Positions 1 to 64,000 of a stretch of 64,000 bases of DNA are shown piece after piece. The stretch spans positions 1-64,000 of the forward strand of contig JACQTO010000125.1 of assembly GCA_016210745.1 (NCBI GenBank). The letters run 5' to 3'. Made by a program: the position numbers and the translations under genes. Each line of letters begins with the position of its first letter. Position 1 is the first letter of the stretch. Below the pieces are notes generated by a model, which saw only the letters and a program-made list of their open reading frames with translations, was not told the DNA's origin and made no database searches. This stretch comes from Betaproteobacteria bacterium. GTDB taxonomy: Bacteria; Pseudomonadota; Gammaproteobacteria; Burkholderiales; SG8-39.

Positions 1-1792
1 CCATGATGCTCTTGAGTCCGGCACCGCGCGCCACCTTCAGCGCGTCGATCACCTCGGGCCGCGGCGGGTCGATCATGCCGAGCAGCCCGACGAAGATGAG
101 GTCCTTTTCGACGGTCTCGGGGGTTATGCTTTCCGGGACTTCCTTCAACGGGCGATAAGCCACGCCCAGCACCCGCAGCGCGTTGCTCGCCATATCGTGG
201 TTCTGCTCGAGTACCGCCTTGCGCATTTCCTCCGTGAGGCCGACCGCCTTGCCGCTCTCCACCTTGTGGCCGCACAGATCGAGGATGACATCGGGCGCGC
301 CCTTGACGAAGGCAATGATCGGCGGATAGTCGAAACCCGAACCGGAAGCCCGCGCCTGAGAGCCATCGGGGCGGTGGATTGTGGTCATCCGCTTTCTGTC
401 CGAATCGAACGGGATCTCCTGAATTCGGGGCAAAGCCTTTTCCAACTCCTCGCGACGGTAACCGCCCTTCGCAGCGACGACGACCATGGCGCCTTCCGTG
501 GGATCGCCGATGATCTGCCAGGAGCGCCTCCCCGATTCGTCGGTTCTTTCGTCCAGCTTCGCGTCGTTGCAGACGAGCGCACCCTGGAGCAGGAGCGTCG
601 CGTCCGGATCCGCCAGCGGCTTGAACGCGTCCTTACCCAGGAAGAACTCTCCGCTCGGGCTATAGCCTTCTCCGGTGATCCGGAACCGCTTGCCGCCGGC
701 CCACCCCTGGACAACCGTCATCTCGTTCTGCGTCAGGGTGCCGGTCTTATCCGAACACACCACGGTGGCGCAGCCGAGCGTTTCCACGGCGGGGAGTTTG
801 CGGATCAGCGCATGGTGCTTGATCATCCGCTGCATCCCGAGGGCGAGGCAGATGGTCACGATGGCCGGGAGACCTTCTGGAACGGCCGCGATGGCAAGGC
901 TCACCGCGGTCATGAACAGATTGATGATGTCCTTCTTCTCGGTTTGCAAATAATTCATGAAGCCGCCACTCAAGGCTTCAGTGAGGTGCGTATCGCGGAA
1001 CAGTCCGTAGATGAAAACGACGGCGCAAATGGCCAGGCATGCCGTTCCGAGAACTTTCCCCAGGTGCTCGAGCTTCTGCTGCAGCGGCGTGTCCTCGGCC
1101 TCGAAGGACTGGATCATCTCGGCGATAAGACCGATCTGGGTGTTCATCCCGGTGCCGGTCACGATGCCCCTGCCCCGTCCATAGGTGATGAGGGTTCCCA
1201 TGAAAGCGGTGTTCTTGCGGTCGCCCAGGGGTATTTCCTTGTCCAGCACTACCCCGGCGTTCTTCTCGACCGGGACCGATTCGCCTGTCAGCGAGGCTTC
1301 CTCAATCTTCAGATTGACGCTCTCGGCGAGCCGCAGATCCGCCGGAACATAGTTTCCGGCCTCCAACAGGACGATATCGCCCCCGACGATCTCCCGGCCG
1401 GGGATCGTTATCTGGTGGCCGTCGCGTATGACCTGGGCATTGGGGGCAGACATTTTCTTCAGGGCAGCCAGGGCCTGTTCGGCCTTCGATTCCTGAATGA
1501 CACCGACCACGGCATTCAGCACCACGATGAACATGATGGCTATCGAATCCACCCACTCGCCGAGCGCGAGCGAGACCAGCGCCGCGATAATCAGGATGAT
1601 GACGAGGTAATTGTTGAACTGATCCCATAGGAGCGAGAAAAACCCGGGCCGCGGGCGTTCCGTCAATTCATTGGCGCCGAATTTCGCCAAGCGCTCCTGC
1701 GCCTGTTGCTGCGTCAGACCTCGTTCGATGTGGGTCTGAAAGCTGCCGATAAGTTCATCGATCGGCTTACCGTGGGATTCTCTATCTTGCAT
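1..1792 (-). CDS. P-type cation-transporting ATPase (Ca2+/PMA-like), partial, runs off the window start
   Basis: Manual reverse-strand translation from ATG at 1792: [43 protein letters not shown]..., with TGES and [18 protein letters not shown] motifs. Absent from the ORF track because it is open at the edge. Confidence 0.93.
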
Positions 1793-1962
1793 TGCTGCCC
1801 CCTCCAGATATTTTTGCAATCCGCGCCGTCCGCGGCGCGGCCCATAACACTCTTGTTCGGTACGAATATGCCGTGCTCTAGGAGTGTAGAAAATTCATGG
1901 TTTGCGGCCTATTTCGCTACCGCGGCGCAACCCAGCAATTGTTTTTTAATCATTATCTTAGC

Positions 1963-1977
1963 ATTACAAGTCGTAAT
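1963..1977. promoter_or_regulatory. LysR-type dyad candidate ATTACAAGTCGTAAT (ATTAC-N5-GTAAT)
   Basis: Dyad of the same form occurs at 2529 and 6591; lies upstream of the minus-strand ATPase. Confidence 0.45.
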
Positions 1978-1979
1978 CA

Positions 1980-2298
1980 TTTGAATTGATCAGAACGCCC
2001 TGACGGGCATGACCACCGTGCAGTTCGAATCTGCGTTTGCTCACACGCTCGAACAGCAGAGATCCGACGGTTTCGGTCAACTTCTTCTCCTGCACCAATA
2101 CCGTGGCTGCGCCACGGATAGTTCGTCGGCGGCGTGGGCACGGTTCCCGGATTTGTCGATCGATTCAAGGACCTGCACTGAAGCAATATTCCGTGTTTGA
2201 GGTGGCGTCGTATCCTTCTATGCAGGGGTTTCCTGTGCCGGTAAAGCCAGTCAATCCGCATGCCGGAGCCCCGCCCCAAAAGCAATGCGGCCTTCACC
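1980..2298 (-). pseudogene. Decayed LysR-family regulator N-terminus (frameshifted)
   Basis: Minus-strand pieces in different frames match the intact LysR at 6905: RRHLKHG vs RRYLKHG; RAHAADELSVAQP vs RAAEELHIAQP; VQEKKLTETVGSLLFERVSKR vs VQIKKLTETIGLPLFEQVGKR. Confidence 0.8.
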
Positions 2299-2317
2299 TC
2301 GCAGAGGTCAAGGCCGC
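2286..2317 (-). other. Hairpin downstream of riboswitch A (GCGGCCTTGACCTC / GAGGTGAAGGCCGC)
   Basis: Inverted repeat with one mismatch; positional counterpart of the hairpin at 6826-6857. Confidence 0.6.
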
Positions 2318-2465
2318 AAAAAAAGACCTCGCCCGTCTAGGCAAAGGTCTCGCTTACAACGCTTAGGTTGTCGCCAGGACCGGGGACTATTGTCCCGAGA
2401 TGACGGCCCTCGCAGGGCGGCCACGCAGATGCCGCCCAAGCTACTCCCCTTTGGAGGGGGCGCCC
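2318..2465 (-). ncRNA. yybP-ykoY (Mn2+) riboswitch candidate A, with terminator-like 3' stem and U7
   Basis: Minus strand: AAAGGGGAGTAGC ... GCCGTCATCTCGG ... GTAAGCGAGACCTTTGCC, then AGACCT-N15-AGGTCT-TTTTT. Confidence 0.85.
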
Positions 2466-2528
2466 CAAATACTCAAGGCGCCGCGGGTATTAAAACACGT
2501 AATGTCAATCCTATTCAATACGCAGGCG

Positions 2529-2543
2529 ATTACGAACAGTAAT
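2529..2543. promoter_or_regulatory. LysR-type dyad candidate ATTACGAACAGTAAT
   Basis: ATTAC-N5-GTAAT between the divergent riboswitch leaders A and B. Confidence 0.45.
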
Positions 2544-2696
2544 GGATAGGAATACGAAATCTCCACGTGTTCCAATTAGTTGCTGATACGCATTGCAAAC
2601 ATTCATTTAACTTCCGCTTCGCGCAAGTGCATAGTGAGTGCGTCTCTTGGCGAGACAGTGGTTGCGGCGGCCGTGTAGTCCGGCACCGGCCACAGG

Positions 2697-2847
2697 GGCT
2701 TCGCTGAGGGGAGTAGCTTCGACAGCCGGCAGGGCTGTCCGCAGTGTGGCCGTCAATCCGGGAACCCATCCCCGGCCCCACTGGCGCGTGCGGCAATCGA
2801 GCGCCGCACTTTGCAAGCGAGACCTCGCCCGACTCAGCGGGTCTCGT
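2697..2847 (+). ncRNA. yybP-ykoY (Mn2+) riboswitch candidate B, upstream of usp and P-type ATPase
   Basis: GAGGGGAGTAGC ... GGCCGTCAATCCGG ... GCAAGCGAGACCTCGCC, then a CGAGACC / GGTCTCG competing stem. Confidence 0.85.
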
Positions 2848-2946
2848 ATCCGTTTTTGTCCCGAAGCCTCTGCGGTCCCCGGTTCGGTCGCGCCCACTGG
2901 AAAAACCGGGCCTGCGCCGGGCCTGCTCAACTTCGAGAGGTGAACC

Positions 2947-3432
2947 ATGACCCGCATCCTCATTCCTGTTCTCGACTCGGTGAATTCAGGCCCGGCCGTA
3001 AGACACGTTATCGATGAATTCCTGCACGGTGAGCTGATGGAGGTGCAGCTGCTGCACTTGCCCGCCTCACCCACCTACCGGGTCGCTCATTGGTTATTGG
3101 GCAAGAACGGCGGCGCGGCCGACAAAGCGCTGCAATCCGCACGGGATTTGCTGGAGAGGGTTCACGTGCCGTGCGCGGTGCATTCCGGCTCCGGGAACAA
3201 GGCCCTGGCTATCAACGCCGCGGCGCAGCGGCTGAAGACCGATCGCATCGTCCTCGGCACGGCGCGCCATTGGTCGGCTACCCGTATGACCGAAGACTCG
3301 GTGATCCAAGAGGTTCTCGATACTGCGCCGGTGCCCGTGACCTTGGTGGCGGGCAAGGCGGTGTCTCGGGTCGAGCAATACGGGGTCGCCGCGGGACTCG
3401 GCGCCACACTGTGGCTGATCCTCGTCGAATGA
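2947..3432 (+). CDS. Universal stress protein (UspA-like)
   Basis: MTRILIPVLDSVNSGPAVRHVIDEF..., with TDRIVLGTARHW...VIQEVLDTAPVPVTLV. Confidence 0.8.
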   Translation: MTRILIPVLDSVNSGPAVRHVIDEFLHGELMEVQLLHLPASPTYRVAHWLLGKNGGAADKALQSARDLLERVHVPCAVHSGSGNKALAINAAAQRLKTDRIVLGTARHWSATRMTEDSVIQEVLDTAPVPVTLVAGKAVSRVEQYGVAAGLGATLWLILVE

Positions 3433-3572
3433 AGGGGGCGCTTCCCCGATGAGAAGGCAGGGCGGCAACGGTCCGGACCCGCCTTTGCCCCTCATGTTTC
3501 CCGGGTTTTGAGTGCGTTTCAGTCACCCTGAAACGAGTTCCACGCGACTAATACAGGGAATTGGTGCCTCGA

Positions 3573-6449
3573 ATGGACAAAGTGCTTTCAGCCAACCGCA
3601 ATAGGAAGACCATCAATGGCGCGGCGAGCTCGCCGGACGCGGATGCGCCGATAACCGAGACCGCGCCGGCAACGAAAACGCGGGCCTCTTCGATCGCGAC
3701 ATCCGGGGACAATGCGAAAGCGACGGCGAGGATACCGTGGCAATGTTTGAGTGCCGATGAAGCGCTGGCGCGGCTGGATGTGTCGCGCGAGCGAGGTCTC
3801 TCTGCGACGGCGGTTTCAGAACGCCTCGAGCGCTTTGGGCATAACGAGATCCGCGAGCAGAAACGCCGCAGCCCATGGCGCATGCTGGCGGAACAATTCA
3901 CCGAATTCATGATCATCGTGCTGATGGTCGCGGCGGCGATCTCGGCCCTGATCGGTGAACCCGAAGATAGTTTCGTGATCATGGCGATCGTTCTGCTCAA
4001 CGGCGTCATCGGTTTCATTCAGGAGTACCGCGCGGAGCGCGCGATTGCGGCGCTGAAGCGGCTGGCCGCGGCGAGCGCCCGGGCGCTGCGCGAGGGCAAG
4101 GTGGTCGAGATACCCGCGGCCCAGCTTGTGCCCGGGGATATCGTGTTGCTCGAAGCAGGCAACGTGGTTCCAGCCGACCTGCGCCTGATCGAATCGGCTG
4201 CGCTCAAAGTGGAGGAAGCCGCCTTGACCGGGGAGTCGGTGCCGGTCGAAAAGGATCTGCGGCCACTGCCGGACCAAGACCAGCAGGTCGGCGACCGGAA
4301 GAACATGGCGTTCAAGGGAACCACGATCGCCTACGGGCGTGGCCGCGGCGTCGTTATCGCCACCGGCATGCAGACCGAGCTGGGCACCATCGCCAGCCTG
4401 CTCGCCGACAAATCCGAGGTCAGGACGCCGTTGCAGAAGCGCTTGACGGCGTTCGGCAAGCGCATCGCTCTCGTGTGCCTCGTGGTTTGCGCGGTTGTGT
4501 TCGCGCTGGGCGTCATGCGTGGCGAGCCGTTGGCGCTCATGTTCCTCACCGCCGTGAGTCTCGCCGTCGCCGCAATACCCGAAGCGCTGCCGGCGGTCGT
4601 GACGACTTCCCTCGCGCTGGGCGCCTACAAGATGGTGAAAAGAAACGCGCTTATCCGTCGTCTGCCGGCAGTGGAGACCTTGGGTTCGGTCAGCTACATA
4701 TGTTCGGACAAGACCGGGACTTTGACGCAGAACAAGATGCGCGTCGAACAGGTCTGGGCCGATGGGCAGCTGCTGTCGGCCAAGCAACCCTTGGCAAAGC
4801 AAAGCGAGGGCCAACAACTGCTGTACGCCGCCTTGGCCCTGAACAATGACGCCGTCATTGGCGAGGGCGGAAACGACACGGGAGATCCCACCGAGATTGC
4901 GTTGCTGCGCGAGGCGCGTGCGGCGGGACTTGAAAAAAGCGCGCTCGAGGCCGCCTCGCCGCGGGTCGCCGAACTGCCTTTCGACTCCGAACGCAAATGC
5001 ATGACGACTGTGCACCGGGCTGAGCACGACTTTGTCGCGTTCACCAAAGGTGCACCGGAAAAGCTCGTAGAGCGCTGCAAGGCCTCGTTCGTCGCGGGCG
5101 TGCGGACGCCGATCGACAAGGATGCCGTGCTGCGCTGCGCCGAGCGCATGGCGGAAAGCGGTCTGCGCGTGATGGCGATCGCGTATCGGCCTTGGGTGGA
5201 AATCCCCGAACCCCTGACGCCGGAAGCGGCGGAGTGCGGGCTCATATTTCTCGGCTTGGTGGGAATGATGGATCCGCCGCGCCCGGAGGCCCAGGAGGCG
5301 GTGGCCATGTGCAAATCGGCGGGAATCACCCCCGTGATGGTCACGGGCGATCACCCGGTGACGGCGCGCGCCATCGCCCAGCGCCTCGGCATCATCGGCG
5401 AGGGCGGCCGCGTGATTACCGGCAAGGAACTGGCGGACCTTTCTCCGGAGGAATTTCGCAGACAGGTGAAGGACATTTCGGTCTACGCCCGTGTCGATCC
5501 TTCGCAGAAGATCAACATTGTGGAGGCGCTCCAGGCGCGCGGGGAGTATGTCGCCATGACCGGCGACGGGGTGAACGACGCACCGGCCATCAAACGCGCC
5601 GAGATCGGCGTCGCGATGGGCAAGATCGGCACCGATGTCGCGCGCGAAGCATCGCACATGGTGCTGCTGGACGACAATTTCGCCACCATCGTCGGCGCCG
5701 TGCGCGAGGGAAGGCGCATCTACGACAATATCCGCAAGTTTATCCGCTTCGTCATGGGCGGGAACTCCGGGGAGATCTGGACCATCGCGGCCGCGCCCAT
5801 GCTTGGCTTGCCGCTTCCACTGCTGCCGATCCAGATTCTCTGGGTCAATCTGATCACCGATGGCCTTCCGGGGCTGGCGCTCGCAGCGGAGCGCGAAGAG
5901 CGCAACGTCATGCGCCGCGCGCCTAGGCCCGCGACCGAGAGCGTATTCGCGCACGGTCTGTGGCAGCACACCTTGTGGGTGGGACTGCTCATTGGGGCGA
6001 TTTGCATCGCGCTTCAGTCCTGGGCCATGAACCGCGGTTCGGAAAACTGGCAGACCGTCGTATTCACCGCCCTGGCCATGTGCCAGATGTACCACGTGCT
6101 CGCGATCCGTTCCGAGCGTGACTCGACCTTTACGATCGGGTTTTTCTCCAATCTGCCTTTATGCGGGGCAGTCGCACTGACGCTCTTGCTTCAGTTCGCG
6201 GTTATCTACATTCCCGCGCTCAACCCGATTTTCAAGACCCAGCCGCTGACCGGCGTGGAGCTTGCGGCAAGCACGCTGCTGCCTGCGTTGGTGTTCGTCG
6301 GCGTGGAAATCGAGAAATGGATGATAAGGAGGGGATTACTCTACGCTTCCAATCCGGTGATCGCGAAACAACGGCAGGAGTCACTGTCAGGCTCCCCTGC
6401 AAAGAATCGCCCTGATCGTGGGTACGCAATTCATGCCGAAGATACTTGA
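3573..6449 (+). CDS. P-type cation (Ca2+/Mn2+-like) transporting ATPase
   Basis: [42 protein letters not shown]; about 950 aa. ORF track start 3561 is TTG; ATG at 3573. Confidence 0.95.
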   Translation: MDKVLSANRNRKTINGAASSPDADAPITETAPATKTRASSIATSGDNAKATARIPWQCLSADEALARLDVSRERGLSATAVSERLERFGHNEIREQKRRSPWRMLAEQFTEFMIIVLMVAAAISALIGEPEDSFVIMAIVLLNGVIGFIQEYRAERAIAALKRLAAASARALREGKVVEIPAAQLVPGDIVLLEAGNVVPADLRLIESAALKVEEAALTGESVPVEKDLRPLPDQDQQVGDRKNMAFKGTTIAYGRGRGVVIATGMQTELGTIASLLADKSEVRTPLQKRLTAFGKRIALVCLVVCAVVFALGVMRGEPLALMFLTAVSLAVAAIPEALPAVVTTSLALGAYKMVKRNALIRRLPAVETLGSVSYICSDKTGTLTQNKMRVEQVWADGQLLSAKQPLAKQSEGQQLLYAALALNNDAVIGEGGNDTGDPTEIALLREARAAGLEKSALEAASPRVAELPFDSERKCMTTVHRAEHDFVAFTKGAPEKLVERCKASFVAGVRTPIDKDAVLRCAERMAESGLRVMAIAYRPWVEIPEPLTPEAAECGLIFLGLVGMMDPPRPEAQEAVAMCKSAGITPVMVTGDHPVTARAIAQRLGIIGEGGRVITGKELADLSPEEFRRQVKDISVYARVDPSQKINIVEALQARGEYVAMTGDGVNDAPAIKRAEIGVAMGKIGTDVAREASHMVLLDDNFATIVGAVREGRRIYDNIRKFIRFVMGGNSGEIWTIAAAPMLGLPLPLLPIQILWVNLITDGLPGLALAAEREERNVMRRAPRPATESVFAHGLWQHTLWVGLLIGAICIALQSWAMNRGSENWQTVVFTALAMCQMYHVLAIRSERDSTFTIGFFSNLPLCGAVALTLLLQFAVIYIPALNPIFKTQPLTGVELAASTLLPALVFVGVEIEKWMIRRGLLYASNPVIAKQRQESLSGSPAKNRPDRGYAIHAEDT

Positions 6450-6590
6450 TCACCTCGTGCCGCAGAATCGGCGCGGCATGCCTGATCGGCCGCGCTCTCC
6501 GCCGCGCATCGAGCGAGATGAGCGGCATCCCGGCGCCGCAGTGATGCGGATCAACCGACGGTGGTAAATGCGGATTGGTTAATCGCTTTC

Positions 6591-6605
6591 ATTACGATTC
6601 GTAAT
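6591..6605. promoter_or_regulatory. LysR-type dyad candidate ATTACGATTCGTAAT
   Basis: ATTAC-N5-GTAAT (TCATTACGA-T-TCGTAATGA) upstream of the promoter at 6628. Confidence 0.5.
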
Positions 6606-6627
6606 GAACTGCAATAAGCGTAACTGC

Positions 6628-6656
6628 TTGATGGGCAATGTCTTCTCTGCTATAAA
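6628..6656 (+). promoter_or_regulatory. sigma70-like promoter, TTGATG-N17-TATAAA
   Basis: Near-consensus -35/-10 with 17 nt spacing just upstream of riboswitch C. Confidence 0.65.
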
Positions 6657-6684
6657 GAAACTGAGTGTCTTGGCGAAAGCCGGA

Positions 6685-6817
6685 CATCCCTCTGAAGGGG
6701 AGTAGCTTCGGCAGCCGGTGGCTGCTGTGACGCGGTCGTCAATACGGGCTTCGGCCCCGGTCGCGCCAGCGTCGTTGATACGTGCAAGCGAGACCTTTGC
6801 CCATTGGGTGAAGGTCT
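6685..6817 (+). ncRNA. yybP-ykoY (Mn2+) riboswitch candidate C, upstream of LysR gene
   Basis: GAAGGGGAGTAGC ... GTCGTCAATACGG ... GCAAGCGAGACCTTTGCC, then an AGACCT / AGGTCT competing stem. Confidence 0.87.
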
Positions 6818-6825
6818 GTCCCGGA

Positions 6826-6857
6826 CAGCGGCCTTCATCTTGAGGTGAAGGCCGCTG
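6826..6857 (+). other. 12-bp hairpin CAGCGGCCTTCA / TGAAGGCCGCTG between riboswitch C and LysR
   Basis: Perfect inverted repeat with loop TCTTGAGG. Confidence 0.65.
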
Positions 6858-6904
6858 TGCGTTTACGGCATGGCGGTATGGCAATTGATTCGAGGAGGAT
6901 CGCC

Positions 6905-7858
6905 ATGCTGCAACCGGGAATACGACGCTACCTCAAGCACGGAACGCTTCCGCAACTTCGCGTTTTCGAGGCAAGCGCGAGGCTGGGAAGTCTTACCCGC
7001 GCCGCCGAAGAACTTCACATCGCCCAGCCTACCGTCTCAGTGCAGATCAAGAAACTCACCGAAACTATTGGCCTGCCGTTGTTCGAACAGGTCGGCAAGC
7101 GCCTCTACTTGACCGAGGCGGGCCAGCGCCTTTTCGCCGGCTGCCAGGAGGTATTTCGCAGCTTGTCGACGCTCGAGGAATCACTGAACGGCATGCGCGC
7201 CATGGAGAACGGGCGACTGCGGCTGGCGGCCAGTTCCACGGGCAAGTACTTTGCTCCGCGCATGCTCGGTGCCTTTATCCAGCGCTATCCGCAAGTCGAT
7301 GTCTCGCTGGAGATCCACAACTGGAAGACGCTGATCGACCGGCTCGCGAACAACCAGGATGACCTGTATCTTTTCGCCGCCCCGCTCGGGAGGGACGACG
7401 TCGTAACCCAGGCGCTTCTGCCGAATCCGCTGGTCGTCTTTGCGCGCGACGATCATCGGCTTGCCGGCGAGCGTCAGATTGCCTTCGAGCGCATCGCCGC
7501 GGAGCCGCTCCTCATGCGCGAACCCGGGTCCGGCACTCGGCTGCTCGCCATGAAACAGTTCGAACTGCGCGGACTCACCCCGAAGATCAGACTGGAGCTG
7601 AGCACCGACGAGGCGATCAAGGAAGCCATCCGTGCCGGTCTGGGTGTGTCGATCATGTCACGGTTCACGCTCGGATCGGAGCCCGAACCTTCGCGACTGA
7701 TTTGCCTGGATGTCGAGGGCTTCCCACTCGAGAACCACTGGCACTTCGCCTACCCGGCAGGCAAGCAGCTCACGGCAACGGCGCGGGCGTTCCTGGATTT
7801 TGCGCGTCTCGAGGCCAAGGGACTGGCCATGGAAGGTCTCGAGCACTGCGAGCTCTAG
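6905..7858 (+). CDS. LysR-family transcriptional regulator
   Basis: N-terminal HTH LRVFEASARLGSLTRAAEELHIAQPTVSVQIKKLTETIGLPLFEQVG; GGAGGA SD before ATG 6905. Confidence 0.93.
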   Translation: MLQPGIRRYLKHGTLPQLRVFEASARLGSLTRAAEELHIAQPTVSVQIKKLTETIGLPLFEQVGKRLYLTEAGQRLFAGCQEVFRSLSTLEESLNGMRAMENGRLRLAASSTGKYFAPRMLGAFIQRYPQVDVSLEIHNWKTLIDRLANNQDDLYLFAAPLGRDDVVTQALLPNPLVVFARDDHRLAGERQIAFERIAAEPLLMREPGSGTRLLAMKQFELRGLTPKIRLELSTDEAIKEAIRAGLGVSIMSRFTLGSEPEPSRLICLDVEGFPLENHWHFAYPAGKQLTATARAFLDFARLEAKGLAMEGLEHCEL

Positions 7859-7860
7859 AG

Positions 7861-9198
7861 CTACGGTAGCGTCTTCAAGACCTGGCGCACGGTCTCGAAC
7901 ATGCGCTCCACGTGGGCGCGCTCGGCGACCAGGGGCGGCGCTATCACGAGCGTGTCGCCGCTGGTGCGCAGCCACATGCCGAGTTCGAACGCGCGCACCG
8001 TGGCTTCGAAGCCCCGCGCGCCGGGTGCGCCGGGCCGCGGCTCGAGGTCGATGCCGGCGGCAAGTCCAAAGCTGCGGATGTCCTGCACCAGCCGTTCGCC
8101 CTTCAGCGCATGCGCGAGATCCTGGAAATGCCCCTCCAGAGCGCGGCCGCGCACGAACAGCGCCTCCTTTTCATACAAGTCGATCGCCGCGCAGGCCGCA
8201 GCGGCGGCAAGCGGGTGTCCCGAGTAGGTGTAGCCGTGAAACAGTTCGATGCCGGGGGGCGAATCATTGACGATGGCGTCGTGCACTTCCTGGCGGACCG
8301 CGACCCCGCCCATCGGCACCATGCCGTTATTGACACCCTTGGCGAAGGTGATCGCGTCGGGCGTCACGCCGAAGCGCTCCGCCGCGGTGGCCGCGCCGAC
8401 GCGGCCGAAACCGGTGATCACTTCGTCGAAAATCAGGAGGATGGCGTGGCGCGTGCAGATATCCCGCAGGCGCTCCAAGTAGCCCTTGGGCGGCACCAGT
8501 ACGCCGGCGGAGCCTCCGACCGGTTCGACGATCACGGCCGCGATGTTCGACGCGTCGTGCAACGCGATGATGTGCGTCTCGAGGTGGTCGGCGAGGTGCG
8601 CACCCCAGTCGGGCTGGCCGCGCGAATACGCCTGATGCTCGCGCGAATAGGTGTGCGGCAGGTGATCGACGCGCGCCAGCAGGTTCGCCGCGAATGCCTT
8701 GCGGTTCGCCGGCATCCCGCCCACCGACATGCCGCCGAAAATCACGCCGAGATAACCGCGCGCGCGGCCCACCAGCAGCGTTCGCTGCGGCTCGCCGCGC
8801 GCGCGGTGGTAGGCCAGCGCGATCTTCAGCGCAGTATCGGCCGCCTCCGAGCCCGAATTGGTGAAGAACACGCGGTTGAGTCCGGTAGGCATCAGCGATG
8901 CGATGCGTGAGGCTGCCTCGAATGCGACCGGATGGCCCATCTGGAACGGCGGCGCAAAATCGAGCTCGTCGAACTGGCGCACGATCGCCTGTTTGATTTC
9001 CTGGCGGCCGTGTCCGGCGGGCACGCACCACAGCCCCGACAACGAGTCGATGATCTCGCGCCCGCCGGCGCTGCGATAGAAAACGCCCTTCGCCCCGACT
9101 AGCAGGCGCGGCGCTTCCTTGAAACTGCGGTTGGCGGTGAACGGCATCCAGTGGTGCCGCAGGTCCAAACCCGTGTCTGCCGGGTGCTTGTCCATCAT
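7861..9198 (-). CDS. Class III aminotransferase (omega-amino acid:pyruvate aminotransferase-like)
   Basis: HHWMPFTANRSFK...FTNSGSEAADTALKIALAYHRARGEPQR...LIFDEVITGFGRVG...ITFAKGVNNGMVPMGGV. Confidence 0.92.
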   Translation of the reverse strand: MMDKHPADTGLDLRHHWMPFTANRSFKEAPRLLVGAKGVFYRSAGGREIIDSLSGLWCVPAGHGRQEIKQAIVRQFDELDFAPPFQMGHPVAFEAASRIASLMPTGLNRVFFTNSGSEAADTALKIALAYHRARGEPQRTLLVGRARGYLGVIFGGMSVGGMPANRKAFAANLLARVDHLPHTYSREHQAYSRGQPDWGAHLADHLETHIIALHDASNIAAVIVEPVGGSAGVLVPPKGYLERLRDICTRHAILLIFDEVITGFGRVGAATAAERFGVTPDAITFAKGVNNGMVPMGGVAVRQEVHDAIVNDSPPGIELFHGYTYSGHPLAAAAACAAIDLYEKEALFVRGRALEGHFQDLAHALKGERLVQDIRSFGLAAGIDLEPRPGAPGARGFEATVRAFELGMWLRTSGDTLVIAPPLVAERAHVERMFETVRQVLKTLP

Positions 9199-9344
9199 TC
9201 CTCCGCAGCTTAAGACTGGAAAATAGATCCCGCAACTTTCGGCGCGCCGCCGCTCGCGGTGTCTCGGGCTGTGTGCCGCTCTCGGGCGCCGAGTCGAATG
9301 CCCGGCGCGCTCGATTATAATGGGGACAGAATCGGGAGACGCAA

Positions 9345-10184
9345 ATGCGAAAACATATCCAAGGCATCGATCATGTCGTGTTTGCGGTTCGCGATCTCGA
9401 TTTTGCCCGCGATACCTTCGCGCGCATGGGTTTCACGGTGACCCCCCGCGGTTTCCATTCCCTCGGCTCGCAGAACCACTGCGTGATGTTCGCCGAGACC
9501 TACTTGGAACTCTTGTGGCTGCCGCCGGAGTTGAAGACGCGGCCGTTCATCGCTGATTTTCTCGCGCGCGGCGGCGATGGCTTGGCTGCAGTCGCGCTCA
9601 AGACCCGCGATGCGCGCAAGGCACATGCCGAATTGCAGGCCGCCGGGCTCGATCCGACCGAACCGGTGGACTTCTCGCGTCCTGTTGAACTGCCCGAGGG
9701 AATCCGCGATGCGAACTTCCGCACCTTGGACATCGGCCCGGCGCATGTTCCCTGCGGCCGGCTGTTTCTATGCCAGCATTTGACGCCCGAGGCGGTGTGG
9801 CGATCCGAGTGGCAGCGCCATGCAAACGGCGCAGCGGCTCTTGCCGCAATGGCCGTGATCAGCGCTGACATTGCGGCGACGACGAGCGGCTACGAGAGGA
9901 TATTCGATACGAACGCGCGCGATATCGCCGAAGGCCGGCTGATCGAAACCGGAACCGCCTCGATTGCGGTTGCCTCTGGCAAGAGCCTCTCCAGCCGCCT
10001 GCCGGGCGTGTGGATCGCAGCGCGTCCGGCGCCTCTGATCGCGGCGCTATTTGTCCGCGTGGCGGATCGGGCTCTAGCCGACAAACACCTGCGCCGCGGC
10101 GGATTTCACCCGGTGCGAATGCCCGACGGATCGCTCGCCCTGGGCGCCGCGGAAGCGCACGGCGTGGCGATGGTGTTCGGCTGA
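9345..10184 (+). CDS. VOC/glyoxalase-like domain protein
   Basis: QGIDHVVFAVRDLDFARDTFARMGFTVTPRG...SQNHCVMF. Confidence 0.85.
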   Translation: MRKHIQGIDHVVFAVRDLDFARDTFARMGFTVTPRGFHSLGSQNHCVMFAETYLELLWLPPELKTRPFIADFLARGGDGLAAVALKTRDARKAHAELQAAGLDPTEPVDFSRPVELPEGIRDANFRTLDIGPAHVPCGRLFLCQHLTPEAVWRSEWQRHANGAAALAAMAVISADIAATTSGYERIFDTNARDIAEGRLIETGTASIAVASGKSLSSRLPGVWIAARPAPLIAALFVRVADRALADKHLRRGGFHPVRMPDGSLALGAAEAHGVAMVFG

Positions 10185-10243
10185 GTTCGGGTTTCCCCCA
10201 GGAGCATTGACCGACTTGGCGTGGAATTGGTTTTCTATTAGGT

Positions 10244-10289
10244 CTCCACATTTTGTTCAGTTGCGTGCAACTGAACAAAATGTGGAGAT
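10244..10289 (-). repeat. Palindromic hairpin element H1 (22-bp perfect arms, 2-nt loop)
   Basis: TCTCCACATTTTGTTCAGTTGC-gt-GCAACTGAACAAAATGTGGAGA; TCAATCTC flank on the minus strand. Confidence 0.9.
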
Positions 10290-10368
10290 TGATAGCGGCA
10301 ATGGCAGCACCGCTGCTTCCAGCTCGTTGGATTGGCGCCCTACGCAGGTTCAATAATTCAACAACCCG

Positions 10369-11676
10369 TCAGGCGGCCAGCTTACGCAGGTTCAGTTGCT
10401 CCATGAATGCGTCCACCCGGTTCTGGGCGCGCACTTCGTCGAACTCCCGCTCATCGCCCATGTTGCCTTCGTAGGTCATGACCGGAATGCCGGCGGCGGC
10501 CAACCCTTGGCGGTTTTGCATGACCCCCAGCGACAATCCTTCGCAGCCGCGATTGAGATGCATCATGACGCCGTCGACCTTCCATTCGCGCACGATGGTC
10601 TTCATCATCTCGGTCTTGATGGTCGGGTCGAAGAAGTGCTGCCACAGCGGCTTTGACAGGTTCCAGTCGGCATACAGGCGCAGCGCCTGGTCGCGCGTGG
10701 CGATGTCGATGCCCTTGTCCATGGGGGTGGTGCGCGGTCCCCAGGTTCCGTCCGGCCTGGTTTCCCAGGTGCCTTCCAGCCCGAAGGTGTACAGCGAACC
10801 GATCGACACGGCCCCGTACAGTTCCAGGTAGCGGAAGATCTTGAGGAAGCCCCACGGAGGCTGGGTGTCGGACATGATCCGGCAGCGCTCGGTGGGCACT
10901 GCCGCTATTCCGCGCGCCACCCGGTCCCTGACTTCGTCGCGCAATTCCTCGTAGAAGTCGGCGCACCACTGCGAAGACTTATGCAGAACAGAGAGCACGT
11001 ACAGCGAGTACATCGTCTTTTCGTCGAGCGGGGCGGGCACGGCTTTGTTGAAGCTGCAGATTTCCGCCCATAGCGAGGTCGCCCGCATTTCATTCTTCAC
11101 CGCGCGGATCAGCAGCCCATCGTCGCATTTGCGCCCGGTAGCCTTTTCAACAAAATCGATCGATTCGTGCAACTGTGCCACCACATAGTTCAGCCGATCT
11201 TCGTCCATATCGCGGTAGGGACCGACGTTCACGTCGACGTAGAACTCCGGCACCCCCTCGTGGCGCGAGGCATGCTGATACCACTTCGAGTGGCTGCAGC
11301 AAATCTGGGTCTGGAAGTTGAACGCCGGCTTGGGAAACTCGCCACCGAGCACGTATTTGTTCAGATGCATGCTGCCCCAATAGATGCGCATGTAGGCACA
11401 CGCGTCCCGGGCGAAGCCGACGGCTTCGCTCGCATCCATGCATTCCTTGGCGAACTTGTGGTCGTGGGATATTCCCGCTGCGTAGGGCTCTCCGGTCAGC
11501 GGGTAAACGTCGTCGCCGAGCGCTGTAGGAATGGCATCGAAGGACCAACCGGCGCCGCCCCAGCGAATGCCGCCTTTCTCATGGGCCTTGGCGTAGTTGA
11601 TGTAATACTGCTCGCGCAACGCCTTGGCCTTTTTCCAGAGCTTGAGCGGTTCGGTGGGATACCTGACTGCAGCCAT
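10369..11676 (-). CDS. 2-hydroxyacyl-CoA dehydratase / benzoyl-CoA reductase subunit (HgdB/BcrB/BzdO-like)
   Basis: About 435 aa; [26 protein letters not shown] and [32 protein letters not shown] resemble the HgdB family. Start ATG 11676 with SD chosen over track start 11781. Confidence 0.75.
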
Positions 11677-11765
11677 CGTGATGACACTCCTCGTTGAAAC
11701 GCCTGTTATCGAGCGCGGGTCGCGCAAGACCACCGCGAGAGCCGCTGGGTCAGGTGACAGGCAGA

Positions 11766-11785
11766 CTGAATGATTGTTCATTCAG
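11766..11785. promoter_or_regulatory. Operator-like palindrome CTGAATGA-TTGT-TCATTCAG
   Basis: Perfect 8-bp arms, 4-nt spacer, about 90 nt upstream of the HgdB-like start; resembles TetR-type TGAATGA-N4-TCATTCA operators. Confidence 0.6.
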
Positions 11786-11916
11786 CAAAAAATTAACACG
11801 GGCACCGGCGAAAAACAAGGCGCATTCCCGCACAGGCGTAGAGGATATTCAGGTTCGCGCATGGATCCCAAGTCGGCATAGCCCGAACCGAAGAAGGTGG
11901 TTTTGCTTCTCATCAA

Positions 11917-11964
11917 TCTCCCCCTCTTTGCGCAGTTGCTCGCAACTGCGCAAAGAGGGGGAGA
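11917..11964 (+). repeat. Palindromic hairpin element H2 (23-bp perfect arms, 2-nt loop)
   Basis: TCTCCCCCTCTTTGCGCAGTTGC-tc-GCAACTGCGCAAAGAGGGGGAGA. Confidence 0.9.
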
Positions 11965-12050
11965 CGAATTTTAGAAACCAAGTCTTCGCCAAATTTGTCG
12001 GCGTGTGTAACCCGCAAGGCTGTCTTGAACAGCGCTGGAATTAGGCGCGC

Positions 12051-13237
<1,187 letters not shown>

Positions 13238-13267
<30 letters not shown>

Positions 13268-13915
13268 GTCTCTAAAACCATGCTGTTGACGTGCCTTATC
13301 AGGAGTGCGGCTCTGCGCGGGTATTTCCCCGAACCATGCGCCGATTACCTCGCCCGCCTCTTCGATTCCGGTTCGTTTCAGGCTGGAAAACAGCTGTGCG
13401 CTCCACAAGGGCGAGCGCGAAAAGAGCTCGCGACGCACCTCTTCCAAAACCTTTCGCGCTTCCGCGCGTGAGAGTTTATCCGCTTTCGAAAGCAGCGCGT
13501 GCATCGGCTTGCCGGTTACCTGAAACCATTCGAGCAGACCCCAGTCGAGCTCGGTCAGGGCATGGCGTATGTCCATGACGAGGACAAGTCCGGCAAGCGC
13601 TGAACGCGTGTGCAGGTAATCCCCGAGCAGCCTTCCCCAGGGTTTGCGCGCGTGCTTCGCGATCTTGGCGTAGCCGTAGCCGGGCAGGTCGACGAGAAAG
13701 CGATCGTCACCCAGACTGTAATAATTGATAAGCTGGGTTCTCCCCGGGGTCTTGCTCACGAATGCAAGGCGCCCCTGACCGACCAGCGTGTTGAGGGCGC
13801 TGGACTTGCCGGCATTCGAGCGGCCGGCGAAGGCAACCTCACAGCGGCTCTCCGCCGGCAGATCCCAGGGCTCCAGGGCGCTTTTGAAGAAAATGGCCTG
13901 CCGAAAGAGACTCAT
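13238..13915 (-). CDS. engB: Ribosome biogenesis GTP-binding protein EngB/YsxC
   Basis: EVAFAGRSNAGKSSALNTLVG...KTPGRTQLINYYSLGD...DLPGYGYAK...LSKADKLSR. Start ATG 13915. Confidence 0.95.
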
Positions 13916-13984
13916 AGCGCCGAGACTGCCTAACCTGCAGTAGAATTGCAACCTTCAAATCCCACCCCACCCAACGGAGATACG

Positions 13985-14614
13985 ATGAAAAGAGCCTTGG
14001 CCGCAGCGGCTCTTTGCTTGCACGCTGCTGCAGCGATCGCGGCGGAGTTGCCCAGGGGGGATGCCGAAAAGGGCAAGGGCATTGCGGCACAGGTGTGCGC
14101 GGCATGCCACGGCGCCGACGGCAACAGCCCGACCCCTGCAAACCCGAGGCTGGGCGGCCAAATCGAGGAATACACGTATAAGCAGCTGATGAACTTCAAA
14201 ACGCTCGCCGGCAAGAAGCCGGAGCGCGAGAGTCCCGTCATGGGGGCGATGGCCGCCGGCCTATCGCCTGAAGACATGCGCAACGTCGCGGCGTATTTCG
14301 CCAGCCAAAAGGAGAGCCAAGGCCAGGCGAAGAACAAGGAAACCGTGTTTTTTGGCCGCAAGCTATATCGCGGAGGCGATGCGGCCAAAGGGCTGCCGGC
14401 CTGTGCGGGCTGCCACGGCGCCGACGGCAGCGGCATTCCCGTGCAGTATCCGCGCCTAGCTGGACAGTACGCCGAATACACCAGCGCCCAGCTCAAGGCG
14501 TTCCGCGACGGCCAGCGCACGAATGACCCCAACCGCATGATGCGCACTATCGCATCGCGAATGAACGACAAGGAAATCGCCTCGGTTTCCGATTACATCG
14601 CCGGCCTGCGCTAG
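13985..14614 (+). CDS. Diheme cytochrome c4
   Basis: Two CXXCH (CAACH, CAGCH), signal peptide, next to engB. Confidence 0.93.
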   Translation: MKRALAAAALCLHAAAAIAAELPRGDAEKGKGIAAQVCAACHGADGNSPTPANPRLGGQIEEYTYKQLMNFKTLAGKKPERESPVMGAMAAGLSPEDMRNVAAYFASQKESQGQAKNKETVFFGRKLYRGGDAAKGLPACAGCHGADGSGIPVQYPRLAGQYAEYTSAQLKAFRDGQRTNDPNRMMRTIASRMNDKEIASVSDYIAGLR

Positions 14615-14707
14615 TCTGGCGCAGTTTCTTCACCCGCAATGGGTGGCTGACGGGGTGCATCCCCGCCATGGACCTGTGATACCGAGCGTTGGGCAATAAG
14701 CGTATCG

Positions 14708-14735
14708 GGAATAACCCGACGGTGCCGGCCGTTTA
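14708..14735 (+). promoter_or_regulatory. ECF-type promoter candidate GGAATA-N16-CGTTTA
   Basis: Upstream of an ECF sigma gene; suggests autoregulation. Confidence 0.35.
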
Positions 14736-14746
14736 CGGGGTAGGCG

Positions 14747-15256
14747 ATGCTGCAGATGAATCCCGACCCGATCGTTGATCATATTCCGCGATTGCGCCGC
14801 TATGCGCGTGCGCTCGTGGGCGATCGCCACTCGGCCGACGATCTGGTGCAGGATACCCTGGAGCGCGCGTGCAACAAGTTCCATTTGTGGCGCTCGGGCA
14901 GCGATCTGCGGGCGTGGTTGTTTACCGTCATGCACAACGTGTTCGTCAACCAGGTGCGCGGCGCACGCAACCAAGTCGAGCAAAGCATGGACGAGGTTCC
15001 CGTGGTGGCGGCACGGGCGACGCAGGGTGACGCGCTCGAACTTGCCGAAGTGGACCGCGCATTGCGCGCGCTGCCGGCCGAGCAGCGCGAGGTGTTGCTC
15101 CTGATTGCCGTGGAGCAGTTGAGTTATGTCGAGGTGAGTCGAGTGCTTTCGGTGCCGATCGGAACGGTCATGTCGCGGTTGTCTCGGGCGCGAGAGCGCA
15201 TGCGAATTGCAGTGGCGGGCGCTCAGGCGACGGCGCCATTGAAGGTGGTGAAATGA
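14747..15256 (+). CDS. ECF RNA polymerase sigma factor
   Basis: RHSADDLVQDTLERACNKFHLWR...LPAEQREVLLLIAVEQLSYVEVSRVLSVPIGTVMSRLSRARERMR. Confidence 0.95.
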   Translation: MLQMNPDPIVDHIPRLRRYARALVGDRHSADDLVQDTLERACNKFHLWRSGSDLRAWLFTVMHNVFVNQVRGARNQVEQSMDEVPVVAARATQGDALELAEVDRALRALPAEQREVLLLIAVEQLSYVEVSRVLSVPIGTVMSRLSRARERMRIAVAGAQATAPLKVVK

Positions 15257-15999
15257 GGCCGGTGGGTGAAAGAGAATTGCACGCGTACGTTGACGGCACG
15301 CTGCCGCAGGCGCAGCGCGCCGAGGTAGAAGCGTTTCTTGCAGAGCGGCCTGCCGAGAACGAGCAGGTGCGCGCCTGGGCCGCGCAGAATGCGGCGTTGC
15401 GTGCTCTCTATAACCCGGTGCTGAAGGAGGCAGTGCCCGAGCGTCTTCGAGCCGCCCTAGCACCGCGGCGCTGGCAGAAATATGCGCTTGCGGCGAGTCT
15501 GCTGTTTGTCGGCATCGCAGTAGGCTGGATCGTTCGCGGAACGGTGTCCGTGCCGGCTTCTTCGGTACTGGCCTCCTTTGCGCGCCAGGCGGCGATCGCA
15601 CATGCTGTGTACGCGCCCGAGGTGCGCCATCCGGTGGAAGTCGGGGCCGACCAGGAAGATCACCTATTCAAGTGGCTTTCGAAGCGGCTCGGTACCGATC
15701 TGAAGTCGCCGCGGCTGTCGCCGCTTGGCTTTGAGCTGGTCGGCGGACGGCTGCTTTCGGGGCCGCAGGGTCCGGTGGCGCAATTCATGTACCAGGACGC
15801 TAAGGGCCAGCGACTCACGCTCTACATTTCGGCGCAAAGACGCGAGGGCCTCGACACCGCTTTCCGCTTCAGCCAAGAAGACCGCGTTTCCGTTTTCTAT
15901 TGGGTCGATCGCAACTACGGCTACGCGCTCTCCGGCGAGATCGGACGCGAGGCGCTGCTCAGGGTGGCAAACACGGTCTACAGGCAACTCAACCCGTAG
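15253..15999 (+). CDS. Anti-sigma factor (single TM)
   Basis: ATGA overlap with sigma gene; RELHAYVDGTLPQAQRAEVEAFLA; TM ALAASLLFVGIAVGWIV. Confidence 0.85.
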   Translation: MRPVGERELHAYVDGTLPQAQRAEVEAFLAERPAENEQVRAWAAQNAALRALYNPVLKEAVPERLRAALAPRRWQKYALAASLLFVGIAVGWIVRGTVSVPASSVLASFARQAAIAHAVYAPEVRHPVEVGADQEDHLFKWLSKRLGTDLKSPRLSPLGFELVGGRLLSGPQGPVAQFMYQDAKGQRLTLYISAQRREGLDTAFRFSQEDRVSVFYWVDRNYGYALSGEIGREALLRVANTVYRQLNP

Positions 16000-16059
16000 G
16001 ATCCGTTGAGCCCCGGCATAGCCGGAACCGATGAGGGGTTGATTTTGCCTCTTTGTCAA

Positions 16060-16109
16060 TCTCGTGTTTTCGTGCAGTTGCGAAGCTGCAACTGCACGAA
16101 AACACGAGA
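16060..16109 (+). repeat. Palindromic hairpin element H3 (22-bp perfect arms, 6-nt loop)
   Basis: TCTCGTGTTTTCGTGCAGTTGC-gaagct-GCAACTGCACGAAAACACGAGA. Confidence 0.9.
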
Positions 16110-16168
16110 CCTATACAACACCAAATTCTTCTCGTTCGCTTGATCGCCCTCGGCCGCTCCTGCGCAGC

Positions 16169-19100
16169 TCAGCTTCCTGGTGCGCTGATTGTCGGCAGGG
16201 GAGCTCCCGTCCGCCGTTTCAGGGCGAATTCCTGCAGCCTGTCGAAGTACACGTAGATTACCGGCGTGATGTAGAGCGTCAGGAACTGCGACAGCAGCAG
16301 CCCACCGATCACGGCAAGGCCCAGGGGTCGCCGGGCGTCGCCACCGGCGCCCAGAGAAAGGGCGATCGGAAGACTGCCCATCAACGCGGCGAACGTGGTC
16401 ATCATGATCGGGCGGAAGCGCACCAGACAGGCTTCGAAAATGGCTTGTGGCGCGCTCGTACCCTGGGTGCGTTGCGCCTGCACGGCAAAATCGATCATGA
16501 TGATGGCGTTCTTCTTCACGATTCCGATCAGCATGATGATGCCGACAAAGGCGTACATATTGATCTCCATCCCGAACAAGAGCAGCGTCACCAACGCGCC
16601 CAGCCCCGCAGTGGGCAGCCCGGAAAGAATGGTAATCGGATGGATGAAACTTTCGTAGAGAATGCCTAGAACCAGGTAAATGACCAGAATTGCCATCACC
16701 AGCAGTACGCCCATGCCTCGCAGCGACTCCTGAAACGCCTGCGCGGTGCCCTGGAAGCTGGTGCTGATGGTGGGGGGCACCTGCATTGTCCGCGTCGCTT
16801 TCTCGATCAGGTCAATGCCCTCGGACAGTGACAGGCCCGCTCGCAGGTCGAAGGAGATGGTCACTGAAGGCAGTTGACCGAGGTGGCTCACGCTCATCGG
16901 ACCAACGCCATAGCTGAGCTTTGCGACCGCGTTGAGCGGTACCAGCGCAGCGTTCGAGGAACGCACGTAGAGCATCGACAGCGCCGATGGATCGGTCTGA
17001 TAGCGCGGCTCGAGCTCGAGAATCACCGAATACTGGTTGGTGGCGGTGTAGATGTTCGAGATCTGTCGCGAGCCATAGGCGTTGTTTAGCGCCATTTCGA
17101 TCTGTTGGACGCTCACGCCCATGGACGCGGCTTTCTCGCGTTCGATCTCCACCAGCACCTGTGGCCGGGCGATCTGAAGGTCGCTCGTGACACCGACGAT
17201 TCCCGGGATCGACTTCAGCTTGGACTCGATCATCGGCGCCCATCGGTACAGCTCCTCGGTGCTTGCTCCGCGCACCACGTACTGGTAGGGGCTCTTGGTG
17301 AGCTGGCCACCGATGCGAATGGAGGGCACGTTCTGCAGGAACACGTTTACGCCCATCACATTGGAAAGCTTGGGCCGCAGACCTTGGAGCACTTCTTCCA
17401 CCGGCTTGCGCTGCTCGCGCGGCTTGAGCGTGATGGTGAGGCGGGCGACGTTCAGCCCCGGATTGAAGGAGGTCGATCCGATGAAGGCCATGACCGCCTC
17501 GACGTTCGGATCCTCGCGCACGATGTTCACCACGCGGCGCTGGTACTCTTTCATGGCCTCGAAGGAAGTGTCCTGCGGCGCCTCGATGAAGCAGAACATC
17601 TGGCCGGCGTCCTCACTCGGGAGAAAGCCCTTGGGCATGCGCGCGTACAGGACTCCCGTTGCGACGACGATGGCAAAGAACACCACCATGGTCAGTCGCC
17701 CGTGGCCCATGATCCAGCGCAGGCTCCGGCCGTAGGCGCTCCTCACCGCGTCGAACACGTGCTCGCTCCACATGAACACCCTGCCGTGCCTCTGGGCCGC
17801 ATGGGGCTTCAGGATCCGGCTGCACATCATGGGCGTGAGCGTTAGCGACACGAATCCGGAGATGAGCACGGCGACGATGATGGTGACCGCAAACTCGTTC
17901 AGCAGGCGGCCCAGGATGCCGCCCATGAACATCACCGGAATGAACACGGCCGCAAGCGAAATGGTCATCGACAAAATGGTGAAGGAGATTTCCTTGGAAC
18001 CGTCGAAGGTCGCCTGCATGGGCGATTTTCCGGCCTCGATGTGCCTCGTTATGTTTTCCAGCATCACGATGGCGTCATCGACGACGAAGCCCACGCACAG
18101 CGTGAGCGCCATCAGCGAGATGTTGTCCAGGCTGTAGTGGAGAAGGTGCATCACGGAGAAGGTGCCGATGATGCACATCGGCAGCGCCACGCTCGGGATA
18201 ATGGTGGCCGGGACGCTGCGCAGGAACACGAAGATCACTCCCACCACCAGGACGAGCGCGAGGATCAACGAGAACCCCACGTCTTCGACAGATTCGCGGA
18301 TGGTGATGGAGCGGTCGTAGAGCACGCTGATGTCGATGCCGGCAGGGACCTCGGCGCGGAACGTAGGCAGGAGCTTTTTGATCTCGTCCACGACCGCGAT
18401 GGTGTTGGTGCCCGGCTGGCGCTGGACGGCGAGCACGATGCCGCGCTTATCCTTGAAATAGGCGGCCACCTTGTCGTTCTGCACGCCGTCGATCACTCGC
18501 CCGACCTCGTTCAGCCGAATGGGCGAGCCATTGCGGTAGGCGACGATGACCGGCCGGAAAGCGGCGGCGTCGTACAGTTGACCGGTCGCTTGCACGGCGA
18601 ATGTTCGGTCTTTACCGGATAGAGTGCCGGTGGGGAGGTTTACGTTGGCCTGCGCTACCGCCTGCTCGACCTCGTTGATGCCGACCCCCCGCGCGGCGAG
18701 CGCGTTCGGATCGACCTGAACCCGCACCGCGTATTTTTGCTGCCCGAAAACCTGCACCTGCGCCACGCCGCTGATGGTCGAAATTCTCTGGGCAAGGAAC
18801 GTCTCGGCGTACTCGTTGACCGTGGACAGCGGCATCGTGTCGGAGGTCAGTGCCAGGTAAAAGACGGCGGCATCCGCCGGGTTCACCTTGCGGAACGATG
18901 GCGGCGTGGTCATGGTCGAGGGCAACTGGCGGGCGACGGTGGCGATAGCCGACTGAACGTCCTGCGCGGCGGCGTCGATGTCGCGATCGAGCGAGAACTG
19001 CAGGATGATGGCGGTGATGCCCTGGCCGCTCACCGAGGTCATCGAATCGACCCCGGCGATGGTGGTGAACTGCTTCTCCAGCGGGGTGGCCACGGCCGCG

Positions 19101-19279
19101 GCCATGGTCTCGGGACTGGCGCCGGGCAACTCGCCGCTCACCTGGATGGTGGGAAAATCGACGTTCGGCAGCGCGGAAACCGGCAGCAGTCTGAAGCTAA
19201 GCAAGCCGAAAATCAGGATCCCGGCCATTACCAGCACGGTCATCACCGGCCGGCGGATGAATAGCTCAGAAATATTCAC
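16169..19279 (-). CDS. HAE-1 family RND efflux permease (MdtB/C-like)
   Basis: MNISELFIRRPVMTVLVMAGILIFGLLSFRLLPVSALPNVDFPTIQVS...FVVDDAIVMLENI. Confidence 0.95.
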   Translation of the reverse strand: MNISELFIRRPVMTVLVMAGILIFGLLSFRLLPVSALPNVDFPTIQVSGELPGASPETMAAAVATPLEKQFTTIAGVDSMTSVSGQGITAIILQFSLDRDIDAAAQDVQSAIATVARQLPSTMTTPPSFRKVNPADAAVFYLALTSDTMPLSTVNEYAETFLAQRISTISGVAQVQVFGQQKYAVRVQVDPNALAARGVGINEVEQAVAQANVNLPTGTLSGKDRTFAVQATGQLYDAAAFRPVIVAYRNGSPIRLNEVGRVIDGVQNDKVAAYFKDKRGIVLAVQRQPGTNTIAVVDEIKKLLPTFRAEVPAGIDISVLYDRSITIRESVEDVGFSLILALVLVVGVIFVFLRSVPATIIPSVALPMCIIGTFSVMHLLHYSLDNISLMALTLCVGFVVDDAIVMLENITRHIEAGKSPMQATFDGSKEISFTILSMTISLAAVFIPVMFMGGILGRLLNEFAVTIIVAVLISGFVSLTLTPMMCSRILKPHAAQRHGRVFMWSEHVFDAVRSAYGRSLRWIMGHGRLTMVVFFAIVVATGVLYARMPKGFLPSEDAGQMFCFIEAPQDTSFEAMKEYQRRVVNIVREDPNVEAVMAFIGSTSFNPGLNVARLTITLKPREQRKPVEEVLQGLRPKLSNVMGVNVFLQNVPSIRIGGQLTKSPYQYVVRGASTEELYRWAPMIESKLKSIPGIVGVTSDLQIARPQVLVEIEREKAASMGVSVQQIEMALNNAYGSRQISNIYTATNQYSVILELEPRYQTDPSALSMLYVRSSNAALVPLNAVAKLSYGVGPMSVSHLGQLPSVTISFDLRAGLSLSEGIDLIEKATRTMQVPPTISTSFQGTAQAFQESLRGMGVLLVMAILVIYLVLGILYESFIHPITILSGLPTAGLGALVTLLLFGMEINMYAFVGIIMLIGIVKKNAIIMIDFAVQAQRTQGTSAPQAIFEACLVRFRPIMMTTFAALMGSLPIALSLGAGGDARRPLGLAVIGGLLLSQFLTLYITPVIYVYFDRLQEFALKRRTGAPLPTISAPGS

Positions 19280-19425
19280 GTTACGGAATCCGAGGCTGGA
19301 GGCGACCGCACCGGCGTGCTTGCACGGCAGGCAAGTCGCACCTCCCCTGCATGCCGCGCATCCGGTCGCGGGTCCACCCCGTCACCTATGCGCGCGTGCA
19401 AAAAATACAATCAAGCGAGGGGCTC

Positions 19426-20592
19426 TTACGATGGCTTGATGGCGACTTTGGTGCCTGGAGCCAATCGCATTTGGCCCTGGGTTACCACCTGCTCCCCCTT
19501 GGAGAGCCCCTTGGCGATGATGGTGTTGTCGCCGTCGGTTCGATCGACGATGACCTGGCGCACTTCGGCAGTCATGTCGGGCTTGACCACCACCACGTGC
19601 TGGCCTTCGGGGCCGGTCTGAACCGATTGCGTCGGTATCACGATCGCGTTCTTCTGATCGTAGAGCTTCAACTTGACGGCGACGAACTGGCCGGGCCACA
19701 GCGAGCGGTCCTTGTTCGGAAATTGCGCCCGCAGCTTGATGGTGCCGGTGCTCGGATCGACGGCGTTATCGACAAACATCAACTGGCCCACAGCGGCCGG
19801 CTTGTCCGCCTTTGGCGTGCCCGCCTCGACTGCGAGCGGACCTTTCGACATGTAGGTGCGGATTCTGGAGAGCTCCTGCTCGGGGACGGCGAAGCTCACG
19901 TAAATCGGACTCACTTGATTCAGCACCACCAGCGCATTGGCGTCGTTGGCTTTCACCAGATTGCCCTTCTGAATCTGGATCTTGCCCGGATACGCATCGA
20001 TGGGCGAGCGGATGGTGCAATACTCGAGCTGCAGCCTGGCGCTATCGACTGCCGCGCGGCTGGCGAGGGCGACTGCGTCGGCGGCCTCGGCATTGGTGCG
20101 AATCTGCGCGTAGGCTTCTTTGGAAACGAAGTTCTTTTGCAGCAATTCCTGATAGCGGCGTTCTTGCGAGCGCGTCTGATCCTTCTGGGCGGTGTCGCGG
20201 AGAAAGGCCGCCTCGGCCTGCCGTAACGTGGTTTCGAACGGCCGCGGGTCGATCTTGAACAGCATCTGACCCTGACGGACTTCCTGTCCCTCCTTGAATC
20301 CGACCTCGACAATCTGTCCGTCCACCCGCGCCTTTACCGCCACCGTAGCGTGCGCTTCGGCATTGCCGATAACGTTCAGGGTGAAGGCTACGTCCTGCTG
20401 CTTGACCGGTGCCACGGCAACGGAGATCGCCGCCGGACCCCGCGGCGCCGACTTGGCGTCCTGCGCCCGAATATCGGAACCGAAGAAATACGCGAGCAGC
20501 GCCCCGGCAAGCACGATCAGGCCCACGCTGCCGAACAACATCACGCGCTTGGCTGCTGCCGTGGAAGGCGAAGGCGGAACCGAATAATCCAT
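19426..20592 (-). CDS. RND efflux periplasmic adaptor (MdtA-like)
   Basis: ARVDGQIVEVGFKEGQEVRQGQMLFKIDPRPFETTLRQAEA; next to the RND gene. Confidence 0.93.
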   Translation of the reverse strand: MDYSVPPSPSTAAAKRVMLFGSVGLIVLAGALLAYFFGSDIRAQDAKSAPRGPAAISVAVAPVKQQDVAFTLNVIGNAEAHATVAVKARVDGQIVEVGFKEGQEVRQGQMLFKIDPRPFETTLRQAEAAFLRDTAQKDQTRSQERRYQELLQKNFVSKEAYAQIRTNAEAADAVALASRAAVDSARLQLEYCTIRSPIDAYPGKIQIQKGNLVKANDANALVVLNQVSPIYVSFAVPEQELSRIRTYMSKGPLAVEAGTPKADKPAAVGQLMFVDNAVDPSTGTIKLRAQFPNKDRSLWPGQFVAVKLKLYDQKNAIVIPTQSVQTGPEGQHVVVVKPDMTAEVRQVIVDRTDGDNTIIAKGLSKGEQVVTQGQMRLAPGTKVAIKPS

Positions 20593-20717
20593 GCGATTAT
20601 CGACGATAAACGATTGGGCTACAAAGGAGGCCGTGCCGCTTTGGACCGCTCGCAGTCGGCGTCGTTCTCAATCGGCTGGCACGCTGCCGCTTCGAATCTG
20701 CCAAAGTTCGGCGCAAT

Positions 20718-21965
20718 TTACGGCAAAAAACGCTCGGATGCAAAAAGACTTTCAACCGACTCGCGCGGGCGCACGAGGTGAACCGCGGCGCCGTCCACGA
20801 TAACCTCCGCCGGCCGCGGCCGGGAATTGTAGTTCGAGCTCATGCTCATGCCGTACGCTCCGGCCGAGAGCAGGGCGAGAAGGTCGCCTTGCTCGACGGC
20901 GAGAGGGCGCTCGAGCCCGAGAAAATCCGCAGACTCGCATACCGGGCCTACCACATCCCAGTCGACCCTTTCGACAGTGCGCCGGCGCACCGGCACGATA
21001 TCGTGCCAGGCTCGGTAAAGCGCCGGCCGGAGCAGGTCGTTCATGGCTGCGTCGACCACGGCGAAGTTCTTCACCGGACCACGCTTCAAGTACTCGATGC
21101 GAGTGAGCAGCATCCCGGCATTGCCCACCAGGGCGCGACCCGGTTCGAACAGGATTTTCACCCGGCGCTCCCCGAGCGCAGAAAAAAGACGCGCAAGGTA
21201 ATCGGAGACCGCCGGTGCTTCTTCGTCTCGGTAGCGGATGCCCAGGCCTCCACCCAGATCGAGGTGTTCCAGTCGGATTCCGGTGGCGTCGAGCACATCG
21301 GCGAATTCGAGGACTCTGTCGAGCGCGGCAAGGAATGGTTCGATTGCCGTGATCTGGGAGCCGATATGGACGTCGATTCCGACCACGCGCACCCGGGGAA
21401 GCCGCAGCGCCTTTCGGTACAGCGGCAACGCTTCCTCGTAGCCGACGCCGAATTTGTTTTCAGACAGACCGGTGGCGATGTATGGATGGGTTTTTGCGTC
21501 GATATCCGGGTTGACCCTGATCGAAACCGGTGCCGTTAGGCCGATATCGTCTGCCACGCGCGAAAGGCGCTCCAACTCGGGTTCGGATTCCACGTTGAAG
21601 CAGAGAATCCCTGCCGCAAGCGCCGCGCGCATTTCGGTTTCGGTCTTACCGACCCCTGAGAAAACGATTTTGTGCGCCGCACCACCGGCGGCCAGCACGC
21701 GCGCCAATTCACCGCCGGATACGATATCGAATCCGGCGCCCAGACGTGCGAACAGGTTCAGGATGGCAAGGTTGGAGTTTGCCTTGACCGCGTAGCAGAT
21801 GAGCGTCTCGCGGCCGGCGCACGCCTGCTCGAATTCGCGGTAGGCTGCTTCGAGTGCGGCGCGCGAATAGACCCAGCAGGGGGTGCCGTACTGGCCTGCG
21901 ATTGTTTCCAGGGGAAGCGACTCGACGCATAGCGCCCCGTCCTCGCGGAAGTAGGTGAGGCTCAC
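20718..21965 (-). CDS. lysA: Diaminopimelate decarboxylase
   Basis: GTPCWVYSRAALEAAYREFEQA...ICYAVKANSNLAILNLFA...GGGLGIRY...GPVCESADFL; GTG start. Confidence 0.96.
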   Translation of the reverse strand: MSLTYFREDGALCVESLPLETIAGQYGTPCWVYSRAALEAAYREFEQACAGRETLICYAVKANSNLAILNLFARLGAGFDIVSGGELARVLAAGGAAHKIVFSGVGKTETEMRAALAAGILCFNVESEPELERLSRVADDIGLTAPVSIRVNPDIDAKTHPYIATGLSENKFGVGYEEALPLYRKALRLPRVRVVGIDVHIGSQITAIEPFLAALDRVLEFADVLDATGIRLEHLDLGGGLGIRYRDEEAPAVSDYLARLFSALGERRVKILFEPGRALVGNAGMLLTRIEYLKRGPVKNFAVVDAAMNDLLRPALYRAWHDIVPVRRRTVERVDWDVVGPVCESADFLGLERPLAVEQGDLLALLSAGAYGMSMSSNYNSRPRPAEVIVDGAAVHLVRPRESVESLFASERFLP

Positions 21966-22081
21966 TTGCGCGACTGCTCTTGCTGTGGCCGTTCGGGCGG
22001 CGGCAGGTACAACGCCCCCCGCGTCCCGCAGGCATTCAAGGCGAGCGCGAGCAGTACAATAGCGGCGGCGCTACGAAGCAT
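21962..22081 (-). CDS. lptM: LptM-like small lipoprotein (39 aa), 4-nt overlap with lysA
   Basis: Manual translation MLRSAAAIVLLALALNACGTRGALYLPPPERPQQEQSRK*: lipobox LNAC-GTRGALYLP, conserved lysA neighbour; below ORF-track size cutoff. Confidence 0.85.
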   Translation of the reverse strand: MLRSAAAIVLLALALNACGTRGALYLPPPERPQQEQSRK

Positions 22082-22207
22082 TGCGCCGTTCCGATGGAAT
22101 GTCCGAATCAATTGGCGGATGGATCTTCATGCAATCGATCTGGGGGGCTTGCAGAGCAGGGCGATCCCCGCTGTTCAAGGTTCTTCCAGCCCCTGCAAAA
22201 TTCTAGC

Positions 22208-22537
22208 ATGCGCATGACCGAGTCCGATTTCAATGCCGCGGCCGATAAGGTGCTTGCGGCGCTTGCCCGTTCGCTCGAGGAAAGCGGCGCCGACTGCGAC
22301 GCCGAGTTCAAGGGCGACGGGGTACTGGAGTTCGAGTTCGAAGATGGTGGCCGCATCATCGTCAATCGGCACAGCGCGGCCCAGGAAATCTGGGTTGCCG
22401 CCAAGTCCGGCGGTTTTCACTTCCGCTTTGACGGGGCCAGATGGGTGAACACCCGCGACGCGACGGAACTGTTCGCCGCGCTCTCGAAACTCGTCGGCGA
22501 TCACTGTGGGCGCGCGGTCGCCCTGCGTGGTCAATAG
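22208..22537 (+). CDS. cyaY: Frataxin-like protein CyaY
   Basis: MTESDFNAAADKVLAALARSLEESG...DGVLEFEFEDGGRIIVNRHSAAQEIWVAAKSGGFHFRFDG. Confidence 0.95.
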   Translation: MRMTESDFNAAADKVLAALARSLEESGADCDAEFKGDGVLEFEFEDGGRIIVNRHSAAQEIWVAAKSGGFHFRFDGARWVNTRDATELFAALSKLVGDHCGRAVALRGQ

Positions 22538-22587
22538 CGGCTGTGCCAAGCGCCTGGCGGACGATTATCGCGCGCGCATCACCATCG

Positions 22588-24888
22588 TCAATAAAGCTGA
22601 TTCTTGATTTCCTCGGGTGAGCGCAGCCCCTCGCTTGGGCCCGGTTCAGGCGGCACGTTCTCGCGGTAAAAGTATTCGGACTTTCCCTCCGGCGACAGTA
22701 GACCCCCTTCGCCTATGGCGGCCCGCACCACGCCTTCGGGCAACGTCATAAAGGTCTCGGGCATCCCCTTGAGCGCCTTGGCCATGTAATTGATCCAGAT
22801 CGGCAGCGCCGCTGCCGACCCGGTTTCGTTCGATCCGAGCCTTCGCGGTTGGTCGAATCCGACCCAGGCGACTCCTACCAGCATCGGATGGTAGCCCGCA
22901 AACCAGGCATCGACGAAGTCGTTGGTCGTGCCCGTCTTGCCAGCCAGATCGTTCCGGCCGAGAGACCTAGCGCGCGCGGCAGTGCCGTAGCGCACGACAT
23001 CGTGCAACATGCTGTCCATCACGAAAGCGTTCCGCGGATCGATCGCCCGCAGTGTTTCGTCGCCGGCCTGCCGGATCTGCGCCTGCGCCAGTACGTTGCC
23101 GCGGTCGTCAACGATCTTGCTGATGATATAGGGCTCGACCTTATAGCCGCCAGTGGCGAACACCGAATAGGCGCGAGCCATCTGCCAGGGCGTTACCGAG
23201 CCAGCGCCCAGAGCCAGGGTGAGGTAAGGCGGGTGTTTGTCGGCATCGAAACCGAAGCGGGTCACGTAATCCTGGGCGTACCGGGTCCCGATAGCCTGCA
23301 GGATGCGAATGGAGACCATGTTCTTGGACTTGGCCAAGCCGGTGCGCATGCGCATCGGCCCTTCGTACTTGCCGTCATAGTTCTTCGGCTCCCATACCTG
23401 TCCGCCGGTATGCGTGGCATCCACTACCACCGGTGCGTCGTTTATCACCGTCGCGGGAGTGAACCCTTTTTCCAGCGAAGCCGAGTAAATGAAGGGCTTG
23501 AACGAAGAACCGGGCTGGCGCCACGCCTGGGTCACATGGTTGTACTTGTTGCGGTGGAAGTCGAATCCGCCCACCAGCGCGCGCACCGCACCGTCCTGCG
23601 GATGGAGGGAGACGAAGGCGCCTTCTACCTCGGGCAGCTGCAGGATCTGCCAGCGGTCCTTGTCGTCCTTGGCGATCCGGATCACCGCGCCGCGGCGGAT
23701 GCGCTTGTTGGGAAGCGCTTTCTCCTCGAGCGCGCGCGCCGCGAATTTCAGCCCGTCGCCGGAAATTCTCACCACTTCGCCGCCGCGGCGCCAGGCGCGA
23801 ACTTCCGACGGGGATGCCTCCAGGACCAGTGCTGCGACCAGATCGTCACTGTCGAGGTGCTCGGCTAGCGCCTCTTCGTAGGTCTCCTCGCCCTGGCCCA
23901 TATCGCTCGGGTCGATGTAGCCCTCCGGTCCGCGGTAGCCATGACGTCGGTCGTAGTCCAGCAAGCCGCGGCGCACTGCGGCGTAAGCGGCTTCCTGGTC
24001 GGCTTTGACGATGGTCGTGTAGACGCGAAACCCGCGGCTATAGACCGCCTCGGGGTAACGCTCGTAGAGCATTTGCCGCACCATTTCGGCTACGTACTCG
24101 GCGTGGACCTTGAAGTCGTCGATGTCGCGTTTGACTCCAAGCGGTGTCTTCTGGGCAGCCGCGACTTGCTCCTCGCTCAGGAAACCCAGTTCGGCCATGC
24201 GGCGCAGGACATAGAGTTGGCGCTGTTTTGCCCGGTTGGGGTTGACCACCGGGTTGAATAACGAAGGGGCTTTGGGCAGGCCGGCAAGCACCGTCGCCTC
24301 CGCGGCATTGAGCTGCGAGAGGGTCTTGCCGAAATAGGTGTGCGCTGCGGCGGCAAATCCGTAGGCCCGTTGTCCCAAGTAAATTTGATTGATGTACAGC
24401 TCCAGGATCTGATCCTTGCTCAGGCTCGACTCGATCTTGAAGGACAGCAGGGCCTCGTAGAGTTTGCGCGTGAGGGTCTTTTCCGAGGAGAGGAAGAAAT
24501 TTCGTGCCACCTGCATGGTGATGGTCGAGGCCCCTTGGCGCTTGCCCCCGCCGACGAGATTGGAGTACGCTGCCCGGACCACGCCGAGGTAATCCACCCC
24601 GGTGTGCTGATAAAAGCGCTCGTCCTCGGCAGCAAGGATCGCGTTTTTCATGATCGCCGGGACCTCGTTGATCCTCACGAACGAGCGGCGCTCTTCGCCG
24701 AACTCGCCGATCAGGACGCCGTCGGCCGTGTAGACCCGCAGCGGAATCTTCGGCTGGTAATCAGTGAGAACTTCAATGGATGGCAGGTTGGGTAAGGCGA
24801 GCAGCACCACGAATCCGGCCAATGCGGCGCCCACTATGGCCGACCCGACGAGCAGTGCCAACGGAAATGCGAACCAGCGTGACCACAT
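22588..24888 (-). CDS. mrcA: Penicillin-binding protein 1A
   Basis: GEERRSFVRINEVPAIMKNAILAAEDERFYQHTGVDYLGV...QPGSSFKPFIYSASLEKGF...AGKTGTTNDFVDAWF. Confidence 0.95.
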   Translation of the reverse strand: MWSRWFAFPLALLVGSAIVGAALAGFVVLLALPNLPSIEVLTDYQPKIPLRVYTADGVLIGEFGEERRSFVRINEVPAIMKNAILAAEDERFYQHTGVDYLGVVRAAYSNLVGGGKRQGASTITMQVARNFFLSSEKTLTRKLYEALLSFKIESSLSKDQILELYINQIYLGQRAYGFAAAAHTYFGKTLSQLNAAEATVLAGLPKAPSLFNPVVNPNRAKQRQLYVLRRMAELGFLSEEQVAAAQKTPLGVKRDIDDFKVHAEYVAEMVRQMLYERYPEAVYSRGFRVYTTIVKADQEAAYAAVRRGLLDYDRRHGYRGPEGYIDPSDMGQGEETYEEALAEHLDSDDLVAALVLEASPSEVRAWRRGGEVVRISGDGLKFAARALEEKALPNKRIRRGAVIRIAKDDKDRWQILQLPEVEGAFVSLHPQDGAVRALVGGFDFHRNKYNHVTQAWRQPGSSFKPFIYSASLEKGFTPATVINDAPVVVDATHTGGQVWEPKNYDGKYEGPMRMRTGLAKSKNMVSIRILQAIGTRYAQDYVTRFGFDADKHPPYLTLALGAGSVTPWQMARAYSVFATGGYKVEPYIISKIVDDRGNVLAQAQIRQAGDETLRAIDPRNAFVMDSMLHDVVRYGTAARARSLGRNDLAGKTGTTNDFVDAWFAGYHPMLVGVAWVGFDQPRRLGSNETGSAAALPIWINYMAKALKGMPETFMTLPEGVVRAAIGEGGLLSPEGKSEYFYRENVPPEPGPSEGLRSPEEIKNQLY

Positions 24889-24991
24889 TCTCAGGGGGTT
24901 CCTTTCGGGGGCAATTATAGGCGCAGGGGGCTAACCTGGGCCACCCGGGGCTGAAAACAATGAGGAAATAATTGCTTTACAGTATGGGATG

Positions 24992-25021
24992 TTGTTGCTA
25001 GGATTTAACGTAGATTATACT
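24992..25021 (+). promoter_or_regulatory. Promoter candidate TTGTTG-N18-TATACT for the pil operon
   Basis: sigma70-like hexamers about 40 nt upstream of pilM. Confidence 0.5.
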
Positions 25022-25061
25022 TTTCGCGCCTAACAAGGCATACAAGAACGAGAATCCTGTC

Positions 25062-26144
25062 TTGGAACTGAATTTCGACATCTTCAAGCCGAAGACCCCA
25101 CCGCTGTTCGGGCTGGATATCAGTTCGTCGTCGATCAAAATGGTCGAGGTGAGCGACGCGGGCAAGGGCGGGACGCGATTGGAATACTACATCATCGAGC
25201 CCCTGCCGAAGGATGCGGTCGTCGACGGCAATATCACTAACCTAGACGCGGTGGTCGAGGCGGTGCAGCGTGCCTGGTCGAAGAAAATGCGCACGCGGAC
25301 CAAGAACGTTGCCCTGGCGCTGCCGAGTGCGGCCGTTATCACCAAGAAAATAACGGTGCCCGCCGGTTTGAGCGAGGAAGAACTCGAGCTGCAGGTAGAA
25401 ACCGAGGCCAATCAATACATTCCTTTTGCGCTGGAAGAGGTGAACCTGGACTTTCAGGTGATCGGCCCGGCGCCCTCGGGCGCCGAAGAGGTCGAGGTGC
25501 TGATTGCCGCGTCGCGCAAGGAAAAAGTGGAAGACCGGGTCGCGGTGGCGGAGGCCGCGGGGCTCAAGGCGATCGTCATGGACGTCGAATCCTACGCGGT
25601 TCAGACCTCGTTCAAGATGATCAGCAAGCAGTTTCCGAACGACGGACGCGACCAAAATATTGCCCTGGTCGACATCGGCGCCAACGTCATGAACATTACG
25701 GTGCTCCGCAATGACCAGGCGGTGTACAACCGCGAGCAGGCGTTTGGAGGCTCGCAGCTCACCCAGGACATCATGCGCCAGTACGGCATGAGCCAGGAGG
25801 AGGCCGAGAGCGCTAAACGCTCGGGCGGTCTGCCGGATAATTACGAGTCCGAAGTCCTAAAACCATTCATGGAAAATGCCGCACTCGAAATTCAGCGCGC
25901 GTTGCAGTTTTTCTTCACTTCGACCCAGTACAACACCGTCGAACACATATTGCTGACTGGGGGCTCGGCCGTCCTACCGGGTCTGGACGAGGTGGTGACC
26001 AGACATACCGAGATCAATACCGTGGTTGCCAATCCGTTCCTGGATATGGCGATCTCGCCGCGCGTGCAGGTGAAAAAACTGGCCGCCGACGCGCCGTCGC
26101 TGATGATCGCCTGCGGCCTTGCGATGCGGAGGTTCGATCCGTGA
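25062..26144 (+). CDS. pilM: Type IV pilus assembly protein PilM
   Basis: FGLDISSSSIKMVEVS...; first gene of pilMNOPQ; TTG start. Confidence 0.96.
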   Translation: MELNFDIFKPKTPPLFGLDISSSSIKMVEVSDAGKGGTRLEYYIIEPLPKDAVVDGNITNLDAVVEAVQRAWSKKMRTRTKNVALALPSAAVITKKITVPAGLSEEELELQVETEANQYIPFALEEVNLDFQVIGPAPSGAEEVEVLIAASRKEKVEDRVAVAEAAGLKAIVMDVESYAVQTSFKMISKQFPNDGRDQNIALVDIGANVMNITVLRNDQAVYNREQAFGGSQLTQDIMRQYGMSQEEAESAKRSGGLPDNYESEVLKPFMENAALEIQRALQFFFTSTQYNTVEHILLTGGSAVLPGLDEVVTRHTEINTVVANPFLDMAISPRVQVKKLAADAPSLMIACGLAMRRFDP

Positions 26145-26743
26145 TGCGAATCAATCTTCTGCCGTGGCGCGAAGCGCGTCGCGCGGCGCAGCGCAAGCAC
26201 ATTGCCGCCATGGCCGGGATGGTGGCGGTCCTCGGCATTGCCATTGTTATTCTGGTGCACGGCTTGCTCGCGACGCGGATCGCTTTCCAGAACGACCGTA
26301 ACGAGTTTCTGAACAAGGAAAACGCTCAACTCGACAAGGAAATCGCCGAGATCAAGAAGCTCAAGGACGAGATTGCGGCGTTGCTTGCGCGCAAGCAGGT
26401 CATCGAGAGGCTGCAATCGGACCGCGCACAGGCTGTATATCTGCTGGATCAGTTGGTGCGCCAGGTCCCCGACGGGGTCTATCTCAAGTCGATCAAGCAG
26501 CAGGGGCAGAAGGTCAATCTCACCGGATACGCGCAGTCGAACGCGCGCGTGTCGACGCTGATGCGCAATCTGGGTTCCTCGCCTTATCTTCAGACCCCGG
26601 ACCTGGTGGAGATAAAAGCCACCATGGTCAGCAACAAACGGGTATCCGAATTCAACATGAACGTGAGCCTGAAGCAACAGCAGACCGAGGATGTCGGCAA
26701 GGCCGGGCCAGCCAAGGCCGGCGCTGCGGCAGGCAAAGGGTAG
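26141..26743 (+). CDS. pilN: Type IV pilus assembly protein PilN
   Basis: MMRINLLPWREARR...; synteny. Confidence 0.96.
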   Translation: MMRINLLPWREARRAAQRKHIAAMAGMVAVLGIAIVILVHGLLATRIAFQNDRNEFLNKENAQLDKEIAEIKKLKDEIAALLARKQVIERLQSDRAQAVYLLDQLVRQVPDGVYLKSIKQQGQKVNLTGYAQSNARVSTLMRNLGSSPYLQTPDLVEIKATMVSNKRVSEFNMNVSLKQQQTEDVGKAGPAKAGAAAGKG

Positions 26744-26749
26744 CGTGGT

Positions 26750-27409
26750 ATGGGAGGCATAAAGCAGCTGCTCGAGCAGTTCAAGAACCTCAATCCGAAG
26801 GACCCCGGCGTTTGGCCGCCGCTGCCCAAGGCGGCGCTGCTGGTACTCGTGTTGGTGGCTATCCTCGTGGCCGGATATTTTGTCGATTGGTCGGGTCAGC
26901 TCGAGGCGCTCGAGGCCGGGCGTAGCCAGGAAATCAAGCTGAAGAACGACTACAAGTCGAAAAAGCAGCAGGCAGTCAACCTCGATTTGTACCGGCAACA
27001 GTTGCGCGAGATCGACAGCTCCTTCGGCGCGCTGCTCAAGCAGTTGCCCAACAAGTCGCAGATGGATGCGCTGCTGGTCGACATCAACCAAGCGGGCCTG
27101 GGCCGCGGACTGCAATTCGACCTGTTCAAGCCCGCGCCGCAAGAGCTGTTGCGTGAGTTCTACGCGGAGCTGCCGATTACGCTCAAGATCAACGGCAACT
27201 ACCATGACATCGGGCAGTTCGCGAGCGATATCGGACAGCTGTCGCGGATCGTTACGTTGAATGACATCGCGCTGGCTACAGGCAAGGAAGGTTCGATCGT
27301 CATGGATGCAACGGCGAAGACCTTTCGTTATCTGGATGAAGAAGAAGTCGCGGCGCAGCGCAAGGCCGTTGCCCAGAAGGCTGCCGGCGCCAAGGCGGCG
27401 AAAAAATGA
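26750..27409 (+). CDS. pilO: Type IV pilus assembly protein PilO
   Basis: DLYRQQLREIDSSFGALLKQLPNKSQMDALLVDINQAGLGRGLQFDLFKP; synteny. Confidence 0.96.
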   Translation: MGGIKQLLEQFKNLNPKDPGVWPPLPKAALLVLVLVAILVAGYFVDWSGQLEALEAGRSQEIKLKNDYKSKKQQAVNLDLYRQQLREIDSSFGALLKQLPNKSQMDALLVDINQAGLGRGLQFDLFKPAPQELLREFYAELPITLKINGNYHDIGQFASDIGQLSRIVTLNDIALATGKEGSIVMDATAKTFRYLDEEEVAAQRKAVAQKAAGAKAAKK

Positions 27410-27930
27410 AACGAGCGATCATCATCGTGCTGGGATTGATGCTCCTCGGCTGCGGCGAGGAGCAGCACCAGGATTTGAAAGAGGAACTGAAAGGGCTGAC
27501 CAAGGACATGCGCGGCAAGGTCGACCCATTGCCCGTCGTCAAGCCCTATGAGCCGGTGCCGTACCAGGCCGCCGAGCTGCCGGATCCCTTCGGCCCGGCC
27601 AAGATCGAGCTGGTCACCAAGTCCGCAGGGGCAGGCGGCGGTTTGAAGCCTGATCTCAATAGGCCCAAGGAGCCGCTGGAAGCGTTTCCGCTGGAATCGC
27701 TGAAGATGGTCGGAGTGCTGCAGCAGAAGAAGCAGTACTTTGCGCTGGTGAAGGCCGATGCAACCCTGTATAGAGTGAAGGCGGGGAATTACATGGGCCA
27801 AAACTTCGGGTTGGTCACACAGGTCTCGGACAGCCAGATTCAGCTGCGCGAGCTGATTCAGGATGCGGGAGGCGACTGGACCGAGCGCGCCAGCACGCTG
27901 CAGCTGCAGGAAACGGAGGCCGGAAAATGA
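27406..27930 (+). CDS. pilP: Type IV pilus assembly lipoprotein PilP
   Basis: LLGCGEEQHQDLKEEL...YRVKAGNYMGQNFG; synteny. Confidence 0.95.
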   Translation: MKRAIIIVLGLMLLGCGEEQHQDLKEELKGLTKDMRGKVDPLPVVKPYEPVPYQAAELPDPFGPAKIELVTKSAGAGGGLKPDLNRPKEPLEAFPLESLKMVGVLQQKKQYFALVKADATLYRVKAGNYMGQNFGLVTQVSDSQIQLRELIQDAGGDWTERASTLQLQETEAGK

Positions 27931-30047
27931 GCATAATCATGCGCAGTGCCCAGCGGTTCGCAATTCTCGCTTTAGGCTTGATCGCTGCCCAGGTCGCGCT
28001 GGCCCAGAATTCGATCGAGTCTTTCCACGTCACCCAGCAGGGCGGGCAGGTGCTGGTGCGGGTGGGCCTCAAGAACCCCATCGAGACCGCCCCGGCGAGC
28101 TTCACCATCGCTGCGCCTGCGCGCATCGCCTTCGATTTTCCCAAGACGAGCAACTCGCTCGGCCGCAACCGTCAGGATATCGGCGAGGGGGACCTGCGTT
28201 CGATGAACCTGGTCGAGGTAGGCGATCGAGCGCGCTTGGTGCTTAATTTGCGCAATCTGGTGCAATACGAGTCCAAGGTCGAGGGCAAGAATCTCCTGGT
28301 AACCCTGACCGCTGCCGCCGCGCCCGCTGCCGCCGCGGGTTCGCGCTTTGCCGAAGGGCGCGCCGACGCAACCCATGCGCTGAAGGACATCAATTTTCGC
28401 CGCGGCCGCGGCGGCGAAGGCCGAATCGTTGTCGATCTCTCCGACACTTCCACCGGAATCGACATCCGCCAGCAGGGGCAAACGATCATCGTCGATTTCA
28501 TCAAGACGACCATGCCCGACAGCCTGCGCAAGCGCTTGGACGTCGTAGATTTCGCCACGCCGGTTCAGAGTATCAGCACCTTCCCGCAAGGGGAGAACGT
28601 GCGCATGGTCATCGAGCCCAGGGGGCTGTGGGACCACAATGCCTATCAGACCGACACCCAGTTCGTGGTCGAGGTCAAGCCGGTCCAGTACGATCAGAAC
28701 AAGCTGGTACAGGGAACCCGCGCCGGTTACCAGGGCGAGAAGCTCTCGCTCAATTTCCAGAACGTCGAGGTGAGGAGCGTCCTCAACGTTATCGCCGATT
28801 TTACCGATCTGAACATCATCACCAGCGACACGGTACAGGGAAACCTGACCCTGCGGCTTAAGGATGTCCCCTGGGATCAGGCGCTTGACATTATCCTCCA
28901 GACCCGCGGCCTGGACATGCGCAAGAACGGCAACGTGGTCTGGATCGCCCCGCGCGATGAGCTTGCCACCAAGGAAAAGCTTGCGCTCGAGGCGCAGCAG
29001 CAGATCACCGAGCTCGAACCGGTGCGAACCGAAACGTTCCAGCTGAACTACGCCAAAGCCGAGGTGGTGGCGAGAATGCTCGGCGACGAAAAGCAGCGCA
29101 TGCTCTCCAAGCGCGGCAGCGTTGTGGTGGACGGGCGCACCAACCAGCTGTTCGTACAGGACGTCGGCACGAGGCTCGACGACGTGAGGAAACTGATCGT
29201 CAAACTCGACGTATCGGTGCGCCAGGTACTGATCGAGGCGCGCATCGTCGAAGCGAACGACACGTTCAGCAAGAACCTGGGTGCGAAGCTCGGCTACCTG
29301 GATGCCAGCCTGGCAGTTGGTGATAGGCCCGGAAGCACCTTCGGCATACTCGGTGGTTCGCGAGTCAACATGACAGGCAACTATCAGGGCATCGGCGAGC
29401 AATCCAGTCCCAACGTCCAAATTTCCGGAGGGAGCTTCGTCCCCAACACGCAGTTCGTCAATTTGCCCGCAGGCGGCATCGGCGGTTTCACCGCGGGCAG
29501 CCTTGCCATCAGTCTATTTAACAAGAGCCTGACCAAATTCATCAACTTGGAGCTGTCTGCCCTGGAGGCCGACGGCAAGGGCAAGATCATCTCCAGCCCG
29601 CGCGTGATGACGGCCGACAACGTCGAGGCGGTGATCGAGCAGGGAACCGAGCTTCCGTACCAGCAGGCGACCTCTTCGGGCGCGACTTCGATCGTGTTCC
29701 GCAAGGCCAACCTGTCGCTCAAGGTCAAGCCGCAGATCACCCCTGACGGCAATATCGTCATGGCTCTGGACATCAACAAGGATGCAGTGGGGCAGGTGAC
29801 CACACAGGGTTTTGCCATCGACACCAAGCATGTGAAGACCGAAGTGCTGATCGAAAACGGCGGCACGGTGGTGATCGGCGGTATCTACACGCAGGATACC
29901 CGCACCACCAACACCAAGGTCCCGTTGTTCGGTGACTTGCCGGTGGTCGGAAATCTGTTCAAGAACCAGTCGCGCCAGGACAACAAGACCGAGCTGCTGG
30001 TGTTCATTACGCCGCGGCTGGTGCTCGAGCGGATGGGCCAGCGCTAG
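27927..30047 (+). CDS. pilQ: Type IV pilus secretin PilQ
   Basis: AMIN and secretin domains; SLNFQNVEVRSVLNVIADFTDLNIITSDTVQGNLTLRLKDVPWDQALDIIL. Confidence 0.97.
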   Translation: MSIIMRSAQRFAILALGLIAAQVALAQNSIESFHVTQQGGQVLVRVGLKNPIETAPASFTIAAPARIAFDFPKTSNSLGRNRQDIGEGDLRSMNLVEVGDRARLVLNLRNLVQYESKVEGKNLLVTLTAAAAPAAAAGSRFAEGRADATHALKDINFRRGRGGEGRIVVDLSDTSTGIDIRQQGQTIIVDFIKTTMPDSLRKRLDVVDFATPVQSISTFPQGENVRMVIEPRGLWDHNAYQTDTQFVVEVKPVQYDQNKLVQGTRAGYQGEKLSLNFQNVEVRSVLNVIADFTDLNIITSDTVQGNLTLRLKDVPWDQALDIILQTRGLDMRKNGNVVWIAPRDELATKEKLALEAQQQITELEPVRTETFQLNYAKAEVVARMLGDEKQRMLSKRGSVVVDGRTNQLFVQDVGTRLDDVRKLIVKLDVSVRQVLIEARIVEANDTFSKNLGAKLGYLDASLAVGDRPGSTFGILGGSRVNMTGNYQGIGEQSSPNVQISGGSFVPNTQFVNLPAGGIGGFTAGSLAISLFNKSLTKFINLELSALEADGKGKIISSPRVMTADNVEAVIEQGTELPYQQATSSGATSIVFRKANLSLKVKPQITPDGNIVMALDINKDAVGQVTTQGFAIDTKHVKTEVLIENGGTVVIGGIYTQDTRTTNTKVPLFGDLPVVGNLFKNQSRQDNKTELLVFITPRLVLERMGQR

Positions 30048-30073
30048 CCTCGCCCGGGTTCTAGTTAAAAAAA

Positions 30074-30097
30074 GGCCGGCCCCGAGCCGGCCTTTTT
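30074..30097 (+). terminator. Intrinsic terminator after pilQ
   Basis: GGCCGGC-cccga-GCCGGCC-TTTTT. Confidence 0.8.
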
Positions 30098-30131
30098 GTC
30101 TCCACTTGCCTGCCGCGGCTACAATAGCCGC

Positions 30132-30659
30132 GTGAACGGCAACATTTTCATCGTCGGCATGATGGGGGCGGGCAAGACAACCGTCGGTCGCATCCTGGCC
30201 CAGCGGCTCCACAAGGTGTTTCACGATACCGACCACGCGATAGAGGCGCGCACCGGAGTGCGCGTGGCGATGATCTTCGACGTCGAAGGGGAGTCCGGAT
30301 TCCGCAAGCGCGAGGTCGAGCTGGTGGAGGAACTCACCGCGCTCGAGAACATCGTGCTCGCGACCGGGGGCGGCGTGATTCTGGATCCGCACAACCGCAA
30401 ACGTTTGAGCGAGCGCGGCTGCGTTGTCTATCTGCATGCGCTGCCCAAAGAACTGTGGCAGCGCACGCGACACGACAGGAAACGGCCGCTGCTGCGCACC
30501 GAGGACCCGCGCGCGCGCCTGGAAGAGCTGTACCGATTTCGCGATCCCCTTTACCGGGAGGTGGCCGACCTGGTTGTCGACACGGGCCGTCAGAGCGTCA
30601 ACGCCCTCGTGACGCAGCTCCTCGGACTGCTCGAACCGACATGCAGACTCTCCGTGTAG
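30132..30659 (+). CDS. aroK: Shikimate kinase
   Basis: [37 protein letters not shown] start; upstream of aroB. Confidence 0.94.
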
Positions 30660-31720
30660 CGCTGGGTGCGCGCAGCTATCCGATTCATGTCGGGGAGGGC
30701 GCTATGGACAACCTCGGACTGATCACGCCGCTGCTGCGATCGAACACGGCCGCAATAGTGACCAATGTGACCGTAGCGCCGCTCTATTTGGAGCGCTTCG
30801 CCGCGGCTCTCGCGGCCGCGGGCGTACAGTGTGTGCAGGTCGTTCTGCCCGACGGCGAGGCGTACAAGAACTGGGAGACGCTCAACAGCGTCTATGACCG
30901 GCTGCTCGAGGCGCACTGCGACCGCCAAACGACGATCATCGCGCTTGGCGGCGGCGTGGTGGGCGATATCGCCGGTTTTGCCGCAGCAACCTACCAGCGG
31001 GGTGTCTCCTTCATTCAGGTTCCCACCACCCTACTTGCCCAGGTGGATGCTTCGGTCGGGGGCAAGACCGGTATCAATCATCCGCTCGGCAAGAACATGA
31101 TCGGCGCTTTCCACCAGCCGCTTGCGGTGCTCGCCGACACGAGTACGCTCCGAAGCCTGCCCATGCGCGAGCTGCGCGCCGGGTTGGCCGAAGTAATCAA
31201 GCATAGCCTTATCCGGGACGTGGTCTTGTTCGAATGGCTCGAGGCGAATCTCGAGAAGTTGCTTGCGCGTGAGGATGCTGCGCTGGTGCACGCCGTGCTT
31301 CGCTGCTGTGAAATCAAGGCCGAGATCGTGGCAGCCGACGAGCGTGAAACCGGCGAGCGCGCACTGCTGAACTTCGGCCACACGTTTGGCCACGCGATCG
31401 AGAACGCGAAGGGCTATGGTGTCTGGCTGCACGGGGAGGCGGTGGCGGCGGGCATGGCTCTCGCGGTGGACTTGTCCCGCAGGCTCGGCGGCCTGACGGC
31501 GGCTGATGCCGCGCGCGTCGTTGAACTCATTGCCCGAGCCGGGCTGCCGACCGCAGTACGGGGCGTATCGCCGCAACAGTTCACGGCGCTGATGGGGCTG
31601 GACAAGAAAGCGGCCGCGGGCCGCCCCCGTTTCATCGTGCTCGATCGGCTGGGCGCCGCGAGCATTCGTGATGACGTGTCTAGCGGCGACCTGAACGATA
31701 CCCTGGCAACCGCGGCGTAG
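30641..31720 (+). CDS. aroB: 3-dehydroquinate synthase
   Basis: [59 protein letters not shown]. Confidence 0.97.
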
Positions 31721-31915
31721 GCAGTAGGCGCTCGCTCGGTCCCTGTCCCGTGTTTGTCGAAACCCTTGCGAACGATTTGTCGCTGCTTGCGCAGCGGTTG
31801 GACACGCGAGCGCTTGAAGCAGAGGCGTTTCGTGAGTAAACTTAGCGGTTCGCCTGGAAGTTTCGAGTCTCTTCGGTGCCGGGCGAGGCCGCCAAACCTT
31901 TATTGAGGTAGAACC

Positions 31916-36559
<4,644 letters not shown>

Positions 36560-36585
36560 GGCCGCATTTATAGGGTCGCAAAGCA

Positions 36586-38031
36586 ATGGGAAAGATCACC
36601 GGATTTCTGGAGTATCAGCGCCTGGAAGAGGCGCATGAAGCGCCCGAGCAGCGCAAGAAGCACTATCGCGAGTTCCATCAGCACCTGACCGACGAGCAGG
36701 CCGGAATTCATGGTGCGCGATGCATGGACTGCGGCGTTCCTTTTTGCATGCTGGGATGCCCGATCAACAACATCATCCCCGACTTCAACGACCTGGTCTT
36801 CAAGCAGGACTGGAAAGAGGCGATTACCACCCTGCATTCGACCAACAACTTTCCCGAGTTTACCGGGCGCGTGTGCCCCGCGCCGTGCGAGGAGGCCTGT
36901 GTCCTGCGCATCATCGACGATCCGGTCGGCATCAAATCGATCGAGCACGCGATCATCGACAAGGCGTGGGAGGAAGGCTGGGTGCAGCCGCTGCCCCCCG
37001 AGCACAAGACAGGAAAGCGCGTGGCGGTGGTCGGCTCCGGCCCGGCGGGGATCGCGTGCGCGCAGCAGCTCGCGCGCGCCGGACATGACGTGGTCGTTTT
37101 CGAGAAGAACGACCGCATCGGCGGTCTGCTTCGCTACGGCATCCCGGATTTCAAGCTGGCCAAATCGCTGATCGACCGGCGCATGGAGCAGATGCGCGCC
37201 GAAGGCGTGGAGTTCCGCGTCGGCCAAAGCATCGGGATCGATGTGCCGGCGAAAAAGCTCGTGGATGAGTTCGATGCGGTGGTGCTCGCCGGCGGTGCGG
37301 AGGTTCCCCGCGACCTCCCGGTGCCGGGGCGCGAACTGGAGGGCATCCACTTCGCCATGGAATTCCTGGAGTTGCAGAACCGGCGCGTCGCCGGGGAGAA
37401 GAAGGTGCGCGAACTGTTCGCTACCGGCAAGCACGTCGTCGTCATAGGCGGGGGCGACACGGGCTCCGACTGTGTCGGCACTTCCAATCGGCAGGGTGCA
37501 AGATCGATTACCCAGTTCGAACTGCTGCCACAACCGCCGGTCGAGAGGGATCCGCTGGCCAGCTGGCCCTACTGGCCGATGAAGCTGCGCAGCTCCGATT
37601 CGCACGAAGAAGGCTGCAGCCGCGACTGGTCGGTGGCCACCAAGTCATTCAAAGCGAAGAGCGGCAAAGTGACGGCGCTCCTCGCCGCGCGCGTGGAATG
37701 GAAGAAGGACGAGGCCACCGGGCAGATGAAAATGGTCGAAATCCCCGGCAGCGAGTTCGAAATCCCTGCGGACCTGGTGCTGCTCGCCATGGGGTTTGTC
37801 TCGCCGATGCAGCCGGTGCTCGACGCGTTCGGAATCGAAAAGGACGCGCGCGGCAACGCCAAGGCGAGCACCGACGGCCCGGGCTGCTATGCGACTTCCG
37901 CGCCCAAAGTATTTGCGGCGGGGGACATGCGCCGCGGCCAGTCGCTCGTGGTATGGGCGATCCGCGAGGGAAGGCAATGCGCGCGCGCGGTCGACGAGTT
38001 CCTGATGGGATCTTCCGAATTGCCTCGGTAG
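36586..38031 (+). CDS. gltD: Glutamate synthase small subunit
   Basis: [15 protein letters not shown]...CMDCGVPFC...GCPINN; NAD(P)-binding [25 protein letters not shown]. Confidence 0.97.
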
Positions 38032-38230
38032 GGGTCGTTCCCGCGTGGTAGGCATGACCCTGCGAACTCGGGGGGCGCAAATTCGGATGTTCCAACCGAC
38101 GCTGTTTCCCCGCTTGCATTGGGATAGCGGACTCAATGGTGGGCGCCGCTCCCCACGCGCTCTCAGCCGCGTGCTCCAGAGCCCATGCTAAGATACTTTG
38201 GATGATTCCCCAGTCGCAGCAGACCATTCC

Positions 38231-39595
38231 GTGAACGTTGTCATTCTCGCCGCCGGACAGGGCAAGCGCATGTATTCCGACACCCCCAAGGTGTTGCACG
38301 CTCTGGCGGGCAAGCCCTTGCTCGCGCATGTCGTCGATACGGCGCGCGAGCTTTCTCCGAAGCGCATTTGCGTGGTGTACGGTCATGGCGGCGAAGCCGT
38401 GCGCGAGAGCTTGTCTTCGCGCGTAGGCACGAGCCCGATCACCTGGGTGCTGCAAGAGCCGCAGCTCGGAACGGGACACGCGCTCAAGCAAGCGCTGCCG
38501 CATCTGGAGGACAGTGCTACGACGCTCATTCTCTACGGCGATGTGCCACTGATCCGGGGCGCGACCCTCAAGCGGTTGTGCGCGGCGGCGGGCGCCGGCA
38601 TGGCCGTGCTTACGGTCGAGCTCGACGACGCGCAAGGCTACGGGCGCATCGTGCGCAAGGCAGGTGCCATCGAGCGCATCGTCGAACAGAAGGACGCAAA
38701 CCCCGCCGAGCAGGCGATTCGGGAAGTGAACACCGGCATCATGGTGGTGCCGACAGCGAAACTGAATGCCTGGCTGGGGCGGCTCTCGAACGAGAACGCG
38801 CAAAGCGAGTATTACCTCACCGATATCGTTGCGCTGGCAGTCGCCGAAGGAACGAGCGTCTCCGGCGTTCAGCCGCACGCCGTGTGGGAGACCCTTGGCG
38901 TCAACAGCCGCAACCAGCTCGCCGAGCTGGAACGCGTCTACCAGGGAAATGTCGCCGGCGAGTTGATGGGCCGCGGCGTGACGCTGGCCGACCCCGCGCG
39001 CATCGACGTGCGCGGTCATCTCGGGTGCGGCCGCGACGTGACGATCGACGTCAATTGCGTATTCGAAGGCGAGGTCGCCCTCGGTGACCGCGTCAGCATC
39101 GGGGCGAATTGCGTGGTGAAGAACGCGCGCGTTGCCTCCGGCACGCGCATCGAGCCTTTCTGCCACATCGAGGACGCCGATATCGGCGCGAACTGCCGCG
39201 TCGGCCCGTATGCGCGCATCCGCCCGCATACCGTCCTCGACGAAGACGTGCACGTGGGCAACTTCGTCGAGGTGAAGGCGAGCACGATCGGCAAGGGCTC
39301 CAAGGCGAACCACCTCGCCTACATCGGCGACAGCGAAGTCGGCCGCAATGTCAACGTGGGCGCAGGCACCATCACGTGCAATTACGACGGAGCCAACAAG
39401 CACCGCACCGTGATCGAGGACGATGTTTTCATCGGCTCGGATACCCAATTGGTGGCGCCTGTGCGCGTGGGCCGCGGCGCGACCCTCGGTGCGGGCACCA
39501 CGCTCACCAGCGACGCGCCCGAGGGGCAGCTCACCGTGTCGCGCGCCAAGCAAGTATCCATACGCGGCTGGAAGCGCCCGGTGAAAACGAAGTGA
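38231..39595 (+). CDS. glmU: Bifunctional GlcNAc-1-P uridylyltransferase / GlcN-1-P acetyltransferase
   Basis: [32 protein letters not shown]; left-handed helix repeats; GTG start. Confidence 0.97.
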
Positions 39596-39616
39596 GAAAT
39601 AAGGAGTGAGGCCAAA

Positions 39617-41461
39617 GTGTGCGGCATAGTCGGTGCAATCGCGCAGCGTAATGTCGTCCCGATTCTCCTGGAGGGCCTGAAACGGCTCGAGTACCGGGGT
39701 TACGATTCCGCCGGCGTTGCGGTGCTGGACAGCGCGGCGCAAGGACGCGCATCGCTGCGACGGCTGCGCTCCACCGGCCGCGTGGCCGAGCTGGAAAAAC
39801 TCTCGCAGGCCGACGCTTTGTCGGGCAGGATCGGCATCGCCCATACGCGCTGGGCGACGCACGGCGTACCCTCGGAAAAGAACGCGCATCCCCATGTCTC
39901 CGGGGGCGTATCCGTGGTGCACAACGGCATCATCGAGAATCACGACGAACTGCGCAGCGCGCTGCGCGCCAAGGGTTACGAATTCGTTTCCGACACCGAC
40001 ACCGAGGTCATTGCCCATCTTGTGCACTCGAACCTGCGTTCGGGTGTGAGCCTCTTCGAGGCGGTGCGCGAGAGCGTCGCGCAATTGGTCGGGGCCTACG
40101 CGATTGCCGTGGTGAGCGAGACCGATCCCGCGCTCTTCGTGGTCGCCCGCCACGGCGCTCCGCTGCTGCTCGGGCTGGGAGACGGCGAGAACTTCGCGGC
40201 TTCGGACGCTTCGGCGCTGGTGCAGGTCACACAGCGCATGATCTATCTGGAAGACGGCGATTGCGCCGAAGTCGCGACAGGAAACGTACGAATCATCGAT
40301 GCCAAAGGAGCCGCGGTCGAGCGAGCGGTGCATGCCTCGCAGCTCACGGCGGCGGCGGTCGAGCTGGGCCCTTACCGTCATTTCATGGAAAAGGAAATTC
40401 ACGAACAGCCCATGGCGGTGGCCAACACGCTGGAAATGGTGACCAACGCGCAGTCGGTTTCGCCGCAGCTCTTCGGCGTGGAAGCCGAGCGTATCCTGCG
40501 CGAGGTCGACTCGGTGCTGATCCTCGCCTGCGGCACGAGTTATCACGCCGGCATGGTCGCCCGCTACTGGCTGGAGGGTTTTGCCGGCATTCCCTGCAAC
40601 GTCGAAATCGCGAGCGAGTACCGTTACCGCGATTCGGTGCCGAACGCGAATGCGCTGGTGGTCACGATTTCGCAGTCGGGCGAGACCGCCGATACCCTGG
40701 CTGCGCTCCAGTACGCAAAGAAACTGGGACAGCGCTATTCGCTGTGCATCTGCAACGTGCCAGAATCGGCGCTCCTGCGCGCCTCCGACCTGCGCTTTCT
40801 CACCCGCGCCGGCCCGGAAATCGGCGTTGCCTCGACCAAGGCGTTTACGACCCAGCTTGCGGCGCTGGTGCTGCTCACCATGACCCTGGCAAAGGTCCGC
40901 GGCCGGCTGCCGCGCGAGCGCGAGGAGGAACTGCTCACCGCGCTGCGCCACCTTCCGACGGCACTGCAGAACGTACTGCACGTCGAGCCCCAGGTGAAGA
41001 TGTGGGCGGAGAAGTTCTCGCAAAATCACCACGCGCTCTTTCTCGGCCGCGGCATCCACTATCCGATCGCGATGGAGGGCGCGCTGAAATTGAAGGAGAT
41101 CTCCTACATCCATGCCGAGGCCTACGCCGCAGGCGAGCTCAAGCACGGTCCGCTTGCGCTGGTCGATAAGCACATGCCGGTGATCGCCATCGCGCCCAAG
41201 GACGCGCTGTTCGAGAAGTTGAAATCGAATTTGCAGGAAGTGCGTGCACGCGGCGGCGAGCTGCACGTGTTCGCCGATCAAGACACCAAGATGACCGGCG
41301 GGGACGGCATCCAGGTGATCCGCATGCCCGATCATGCGGGATTGCTCTCGCCCATCCTGCACACCATTCCGCTGCAACTGCTCGCCTACCATGCGGCCCT
41401 GGACCGCGGCAACGACGTCGATAAGCCGCGCAACCTCGCAAAATCGGTTACGGTCGAGTAG
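39617..41461 (+). CDS. glmS: Glutamine-fructose-6-phosphate aminotransferase
   Basis: [36 protein letters not shown] domains. Confidence 0.97.
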
Positions 41462-41529
41462 GCGGGAGTGGCGACTCCACGCAATGAATCACGCGCTCGC
41501 CTGCGCCAGCATTTCCCTTTCCGAGTGCG

Positions 41530-41925
41530 TCAGGCAGCCAGACGCTCGTCGATATCGGCGTTGATGGCGCGATAGCGCAGCGTTACGAGCGAGAGCTTCG
41601 CCTGACTCATCGACCATTGTTCGAGCTGCTCCCTGTGCGCGGCAAGGGAACCCTGCGAAATGTGGAACCCGATCGCTTTGCCCGCGAAGTCTCCAGCCGG
41701 ACGCAGTATGACCGACGAGCCGTCATCCAGGCCCGCGGGCTCGAACATCAAGCCGCCGATCGGCGCCGGACCGCACGCGCTCAGCGCCTCGATATCGTTT
41801 TCGTAGTGGGGGCTTACCAGGCCCGATTCCAGGTTCAGGCTGACCAGCACCGCGTGCGCGATGAGTTGGCCCGCCGCGTCGGTCCAACCGGCGCTGCATA
41901 GCATCTTCAGTGCAACAGTCTTCAT
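41530..41925 (-). CDS. Hypothetical protein
   Basis: ORF of about 131 aa, MKTVALKMLCSAGWTDAAGQLIAHAVLVSLNLESGLVSPHYEND..., in an otherwise open region. Confidence 0.5.
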   Translation of the reverse strand: MKTVALKMLCSAGWTDAAGQLIAHAVLVSLNLESGLVSPHYENDIEALSACGPAPIGGLMFEPAGLDDGSSVILRPAGDFAGKAIGFHISQGSLAAHREQLEQWSMSQAKLSLVTLRYRAINADIDERLAA

Positions 41926-42193
41926 GTCGAATCCCGAGCATCGGAGTGAGGAGGGCGCGAAGATAGCGCCAGTTGCCGCCATCGCCGAGTAGGCAAAGGC
42001 TGTATTTGACCGGGCAAAATCCCCCAGCGCGCGCCTGTGTAGTCGGAATTTGCGGGACGGGACCCCGGCAGCTTGATGCAACACGCGGCGAGCAGGCCCG
42101 AGTGCAAGGTGTTGCAGCTATCGGGCCGCGCGGCCGCATTGAGATGCCGGCGATCCGTGAAGTATTCACGCCGCTAATGTCATCGTCATGAGC

Positions 42194-42215
42194 TAGATTC
42201 CGTTAACGGAGTCTA
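42194..42215. promoter_or_regulatory. Near-perfect 22-nt palindrome TAGATTCCGTTAACGGAGTCTA
   Basis: One mismatched pair; lies between divergent genes. Confidence 0.45.
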
Positions 42216-42311
42216 AATAGCGAGAAACGGACGCCATGACCACAAACACTCCGCAGTAATTCCGCCGTTGCTGTAATCACCGAAGCAGTGACAGATAGAA
42301 AGGAGATCGAA

Positions 42312-42992
42312 ATGGAAACGCAAGCAAACAGATCCATCCATCCGCTGTTTCTTACCGCGGGCATCGCCGTGATTTTGTTCTGTGCCGTCGGTATTGCGGC
42401 AGTTATGGGCTGGATTCCGACTTCGGTCGGCAAATCCGGCGAGGTGGCGGCGCCGGCGCTCCCCGACAAAGTCTCGCGTGCACCCGCGTCCGGCGTATCC
42501 GACGGGACGGCAGCGGCAAGACCGCAGTCGAAGCCGGTCGCGAAAACCGCCTCCAAACCTACTCAGGTTGCGGGCAATGCTTCCACCGCAGCGCGTAATG
42601 CTCCCGCCGCCAATTCTCCTGCGCCCGCACCGGTGCAAATGAGTGCCGCGCCCAAGTGCACCGAATGCGGTGTGGTCGAGTCGGTGCGAGAAGTGGAAAC
42701 GCAAGGCCAGGCATCCGGCCTAGGGGCCGTGGGCGGTGCCGTCGCGGGCGGAGTTCTTGGCAACCAGGTCGGTGGCGGCCGAGGAAAAGACGTCATGACC
42801 GTCGTCGGCGCGGTGGGCGGCGCCCTCGCGGGCCATCAAATCGAGAAAAAAGTGAAATCGACCAAGAGTTACGAAATCACCGTCCGCTTTGAAAACGGCT
42901 CGACCCGCGTATTCACCGAGGCCAATGCGCCGGCTTGGCGTCAGGGGGACAAGGTCAGGATCGTCAACGACCGGATTCAGCCCAACGCGTAG
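42312..42992 (+). CDS. Glycine zipper 2TM domain protein (SlyB-like C-terminus)
   Basis: GLGAVGGAVAGGVLGNQVGGGRGKDVMTVVGAVGGALAGHQIEK...SYEITVRFENGSTRVF; N-terminal TM. Confidence 0.85.
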   Translation: METQANRSIHPLFLTAGIAVILFCAVGIAAVMGWIPTSVGKSGEVAAPALPDKVSRAPASGVSDGTAAARPQSKPVAKTASKPTQVAGNASTAARNAPAANSPAPAPVQMSAAPKCTECGVVESVREVETQGQASGLGAVGGAVAGGVLGNQVGGGRGKDVMTVVGAVGGALAGHQIEKKVKSTKSYEITVRFENGSTRVFTEANAPAWRQGDKVRIVNDRIQPNA

Positions 42993-43186
42993 AAGGGGTA
43001 TCCACGTCTGAGTCGACAAGATGAGGATCGGACCACCGCGATCGTTGATCAGAGAGAAGATGCGCGGGCACGACGCCGGGCGCATCTGACACTCCGAGGA
43101 TCGCCCGATCGCGGCGGCCTGCTGCGCAGGAACTCTTGAACTTTTGTTTTGCGATGCAGTCGATGTACTGCTAGACTTGCGCCCGC

Positions 43187-43537
43187 ATGCGGAACCAAAT
43201 TCAAAAATTCGTGCTGTGCCTGCTGCTTGCCTGCCTGCCGTTGCAAAGCGTGGCAGCGCCGGCGCACGCGCTTTTCTGCGGCGATGCGTACCAACAGGAC
43301 GCTCAAGCAGCGGCACATGATCACGCCGCCGGCGATCAGCACTCCCATGACTCGACCGGTGATCAGGCAGGGCACGCCGCACTGGAGTGCTGCCATTATT
43401 ATTTCTCCGCCATCGTGCCGGGCGTGGCCGCAGACTCTCCGCAGAGCGTAGCCGCGTTCGAGCCGCGGTCGCCTGCCAGCCTGTATTTCGTCTTTCCCAA
43501 GTTCCCCGAACGCCCGCCGTTAGCCCTCGCCGCCTGA
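43187..43537 (+). CDS. CzcI-like His-rich periplasmic protein
   Basis: Signal peptide LCLLLACLPLQSVAA, His-rich HDHAAGDQHSHD, position upstream of RND efflux genes. Confidence 0.65.
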   Translation: MRNQIQKFVLCLLLACLPLQSVAAPAHALFCGDAYQQDAQAAAHDHAAGDQHSHDSTGDQAGHAALECCHYYFSAIVPGVAADSPQSVAAFEPRSPASLYFVFPKFPERPPLALAA

Positions 43538-43658
43538 TCGGCGAGCGGCGGCAATTACCCCCTTACCGGGGCTGACCCCGTTCGTTGCGGATGCGGTTCG
43601 CATCCGCGCGCGTAGTACGCCGGACTTTCCGGCATTGAACGTGACGCGGGGAACATCG

Positions 43659-44846
43659 ATGAAGAATCTGGTGGTAATCGTTGCCGGCATCGCCGCAGCG
43701 CTGCCGGTGTACGCGCAGAGCCTGCGCGACGCCGTCGAGGCGGCGTGGGGGCGGCAGCCGCTCGCTCAGGCGCAGAGCGCGCGCGAAGCGGAGTTTTCCG
43801 CCCGGCGCGATGTCGCAGGTGCGCTCTCGCCCGCGCCGCCGTCGATCGCCTTCGGCCATCGCACCGACCAGGCAAACAGGAACGAGGGCAAGCGCGAATG
43901 GGAAGCGGAATTTTCGCTGCCCTTGTGGCTGCCCGGGCAGCGCGAACGTGCCGCAGCGCTGGCCGATGCCGAGCGCGACCAGTACGGCACCAGCGTCACC
44001 GCGGCGAAACTGAAAATTGCCGGCGAGGTGCGAGACACTTATTGGCAGGCGAGGATCGCCGACATCGAGCTTGCGCACGCGCGGCGCAAGGTCGAAGAAG
44101 CGGCGGCGCTCGCCGGGGACGTCGGCCGGCGCGTCGATGCCGGCGATCTCGCACGAGTCGACTTGAACCAGGCGCAGGCTGCGCAGCATGTGGCGCGAGC
44201 GGCGCTGGCGGAGGTCGAAGTCAAGGCGTTCCGCGCGCATCAGTCCTTCTCGACGCTCACCGGAATGCCGGTTCCGCCGGCCGCCGCGGAGCAATCCGCC
44301 TCAGCACCGCCGCTCGAGGACCACCCGCGGCTCGCGGCGCTGGCGCGCGCCGTGACCGCGGCGCATGCGAAGCTCGCGCAGGCGAGGCTCAACCGGCGCG
44401 ACAATCCCGAACTGGAGCTCGCGATGCGGCGCGAGCGCGATGCCTTCGACCGACCGTTCGAGAACTCGGTGGCGTTTCGCTTCCGGCTGCCCTTTGCCAC
44501 CGACGCCCGCAACCGGCCGCGTGTCGCCGCAGCGAATGCCGAGCTGATCGAGGCGCAGGCCTCCTATAGGATCGAGCAGGAGAAGCTCTCGGCCGAAGTC
44601 GACGCCGCGAGGCGCGATTTGGCGCGCTCGCAATCGCTAAGCGAAATCGCCGAAGCGCGCTTCACTCTGGCCGCCGAAACGCATCAATTGTTCGCCAAGG
44701 CCTTCAGTCTGGGCGAACTCGATTTGATCTCGCGACTGCGGGCCGAGAACGAACGCTTCGAGGCGGAACTCAATCGCGACCGCGCCGCGCTCGAAACCGC
44801 CCGCGCCGTCGCACGTCTGAATCACTCTCTGGGTCTGCTGCCATGA
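43659..44846 (+). CDS. TolC-family outer membrane efflux protein (CzcC-like)
   Basis: Signal peptide, coiled-coil repeats; operon with MFP and RND. Confidence 0.88.
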   Translation: MKNLVVIVAGIAAALPVYAQSLRDAVEAAWGRQPLAQAQSAREAEFSARRDVAGALSPAPPSIAFGHRTDQANRNEGKREWEAEFSLPLWLPGQRERAAALADAERDQYGTSVTAAKLKIAGEVRDTYWQARIADIELAHARRKVEEAAALAGDVGRRVDAGDLARVDLNQAQAAQHVARAALAEVEVKAFRAHQSFSTLTGMPVPPAAAEQSASAPPLEDHPRLAALARAVTAAHAKLAQARLNRRDNPELELAMRRERDAFDRPFENSVAFRFRLPFATDARNRPRVAAANAELIEAQASYRIEQEKLSAEVDAARRDLARSQSLSEIAEARFTLAAETHQLFAKAFSLGELDLISRLRAENERFEAELNRDRAALETARAVARLNHSLGLLP

Positions 44847-45424
44847 ACGATCTTGTCACCGCGATGTTTTCCACGCTGGGCCGCGCGATGTTCCTGCTCG
44901 CCGCCTTCTCGCTGTGCGCTCCCGCGCTGGCGCACGAGGGGCACGACGATGCGGGCAAGGCAGCCATGCCGGCACAAGCGCTCGCGCCGCGCCTCGCGGC
45001 GCACTCGACCGATCTGGAACTGTTGGCGGTGTGGCGGGGCGAAAAGCTTGTCATTTTCCTCGATCGCTACGAGACCAACGAGCCGGTCACCGGCGCGACG
45101 ATCGAGTTGGAAAGCGGCGCCGATCGCGCCACCGCGACATCCGCGGGCGAGGGGCTTTACCAGGCGAGTGCCGCGTGGCTCGCCAAGCCGGGCACGCATC
45201 CGATCGTGTTCACCGTACAGACAAAAGACCTGGCGGATTTGCTGCAGGGCACGCTGGAAATACCGGATGACTCGGCGGCGCAAGCCGCCCTGCACGCGCA
45301 GGAGGCGAACGCTCGCGAGCATTGGCTGACACGGTGGGCGTGGGTGGGCGCAGCGGCGCTTGTCGTGCTGCTGGTGCTGGTGGTCGTCGCCACCCGCCGC
45401 AAACAAAGGGGGGCAAAGCGATGA
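44843..45424 (+). CDS. Membrane-anchored periplasmic accessory protein of HME-RND operon
   Basis: AHEGHDD N-terminus, Ig-like middle region, C-terminal TM WVGAAALVVLLVLVVVATRRKQR; ATGA overlaps both sides. Confidence 0.7.
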   Translation: MNDLVTAMFSTLGRAMFLLAAFSLCAPALAHEGHDDAGKAAMPAQALAPRLAAHSTDLELLAVWRGEKLVIFLDRYETNEPVTGATIELESGADRATATSAGEGLYQASAAWLAKPGTHPIVFTVQTKDLADLLQGTLEIPDDSAAQAALHAQEANAREHWLTRWAWVGAAALVVLLVLVVVATRRKQRGAKR

Positions 45425-46584
45425 GTAACCTGTTAAAGGCCGGCACCGCGATCAGCCTGGTGGCGTTCGCGGTCGCGGTGCTGGCGAACGGAGGCGATTA
45501 TCACGGCAACGACGCGAAGGCCGTGCGTCCGAAAGCGCCCGAGGCTCAGGCGCAGCGCGCCGGCGCGGCATCGGACCCTATGGGGGGGGAAGCATCGCCG
45601 GCGCGGCTTTCCGACGGTTCGGTATTCCTGCCCAAGGCCTCCCAGAGGCTGCTTGCGCTGCGCACTGCCGTCGCGAAGCTGGAAGAACTCGCGCAGTCGG
45701 TGGAACTCAACGGCCGCGTCATCGCCGACCCCAACGCGGGAGGTCGTGTGCAGGCCTCGCAATCCGGGCGCATCGAGCCGGGCCCGCGGGGCTTGCCCGG
45801 GCTCGGTCAGCGTGTCGCCAAAGGCGAAGTGCTTGCCAACCTCCGGCCGGTTTTCAACGCCATCGATAGCGGCAATCAGCAGGCGCAGCTTGCGGAGCTC
45901 AACGCAAAGCTCGAACTTGCCGAGAAAAAGTTGAAGCGGCTGGAGAATCTCGAGGGCAGTGTGCCGCGCAAGGAAATCGAAGCGGCGCACGCGGAATTTA
46001 CCGGCCTTAGACAGCGCAGGGCAGCGGTGGATGCGAGTCTGCACCGGCGCGAACCGCTGGTGGCGCCGGTCTCCGGTGTGGTGAGCGCGGCCTCCGCGGC
46101 GATGGGGCAGTTGGTCGAGGCGCGCGAGACGCTGTTCGAGATTGTCGATCCCAAGCGACTGCTCGTCGAAGCGCTTGCCTACGATGCTTCGCTCGTCGGC
46201 AATATCGCCGGCGCTAGCGGTGCCGTGCAGGGCGGCGCGCTCGATCTTTCGTACCTCGGCGGCGGGGCGCAGCTGCGCGAGCAGGCGCTGCCGCTGCAGT
46301 TTCGCATCAAGCCGCCGCTGCCGGCGCTTGCAGTGGGACAGCCGGTCCGAGTCATCGCCCAGTTGAAGCAGCGGACCAAGGCAGTCGCGGTGCCGCTCGC
46401 TGCGGTGGTCAGGAACGCCGGCAACGAGGCGGTGGTGTGGCTGCATGTCGAGGCCGAGCGCTTCGTGCAAAAACGCGTTCGCTACCAGCCGCTCGACGCC
46501 CGGCGCGTCGCGGTCACGGCGGGCATCGCCGAGGGCGAACGCGTCGTGACCGACGGCGCCGCCGCGCTGGCGCAGGTGAGGTAG
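45421..46584 (+). CDS. Metal RND periplasmic adaptor (CzcB-like)
   Basis: FLPKASQRLLALRTAVAKLEELAQSVELNGRVIADPNAGGRVQASQSGRIEPG; operon position. Confidence 0.88.
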   Translation: MSNLLKAGTAISLVAFAVAVLANGGDYHGNDAKAVRPKAPEAQAQRAGAASDPMGGEASPARLSDGSVFLPKASQRLLALRTAVAKLEELAQSVELNGRVIADPNAGGRVQASQSGRIEPGPRGLPGLGQRVAKGEVLANLRPVFNAIDSGNQQAQLAELNAKLELAEKKLKRLENLEGSVPRKEIEAAHAEFTGLRQRRAAVDASLHRREPLVAPVSGVVSAASAAMGQLVEARETLFEIVDPKRLLVEALAYDASLVGNIAGASGAVQGGALDLSYLGGGAQLREQALPLQFRIKPPLPALAVGQPVRVIAQLKQRTKAVAVPLAAVVRNAGNEAVVWLHVEAERFVQKRVRYQPLDARRVAVTAGIAEGERVVTDGAAALAQVR

Positions 46585-46590
46585 ATCGCG

Positions 46591-49500
46591 ATGTTCGACG
46601 CGATCATCAAATTCAGCCTCAGTCACCGGCTGCTCGTGCTGGTGCTGTCGCTGCTCGTGGTCGGCTACGGCGGCCTTGCCCTGAAGACCATGCCGGTGGA
46701 CGTATTTCCCGACCTCAATAAGCCGACGGTGACGCTGCTTACCGAGGCCGGCGGCATGGCCCCGGAAGAGGTCGAGCAGTTGGTCACCTTCCCGATCGAG
46801 ACGGCCATGAACGGCATGCCGGGCGTGACGCGGGTGCGCTCGGTTTCTGGCATTGGTCTATCGGTGGTCTACGTCGAATTCGATTGGGGAACCGACATCT
46901 ACCGCAACCGGCAGCAGGTGGCCGAACGCCTATCGCTGGTCAAGGAGCAGATACCGGAGGGGATTGCGCCGCAGATGGGGCCGATATCGTCGATCATGGG
47001 CGAGATCATGCTGATCGCCCTGCCGGTCGATCCAGCCGGGGCGACCCCCATGCAGGCACGAGAATTCGTCGATTGGGTGATGCGCCCGCGCCTGCTCACT
47101 ATTCCGGGCGTGGCGCAGGTCATCGCGATCGGCGGCGAAGTGCGCCAGTACCGCGTCGAGCCGGACCTCAACCGCATGCGCTTGCTCGGCATCGACCTGG
47201 AAAAAATGGAGAACGCGCTGAAGAACTACGCCGCCAACACCAGCGGCGGGTTCCTCGAGCAAAGCGCCAAGGAATACCTCATCCGCAACATCGGCCGCAG
47301 CTCGCGCCTATCCGACCTGCACAACCTCGCGCTCGGCGCGAAGGGCGGCCAGCCGATTCTGCTCAATCAGGTGGCGGAGGTGAAATACGCGCCGGCGGTA
47401 AAGCGCGGCGACGCCAGCTACAACGCGGCGCCGGCGGTAATCATGTCGGTGCAAAAGCAGCCCGTCGCCGACACCACAAAGCTCACGCGCGAGATCCAGT
47501 CGGCACTCGCCGACCTCGCAAAATCGCTGCCGCAGGGACTTGCCGCGCCGCAGATCATTTTCAAGCAGGCGGACTTCATCGAAGCCTCGATCGGAAATGT
47601 CGAGGAGGCGTTGCGTGATGGCGCGGTCATGGTGGCCGTGATCCTGTTCCTGTTCCTGCTCAATCTGCGCACCACCTTCATCTCGCTCACCGCGATCCCG
47701 GTGTCGGTGCTCATGACGGCGCTGGTGTTCAAGGCCCTGGGGCTGTCGATCAACACCATGACCCTCGGCGGCCTGGCGATCGCCATCGGCGCGCTGGTGG
47801 ACGACGCCATCGTCGGCATGGAGAACATCCTGCGCCGGCTGCGGCGCAACGCGACCGAGCACGCCAAGCGCCCGGCCCTCGAGATCGTGGCCTCGGCCAC
47901 CAGGGAAGTTCTCTCGGGAATCGTCTATGCGACGGTCATCATCGTGCTCGTGTTCGTGCCGCTGTTCGCGCTCTCCGGCATCGAGGGCAGGCTGTTCGCC
48001 CCGCTCGGGATCGCCTTCATCATTTCGATTCTCGCCAGCATGCTGGTATCGGTGTCGCTGACGCCGGTGCTGTGCTACTTCCTGCTGCGGCGCGAGGCCG
48101 AGCCGCAGCAGCCGGTAGCGGCATCGCGGTGGCGCAGGCTTTGGCCCTTCGGCCGATCGCGCGATGCGCACGGGGCCGACTACAGCCCGCTGGTGCGAAA
48201 GCTCAAGGCATGGGACGCGGCGCTGCTGGAATGGTCGTTCGACCATGCGCGGCTGTTGCTTGCGCTTGCCCTCCTGGTCATTGCGGGGGCGGCCGCGAGC
48301 GTGCCGTTTTTCCCGCGCTCGTTCCTGCCCTCGTTCAACGAAGGCACGCTGACCATCAACCTGTTGCTCAATCCCGGAACGTCGCTCTCGGAATCGAACC
48401 GCATCGGCACGCTCGCCGAGCGCGCGATCAAGCAGGTGCCCGAGGTGACACACATCGGCCGGCGCACCGGCCGCGCCGAAATGGACGAGCATGCCGAGGG
48501 CGTGCATTACACCGAGATCGACGTGGACCTGAAGCGCTCGGCGCGCGAGCGCAACGCGATCCTCCAGGATGTGCGCAGCCGTCTGGCCTCCCTGCCGGCG
48601 GTGGTCAACATCGGTCAGCCGATTTCTCACCGGCTCGATCACCTGCTCTCCGGCGTACGGGCGCAGATAGCGCTCAAGATCTATGGCGAGGACCTGGACA
48701 CGTTGCGCGCTCTGGCCTCTACGCTTCGGGACCGCCTTGCCGCGCTCCCCGGGGTGACCGACCTGCAGATCGAGAAGGCAGTGCTGATTCCGCAGCTCAA
48801 GATCCGGCTCGACTACGAAAAAGCCGCCGCGCTGGGCGTTGCGCCCGCGGGGGTGCTGAAAGCGCTCGAGACCCTGATCGAGGGCGACCGGATCACGCAG
48901 ATCATCGAGGGTAATCGGCGCTTTGACCTGGTTATCCGGCTCCCCGACAGCGCCCGCGGCGCGCACGCGCTCGAACAGTTGCTGATCGACACGCCCGGCG
49001 GCCACGTGCCGCTGGCGAGGATTGCCGAGATCGAAGACGACGACGGTCCGAACCAGATCAGCCGCGACAATACGCGGCGTCGCATCGCCATTTCGGCCAA
49101 TTCGGACGGAACCGATCTGGCCGAGATCGTAGCCCGCATTCGCGAGGAGATTGCGGCGACGCGGCTGCCGCAAGGCTATTTCACCAGTCTCGAGGGGCAG
49201 TTCCAGGCACAGGAGGAAGCCACTCGGTTGATCGGACTGCTGTCGATCGTATCGCTGATCCTGATTTTCCTCGTGCTCGACGCGCGCTACCGCTCGGCGG
49301 CGCTATCGCTCCTGATCATGGGCAACATTCCGCTTGCCATGGTCGGAAGCGTGATTGCGCTGTGGCTTGCCGGAGAGCCGCTATCGGTTGCATCGATGGT
49401 GGGGTTCATCACGCTGGCGGGCATCAGCACCCGAAACGGCATCCTCAAGGTGAGCCACTACATCAACCTGTGCGCATTCGAAGGCGAAGTATTCGGCAGG

Positions 49501-49761
49501 AAGATGATCGTGCGCGGATCGCTCGAACGGCTCACTCCGGTGCTGATGACCGCGCTCGTGGCGGCCATCGCCCTGGTGCCGCTGCTGCTGGCTGCCGACG
49601 AGCCGGGCAAGGAGATCCTGCATCCGGTCGCGGTGGTGATTTTCGGCGGGCTGGTGAGTTCGACCCTGCTCGACACCGTGCTCACGCCGGTGATGTTTTG
49701 GCTGTGGGGCGAGAAGCCACTCAAGCGGCTTCTCGAACGGCACACACGTGAAGTGTTCTGA
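46591..49761 (+). CDS. HME-family RND metal efflux permease with atypical TM4 motif
   Basis: [46 protein letters not shown]4 [18 protein letters not shown]. Confidence 0.93.
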
Positions 49762-49786
49762 TGATCGTTCAAACGAGGAGATTCCT

Positions 49787-50173
49787 ATGAAAACATCCAT
49801 GGTCTTGGTGCTTACCGCTGCCCTGTGGCTGCCCGCGTCGGCGCTCGCCCACGGCGAAAAGATCGGTCCGAACGGCGGTGTGGTCGAGGACGCCGGCAAA
49901 TATCACGTCGAGCTGGTGATGAAAAACGACGGCTTGCGCGCATTCGTCACCGACGCCAAAGACGTAAAGGTCGACACCAAAGGGGCTGCGGCAACCGCGA
50001 TCGTGCTCGTCGGAAAAGAGAAGGCAACAGTAAAGCTCGCCCCCGCCGGAGGGACCGAGCTCGCTGCCGGCGGCAAATTCGATGCCGCCGCCGGGGCCAA
50101 GGTGGTTGTTTCGCTGACGCTGCAGGGCCAGCCGGCGGCGCAGGCCCGGTTCACGCTGCCGGCAAAGAAATGA
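49787..50173 (+). CDS. Secreted small protein in HME operon
   Basis: MKTSMVLVLTAALWLPASALAHGEKIGPNGGVVEDAGKYHVELVMK. Confidence 0.7.
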   Translation: MKTSMVLVLTAALWLPASALAHGEKIGPNGGVVEDAGKYHVELVMKNDGLRAFVTDAKDVKVDTKGAAATAIVLVGKEKATVKLAPAGGTELAAGGKFDAAAGAKVVVSLTLQGQPAAQARFTLPAKK

Positions 50174-50313
50174 CCCTCCTCAAGGAGGTCGACCGGCACT
50201 TGCACGGTGCCGGAGGCGAACGGTATTTGGCCATCAGCACCGAGCAGCCGCAAATGCAGTCGGGGATGTCCACCCCGCGAACAGCACAGCGACCCCGAAT
50301 GCAACCACATTGA

Positions 50314-50559
50314 GCATCGATAGAGACAGCGGACGTGGCGCTCATGGACGATGATCTTCGGAAGATTCCGGCATTCGTCCGGCTCTCTCGCCGAACCGCT
50401 GCGATCTTTACGCAAAATATTGTTCTGGCGCTCGGCATCAAGGCGGTATTTCTGGTACTCGCTTTCAGCGGACAGGCCACGATGTGGATGGCCGTCTTCG
50501 CCGACATGGGGGCAAGCCTGTTGGTCGTGTTCAATGGCCTGCGACTGCTGCGCTCATGA
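50314..50559 (+). pseudogene. C-terminal remnant of a P1B-type heavy-metal ATPase (ZntA/CadA-like)
   Basis: In frame after a TGA: ASIETADVALMDDDLRKIPAFVRLSRRTAAIFTQNIVLALGIKAVFLVLAFSGQATMWMAVFADMGASLLVVFNGLRLLRS*. Confidence 0.88.
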
Positions 50560-50698
50560 ACTGGAAAGGCCTGTTCTACGACTGGGGCAGATTCAATGTC
50601 GTTCTCTTTTCGATTGCTGCGAGCGCCGGGGACCCGCAGTTGAAAGGTAGGGAGATGCCGCATTGCGCGGCGCTCCCGTAGCGAATACACTGCTGCCC

Positions 50699-51046
50699 GT
50701 GCTCAATCGGATCTTCTTCATCCTCCTGATGCTGATACTGCCGCTCCAGACCGTCTGGGCGGCGGCGAGCGCCTATTGTCAGCACGAGCAGGGCACTGCC
50801 GCGCAGCACTTTGGGCATCATGCGCACCAGCACCAAGCTGCCAGCAATGATTCGGGCAGCGGACCCTCTTCGAATTTCCATGCCGATTGCAGTTTCTGTC
50901 ATCTCGGCGCTATCGGTGTCGTGGCCTCTTCGCTCGACGTGACATCGCCCGCATTTGGATGTGCGGCAGTGTCGTGGAGCAACAACTTCCTTCTTTCAGT
51001 CTTCCTCGAGGGTCCCGAGCGGCCCGATTGGGCATCCGCCGTCTGA
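50699..51046 (+). CDS. CzcI-like cation efflux leader protein
   Basis: MLNRIFFILLMLILPLQTVWAAASAYCQHEQGTAAQHFGHHAHQHQ...CSFCHLG; GTG start. Confidence 0.78.
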   Translation: MLNRIFFILLMLILPLQTVWAAASAYCQHEQGTAAQHFGHHAHQHQAASNDSGSGPSSNFHADCSFCHLGAIGVVASSLDVTSPAFGCAAVSWSNNFLLSVFLEGPERPDWASAV

Positions 51047-51161
51047 TCCGGCGGCACGCCCTCGATTTGTAGCTTCCGCTGCTTCGCCTGCGCGTGCAGG
51101 CAGTCTGGCGTTCCGTCGGATTTCTCCCCCCCGATCCACTAAAACGGAGATTCGACGAGAC

Positions 51162-52442
51162 ATGTTTTCGAACATTTATTGCGGACACCTCGCTCGCTTA
51201 ACTGCGGCGCTGGTTTTGACCGCAGCCCAACTCGCTGGGGCGGCGGCCGAGCCCCCGCTGACCCTGGAACGGGCCTGGCAACTCGCAGAAGAAGCCAATC
51301 CCACACTCAAGGCGGCTCAAGCAAGCCTCGCCGGCGCGGAGGGACAGCTTGCCGACGCCCGCGGCGCGCTCTGGAATAACCCGCAACTCGCGGCTGAACG
51401 CTCGCGTCGCAAGGTTCCTCAGCCGGGCCTGGAAAGCGACATCCAAGGCGAATGGCGCGTCGAGATCTCCCAAACGCTGGAGATCGCAGGCCAGCAAGGC
51501 TATCGCCGCGGAGCGGCCGAGCAGGAACTGGCGGCGCTGCGCGAGACGATCGAGGAGACCCGGCTACAGATCCGCGCCGAATTCGAACAGAAGTTTACCC
51601 GGGTGGTCAGCCTGCAACTGCGCGCTGAAATGGAGGAAGGCATTATCGGGCTGATCCAGGAGAACGCCGCGATCACCCGGAAGCGCTTCGAGGCGGGGGA
51701 GGACACCAAGCTCGACAACAATCTGGCGGGAGTCGAACTCGGGCGGGCGCGAGACCGACTGGAATCCGTGCGCGAGTTGCTGATTCAGGCGCGCGCCGAA
51801 CTCGCGGCAACGCTGCAATTGCCCCCCGACGAGCTTCCCGCCGTCAAGGGAGCGCTTGTCGTCAGGCCGGAACCGCCCTACACCTTGGAACAATTGCTTG
51901 ACGCCGCAGCGAGCCGGCCTCAACTGCGCGCTCTGGGTTACCGCGAGCAGGCGGCCCGAAGCCGACTCGGATTGGAACGCGCTGCGGCCTATCCCGACGT
52001 GACTGTTGGGCTGGGTGCCGGGCGCGAGGGGCCCGGCGCAGCGCGCGAGAATTTGATCGGGTTGAGCGTCTCCGTGCCTCTGCCGTTATTCCGCCGCAAT
52101 GCCGCGGGCATCGGCAAAGCATCTAGCGAGCTGGCCCAGGTCGAAATAGAAAAACGGGCAACGACGCGGGACACTCGCGCGCGAGTCCTCGCCCTGTGGC
52201 AGAAACTGGAAAGCCTTCGTGAACGGGTCAGGCGACTGGACCAATTCGTCCTGCAACAGCTCGAAGAAAACGAGCGCTTATCCACGGCCGCCTATCGCGT
52301 CGGCGAGATCGGCCTGATGCAGCTCCTGCTGACGACACGGCAGGTTCTGGATACCCGCCGCGAGGTGCTGGAAGCCATGACCGATTTCGCCCTTACGCGT
52401 GTTGAGCTGGAACGGGCAGCGGGCTGGGTGCAACTGAGATGA
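51162..52442 (+). CDS. TolC-family outer membrane efflux protein (CzcC-like)
   Basis: LTLERAWQLAEEANPTLKAAQASLAGAEGQLADARGALWNNPQL. Confidence 0.92.
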   Translation: MFSNIYCGHLARLTAALVLTAAQLAGAAAEPPLTLERAWQLAEEANPTLKAAQASLAGAEGQLADARGALWNNPQLAAERSRRKVPQPGLESDIQGEWRVEISQTLEIAGQQGYRRGAAEQELAALRETIEETRLQIRAEFEQKFTRVVSLQLRAEMEEGIIGLIQENAAITRKRFEAGEDTKLDNNLAGVELGRARDRLESVRELLIQARAELAATLQLPPDELPAVKGALVVRPEPPYTLEQLLDAAASRPQLRALGYREQAARSRLGLERAAAYPDVTVGLGAGREGPGAARENLIGLSVSVPLPLFRRNAAGIGKASSELAQVEIEKRATTRDTRARVLALWQKLESLRERVRRLDQFVLQQLEENERLSTAAYRVGEIGLMQLLLTTRQVLDTRREVLEAMTDFALTRVELERAAGWVQLR

Positions 52443-52503
52443 CGCGCTCGGTCGTTTGCCACCTCTGTGCCCCGTCGAAAAATCACGCATCGGAAACCCA
52501 TCC

Positions 52504-53766
52504 ATGAAGAACACATTCCCATTGAATCGCGCCGGACTTCTCGCCCTCGGCTTGTCGATCCTAATCCTCGCCGGCTGCGGCAAGGGTGAGTCACCGGAAA
52601 TCTCCGCCCACCAGCGCGCTCTTGCCGGCAAATCCGAAGACCAGCACGCCGCGACGGGAAAGCCCGGCGCGCACGAAGACGAGGAGAAACACAGCGAGGA
52701 GAAACCGCTCAAGCTCAAGGCCGAGGAGATCCGGGCCGCGGGAATCAAGATCGAGGCGCTCGCGGAGCAGCAAGCGAGCGAGGAGCTGGTGCTGACGGCC
52801 ACCATCCGCCCTAACCAGGATCGCATCGCGCACGTCGCGCCCCGCGTGCCGGGGCGCCTCGTCACGGTCCACGCCAATCTGGGTGATCGAGTGAAGGCCG
52901 GGCAGACCCTGGCTGTGCTCGACAGCCTCGAAGTGGGCGAGGCGCACTCGGCCTATCTCCAGGCGATGACCCAGCACCAGGTGGCCAAGGCCGACTTCGC
53001 GCGGGCTGAGAAGCTGCACACCGATCAGATCATCGCCCAAAAGGACCACCTACGCGCCCACGCTGAATACGAGAAGTCAAAGGCGGGCCTGGCTGCCGCC
53101 GGAAACCGGCTGCGCATGCTGGGGGTGAATCCGGCGCCCGCCGCCGATGGCAAAGCGCTCTCCACCTTCCCCCTCACCACACCGTTCGCAGGAACGATCA
53201 TCGAGAAGCACGCCATCTTGGGCGAGCTGGCCCAGCCGGACAAGCAGATCTTCACCGTGGCCGACCTCTCCAAGTTATGGATCGAGGCCAACCTGTTCGA
53301 GAAGGATCTCGGACGCGTCAGGATCGGCGCAGATGCCGCGGTGACGGTCGCAGCCTATCCCGACGAATCTTTTCGAGGCAAGCTCACCTATATCGCCGCC
53401 GTCGTCGACAAGGAGACGCGCACCGTGCAGGCGCGCGTGGAGGTCGCCAATCCGGACGGGCGACTGAAGCCCGAGATGTTCGTCACCGCCACGATCAGCA
53501 CGAAAGGCAGGAGCGGCAAGGACGGCCAAGGCAAGGCGTTACTCGTGCCGGAAGAGGCAGTGGTGCTGATGCAGGGTCAGCCCATGGTCTTCATCGAGGA
53601 ACGCGGCGGCTTCGAACCCCGCGCCGTCGAATTGGGCGAGAAGCTGCGCGGCAGAGTTGTAGTGAAGCGCGGGCTCGCGGCGGGTGACAAAGTGGTGACC
53701 GCAGGCACCTACGCCTTGAAAGCGCGCGTCATGAAGTCGCAGCTCGGCGAAGGCCACGGGCATTAA
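52504..53766 (+). CDS. Metal RND periplasmic adaptor lipoprotein (CzcB-like)
   Basis: Lipobox LILAGCGKG; RVPGRLVTVHANLGDRVKAGQTLAVLDSLEVGEAHSAYLQA. Confidence 0.93.
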   Translation: MKNTFPLNRAGLLALGLSILILAGCGKGESPEISAHQRALAGKSEDQHAATGKPGAHEDEEKHSEEKPLKLKAEEIRAAGIKIEALAEQQASEELVLTATIRPNQDRIAHVAPRVPGRLVTVHANLGDRVKAGQTLAVLDSLEVGEAHSAYLQAMTQHQVAKADFARAEKLHTDQIIAQKDHLRAHAEYEKSKAGLAAAGNRLRMLGVNPAPAADGKALSTFPLTTPFAGTIIEKHAILGELAQPDKQIFTVADLSKLWIEANLFEKDLGRVRIGADAAVTVAAYPDESFRGKLTYIAAVVDKETRTVQARVEVANPDGRLKPEMFVTATISTKGRSGKDGQGKALLVPEEAVVLMQGQPMVFIEERGGFEPRAVELGEKLRGRVVVKRGLAAGDKVVTAGTYALKARVMKSQLGEGHGH

Positions 53767-53775
53767 GGGGCCGAG

Positions 53776-56700
53776 ATGCTAGACCGTATTGTCGATCTAT
53801 CGCTGCGTTACAAGCTCCTGGTCTTGCTCGGCTTCGCGCTTGTCATCTTCTTCGGTGTCCGCGCCTGGCTCACGGTGCCGGTAGATGCGTTTCCGGACGT
53901 CACCCCCAACCAGGTCAGTGTGTACACAGAATCGCCCGGGCTCGCGGCAGAGGACGTGGAAAAGCTCCTTACGGCGCCTATCGAAACCGCCACGGCCGGC
54001 TTGCCGGGTGTAGAGCAGATCCGCTCGGTGTCGCTGTTCGGCCTGTCGTACGTCGGCGTCTACTTCAAGGATGACGTGGACATCTACTTCGCGCGGCGCT
54101 TGGTCGGGGAAAAGCTCCAGGAGGCGCGCGAGCGCCTTCCCAAAGGCTATGGGGAACCAGCGTTAGGACCCAACAGCTCCGGACTGGGCCAGGTGTTCTG
54201 GTACACCGTGGAATCGGCCGATGACAAGCTCTCGGCCATGGATCTGCGGACCCTGCACGACTGGACCGTGAGGCTCATGCTGCGCACCGCGCCCGGGGTG
54301 GATGACGTCACCACCTGGGGCGGCCAGGAAAAGCAGTACCAGGTTCTCATCAATCCGCAGAAACTCATCAAGTACGGCCTGAGTTTCAAAGCCGTGATGG
54401 AGGCGCTGGCCGCCAACAATCGTCAGGTGGGCGGGCAGTACGTGAACCTCGGCCAGGAGCAGTACCTGGTCCGCGGTCTGGGGCTGGTGGCCAACACCAC
54501 CGACATCGGCAACATCGTCATCGCCGAGCGCGAGGGCGTGCCCATCCACGTGCACGAAGTGGCCGAGGTGAAGGAAGGTCCGGCGCTGCGCTTTGGCGCG
54601 GTGACCCGCGACGGCAAGGAGGTGGCACTCGGCATCGCGCTCGCCCGCGTCAATGAGAACGCCAAGAACGTCGTCGATGCGGTCAAGCAGAAACTGAAGC
54701 TCGCCCAGCAGGCGCTGCCCGCGGGCGTCACCATCCACCCGGTCTACGACCGCACCGAAATCGTCGAGAAGGCCCTCAAGACCGCCGAGCGCGCGCTGGT
54801 GGAAGGCTCGATTCTGGTTGCGGTCGTGCTCTTCCTTTTCCTGGGCGAGGTGCGCTCGGCGCTGGTGGTGATCGTCACGCTGCCGCTTGCCATGCTGATC
54901 GCCTTCCTCCTCATGCAGCGCTTCGGCCTGTCGGCCAACCTGATGTCGCTCGCCGGGCTAGCCATCGGCATCGGCATGATGGTGGACGGCGCCGTGGTGA
55001 TGGTGGAAAACGGCTTTCGCCTCCTTTCGCACCAGGCAGGCAAAACGGTGAACCGCACCCATGTCATCCTGGAGGCAGCGCGCGAGGTCATCAACCCCAT
55101 CGCCTTCGCCATCCTCATCATCATCGTGGTGTTTCTGCCGCTGTTCTCGCTTACCGGTTTGGAAGGAAAACTCTTCAAGCCGATGGCACTCACCATTACC
55201 TTCGCCATGGCGGGATCGCTCGTCCTGACGCTGACGCTGGTGCCGGTGCTCTCGGCCTTGATTCTGAAAGCGAAGGACGAGAAGGACCCCTTCCTGGTGC
55301 GCTGGGTCAAGAGGGTCTATCTGCCGCTGCTCGATCGGGCGCTGGAGAACAAGGCAAAAGTGATCGGCGCAGCGGTGGTTCTGTTGGTCGCGGCGCTCGC
55401 CGTCTTCCCTTTCCTCGGAAAGGAGTTCATGCCCACGCTGCAGGAGGGCGCGATCATGTTCCGCGTGACCGGCATTCCCTCCACCTCGCTGGAGGAATCG
55501 GTGCGCGTGTCGCAGCAGATGGACGCGCTGCTGAAGGAAAAATATCCGCAGACCAAGTCGGTGCTTGCCACCATCGGCCGCGCGGAGAAGGGGGAGACCA
55601 CCGATGCCAATTACATGGAGGTTCTGGTGGACGTGAAGCCCCGGGACGAGTGGCCGGAGAAGATCTCCATGCCGGAGCTCTCCGACCGCATGAAGGAAAC
55701 CTTGGAGGAGGCGCTGCCGACCGTGGTGCTCGCCAACACCCAGCCGATCCAAATGCGCGTCGAGGAGCTGATCTCCGGCGTGCGCGCGACCCTCGCTGTC
55801 AAGGTTTACGGACCGGACCTCGCTACGCTGGACCGCCTGGCGGGCGAGATCAAGCCGGTACTGGGCAAGGTCGCGGGCGTTGCCGACCTTTCGCTGGAGG
55901 CGAACAAGGGCAAGCCGCAGCTGGTGGTGACGGTAAACCGCGAGGAGGCGGCGCGCTTCGGCATCAACGCCGATGAGATCCTGGAAGTCGTACAGGCCGG
56001 CATCGGCGGACGCGCGGTCTCCACCCTCATCGACGGCGTGCGCCGCTTCGACATCCAGGTACGGTTCGATGCCGCCTTCCGCGACAGCCCGCGGGCCATC
56101 AACGACATTCCGCTGCGCACCCAGACCGGTGCGCTGGTGCCCCTGTCGCGCGTGGCGACGGTCGCAATGGACGAAGGCTACACCTTCGTGCGCCGCGAGC
56201 AACTCTCCCGCTACGCGGTTCTGCAGATGGATGTCAGAGACCGCGACGTGGACGGGTTTGTCCAAGAGGCGGACGCGAACATCCGAAGCGCGGTGAAACT
56301 GCCCGAAGGCTACTGGATCGAGTGGGGCGGTGCCTTCGAGAATCAGCAGCGCGCCATGGCGCGCCTTGCACTGATCGTGCCGCTCACCATCGGCCTTATT
56401 TTCATCCTGCTCTACACGGCGTTCAATTCGCTGATCCACGCCACGCTCATCATCGCCAACGTGCCCTTCGCCGTGATCGGCGGCGTGTTCGGGCTGGCCA
56501 TAACCGGGCAGTACGTCTCGGTGCCCTCGACCATCGGTTTTATCGCGGTTTTCGGCGTGGCGATGCTGAATGGCATCGTATTGGTGTCATTCTTGAACGA
56601 CCAGCGCCGCCAGGGTCTGTCAGTGCGCGAGGCGGTGCGCCAGGGCGCGAGCCTGCGCCTGCGGCCGGTGCTGATGACCGCCTCGGTCGCGATCCTGGGG

Positions 56701-56874
56701 CTCATCCCGATGCTGCTCTCGCAAGGGGTGGGCGCGGAAACGCAACGGCCGCTCGCCACCGTGGTGGTGGGCGGGCTTTTCACTTCCACTGTGCTGACGC
56801 TGCTGCTGCTGCCGCTCATGTACGAGTGGGTTGAAACACGTCGCGAACGCAGCGCCGCATCGGCTCGAGCGTGA
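53776..56874 (+). CDS. HME-family RND metal efflux permease (CzcA/CusA superfamily)
   Basis: VDAFPDVTPNQVSVYTESPGLAAEDVEKLLTAPIETATAGLPGV; TM4 LAIGIGMMVDGAVVMVENGF. Confidence 0.95.
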   Translation: MLDRIVDLSLRYKLLVLLGFALVIFFGVRAWLTVPVDAFPDVTPNQVSVYTESPGLAAEDVEKLLTAPIETATAGLPGVEQIRSVSLFGLSYVGVYFKDDVDIYFARRLVGEKLQEARERLPKGYGEPALGPNSSGLGQVFWYTVESADDKLSAMDLRTLHDWTVRLMLRTAPGVDDVTTWGGQEKQYQVLINPQKLIKYGLSFKAVMEALAANNRQVGGQYVNLGQEQYLVRGLGLVANTTDIGNIVIAEREGVPIHVHEVAEVKEGPALRFGAVTRDGKEVALGIALARVNENAKNVVDAVKQKLKLAQQALPAGVTIHPVYDRTEIVEKALKTAERALVEGSILVAVVLFLFLGEVRSALVVIVTLPLAMLIAFLLMQRFGLSANLMSLAGLAIGIGMMVDGAVVMVENGFRLLSHQAGKTVNRTHVILEAAREVINPIAFAILIIIVVFLPLFSLTGLEGKLFKPMALTITFAMAGSLVLTLTLVPVLSALILKAKDEKDPFLVRWVKRVYLPLLDRALENKAKVIGAAVVLLVAALAVFPFLGKEFMPTLQEGAIMFRVTGIPSTSLEESVRVSQQMDALLKEKYPQTKSVLATIGRAEKGETTDANYMEVLVDVKPRDEWPEKISMPELSDRMKETLEEALPTVVLANTQPIQMRVEELISGVRATLAVKVYGPDLATLDRLAGEIKPVLGKVAGVADLSLEANKGKPQLVVTVNREEAARFGINADEILEVVQAGIGGRAVSTLIDGVRRFDIQVRFDAAFRDSPRAINDIPLRTQTGALVPLSRVATVAMDEGYTFVRREQLSRYAVLQMDVRDRDVDGFVQEADANIRSAVKLPEGYWIEWGGAFENQQRAMARLALIVPLTIGLIFILLYTAFNSLIHATLIIANVPFAVIGGVFGLAITGQYVSVPSTIGFIAVFGVAMLNGIVLVSFLNDQRRQGLSVREAVRQGASLRLRPVLMTASVAILGLIPMLLSQGVGAETQRPLATVVVGGLFTSTVLTLLLLPLMYEWVETRRERSAASARA

Positions 56875-56886
56875 AAGGAGACTTGC

Positions 56887-57240
56887 ATGAAAGAGATCAA
56901 GGCATACATTCGCCAACACCGCATCGCAGATGTCCTGCAAGCACTGCGTGATTCCGGGATCTGTGACCCGGCTACTTGTGATCGAGCCACTTCCGAAAGG
57001 GGCTGCCACCTCACTGTATCCCAGGTGCAGCGCCCGCTCGCGGGTGCAGATCCGTCGCAGCAGCACTACTCTATGGAACTGGCCGAGCCCGTCGTCGCCG
57101 AATACAAGCTGGAGCTGGTGTGTGTGGCTGACGCTGTCGGCGCGCTGGTGGAGGTCATCGCCAAGGCCGCTCATACGGGCCGGCCCGAGGCAGGATGGAT
57201 CTATGTGAGTGAAGTTCAACGCGCAGTTGAGATTCGCTGA
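56887..57240 (+). CDS. PII-like protein associated with metal RND pump, with Cys-containing insertion
   Basis: MKEIKAYIRQHRIADVLQALRDSG-ICDPATCDRATSERGCH-LTVSQVQRP...VAEYKLELVCVADAVGALVEVIAKAAHTGRPEAGWIYVSEVQRAVEIR matches the GlnB core. Confidence 0.82.
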   Translation: MKEIKAYIRQHRIADVLQALRDSGICDPATCDRATSERGCHLTVSQVQRPLAGADPSQQHYSMELAEPVVAEYKLELVCVADAVGALVEVIAKAAHTGRPEAGWIYVSEVQRAVEIR

Positions 57241-57249
57241 GGAGGTTGA

Positions 57250-57672
57250 ATGAAATCCACAAACGGCTCACTGACACTCCTGGTCGCATCGCTCGCACTG
57301 ACGGCCTGCACGCAAACCTCGCTGCTCAAGCCGGAGTCGGGCAACACGGCCTCCGCCATTGTGGAGAGTCTCCCCGTCCTGTTTGGAACGGCACGATTCG
57401 CGGTTTCTCTCGACGAAAAGACGTTCACCGGTGCCGCCGGCGAACTGCATGAGGACACGACCGGGGATCAGGCGGGCCGATTCGGGTGGGATCCCTCCCA
57501 TAAACACCCGCACATCAAGCAGGAGATGAAGTTCCTCTACGGCTCGACCACCCTGACGGCTGTCGACGGCGACAAACTGGAATGCGACCACCTGCGGCAT
57601 GGGGATGACTGGCGGTTGCGATGCAAAAGACCGGGCGCCGGGGATATTCAACTGCGGCGTGTCAGGCAGTGA
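57250..57672 (+). CDS. Hypothetical lipoprotein
   Basis: Lipobox SLALTACTQ; ends in DKLECDHLRHGDDWRLRCKRPG. Confidence 0.65.
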   Translation: MKSTNGSLTLLVASLALTACTQTSLLKPESGNTASAIVESLPVLFGTARFAVSLDEKTFTGAAGELHEDTTGDQAGRFGWDPSHKHPHIKQEMKFLYGSTTLTAVDGDKLECDHLRHGDDWRLRCKRPGAGDIQLRRVRQ

Positions 57673-58083
57673 TGCCTGTGGCGAAAGAGCACGGCGAGAT
57701 GAGTTCTAACTGCCGTGTTCGAGTTTCGCTCGGCCACTTCGACTACGACAAGCTGGTAACGCTCGTATATCCGCAAGCGACATCCGTTGCGCCGCGTTCA
57801 GCACAGGGAACTGATCGAACCTGACGAATTGACCGAACGAACATCCGTGGTGCGTCAGCACAAAAGCCGGCACGTGGGCCAACTTGGCCCCGCCGGCGCT
57901 TGTGCTTTCCACGGGTTTTCGAGGATGACCCCGGCAAAGATCGACGGGGCGGCAGTAGAAGCGCATAGAACCATTGCTTCACGGGTCTTCCTCTCCAGAC
58001 CAAGGGATGAACTTATTGGATGATAATGAGTCCCAGCGGAAAGCGGGACGAGTCGCATTAGATGGCACTTGGTTGACCAGTAA

Positions 58084-58401
58084 ATGATTCTGCGCCAATT
58101 GCTTGCGTCGCTGATCGCCGCGACCCTGATCGTCGGTGCGCCGGCGATTGCCTCGGCCGGAAGCAGCGGTGCCGATTGCGCGACGGTGAGTATCGCAAGC
58201 GTCGACGACGGCTGCTGTGGTGGCGCAGACGCGTTGAACTGCTCGATCGCGTGCCTCGCGTCTTCGGCCATGGTGGTCGGAAAAGTCGCCGGCGGTCTCG
58301 TACCGGCGCTGGTTGCCTCGCCGCCCGAGCACGCTGCCGCGAGCGGACCATCACTCGTCCGAGCGCCGGACACCGCACCGCCGAAATCTTCCTCCGCCTG
58401 A
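58084..58401 (+). CDS. Small secreted Cys-containing protein upstream of multicopper oxidase
   Basis: Signal peptide then SGADCATVSIASVDDGCCGGADALNCSIACLASSAM. Confidence 0.55.
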   Translation: MILRQLLASLIAATLIVGAPAIASAGSSGADCATVSIASVDDGCCGGADALNCSIACLASSAMVVGKVAGGLVPALVASPPEHAAASGPSLVRAPDTAPPKSSSA

Positions 58402-58488
58402 GAGTGCCGGTCGCTTGACCAGTCGGCGCGGCTTCGGCCGCCAGAAATCTCCGCCCCCCATGCGAGGGCGGCCATAGCGGAGAATACT

Positions 58489-59910
58489 TTGAGCGATAGA
58501 TCAGGTGGGAGTCCATCGGGCTCGCGGCGCAGGTTTCTGGCCGGGCTCGCGGGACTTGCCTCGACACCGCTGCTTCGTATGCCGGGCAGCGCGGCGGCGA
58601 ACGGGGAACCACAGCTCGTCGAGGCACGCCTTGTCGCGAGCGTTGCCCGCGCGCAGCTCACCCCGAGCGGATATGCCAGCACCGAAGTTTGGGCCTACAA
58701 CGGTCAGCTCCCAGGTCCCACGCTGCGGCTTCGCCAGGGCGAGCGCCTGCGGGTGCGGGTGCAGAACATGCTCACCGAAGGCACAACGGTCCATTGGCAT
58801 GGCGTTCGCGTGCCAAACGCCATGGACGGCGTGCCGGTGATCACGCAGCCTCCGATCGAGCCCGGCGGCGGCTTCACGTACGAGTTCACCGCTCCCGACG
58901 CCGGAACGTTCTTCTACCATCCGCACCAGCGCAGCTACGAGCAGGTCGGGCGCGGACTTGCCGGGGCGCTCATCATCGAAGAGCGCGAACCGCCCAGGGT
59001 GGACCGCGACGTGCTTTGGGTGCTCGGCGACTGGCGCCTCGACCGAGATGCGTCGATCCGCGGCGGTTTCGGCAGTTTCATGGATGTGAGTCATAACGGT
59101 CGGGTCGGCAATACGGTGACGATCAACGGCCGCGTCCCGGATGAGTTTCCGGTCCGCGCGGGCGAACGCATCCGGTTGCGTCTGGTGAATGCGGCGGCAG
59201 CACGCGTGTTCGCGCTCCAGTTCCGCGGTCATCGGCCCTGGGTGATCGCGCTCGATGGCCAGCCGGTCGAGCCGCACGAGCCTGATCGAGGCGTGGTCGA
59301 ACTCGGCCCGGCTATGCGTGCGGATCTCATCCTCGACATGACGGCAGGTCCGGGCAGCCGTCACGCTGTTCGCGACAGTTTTTATTCGCGCCTCGAATAC
59401 GAATTGGTGCATCTAACGTACAGCGACGAGCTGCCGCTGCGCGCACGGCCGGACGAACCGGTGCGGCTGCCGGCAAATCGGCTCCCTGAGCCCGTTCTAG
59501 AGAATTCCGAACGACACGCGGTGGTGTTCACCGGCGGCATGATGGGCAATATGCGCGCCCTGCGCCGCGGCATGGCGTGGGCGGTGAACGGCGTGTCGAG
59601 CGCCTGCGGCGAGGGCGCTTCGGCGTTTGATCCGCTGTTCGTGCTTCGCCGCGGCCGAAGCTGCGTGCTCAATCTCGTCAACGATACCGCCTGGCACCAT
59701 CCGATCCATTTGCACGGACACTCCTTCCGCGTGCTCACGCGCAATGGCGCTCCGACACGGCATCGCGAATGGCTTGACACGGTGATGCTCGTGCCGCACG
59801 AGCGTGCGGAGATCGCGTTTGTCGCCGACAACCTCGGTGACTGGATGTTCCATTGCCACGTTCTTGAGCACCAGGCCGGAGGCATGATGGCCTGCATTCG
59901 AGTCATCTGA
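58489..59910 (+). CDS. Multicopper oxidase with Tat-type signal
   Basis: SRRRFLAGLAG Tat motif; TTVHWHGVRVPNAMDG, TFFYHPHQRS, HHPIHLHGHSFRVL, MFHCHVLEHQAGGM copper ligands. Confidence 0.95.
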   Translation: MSDRSGGSPSGSRRRFLAGLAGLASTPLLRMPGSAAANGEPQLVEARLVASVARAQLTPSGYASTEVWAYNGQLPGPTLRLRQGERLRVRVQNMLTEGTTVHWHGVRVPNAMDGVPVITQPPIEPGGGFTYEFTAPDAGTFFYHPHQRSYEQVGRGLAGALIIEEREPPRVDRDVLWVLGDWRLDRDASIRGGFGSFMDVSHNGRVGNTVTINGRVPDEFPVRAGERIRLRLVNAAAARVFALQFRGHRPWVIALDGQPVEPHEPDRGVVELGPAMRADLILDMTAGPGSRHAVRDSFYSRLEYELVHLTYSDELPLRARPDEPVRLPANRLPEPVLENSERHAVVFTGGMMGNMRALRRGMAWAVNGVSSACGEGASAFDPLFVLRRGRSCVLNLVNDTAWHHPIHLHGHSFRVLTRNGAPTRHREWLDTVMLVPHERAEIAFVADNLGDWMFHCHVLEHQAGGMMACIRVI

Positions 59911-60009
59911 ACAGGCTTAGGAACGTGAGAACGCGAATCTTTCTTGCATGCTCGCCGCGCACCTGCGGTGAATCGCGAATTTACGCAGTTGAATGAAAGG
60001 AGAAAGACT

Positions 60010-60282
60010 ATGACGAGGACCAGAATCGCCGCGGCCTTGGCTGTGTCGCTGGTTGCCGGCGCCGCGATCGCGCAGCAAGCACAGGACTCAGCGGGCTCGC
60101 TCGAGCGCCGGGTCGAGCAAATCGAGCAGGCCGTCGCTCGCCTCCAATCGAAGCCCGGGGGTCGCCAAGCCGGTGGAATGATGGAAGGCTGCCGAGAAAT
60201 GATGGGCGGAGAAATGATGCGCGGCGGCAGAAGAATGCGCCGCGCGCCAAACGACCAGTGGCGCGGCTCCCCGGCGCGCTGA
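60010..60282 (+). CDS. Met-rich periplasmic protein
   Basis: Signal peptide, coiled coil, GGMMEGCREMMGGEMMRGGRRMRR tail. Confidence 0.7.
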   Translation: MTRTRIAAALAVSLVAGAAIAQQAQDSAGSLERRVEQIEQAVARLQSKPGGRQAGGMMEGCREMMGGEMMRGGRRMRRAPNDQWRGSPAR

Positions 60283-60749
60283 TGCGCTGCGCGCGCTTTC
60301 AAGCTGCGGCTTGTCTCATGTTGATGCTTTCGGCATGCAGCGAACCGGCTGCCCTCGGCGACGACCCGCGTGCCAACCCGCGTGATGCGGGTAAGGTCGC
60401 GCTGGGCGCCCGGGTGTACGCGCAGAACTGCGCAGCCTGCCATGGCGCGAAACTGGAGGGCCAGCCTGATTGGCGCAAGCGCCTGCCGAACGGACGCTTG
60501 CCGGCGCCGCCGCACGATGAGTCGGGGCACACCTGGCATCACCCGGACAACGTCCTGTTCGGCATCACCAAGAACGGCCTCGTACCTCCTTATGCGCCGA
60601 AGGATTACGAGAGCGACATGCCGTCGTTCGGCGGCAAGCTCTCGGACGAAGAGATCTGGTCAGTGCTCGCGTACATCAAGAGTCATTGGACCTCCCGAGA
60701 AATGCTCGGCGCCCGGGCGCAGATGACCCGCAGTGCGGGGCGGCAATGA
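60282..60749 (+). CDS. Cytochrome c lipoprotein (monoheme)
   Basis: Lipobox MLSACSE; CAACH; C-terminal MPSFGGKLSDEEIWSVLAYIKS. Confidence 0.93.
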   Translation: MRCARFQAAACLMLMLSACSEPAALGDDPRANPRDAGKVALGARVYAQNCAACHGAKLEGQPDWRKRLPNGRLPAPPHDESGHTWHHPDNVLFGITKNGLVPPYAPKDYESDMPSFGGKLSDEEIWSVLAYIKSHWTSREMLGARAQMTRSAGRQ

Positions 60750-61369
60750 CGCGAGGGCGACTGTACGCATGGCTCGTCTGCGCGGCGGTGCTGATCCTGG
60801 GCGGGATTGCGGCGTACGCGACCCTGGGTCGGCAGGCTTCGACACCGGCATTCGAGGCAGTGGACATCACGGGGGTCGAGTGGGGCAAAGGCTTCGAGCT
60901 GACCGACCACCTGGGCTGCAGGCGCACGCTGGCCGACTTTCGCGGCAAGGTGGTGGCGATGTTCTTCGGCTTTACGCAATGTCCCGACGTGTGCCCCACC
61001 ACGATGGCGAAGCTCGGCGAAGCGGTGCGGCTCCTGGGCGAAGATGCGTCGCGGGCTCAGGGGCTTTTCGTCACCGTGGATCCGAAACGCGACACGCCGC
61101 AGGTGCTCTCGCAGTACGTGCCGGCCTTTCACCCGGCGTTTCTCGGCCTCTACGCCGATGCGGAGACGACGGCCCGCACCGCGAAGGAATTCAAGGTGTA
61201 CTACCAGGCGCAGCCGCCAAACGAAACGGGCTTCTACACGGTGGACCATTCGGGACAGATTCTCGTCTTCGACCCCCAAGGGCGGCTGAGACTGCTGATG
61301 AGGCCGGAGCTTGCTCCGGAGTCCATGGCGCGCGATCTTCGCGCCCTATTGCAGGAGCACTCAGGATGA
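60746..61369 (+). CDS. SCO1/SenC family protein
   Basis: FFGFTQCPDVCPTTMAKL...LFVTVDPKRDTPQVLSQYV; downstream conserved His region. Confidence 0.92.
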   Translation: MTRGRLYAWLVCAAVLILGGIAAYATLGRQASTPAFEAVDITGVEWGKGFELTDHLGCRRTLADFRGKVVAMFFGFTQCPDVCPTTMAKLGEAVRLLGEDASRAQGLFVTVDPKRDTPQVLSQYVPAFHPAFLGLYADAETTARTAKEFKVYYQAQPPNETGFYTVDHSGQILVFDPQGRLRLLMRPELAPESMARDLRALLQEHSG

Positions 61370-61491
61370 GAACAGCAACCGAATTGCTGCAGCGTTCTTG
61401 TGCACGCCCGTGGCCTTGGCACATCGAGGTGAGGCGGCTGCTAGACGCCGCCTCGCCTGTAAGATCCTGAATCTCGATTTTAGGGACTCCC

Positions 61492-62385
61492 ATGACCTTT
61501 CCGATACCTGCTCTCCGTATGGCGCTTGGCGTAGTCGCAGCCCTCGCGCTGAACTCCGCCCATGGCGCGGTAACGCTCACGCACGTGCACGGACTTTCCT
61601 ACAGTGCCGACGGCAAACGGCTCATGATCCCGAGCCACCACGGGCTCGCGGTGTATGAAAACGGCAAGTGGTCGAAGGCGAGCGGCCCGCAGCACGATTA
61701 CATGGGCTTTTCGGCGACGTCGAAGCACCTGTACAGCAGCGGGCATCCGGCGCCGGGGTCGGGGCTGGTAAATCCCTTCGGACTCATCCGCAGCCGCGAC
61801 GGCGGCAAGAGTTGGGACAAGCTCGGCTTGGAAGGCGAAACCGATTTCCACCTGCTCGCAACCAGCTGGAACACGAACGCCATCTATGTGTGGAATCCTG
61901 CGCCGAACTCGCGCATGAAGCTTCTCGGACTGCATTACACGCGCAACGACGGCCGCGCATGGAAACCGTCGACTGCGAAGGGACTCGAAGGCGATCCCAA
62001 TGCATTGGCGGTGCATCCTGACGATGCCGCAACCGTTGCGGTCGCGACTTCGGCGGGGGTATTCGTTTCGCGCGACTCGGGCCAGCGGTTCGTCCCGCTC
62101 GCAAAGGGCGCCCAAGCGCTGTCGGCCTATTTCGACCTCGACCGCAAGCATCTCTGGTACGGAAGCTTCGATGGCAGCGCGCGGCTTGCGCGTGTGCCGC
62201 TCGACGGCGGCAAGCCGGCAAGCGTCGTGCTGCCGCTGCTAGGCCGCGATGCGGTGGCCTACATTGCGCAAAACCCTTCAAGAAGCGCCGAATATGCGAT
62301 CGCGACATTCAACCGCAGCGTGTACCTGACAAGCAATGCCGGCCGCACCTGGACCGCCATCGCCGAGCATGGGCAGGAAAAATGA
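61492..62385 (+). CDS. F510_1955-like / YCF48-BNR repeat secreted protein
   Basis: LTHVHGLSYSADGKRLMIPSHHGLAVYENGKW...FGLIRSRDGGKSWDKLGLEGE...LTSNAGRTWTAI. Confidence 0.75.
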   Translation: MTFPIPALRMALGVVAALALNSAHGAVTLTHVHGLSYSADGKRLMIPSHHGLAVYENGKWSKASGPQHDYMGFSATSKHLYSSGHPAPGSGLVNPFGLIRSRDGGKSWDKLGLEGETDFHLLATSWNTNAIYVWNPAPNSRMKLLGLHYTRNDGRAWKPSTAKGLEGDPNALAVHPDDAATVAVATSAGVFVSRDSGQRFVPLAKGAQALSAYFDLDRKHLWYGSFDGSARLARVPLDGGKPASVVLPLLGRDAVAYIAQNPSRSAEYAIATFNRSVYLTSNAGRTWTAIAEHGQEK

Positions 62386-62585
62386 GGCTTTGCATCGCGG
62401 CCGCGCTGGGAGGCATTGTGGTGCTCGCGGCAGCCGCGCTCGCTATCCATCTTTCTTCGCCGAAGCCGCAAGCGCCGCCGGCCGCCTTGCCGTTCGCCCA
62501 AATGAACCAGCCGAAGTCCGTGCCGGATCTTCAGTTCCTGGACGGGGGCGGGCAGGCGCACTCGCTAAAGGACTCGTCAAGCTGA
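62382..62585 (+). pseudogene. Truncated TlpA/thioredoxin-like protein (N-terminus only)
   Basis: MRLCIAAALGGIVVLAAAALAIHLSS...MNQPKSVPDLQFLDGGGQAHSLKDSSS*, interrupted before any CXXC. Confidence 0.7.
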
Positions 62586-62914
62586 TTGTTGCAATCATCA
62601 GGGCTGACAAGCTGGACGATGTCGAAGAGAAACTGAAGCCAATGTGCGTGGAGCGCTTCAACGTATCGAAAGTACGAGGATACGGCGAATACCGGAACTT
62701 TTTTTCGCGCGACTGGGTTTCGGAGGAAGTGAGAATTGAAATCTTTACGCGACAACACAAGGTCGACGCTGTCACAACGGCAATCATGGAGGCGGCGCAC
62801 ACTGGGATCCCGCGGGACGGAGTAGTTGCGGTTGTTCCCATAGACAAGTTGTACTTGGTCCGGAGCCGGTCAGAAGTCACGCCGGAAAATTTCTGGCCCA
62901 AGCCCGAGGCGTAA
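62579..62914 (+). pseudogene. PII-like (GlnB family) protein lacking its start codon at a recombination junction
   Basis: KLIVAIIRADKLDDVEEKLKPMCVERFNVSKVRGYGEYRNFFSRDWVSEEVRIEIFTRQHKVDAVTTAIMEAAHTGIPRDGVVAVVPIDKLYLVRSRSEVTPENFWPKPEA. Confidence 0.75.
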
Positions 62915-63061
62915 TTCTTCTCAATTCAACCCGAGAATCGGTGCGGTGCATCGTGTTCGCGCGGGGTGACTTCTGAAAATCTCGAATTGCCGTGAATTCA
63001 AGGCGTAGTCGTGCTTACAAAAATGTAAACGTGGCGACAGCATCGGGTAAGCAAGCGGAGA

Positions 63062-63410
63062 TCAAAAAGGCATCACTGTCAGCGTGCTGATAGAAGCAGC
63101 AACCAAGTGATCGCAACTACGCCGACGCCGAAAATTAAGCCAATCAAGCTCGAAGACGAATTTTCCGAGCAGCATGAGAGCGGCCCCTGCGACCCCTATG
63201 ATCAGGGGCGTCCGCTGCCCGGATCGACTTGCGTGCATCGCCAGCACGCCAAGGGCCGACGCGAGAAGCATGATGGTGAGCGGCAGCAGATACGGCGTGT
63301 AGTCGAAGAACTCCAATCCCAGGGCGCTCAGAACTGCCGCCTAGGCGGGCCAGCACAGCGGGCATGTCAGCTTAGGCAGTAGCGCAGTTCCCATTGCCGG
63401 GAATGATGCA
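63062..63410 (-). pseudogene. MerC-like small membrane protein relic with in-frame TAG
   Basis: ASFPAMGTALLPKLTCPLCWPA*AAVLSALGLEFFDYTPYLLPLTIMLLASALGVLAMHASRSGQRTPLIIGVAGAALMLLGKFVFELDWL. Confidence 0.65.
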
Positions 63411-63782
63411 ACGATCGCCTGCCAACGGTCGTTGCTGGCGAAGTCGTTGCTTGTCGTCCGCGCATTCTTGAGCAGTGCCGCGCAGATAGGTTGAAATCAC
63501 GACCAATAGGCGGGCGTCCGGCTTGCCGGCTTTCGGCGGTTCATTGGCGCGATTGCTTGATTCCAGGAAGCGAGCCGCGAGACGGCCAGGGCAATCAGGT
63601 CCCGATCGGACGGCGAGCGGATCCGAGAATCCATTGCACCAACATTGCGCGTTGCAGCTTTCCATCGCCCCGTTTCAGGGCAACGGATCGTCGTGTCTGC
63701 CGATGGCATTCAGCGTTCCCCTTTTCTACTCAATGCGTTACCCCACCCTCGGAGGTGGCCCGCTGTTTGCTGGAGCAAGCGC

Positions 63783-64000
63783 ATGCGCTTTCTCTGGAAG
63801 ATCGTGGTGTTGGCAGCGGCTTGTCTGGCGAGTTCTTTCGCCTGGGCCTCGCCACAGGGAGATATCCGGCCGTCGATCCGCGTGCAAGCAGGGGACTGGG
63901 GCGTGGCGAGTGTCCAGGACATCGAGTCCGTCCTGAACTCCGTCGCGGAGGTGCTCCTCCCCAGCTTTCCGAGGCATGCTTCGGTGCGCATCGTCGTGGC
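63783..64000 (+). CDS. Secreted protein, partial (runs off the window end)
   Basis: MRFLWKIVVLAAACLASSFAWASPQGDIRPSIRVQAGDWGVASVQDIESVLNSVAEVLL...; signal peptide, open to the window edge. Confidence 0.6.
   Translation, partial: MRFLWKIVVLAAACLASSFAWASPQGDIRPSIRVQAGDWGVASVQDIESVLNSVAEVLLPSFPRHASVRIVV

Follow-up and report, generated by a model that had tools for sequence, protein, structure and literature searches.

In this study, we found three riboswitch leaders of the yybP-ykoY class beside two P-type ATPase genes and the gene of a LysR-family regulator. The best reading of this locus, which we consider probable from the sequences of the locus and its relatives, is a relay from a Mn2+ riboswitch to LysR over efflux pumps. 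Mn2+ riboswitches are usually described as cis-acting on transporters. The first-pass annotation had seen in the three leaders a duplicated control in cis, with LysR as a bystander; instead, leader C, and once also leader A, would gate LysR, which has putative operators at the pump promoters. The window, by which we mean the whole stretch of 64,000 nucleotides, lies at the start of an 82-kb contig in a genome of 5.2 Mb. The features are given below with the scores of two covariance models. R1 was made from 33 aligned Firmicutes aptamers only, with the structure set by hand, and R2 from 44 other Burkholderiales aptamers, with no window sequence included. The aptamer limits were drawn from the matches to these models, and the E values are those of the window search.

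2–1819, minus strand: ATPase A, P-type ATPase of the IIA (SERCA/PMR1-like) kind; partial NCBIfam matches TIGR01116/TIGR01522; open-ended reading frame, cut by the contig start
1963–1977, no strand: putative LysR operator ATTACAAGTCGTAAT upstream of ATPase A, exact copy
2033–2224, minus strand: decayed LysR remnant 3' of leader A (A/C alignment; translation)
2327–2346, minus strand: intrinsic terminator of leader A (terminator scan, CTTTGCCTAGACGGGCGAGG + TCTTTTTTTG; fold)
2340–2455, minus strand: leader A, L. lactis-type yybP-ykoY aptamer; R1 51.2 bits, E 4.1e-11; R2 68.9 bits, E 8.8e-15
2489–2503: weaker operator copy with one mismatch, between leaders A and B near the operator at 2529–2543
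2529–2543, no strand: putative LysR operator ATTACGAACAGTAAT between the divergent leaders A and B, exact copy
2702–2830, plus strand: leader B, L. lactis-type yybP-ykoY aptamer; R1 27.7 bits, E 6.1e-5; R2 47.3 bits, E 2e-9
2818–2846, plus strand: hairpin CGAGACC...GGGTCTCG competing with the L1/P1 3' strand of B (fold; sequence)
2947–3432, plus strand: Usp (universal stress protein) gene, the first gene 3' of B; Pfam PF00582, E 4.4e-11
3561–6449, plus strand: ATPase B, P-type ATPase of the IIA (PMR1/SERCA-like) kind (Pfam); TIGR01522 725 bits, below the cut-off of 798
6591–6605, no strand: putative LysR operator ATTACGATTCGTAAT, 85 nt upstream of aptamer C, exact copy
6628–6656, plus strand: likely promoter of C, TTGATG, 17 nt, TATAAA (read by eye)
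6691–6801, plus strand: leader C, L. lactis-type yybP-ykoY aptamer upstream of LysR; R1 43.7 bits, E 3.9e-9; R2 62.5 bits, E 3.3e-13
6791–6817, plus strand: hairpin AGACCTTTGCCC-ATT-GGGTGAAGGTCT competing with P1 of C, with no T-run (fold)
6905–7858, plus strand: LysR-family regulator of 317 aa, start at 6905, in the aptamer-linked clade (Pfam HTH_1 + LysR_substrate; trees)

Aptamers A, B and C and their locus

R1 matched A, B and C and nothing else in the whole 5.2-Mb genome, and the three were likewise the sole matches of R2. In the alignment of the 33 Firmicutes sequences, 92% of cells were paired and double-changed cells numbered 97, compared to 28 in shuffles; helices were supported by covariation in both this set and the 44 Burkholderiales sequences. 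The matches to A, B and C were full-length over helices P1, P1.1, P3a/b and P4, with mismatched P3 pairs in B. The L1 core (GGGGAGUAGC with GCRAGACC) was present in all three. Each also had an L3 with CGUCA and the Mn2+-contacting adenosine (CGUCAAUACGG in C, CGUCAAUCCGG in B and CGUCAUCUCGG in A, against UCA41AU43UC in L. lactis). When leader C was folded alone, a four-way junction resulted (z-score −4.3). The assignment of A, B and C to the L. lactis-type Mn2+ riboswitches of the yybP-ykoY class is thus well supported, with Mn2+ as the presumed ligand. The elements lie where the first-pass annotation had placed them and carry the landmarks it named, and its class assignment agrees with the two independent models, with the covariation seen and with the conserved L1 and L3 cores. 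What it observed stands, and its interpretation is supported in part.

The L. lactis yybP-ykoY aptamer is linked to P-type ATPases. A–C share this link with the L. lactis yoaB subtype (PDB 4Y1I), together with L1 (GGGGAGUAGC / GCGAGACC), an L3 of CGUCA-N3-CGG with the metal-binding A, helices P1, P1.1, P3 and P4, and a P1 that overlaps the terminator. They differ in that the P2/P4 hairpins of the window are longer and leader C controls a LysR regulator, not a transporter. The L1 core and the fold are also shared with the X. oryzae/E. coli subtype, that of the Rfam model RF00080, whereas L3 in that subtype is CGUCAACAUACUUGG / CAUGGCG. The genome has one copy of the latter subtype, a fourth Mn2+ riboswitch on another contig, which is the only RF00080 match above the cut-off and sits upstream of a gene that, read by eye, is GDT1/UPF0016-like.

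The first-pass annotation had proposed a cmsearch with the Rfam yybP-ykoY model as a check, and by its rule sub-threshold scores, which were indeed obtained, would count against A–C. At the gathering score, RF00080 (Rfam 15) recovered none of A, B and C in the window, and at E ≤ 10 it listed A alone, with 19.2 bits against a cut-off of 45. At that cut-off it also recovered 0 of 16 other loci of the L. lactis/Firmicutes subtype (L067–L143), and the Firmicutes members that it does list score from 26 to 43.6 bits, all below the cut-off. The consensus printed for the current RF00080 is of the X. oryzae kind, unlike A, B and C, which belong with L. lactis. Crystal structures show an L3 loop of UCA41AU43UC in L. 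lactis versus ACA48U49ACU52 in X. oryzae (Suddala 2019, PMC6754395), and this difference explains why RF00080 fails to see the subtype. Among GTDB genomes, a pattern search turned up many Firmicutes and Nitrospirae leaders that share the core GGGGAGTAGC..CGTCANNNCGG..CCGG..GCRAGACC. Since RF00080 fails on Firmicutes members of the subtype itself, the sub-threshold scores do not refute A–C, and Rfam scores at face value were rejected as a test. As the model at its cut-off missed every L. lactis-subtype locus tried, such leaders are probably under-annotated. The same failure weakens the view that A–C resemble riboswitches by chance, which the 19.2 bits of A and the absence of B and C from the RF00080 list would favour. 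That view is already refuted by the exact and exclusive matching of A, B and C by two independent models in window and genome, and we regard its probability as negligible. A further Rfam match, ncS011 at 6825–6857, was dismissed; it covers a hairpin alone and stays below its cut-off.

A clear expression platform overlapping P1 was found for leader A, and candidate ones for B and C. In leader A, the 5' arm of the terminator doubles as the 3' strand of the P1 helix, and hence the two are mutually exclusive. Leaders B and C have weaker, competing hairpins; that of B is followed by TTTTT at 2853–2857 and is weak as a terminator, and that of C, having no T-run, is an uncertain platform. Switching between P1 and the hairpin is clear for A, and we infer it for B and C.

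The flanking genes, two P-type ATPases and a LysR, are as first described, by reading frames, Pfam and NCBIfam. The window LysR has both traits of its type, HTH_1 (PF00126, 9.6e-21) and LysR_substrate (PF03466, 9.3e-54). Its identification as CbbR was rejected (NF045990, 209.7 bits against an equivalog cut-off of 450). Leaders A and C, with the first ~65 LysR codons that follow them, align with 77% mean column identity. The LysR remnant behind A is an N-terminal part with two single-base gaps relative to the intact gene, and its C-terminal part is missing. By their sequences, A and C are clearly duplicates, and A is the duplicated leader of a now-broken LysR copy. It could be argued from this broken LysR, and from the mismatched P3 pairs of B and its lowest scores of the three, that A and B are decaying copies and C alone is functional. 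We consider this quite unlikely, since A retains every core motif and a clean terminator, and B retains L1, L3 and P4 and precedes intact Usp and ATPase genes.

Several other elements were seen in the window. A class-III aminotransferase gene (7861–9198, minus), a glyoxalase-like gene (9345–10184, plus) and a 2-hydroxyglutaryl-CoA dehydratase D-component gene (10369–11781, minus) lie beside the locus. Three perfect inverted repeats with arms of 22–23 bp (window 10243–10288, 11917–11964 and 16060–16109) have common ends, TCTC...AGTTGC-N2..6-GCAACT...GAGA, and middles that differ and are always fully complementary. An anti-hemB RNA (RF02837) was found at 13178–13269 of the window (plus), with 73.6 bits, above its cut-off.

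The aptamer and one LysR clade in Burkholderiales

The distribution of the aptamer was examined by scanning 398 genomes of the order with R1, which gave 89 aptamers in 66 genomes. The downstream genes were surveyed for 70 aptamers from this unbiased scan, outside the window, plus others from LysR relatives, and 87 were classified. A LysR gene followed the aptamer in 18 of the 70, and in 28 of the 87 when all loci were counted. The remaining classified aptamers preceded TerC genes of the YjbE kind (23, often fused to Usp) or the Alx kind (22), an NhaD-like transporter (7), a CaCA exchanger (2) or a P-type ATPase or Usp gene (3, two being A and B of the window), and two had no assigned gene. Thus, nearly all aptamers that are not before LysR are before known Mn2+/cation genes. 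The first-pass annotation had called three leaders in one locus, with A and B divergent, unusual. This was half right: divergent aptamer pairs occur in at least eight other Burkholderiales genomes (G010, G016, G046, G055, G090, G131, G202 and G232), and G202 carries three aptamers in a stretch of 2.2 kb, their downstream genes being LysR, TerC-Usp and Alx.

The TerC families that NCBIfam terms R_switched (YjbE/YkoY/Alx) follow the same aptamers in related Burkholderiales, often facing a LysR gene, whereas the window has P-type ATPases and a free Usp where TerC-Usp would be. These families also bear on the ligand. It has been suspected that some yybP variants sense other ions (PMC7266159), and A–C could keep the yybP-ykoY fold and have drifted to another divalent ion such as Ca2+, which would match Ca2+-ATPase-like pumps; the best matches of the pumps are indeed Ca2+ ATPase families. 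Such drift is very unlikely in our estimate, as L3 keeps CGUCA, the Mn2+-contacting A and the loop length of the solved L. lactis aptamer, and the sister genes fall in TerC families which NCBIfam names after the yybP-ykoY riboswitch.

The NhaD-like transporters are a family found 3' of the same aptamer subtype (L226, L227, L228, L249 and L272), with two aptamers each in L227 and L228. The single member tested, L249, had no Pfam match. The family is a candidate Mn2+ transporter family.

We then placed the aptamer-linked regulators in trees. In a maximum-likelihood tree of 38 LysRs, all 15 aptamer-linked full-length LysRs fell in one clade of 18 with support of 100/100. Three members of this clade were unlinked: a copy truncated at the N-terminus, a fragment (L286) that has a linked other half on a different contig, and G315. 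The last is a genuine exception, a full-length clade member with no detectable aptamer. In a tree of the DNA-binding domain, all 28 linked LysRs fell in one clade of 30 (100/98), including 11 that have the HTH only. Most of these HTH-only forms are 105–140 aa long; PF00126 was the sole Pfam match in the 3 of 11 tested, and no substrate-domain match lay near the forms. Their dN/dS of 0.13–0.44 indicates purifying selection, and because of it they look like working proteins, not debris. The window LysR resembles the CbbR-like LysR family in its HTH_1 and LysR_substrate domains, its divergent or adjacent targets and a putative operator of T-N11-A type near −65. The differences are that a subclade of its clade is without the effector domain and that a Mn2+ riboswitch would control expression.

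In several genomes, the gene next to the HTH-only LysR on its 3' side is HbpS-like (L259 1858–2283, L260 5902–6327 and L234 6338–6748). The call was made by a Pfam match for L259 and by sequence likeness for L260 and L234.

Putative LysR operators

The inverted repeat ATTAC-N5-GTAAT has exactly three exact copies in the 5.2-Mb genome, all of them in this locus, and the reversed control pattern has none in the genome. One copy lies 85 nt upstream of aptamer C, and the identical 15-mer ATTACGATTCGTAAT recurs in L130, a metagenome-assembled genome included in neither model, where it precedes the LysR leader by 79 nt. In other genomes, exact copies number 0–7, which is the chance frequency, and are absent from the loci, which use variants. 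We also examined a relaxed form, ATTRC-N5-GYAAT, a consensus that was widened after the data were seen. Upstream of the aptamers in LysR-clade loci, there were 15 sites in 8.2 kb (1.83 per kb), compared to 2 sites (0.005 per kb) in the 387 kb that make up the rest of these loci, an enrichment of ~350-fold. Spacers of 3, 4, 6 or 7 in the relaxed repeat gave no site upstream of aptamers in these loci. Among the LysR loci, 10 of 28 have the relaxed form and 15 of 28 a looser one, and about half are without a clear repeat. The relaxed repeat has 12 further copies in the window genome, on other contigs. Two loci, L281 and L289, have runs of operator-like sites in steps of about 22 bp. A chance origin of the repeats was rejected for the window genome, where three of three exact copies are in one locus and the spacer controls are empty upstream of aptamers. 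By position and enrichment, the repeats are likely LysR operators.

A usual position of a LysR operator at promoters is near −65. The centre of the putative operator before leader C would lie at about −65 relative to the promoter read by eye; a sigma-70 consensus scan of the region at a strict setting reported nothing, this promoter included.

A relay from RNA to protein

The regulation of ATPase genes that have no aptamer was considered in five relatives (L130, L229, L262, L277 and L286), in which the LysR gene has an aptamer and the divergent P-type ATPase has none. In such loci, any Mn2+ response of the pump via this system must pass LysR. In 4 of the 5 (L130, L229, L277 and L286, not L262), the DNA that separates the two genes carries the repeat or a close variant. 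These loci speak against the possibility that the leaders act in cis alone, with LysR answering another effector through its substrate domain and the repeats being an autoregulatory site copied with duplicated promoters, which would leave no relay. The window LysR does retain a full substrate-binding domain, and the shared repeats could have been inherited with the duplicates A and C. Two further observations oppose cis control alone: 11 clade members keep the aptamer yet are without the substrate domain, and the repeat at 1963–1977 upstream of ATPase A falls outside the leader copies. We judge cis control alone to be unlikely.

In the preferred reading, a relay, a rise in Mn2+ would stabilise the docked aptamer and keep P1 paired, the overlapping hairpin would be blocked, and transcription or translation would proceed. 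Leader C would in this way set the level of the LysR-family regulator. LysR would then bind the ATTRC-N5-GYAAT repeats before its own leader, before the divergent A/B leaders and before ATPase A, and would raise, or less likely lower, transcription of the Ca2+/Mn2+-type P-type ATPases. Activation is favoured over repression because of the operator position, from which the sign of LysR action is deduced. The signal would pass from Mn2+ to RNA, to LysR and to the efflux pumps, whose substrate we take from their family. In the B operon, the leader would be a second, direct RNA gate, giving a coherent feed-forward. Aptamers are often on both sides in TerC-bearing families, which would make a feed-forward pair there as well. 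A metal-sensing RNA thus probably relays its signal through a protein.

MntR/DtxR transcription factors link Mn2+ to transporter transcription, and MntR itself senses Mn2+. Both systems would connect Mn2+ to transporter transcription; here, in contrast, sensing would fall to the mRNA that encodes the regulator. The MntR/DtxR C-domain (PF02742) was found in 0 of 18 LysR-clade genomes, with a control search positive in 11 of 14; the search covered genomes of the LysR clade. We further propose, more tentatively and as a possibility that may well fail, that the metal sensor of the clade has moved from protein to RNA. The riboswitch would dose a LysR that drives riboswitch-free Mn2+/Ca2+ efflux genes, and RNA sensing would have led several lineages to discard the effector domain.

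A literature search found no report joining yybP-ykoY with a LysR target; the gene survey of the class in Dambach 2015 was outside its reach. The riboswitch class is known. What seems new is the conserved Mn2+ riboswitch-LysR unit with putative operators, along with the LysR forms that have no effector domain. Such a conserved clade, with operators to match, would extend the reach of the RNA to aptamer-free pumps by protein relay. The relay would also offer an answer to promoter-level regulation of Mn2+ efflux where no MntR-type C-domain is found, and the HTH-only members make the idea that sensing moved into the mRNA directly testable.

Follow-up and report, generated by a model that had tools for sequence, protein, structure and literature searches.

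A yybP-ykoY-class riboswitch leader ahead of a LysR-type regulator gene and a proposed relay to metal exporters in betaproteobacteria

The locus and its leader RNAs

The window, i.e., the whole stretch of 64,000 nucleotides analysed here, belongs to a 5.2 Mb betaproteobacterial draft genome assembled in 270 contigs. Near its start lie two P-type ATPase genes, a universal stress protein family gene, a gene for a LysR-type regulator and three leader RNAs of one class, designated A, B and C (Table 1). A sequence-only reading of the segment 6591-7858 had described a LysR gene placed under its own Mn2+ riboswitch; its coordinates all proved correct on direct inspection of the sequence, the observation itself is confirmed, and the riboswitch-LysR arrangement is kept well beyond the window. 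The LysR protein carries an HTH_1 domain (74.0 bits) and a LysR_substrate domain (182.4 bits), and its closest named relatives are found in MAGs, e.g., Betaproteobacteria bacterium RBG_16_66_20 (82% identity). It is not a member of the CbbR family, since its score against NCBIfam NF045990 is 209.7 bits for a cut-off of 450 bits and it falls outside the CbbR group (support 100/98) in the tree. Further along the window, an anti-hemB RNA (Rfam RF02837, 73.6 bits) occupies positions 13178-13269 (+), just upstream of a minus-strand hemB-like gene.

Table 1. Features of the riboswitch-LysR locus in window coordinates
Feature	Position	Strand	Description
P-type ATPase A	1-1792	-	Type IIA cation ATPase; cut by contig end; ATG 1792
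Dyad ATTACAAGTCGTAAT	1963-1977		Upstream of P-type ATPase A
Broken second lysR	~2009-2213	-	5' part only, frameshifted
Terminator-like hairpin with U-run	2327-2346	-	Behind leader A, overlaps aptamer 3' end; scan found 1 vs shuffle mean 1.3, not significant alone
Leader A aptamer	2340-2456	-	Same class as leader C; R1 99.2 bits (in training set)
Dyad ATTACGAACAGTAAT	2529-2543		Between divergent leaders A and B; -10-like TTTAAT at +42, A side
Leader B aptamer	2701-2830	+	Same class; R1 80.2 bits (in training set); compensatory changes in P1.1
Universal stress protein family gene	2947-3432	+	Behind leader B; Pfam PF00582
P-type ATPase B	3573-6449	+	Type IIA cation ATPase
Dyad ATTACGATTCGTAAT	6591-6605		Candidate LysR operator, T-N11-A; centre ~-64 from inferred lysR start
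Promoter-like TTGATG-N17-TATAAA	6628-6656	+	TTGATG 6628-6633, 17-nt spacer, TATAAA 6651-6656; before leader C
Leader C aptamer	6690-6801	+	Before lysR; R1 105.5 bits (in training set)
Hairpin H1	6791-6817	+	12 bp; P1.1 3' strand (ACCUUU) pairs downstream; alternative to aptamer closing helix (folds)
Hairpin H2	6825-6858	+	15 bp; a similar hairpin follows leader A and occurs in close relatives
Shine-Dalgarno GGAGGA	6894-6899	+	Read from sequence
LysR-type regulator	6905-7858	+	ATG 6905, stop 7858; 317 aa; HTH_1 + LysR_substrate; N-terminal RRYxKHG/RRYxRHG extension; separate from CbbR

The assignment of the leaders to the Mn2+-responsive yybP-ykoY class, already put forward from the sequence alone, is borne out by covariation and by homology to the E. 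coli alx and mntP leaders. A four-way junction, as in the solved Lactococcus structure, was fitted to 24 leaders with 90% of cells paired and with 20 of 33 pairs changed on both sides versus 10 in shuffles, while 28 of the 33 pairs covary across 96 leaders in an alignment that was itself fitted to the structure; none of 500 shuffles reached values as high in either case. Model R1, built from the 24 leaders and from no E. coli sequence, matches the alx leader (E 2.4e-10), and model R2, built from the 96, matches both alx (1.6e-10) and mntP (2.1e-9), these E-values being rough because of a short calibration. In the source genome, R1 finds exactly three matches, namely leaders A, B and C. The loop cores GGGAGTAGC and CGTCA are invariant in all 24 leaders, which thus contain the conserved yybP-ykoY cores GGGGAGUAG(C) and CGUCA. 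Mn2+ is presumably the ligand. Four short leaders (L157, L160, L162 and L163) carry one extra C just before the L1 core (AAAGCGGGAGTAG vs AAAGGGGAGTAG), and they appear to switch at the ribosome site.

The Rfam model RF00080 gives no match at its gathering threshold on the window leaders (leader A, 19.2 bits for a cut-off of 45). This threshold does not discriminate here, because the same model scores the known mntP leader of E. coli at 44.9 and in Rfam 15 does not match the alx leader (L333 1873-2001) even at E up to 1; the gathering scan was therefore rejected as a test of the RNA class, and leaders of this kind are probably under-annotated. Matches to RF02867 (ncS011) were likewise discarded, since at the window they cover only the GGCCUUCA hairpin and stay below threshold. 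A canonical RF00080 element (73.5 bits) is present on another contig of the same genome (L172 7838-7994, G000:C204), before a GDT1-family cation antiporter gene.

Folding predictions indicate that, in most leaders, the 3' strand of the aptamer closing helix P1.1 could pair with downstream sequence, as it does in hairpin H1. The alternative hairpin is a terminator with a U-run in several leaders, e.g., L167, L216, L218 and L221, and covers the ribosome site in the short leaders L157, L160 and L162, and both types would give a Mn2+-ON switch. Such ON switching has been described for mntP and in Bacillus (PMC11647493). In leader C, H1 has no U-run. Release of the start codon and Shine-Dalgarno sequence of this leader was also considered and set aside, as the ribosome site was 0.30 unpaired whether or not P1.1 was forced in folding.

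The sequence-only reading had further proposed that the regulator acts on the same riboswitch-controlled transporters. The riboswitch class, the riboswitch-LysR order and a conserved operator-like dyad are supported, but this part finds no support in that form. Leader A, at first taken for the leader of an ATPase gene, is followed by the frameshifted remnant of a lysR gene (tblastn E 1.4e-7 in two frames; 38.3 bits at the DNA level vs a shuffle maximum of 22.9) and, thus, probably belonged to a second riboswitch-lysR copy. The dyad at 1963 lies ahead of ATPase A itself; the orthologues of this gene, which in close relatives are the divergent partner of lysR, also have a dyad, but no riboswitch.

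Conservation of gene order and of the candidate operator

Searches of 149 relatives with the LysR protein and with RNA model R1 converged on the same places. Among the 96 aptamers collected, 45 precede a gene of the window LysR's family (leader A being included in this automatic count through the broken lysR) and 39 precede TerC, whereas the remaining ones precede outer-membrane efflux, Na/Ca exchanger, CitMHS-like or ion-channel genes or a universal stress protein gene (window leader B), two having no gene assigned. Some of these other positions, i.e., before outer-membrane efflux (L231, L253, L328), CitMHS/NhaD-like (L213, L217), Na/Ca exchanger (L153, L223) and ion-channel (L232, L235) genes, may mark further routes of Mn2+ efflux.

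Because LysR and RNA searches both fed this set, a cleaner test of adjacency is provided by a separate order sample of 399 genomes, which was searched independently of the RNA with a protein profile for LysR proteins bearing the RRYxRHG extension, although the profile was built from ten family members, several of them originally found via the RNA. This search returned 24 such proteins at 120 bits or more, two of them at contig edges, and an aptamer lies directly upstream on the same strand in 20 of the 22 members with readable upstream DNA, versus none of seven CbbR-type proteins of similar score in the same sample. The sequence-only reading had named conservation of this synteny as a check, and it holds in both collections. 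At this stringency, the phylum sample yielded no member of the family among its other 397 genomes. Two full-length members lack the riboswitch (L314, G402:C28; L315, G255:C236) and adjoin a phosphoesterase-like gene.

The divergent neighbour was recorded at 48 riboswitch-LysR loci. Fifteen have a P-type ATPase in this position, always without an own aptamer, and 28 have TerC, of which 14 carry an aptamer and 14 do not; the remaining five have neither gene or end at a contig edge.

The three dyads of Table 1 share the strict form ATTAC-N5-GTAAT noted in the sequence-only reading, which would have counted an equal frequency elsewhere in the genome as refuting its proposal. The window has this form at 1963, 2529 and 6591, with none expected in shuffles, and the genome-wide scan found no further copy in the 5.2 Mb assembly, so the objection of a widespread repeat falls away. 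A degenerate form, ATTRC-N5-GYAAT, is exactly present in 22 of the 48 upstream regions versus 0.06 expected from shuffles and, within one mismatch, in 33 versus 1.98, being absent at that level in about a third; these counts are favourably biased because the pattern was generalised from the same 48 loci. It is common to loci with full-length and with shortened LysR proteins. As a finder of further targets across genomes, this pattern was abandoned as too loose, with 2 to 19 sites per genome.

Moreover, the position of the dyad is regular. Upstream of the window lysR it is centred at 6598, 53 nt ahead of the -10 box and at about -64 from the inferred start, where a LysR recognition site usually lies; the TATAAA at +53 from this centre recurs at the same distance in several relatives, and three more have TATAAG or TATACA there. 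A generic sigma-70 scan made no call on the promoter-like element before leader C, and no clear -10 box was found at the expected distance from the 1963 dyad. In the ATPase group, the dyad is mostly 53 nt before the -10 of lysR and 43-45 nt before that of the ATPase, with centres at about -64 and, at the relatives' divergent ATPase, about -56, the starts being inferred from the -10 boxes. With such fixed spacings, the dyad could serve both promoters from activator-like positions. Judged by position, it agrees with a T-N11-A operator at about -65 of its target promoter. These data support a conserved operator-like element and make it a candidate LysR site.

Shortened LysR proteins in relatives

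Most members of the family are full length (299-345 aa). Two members of 221 aa have lost the RD-II lobe by internal deletion, with about 60 LysR_substrate positions remaining, and about 14 members of 105-176 aa, here called minis, consist of the HTH and linker helix only. HTH_1 was recovered in all five minis scanned (53-80 bits) and LysR_substrate was absent from them; no remnant of the effector domain was detected downstream in eight minis examined, and a 176-aa mini contains a possible vestige of that domain, LTLDVEGMP. The minis are present in the single-contig genomes G081, G237 and G332 and, thus, are not assembly breaks, while dN/dS values of 0.07-0.31 in mini pairs argue that they are not decaying genes. 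A further lysR (G037:C72, L244 ~4844), which adjoins a TerC gene with its own aptamer, was not counted as a mini, as it is apparently frameshifted.

In a tree of the DNA-binding part, the minis fall in three or four places and no bootstrap tree gives them a single origin. The branches are weak enough to accommodate such an origin, and repeated loss of the effector domain is therefore likely rather than proven. These losses lie outside the window and were not foreseen by the sequence-only reading. We lean slightly towards the view that the riboswitch in the lysR mRNA functionally replaced the effector domain, so that LysR repeatedly became a sensor-less DNA-binding output while the RNA senses the metal.

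A proposed relay, its alternatives and known systems

The sequences establish the class of the RNA, a conserved gene order, a conserved dyad at fixed spacing and domain losses under purifying selection. We propose, with a probability of roughly 70%, that these parts form a riboswitch-to-regulator relay for the export of manganese or a closely related metal. At high Mn2+, the aptamer in the lysR leader would fold and close helix P1.1, which would withhold its 3' strand from the competing hairpin H1 and allow lysR to be expressed. LysR is then predicted to activate its own gene and the adjoining exporters (TerC or P-type ATPase) by binding T-N11-A dyads that lie some 55-65 bp ahead of their promoters. 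If the exporter also carries an aptamer, this would amount to a coherent feed-forward loop; if it does not, the metal signal would have LysR as its only visible route. The idea of a two-layer circuit, part of the sequence-only reading, finds a good fit in the exporters that lack an own aptamer (15 loci with a P-type ATPase, 14 with TerC). Loss of the effector domain in several lineages would agree with a transfer of sensing to the RNA. The points that weigh against the relay are the full LysR_substrate domain of the window protein, the missing U-run and unchanged ribosome site of leader C, the roughly one third of loci devoid of the dyad, the two aptamer-less members and the sub-threshold RF00080 scores.

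The first of these points bears on the strongest alternative, which is nevertheless unlikely. The riboswitch might set only the amount of LysR, and full-length proteins, that of the window included, would need a small-molecule effector of their own, so that the protein works as an AND gate for Mn2+ and a second signal, the latter a legacy of a CbbR-like ancestor. The window LysR may indeed still need a co-inducer, because it keeps the full domain, as do most of its relatives, and CbbR is its closest curated model even at a score below the cut-off. Conversely, the same leader class, and often the same dyad, is retained with the roughly 14 minis and the two forms without the RD-II lobe, which argues that an effector is dispensable at least there. 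Less probable again is that Mn2+-induced LysR acts as a repressor or autorepressor which shuts its own promoter and perhaps those of the exporters, so that a pulse would take the place of the relay. Autorepression from divergent sites is common among LysR regulators, and the dyad does lie between both promoters; however, its centres, at about -56 and -64, correspond to activating positions and not to the promoter core, and it would make little sense for exporters to be switched off by rising Mn2+.

It is more doubtful still that the leaders, while members of the yybP-ykoY superfamily, recognise another ligand in this lineage and that the circuit does not concern manganese. RF00080 is sub-threshold or absent on these leaders and one branch has the extra C before GGGAGTAG, but that model equally misses alx and falls just short on mntP, whereas R1 and R2 recognise alx and R2 recognises mntP; the invariance of both loop cores and the nature of the targets (TerC, type IIA ATPases and other efflux genes) also speak against it. 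Mere coincidence of riboswitch-LysR adjacency and dyads, for which no support was found, is statistically refuted by conservation across many genera, the 20 of 22 adjacency and the excess of dyads (22 vs 0.06).

If the relay and the replacement of the sensor are true, a protein sensor domain has ceded its role to an RNA sensor, and living lineages preserve the intermediates (full length, RD-II lobe deleted and DNA-binding part alone). Moreover, Mn2+ export in these betaproteobacteria would be under two-layer control, which would account for a Mn2+ response of exporters that have no riboswitch, and the family would be a natural setting in which to test how RNA and protein divide the work of regulation.

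Each part of this system has known counterparts. The leaders resemble the E. coli alx and mntP yybP-ykoY elements in the core GGGGAGTAGC and CGTCA, the four-way junction and the competition of the P1.1 strand with a downstream hairpin, whereas the controlled gene here is a transcription regulator. The yybP-ykoY targets found in the literature are transporters and membrane proteins (PMC3766115, PMC11647493), a census of its regulons names transporters (PMC3766115), and no report of this riboswitch on a LysR gene was found in the open-access literature. The protein is closest, among curated families, to CbbR, the LysR regulator of CO2 fixation genes, and shares its T-N11-A type of site, but differs in its separate tree branch, RRYxRHG extension, metal-exporter partners and riboswitch leader. 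As in divergent LysR-target pairs, regulator and target are transcribed apart from a shared site, although here an ion riboswitch would gate production of the regulator, and some family members have lost the protein sensor. Transcription factors controlled by riboswitches are also known, e.g., through c-di-GMP riboswitches on tfoX-type genes, and there, too, the amount of a regulator depends on an RNA sensor; unlike them, the present case involves a metal-ion riboswitch and a regulator from a ligand-sensing family whose sensor domain has been lost in several lineages. Thus, the parts are of known kinds, while their combination and the loss of a protein sensor under an RNA sensor appear to be new.
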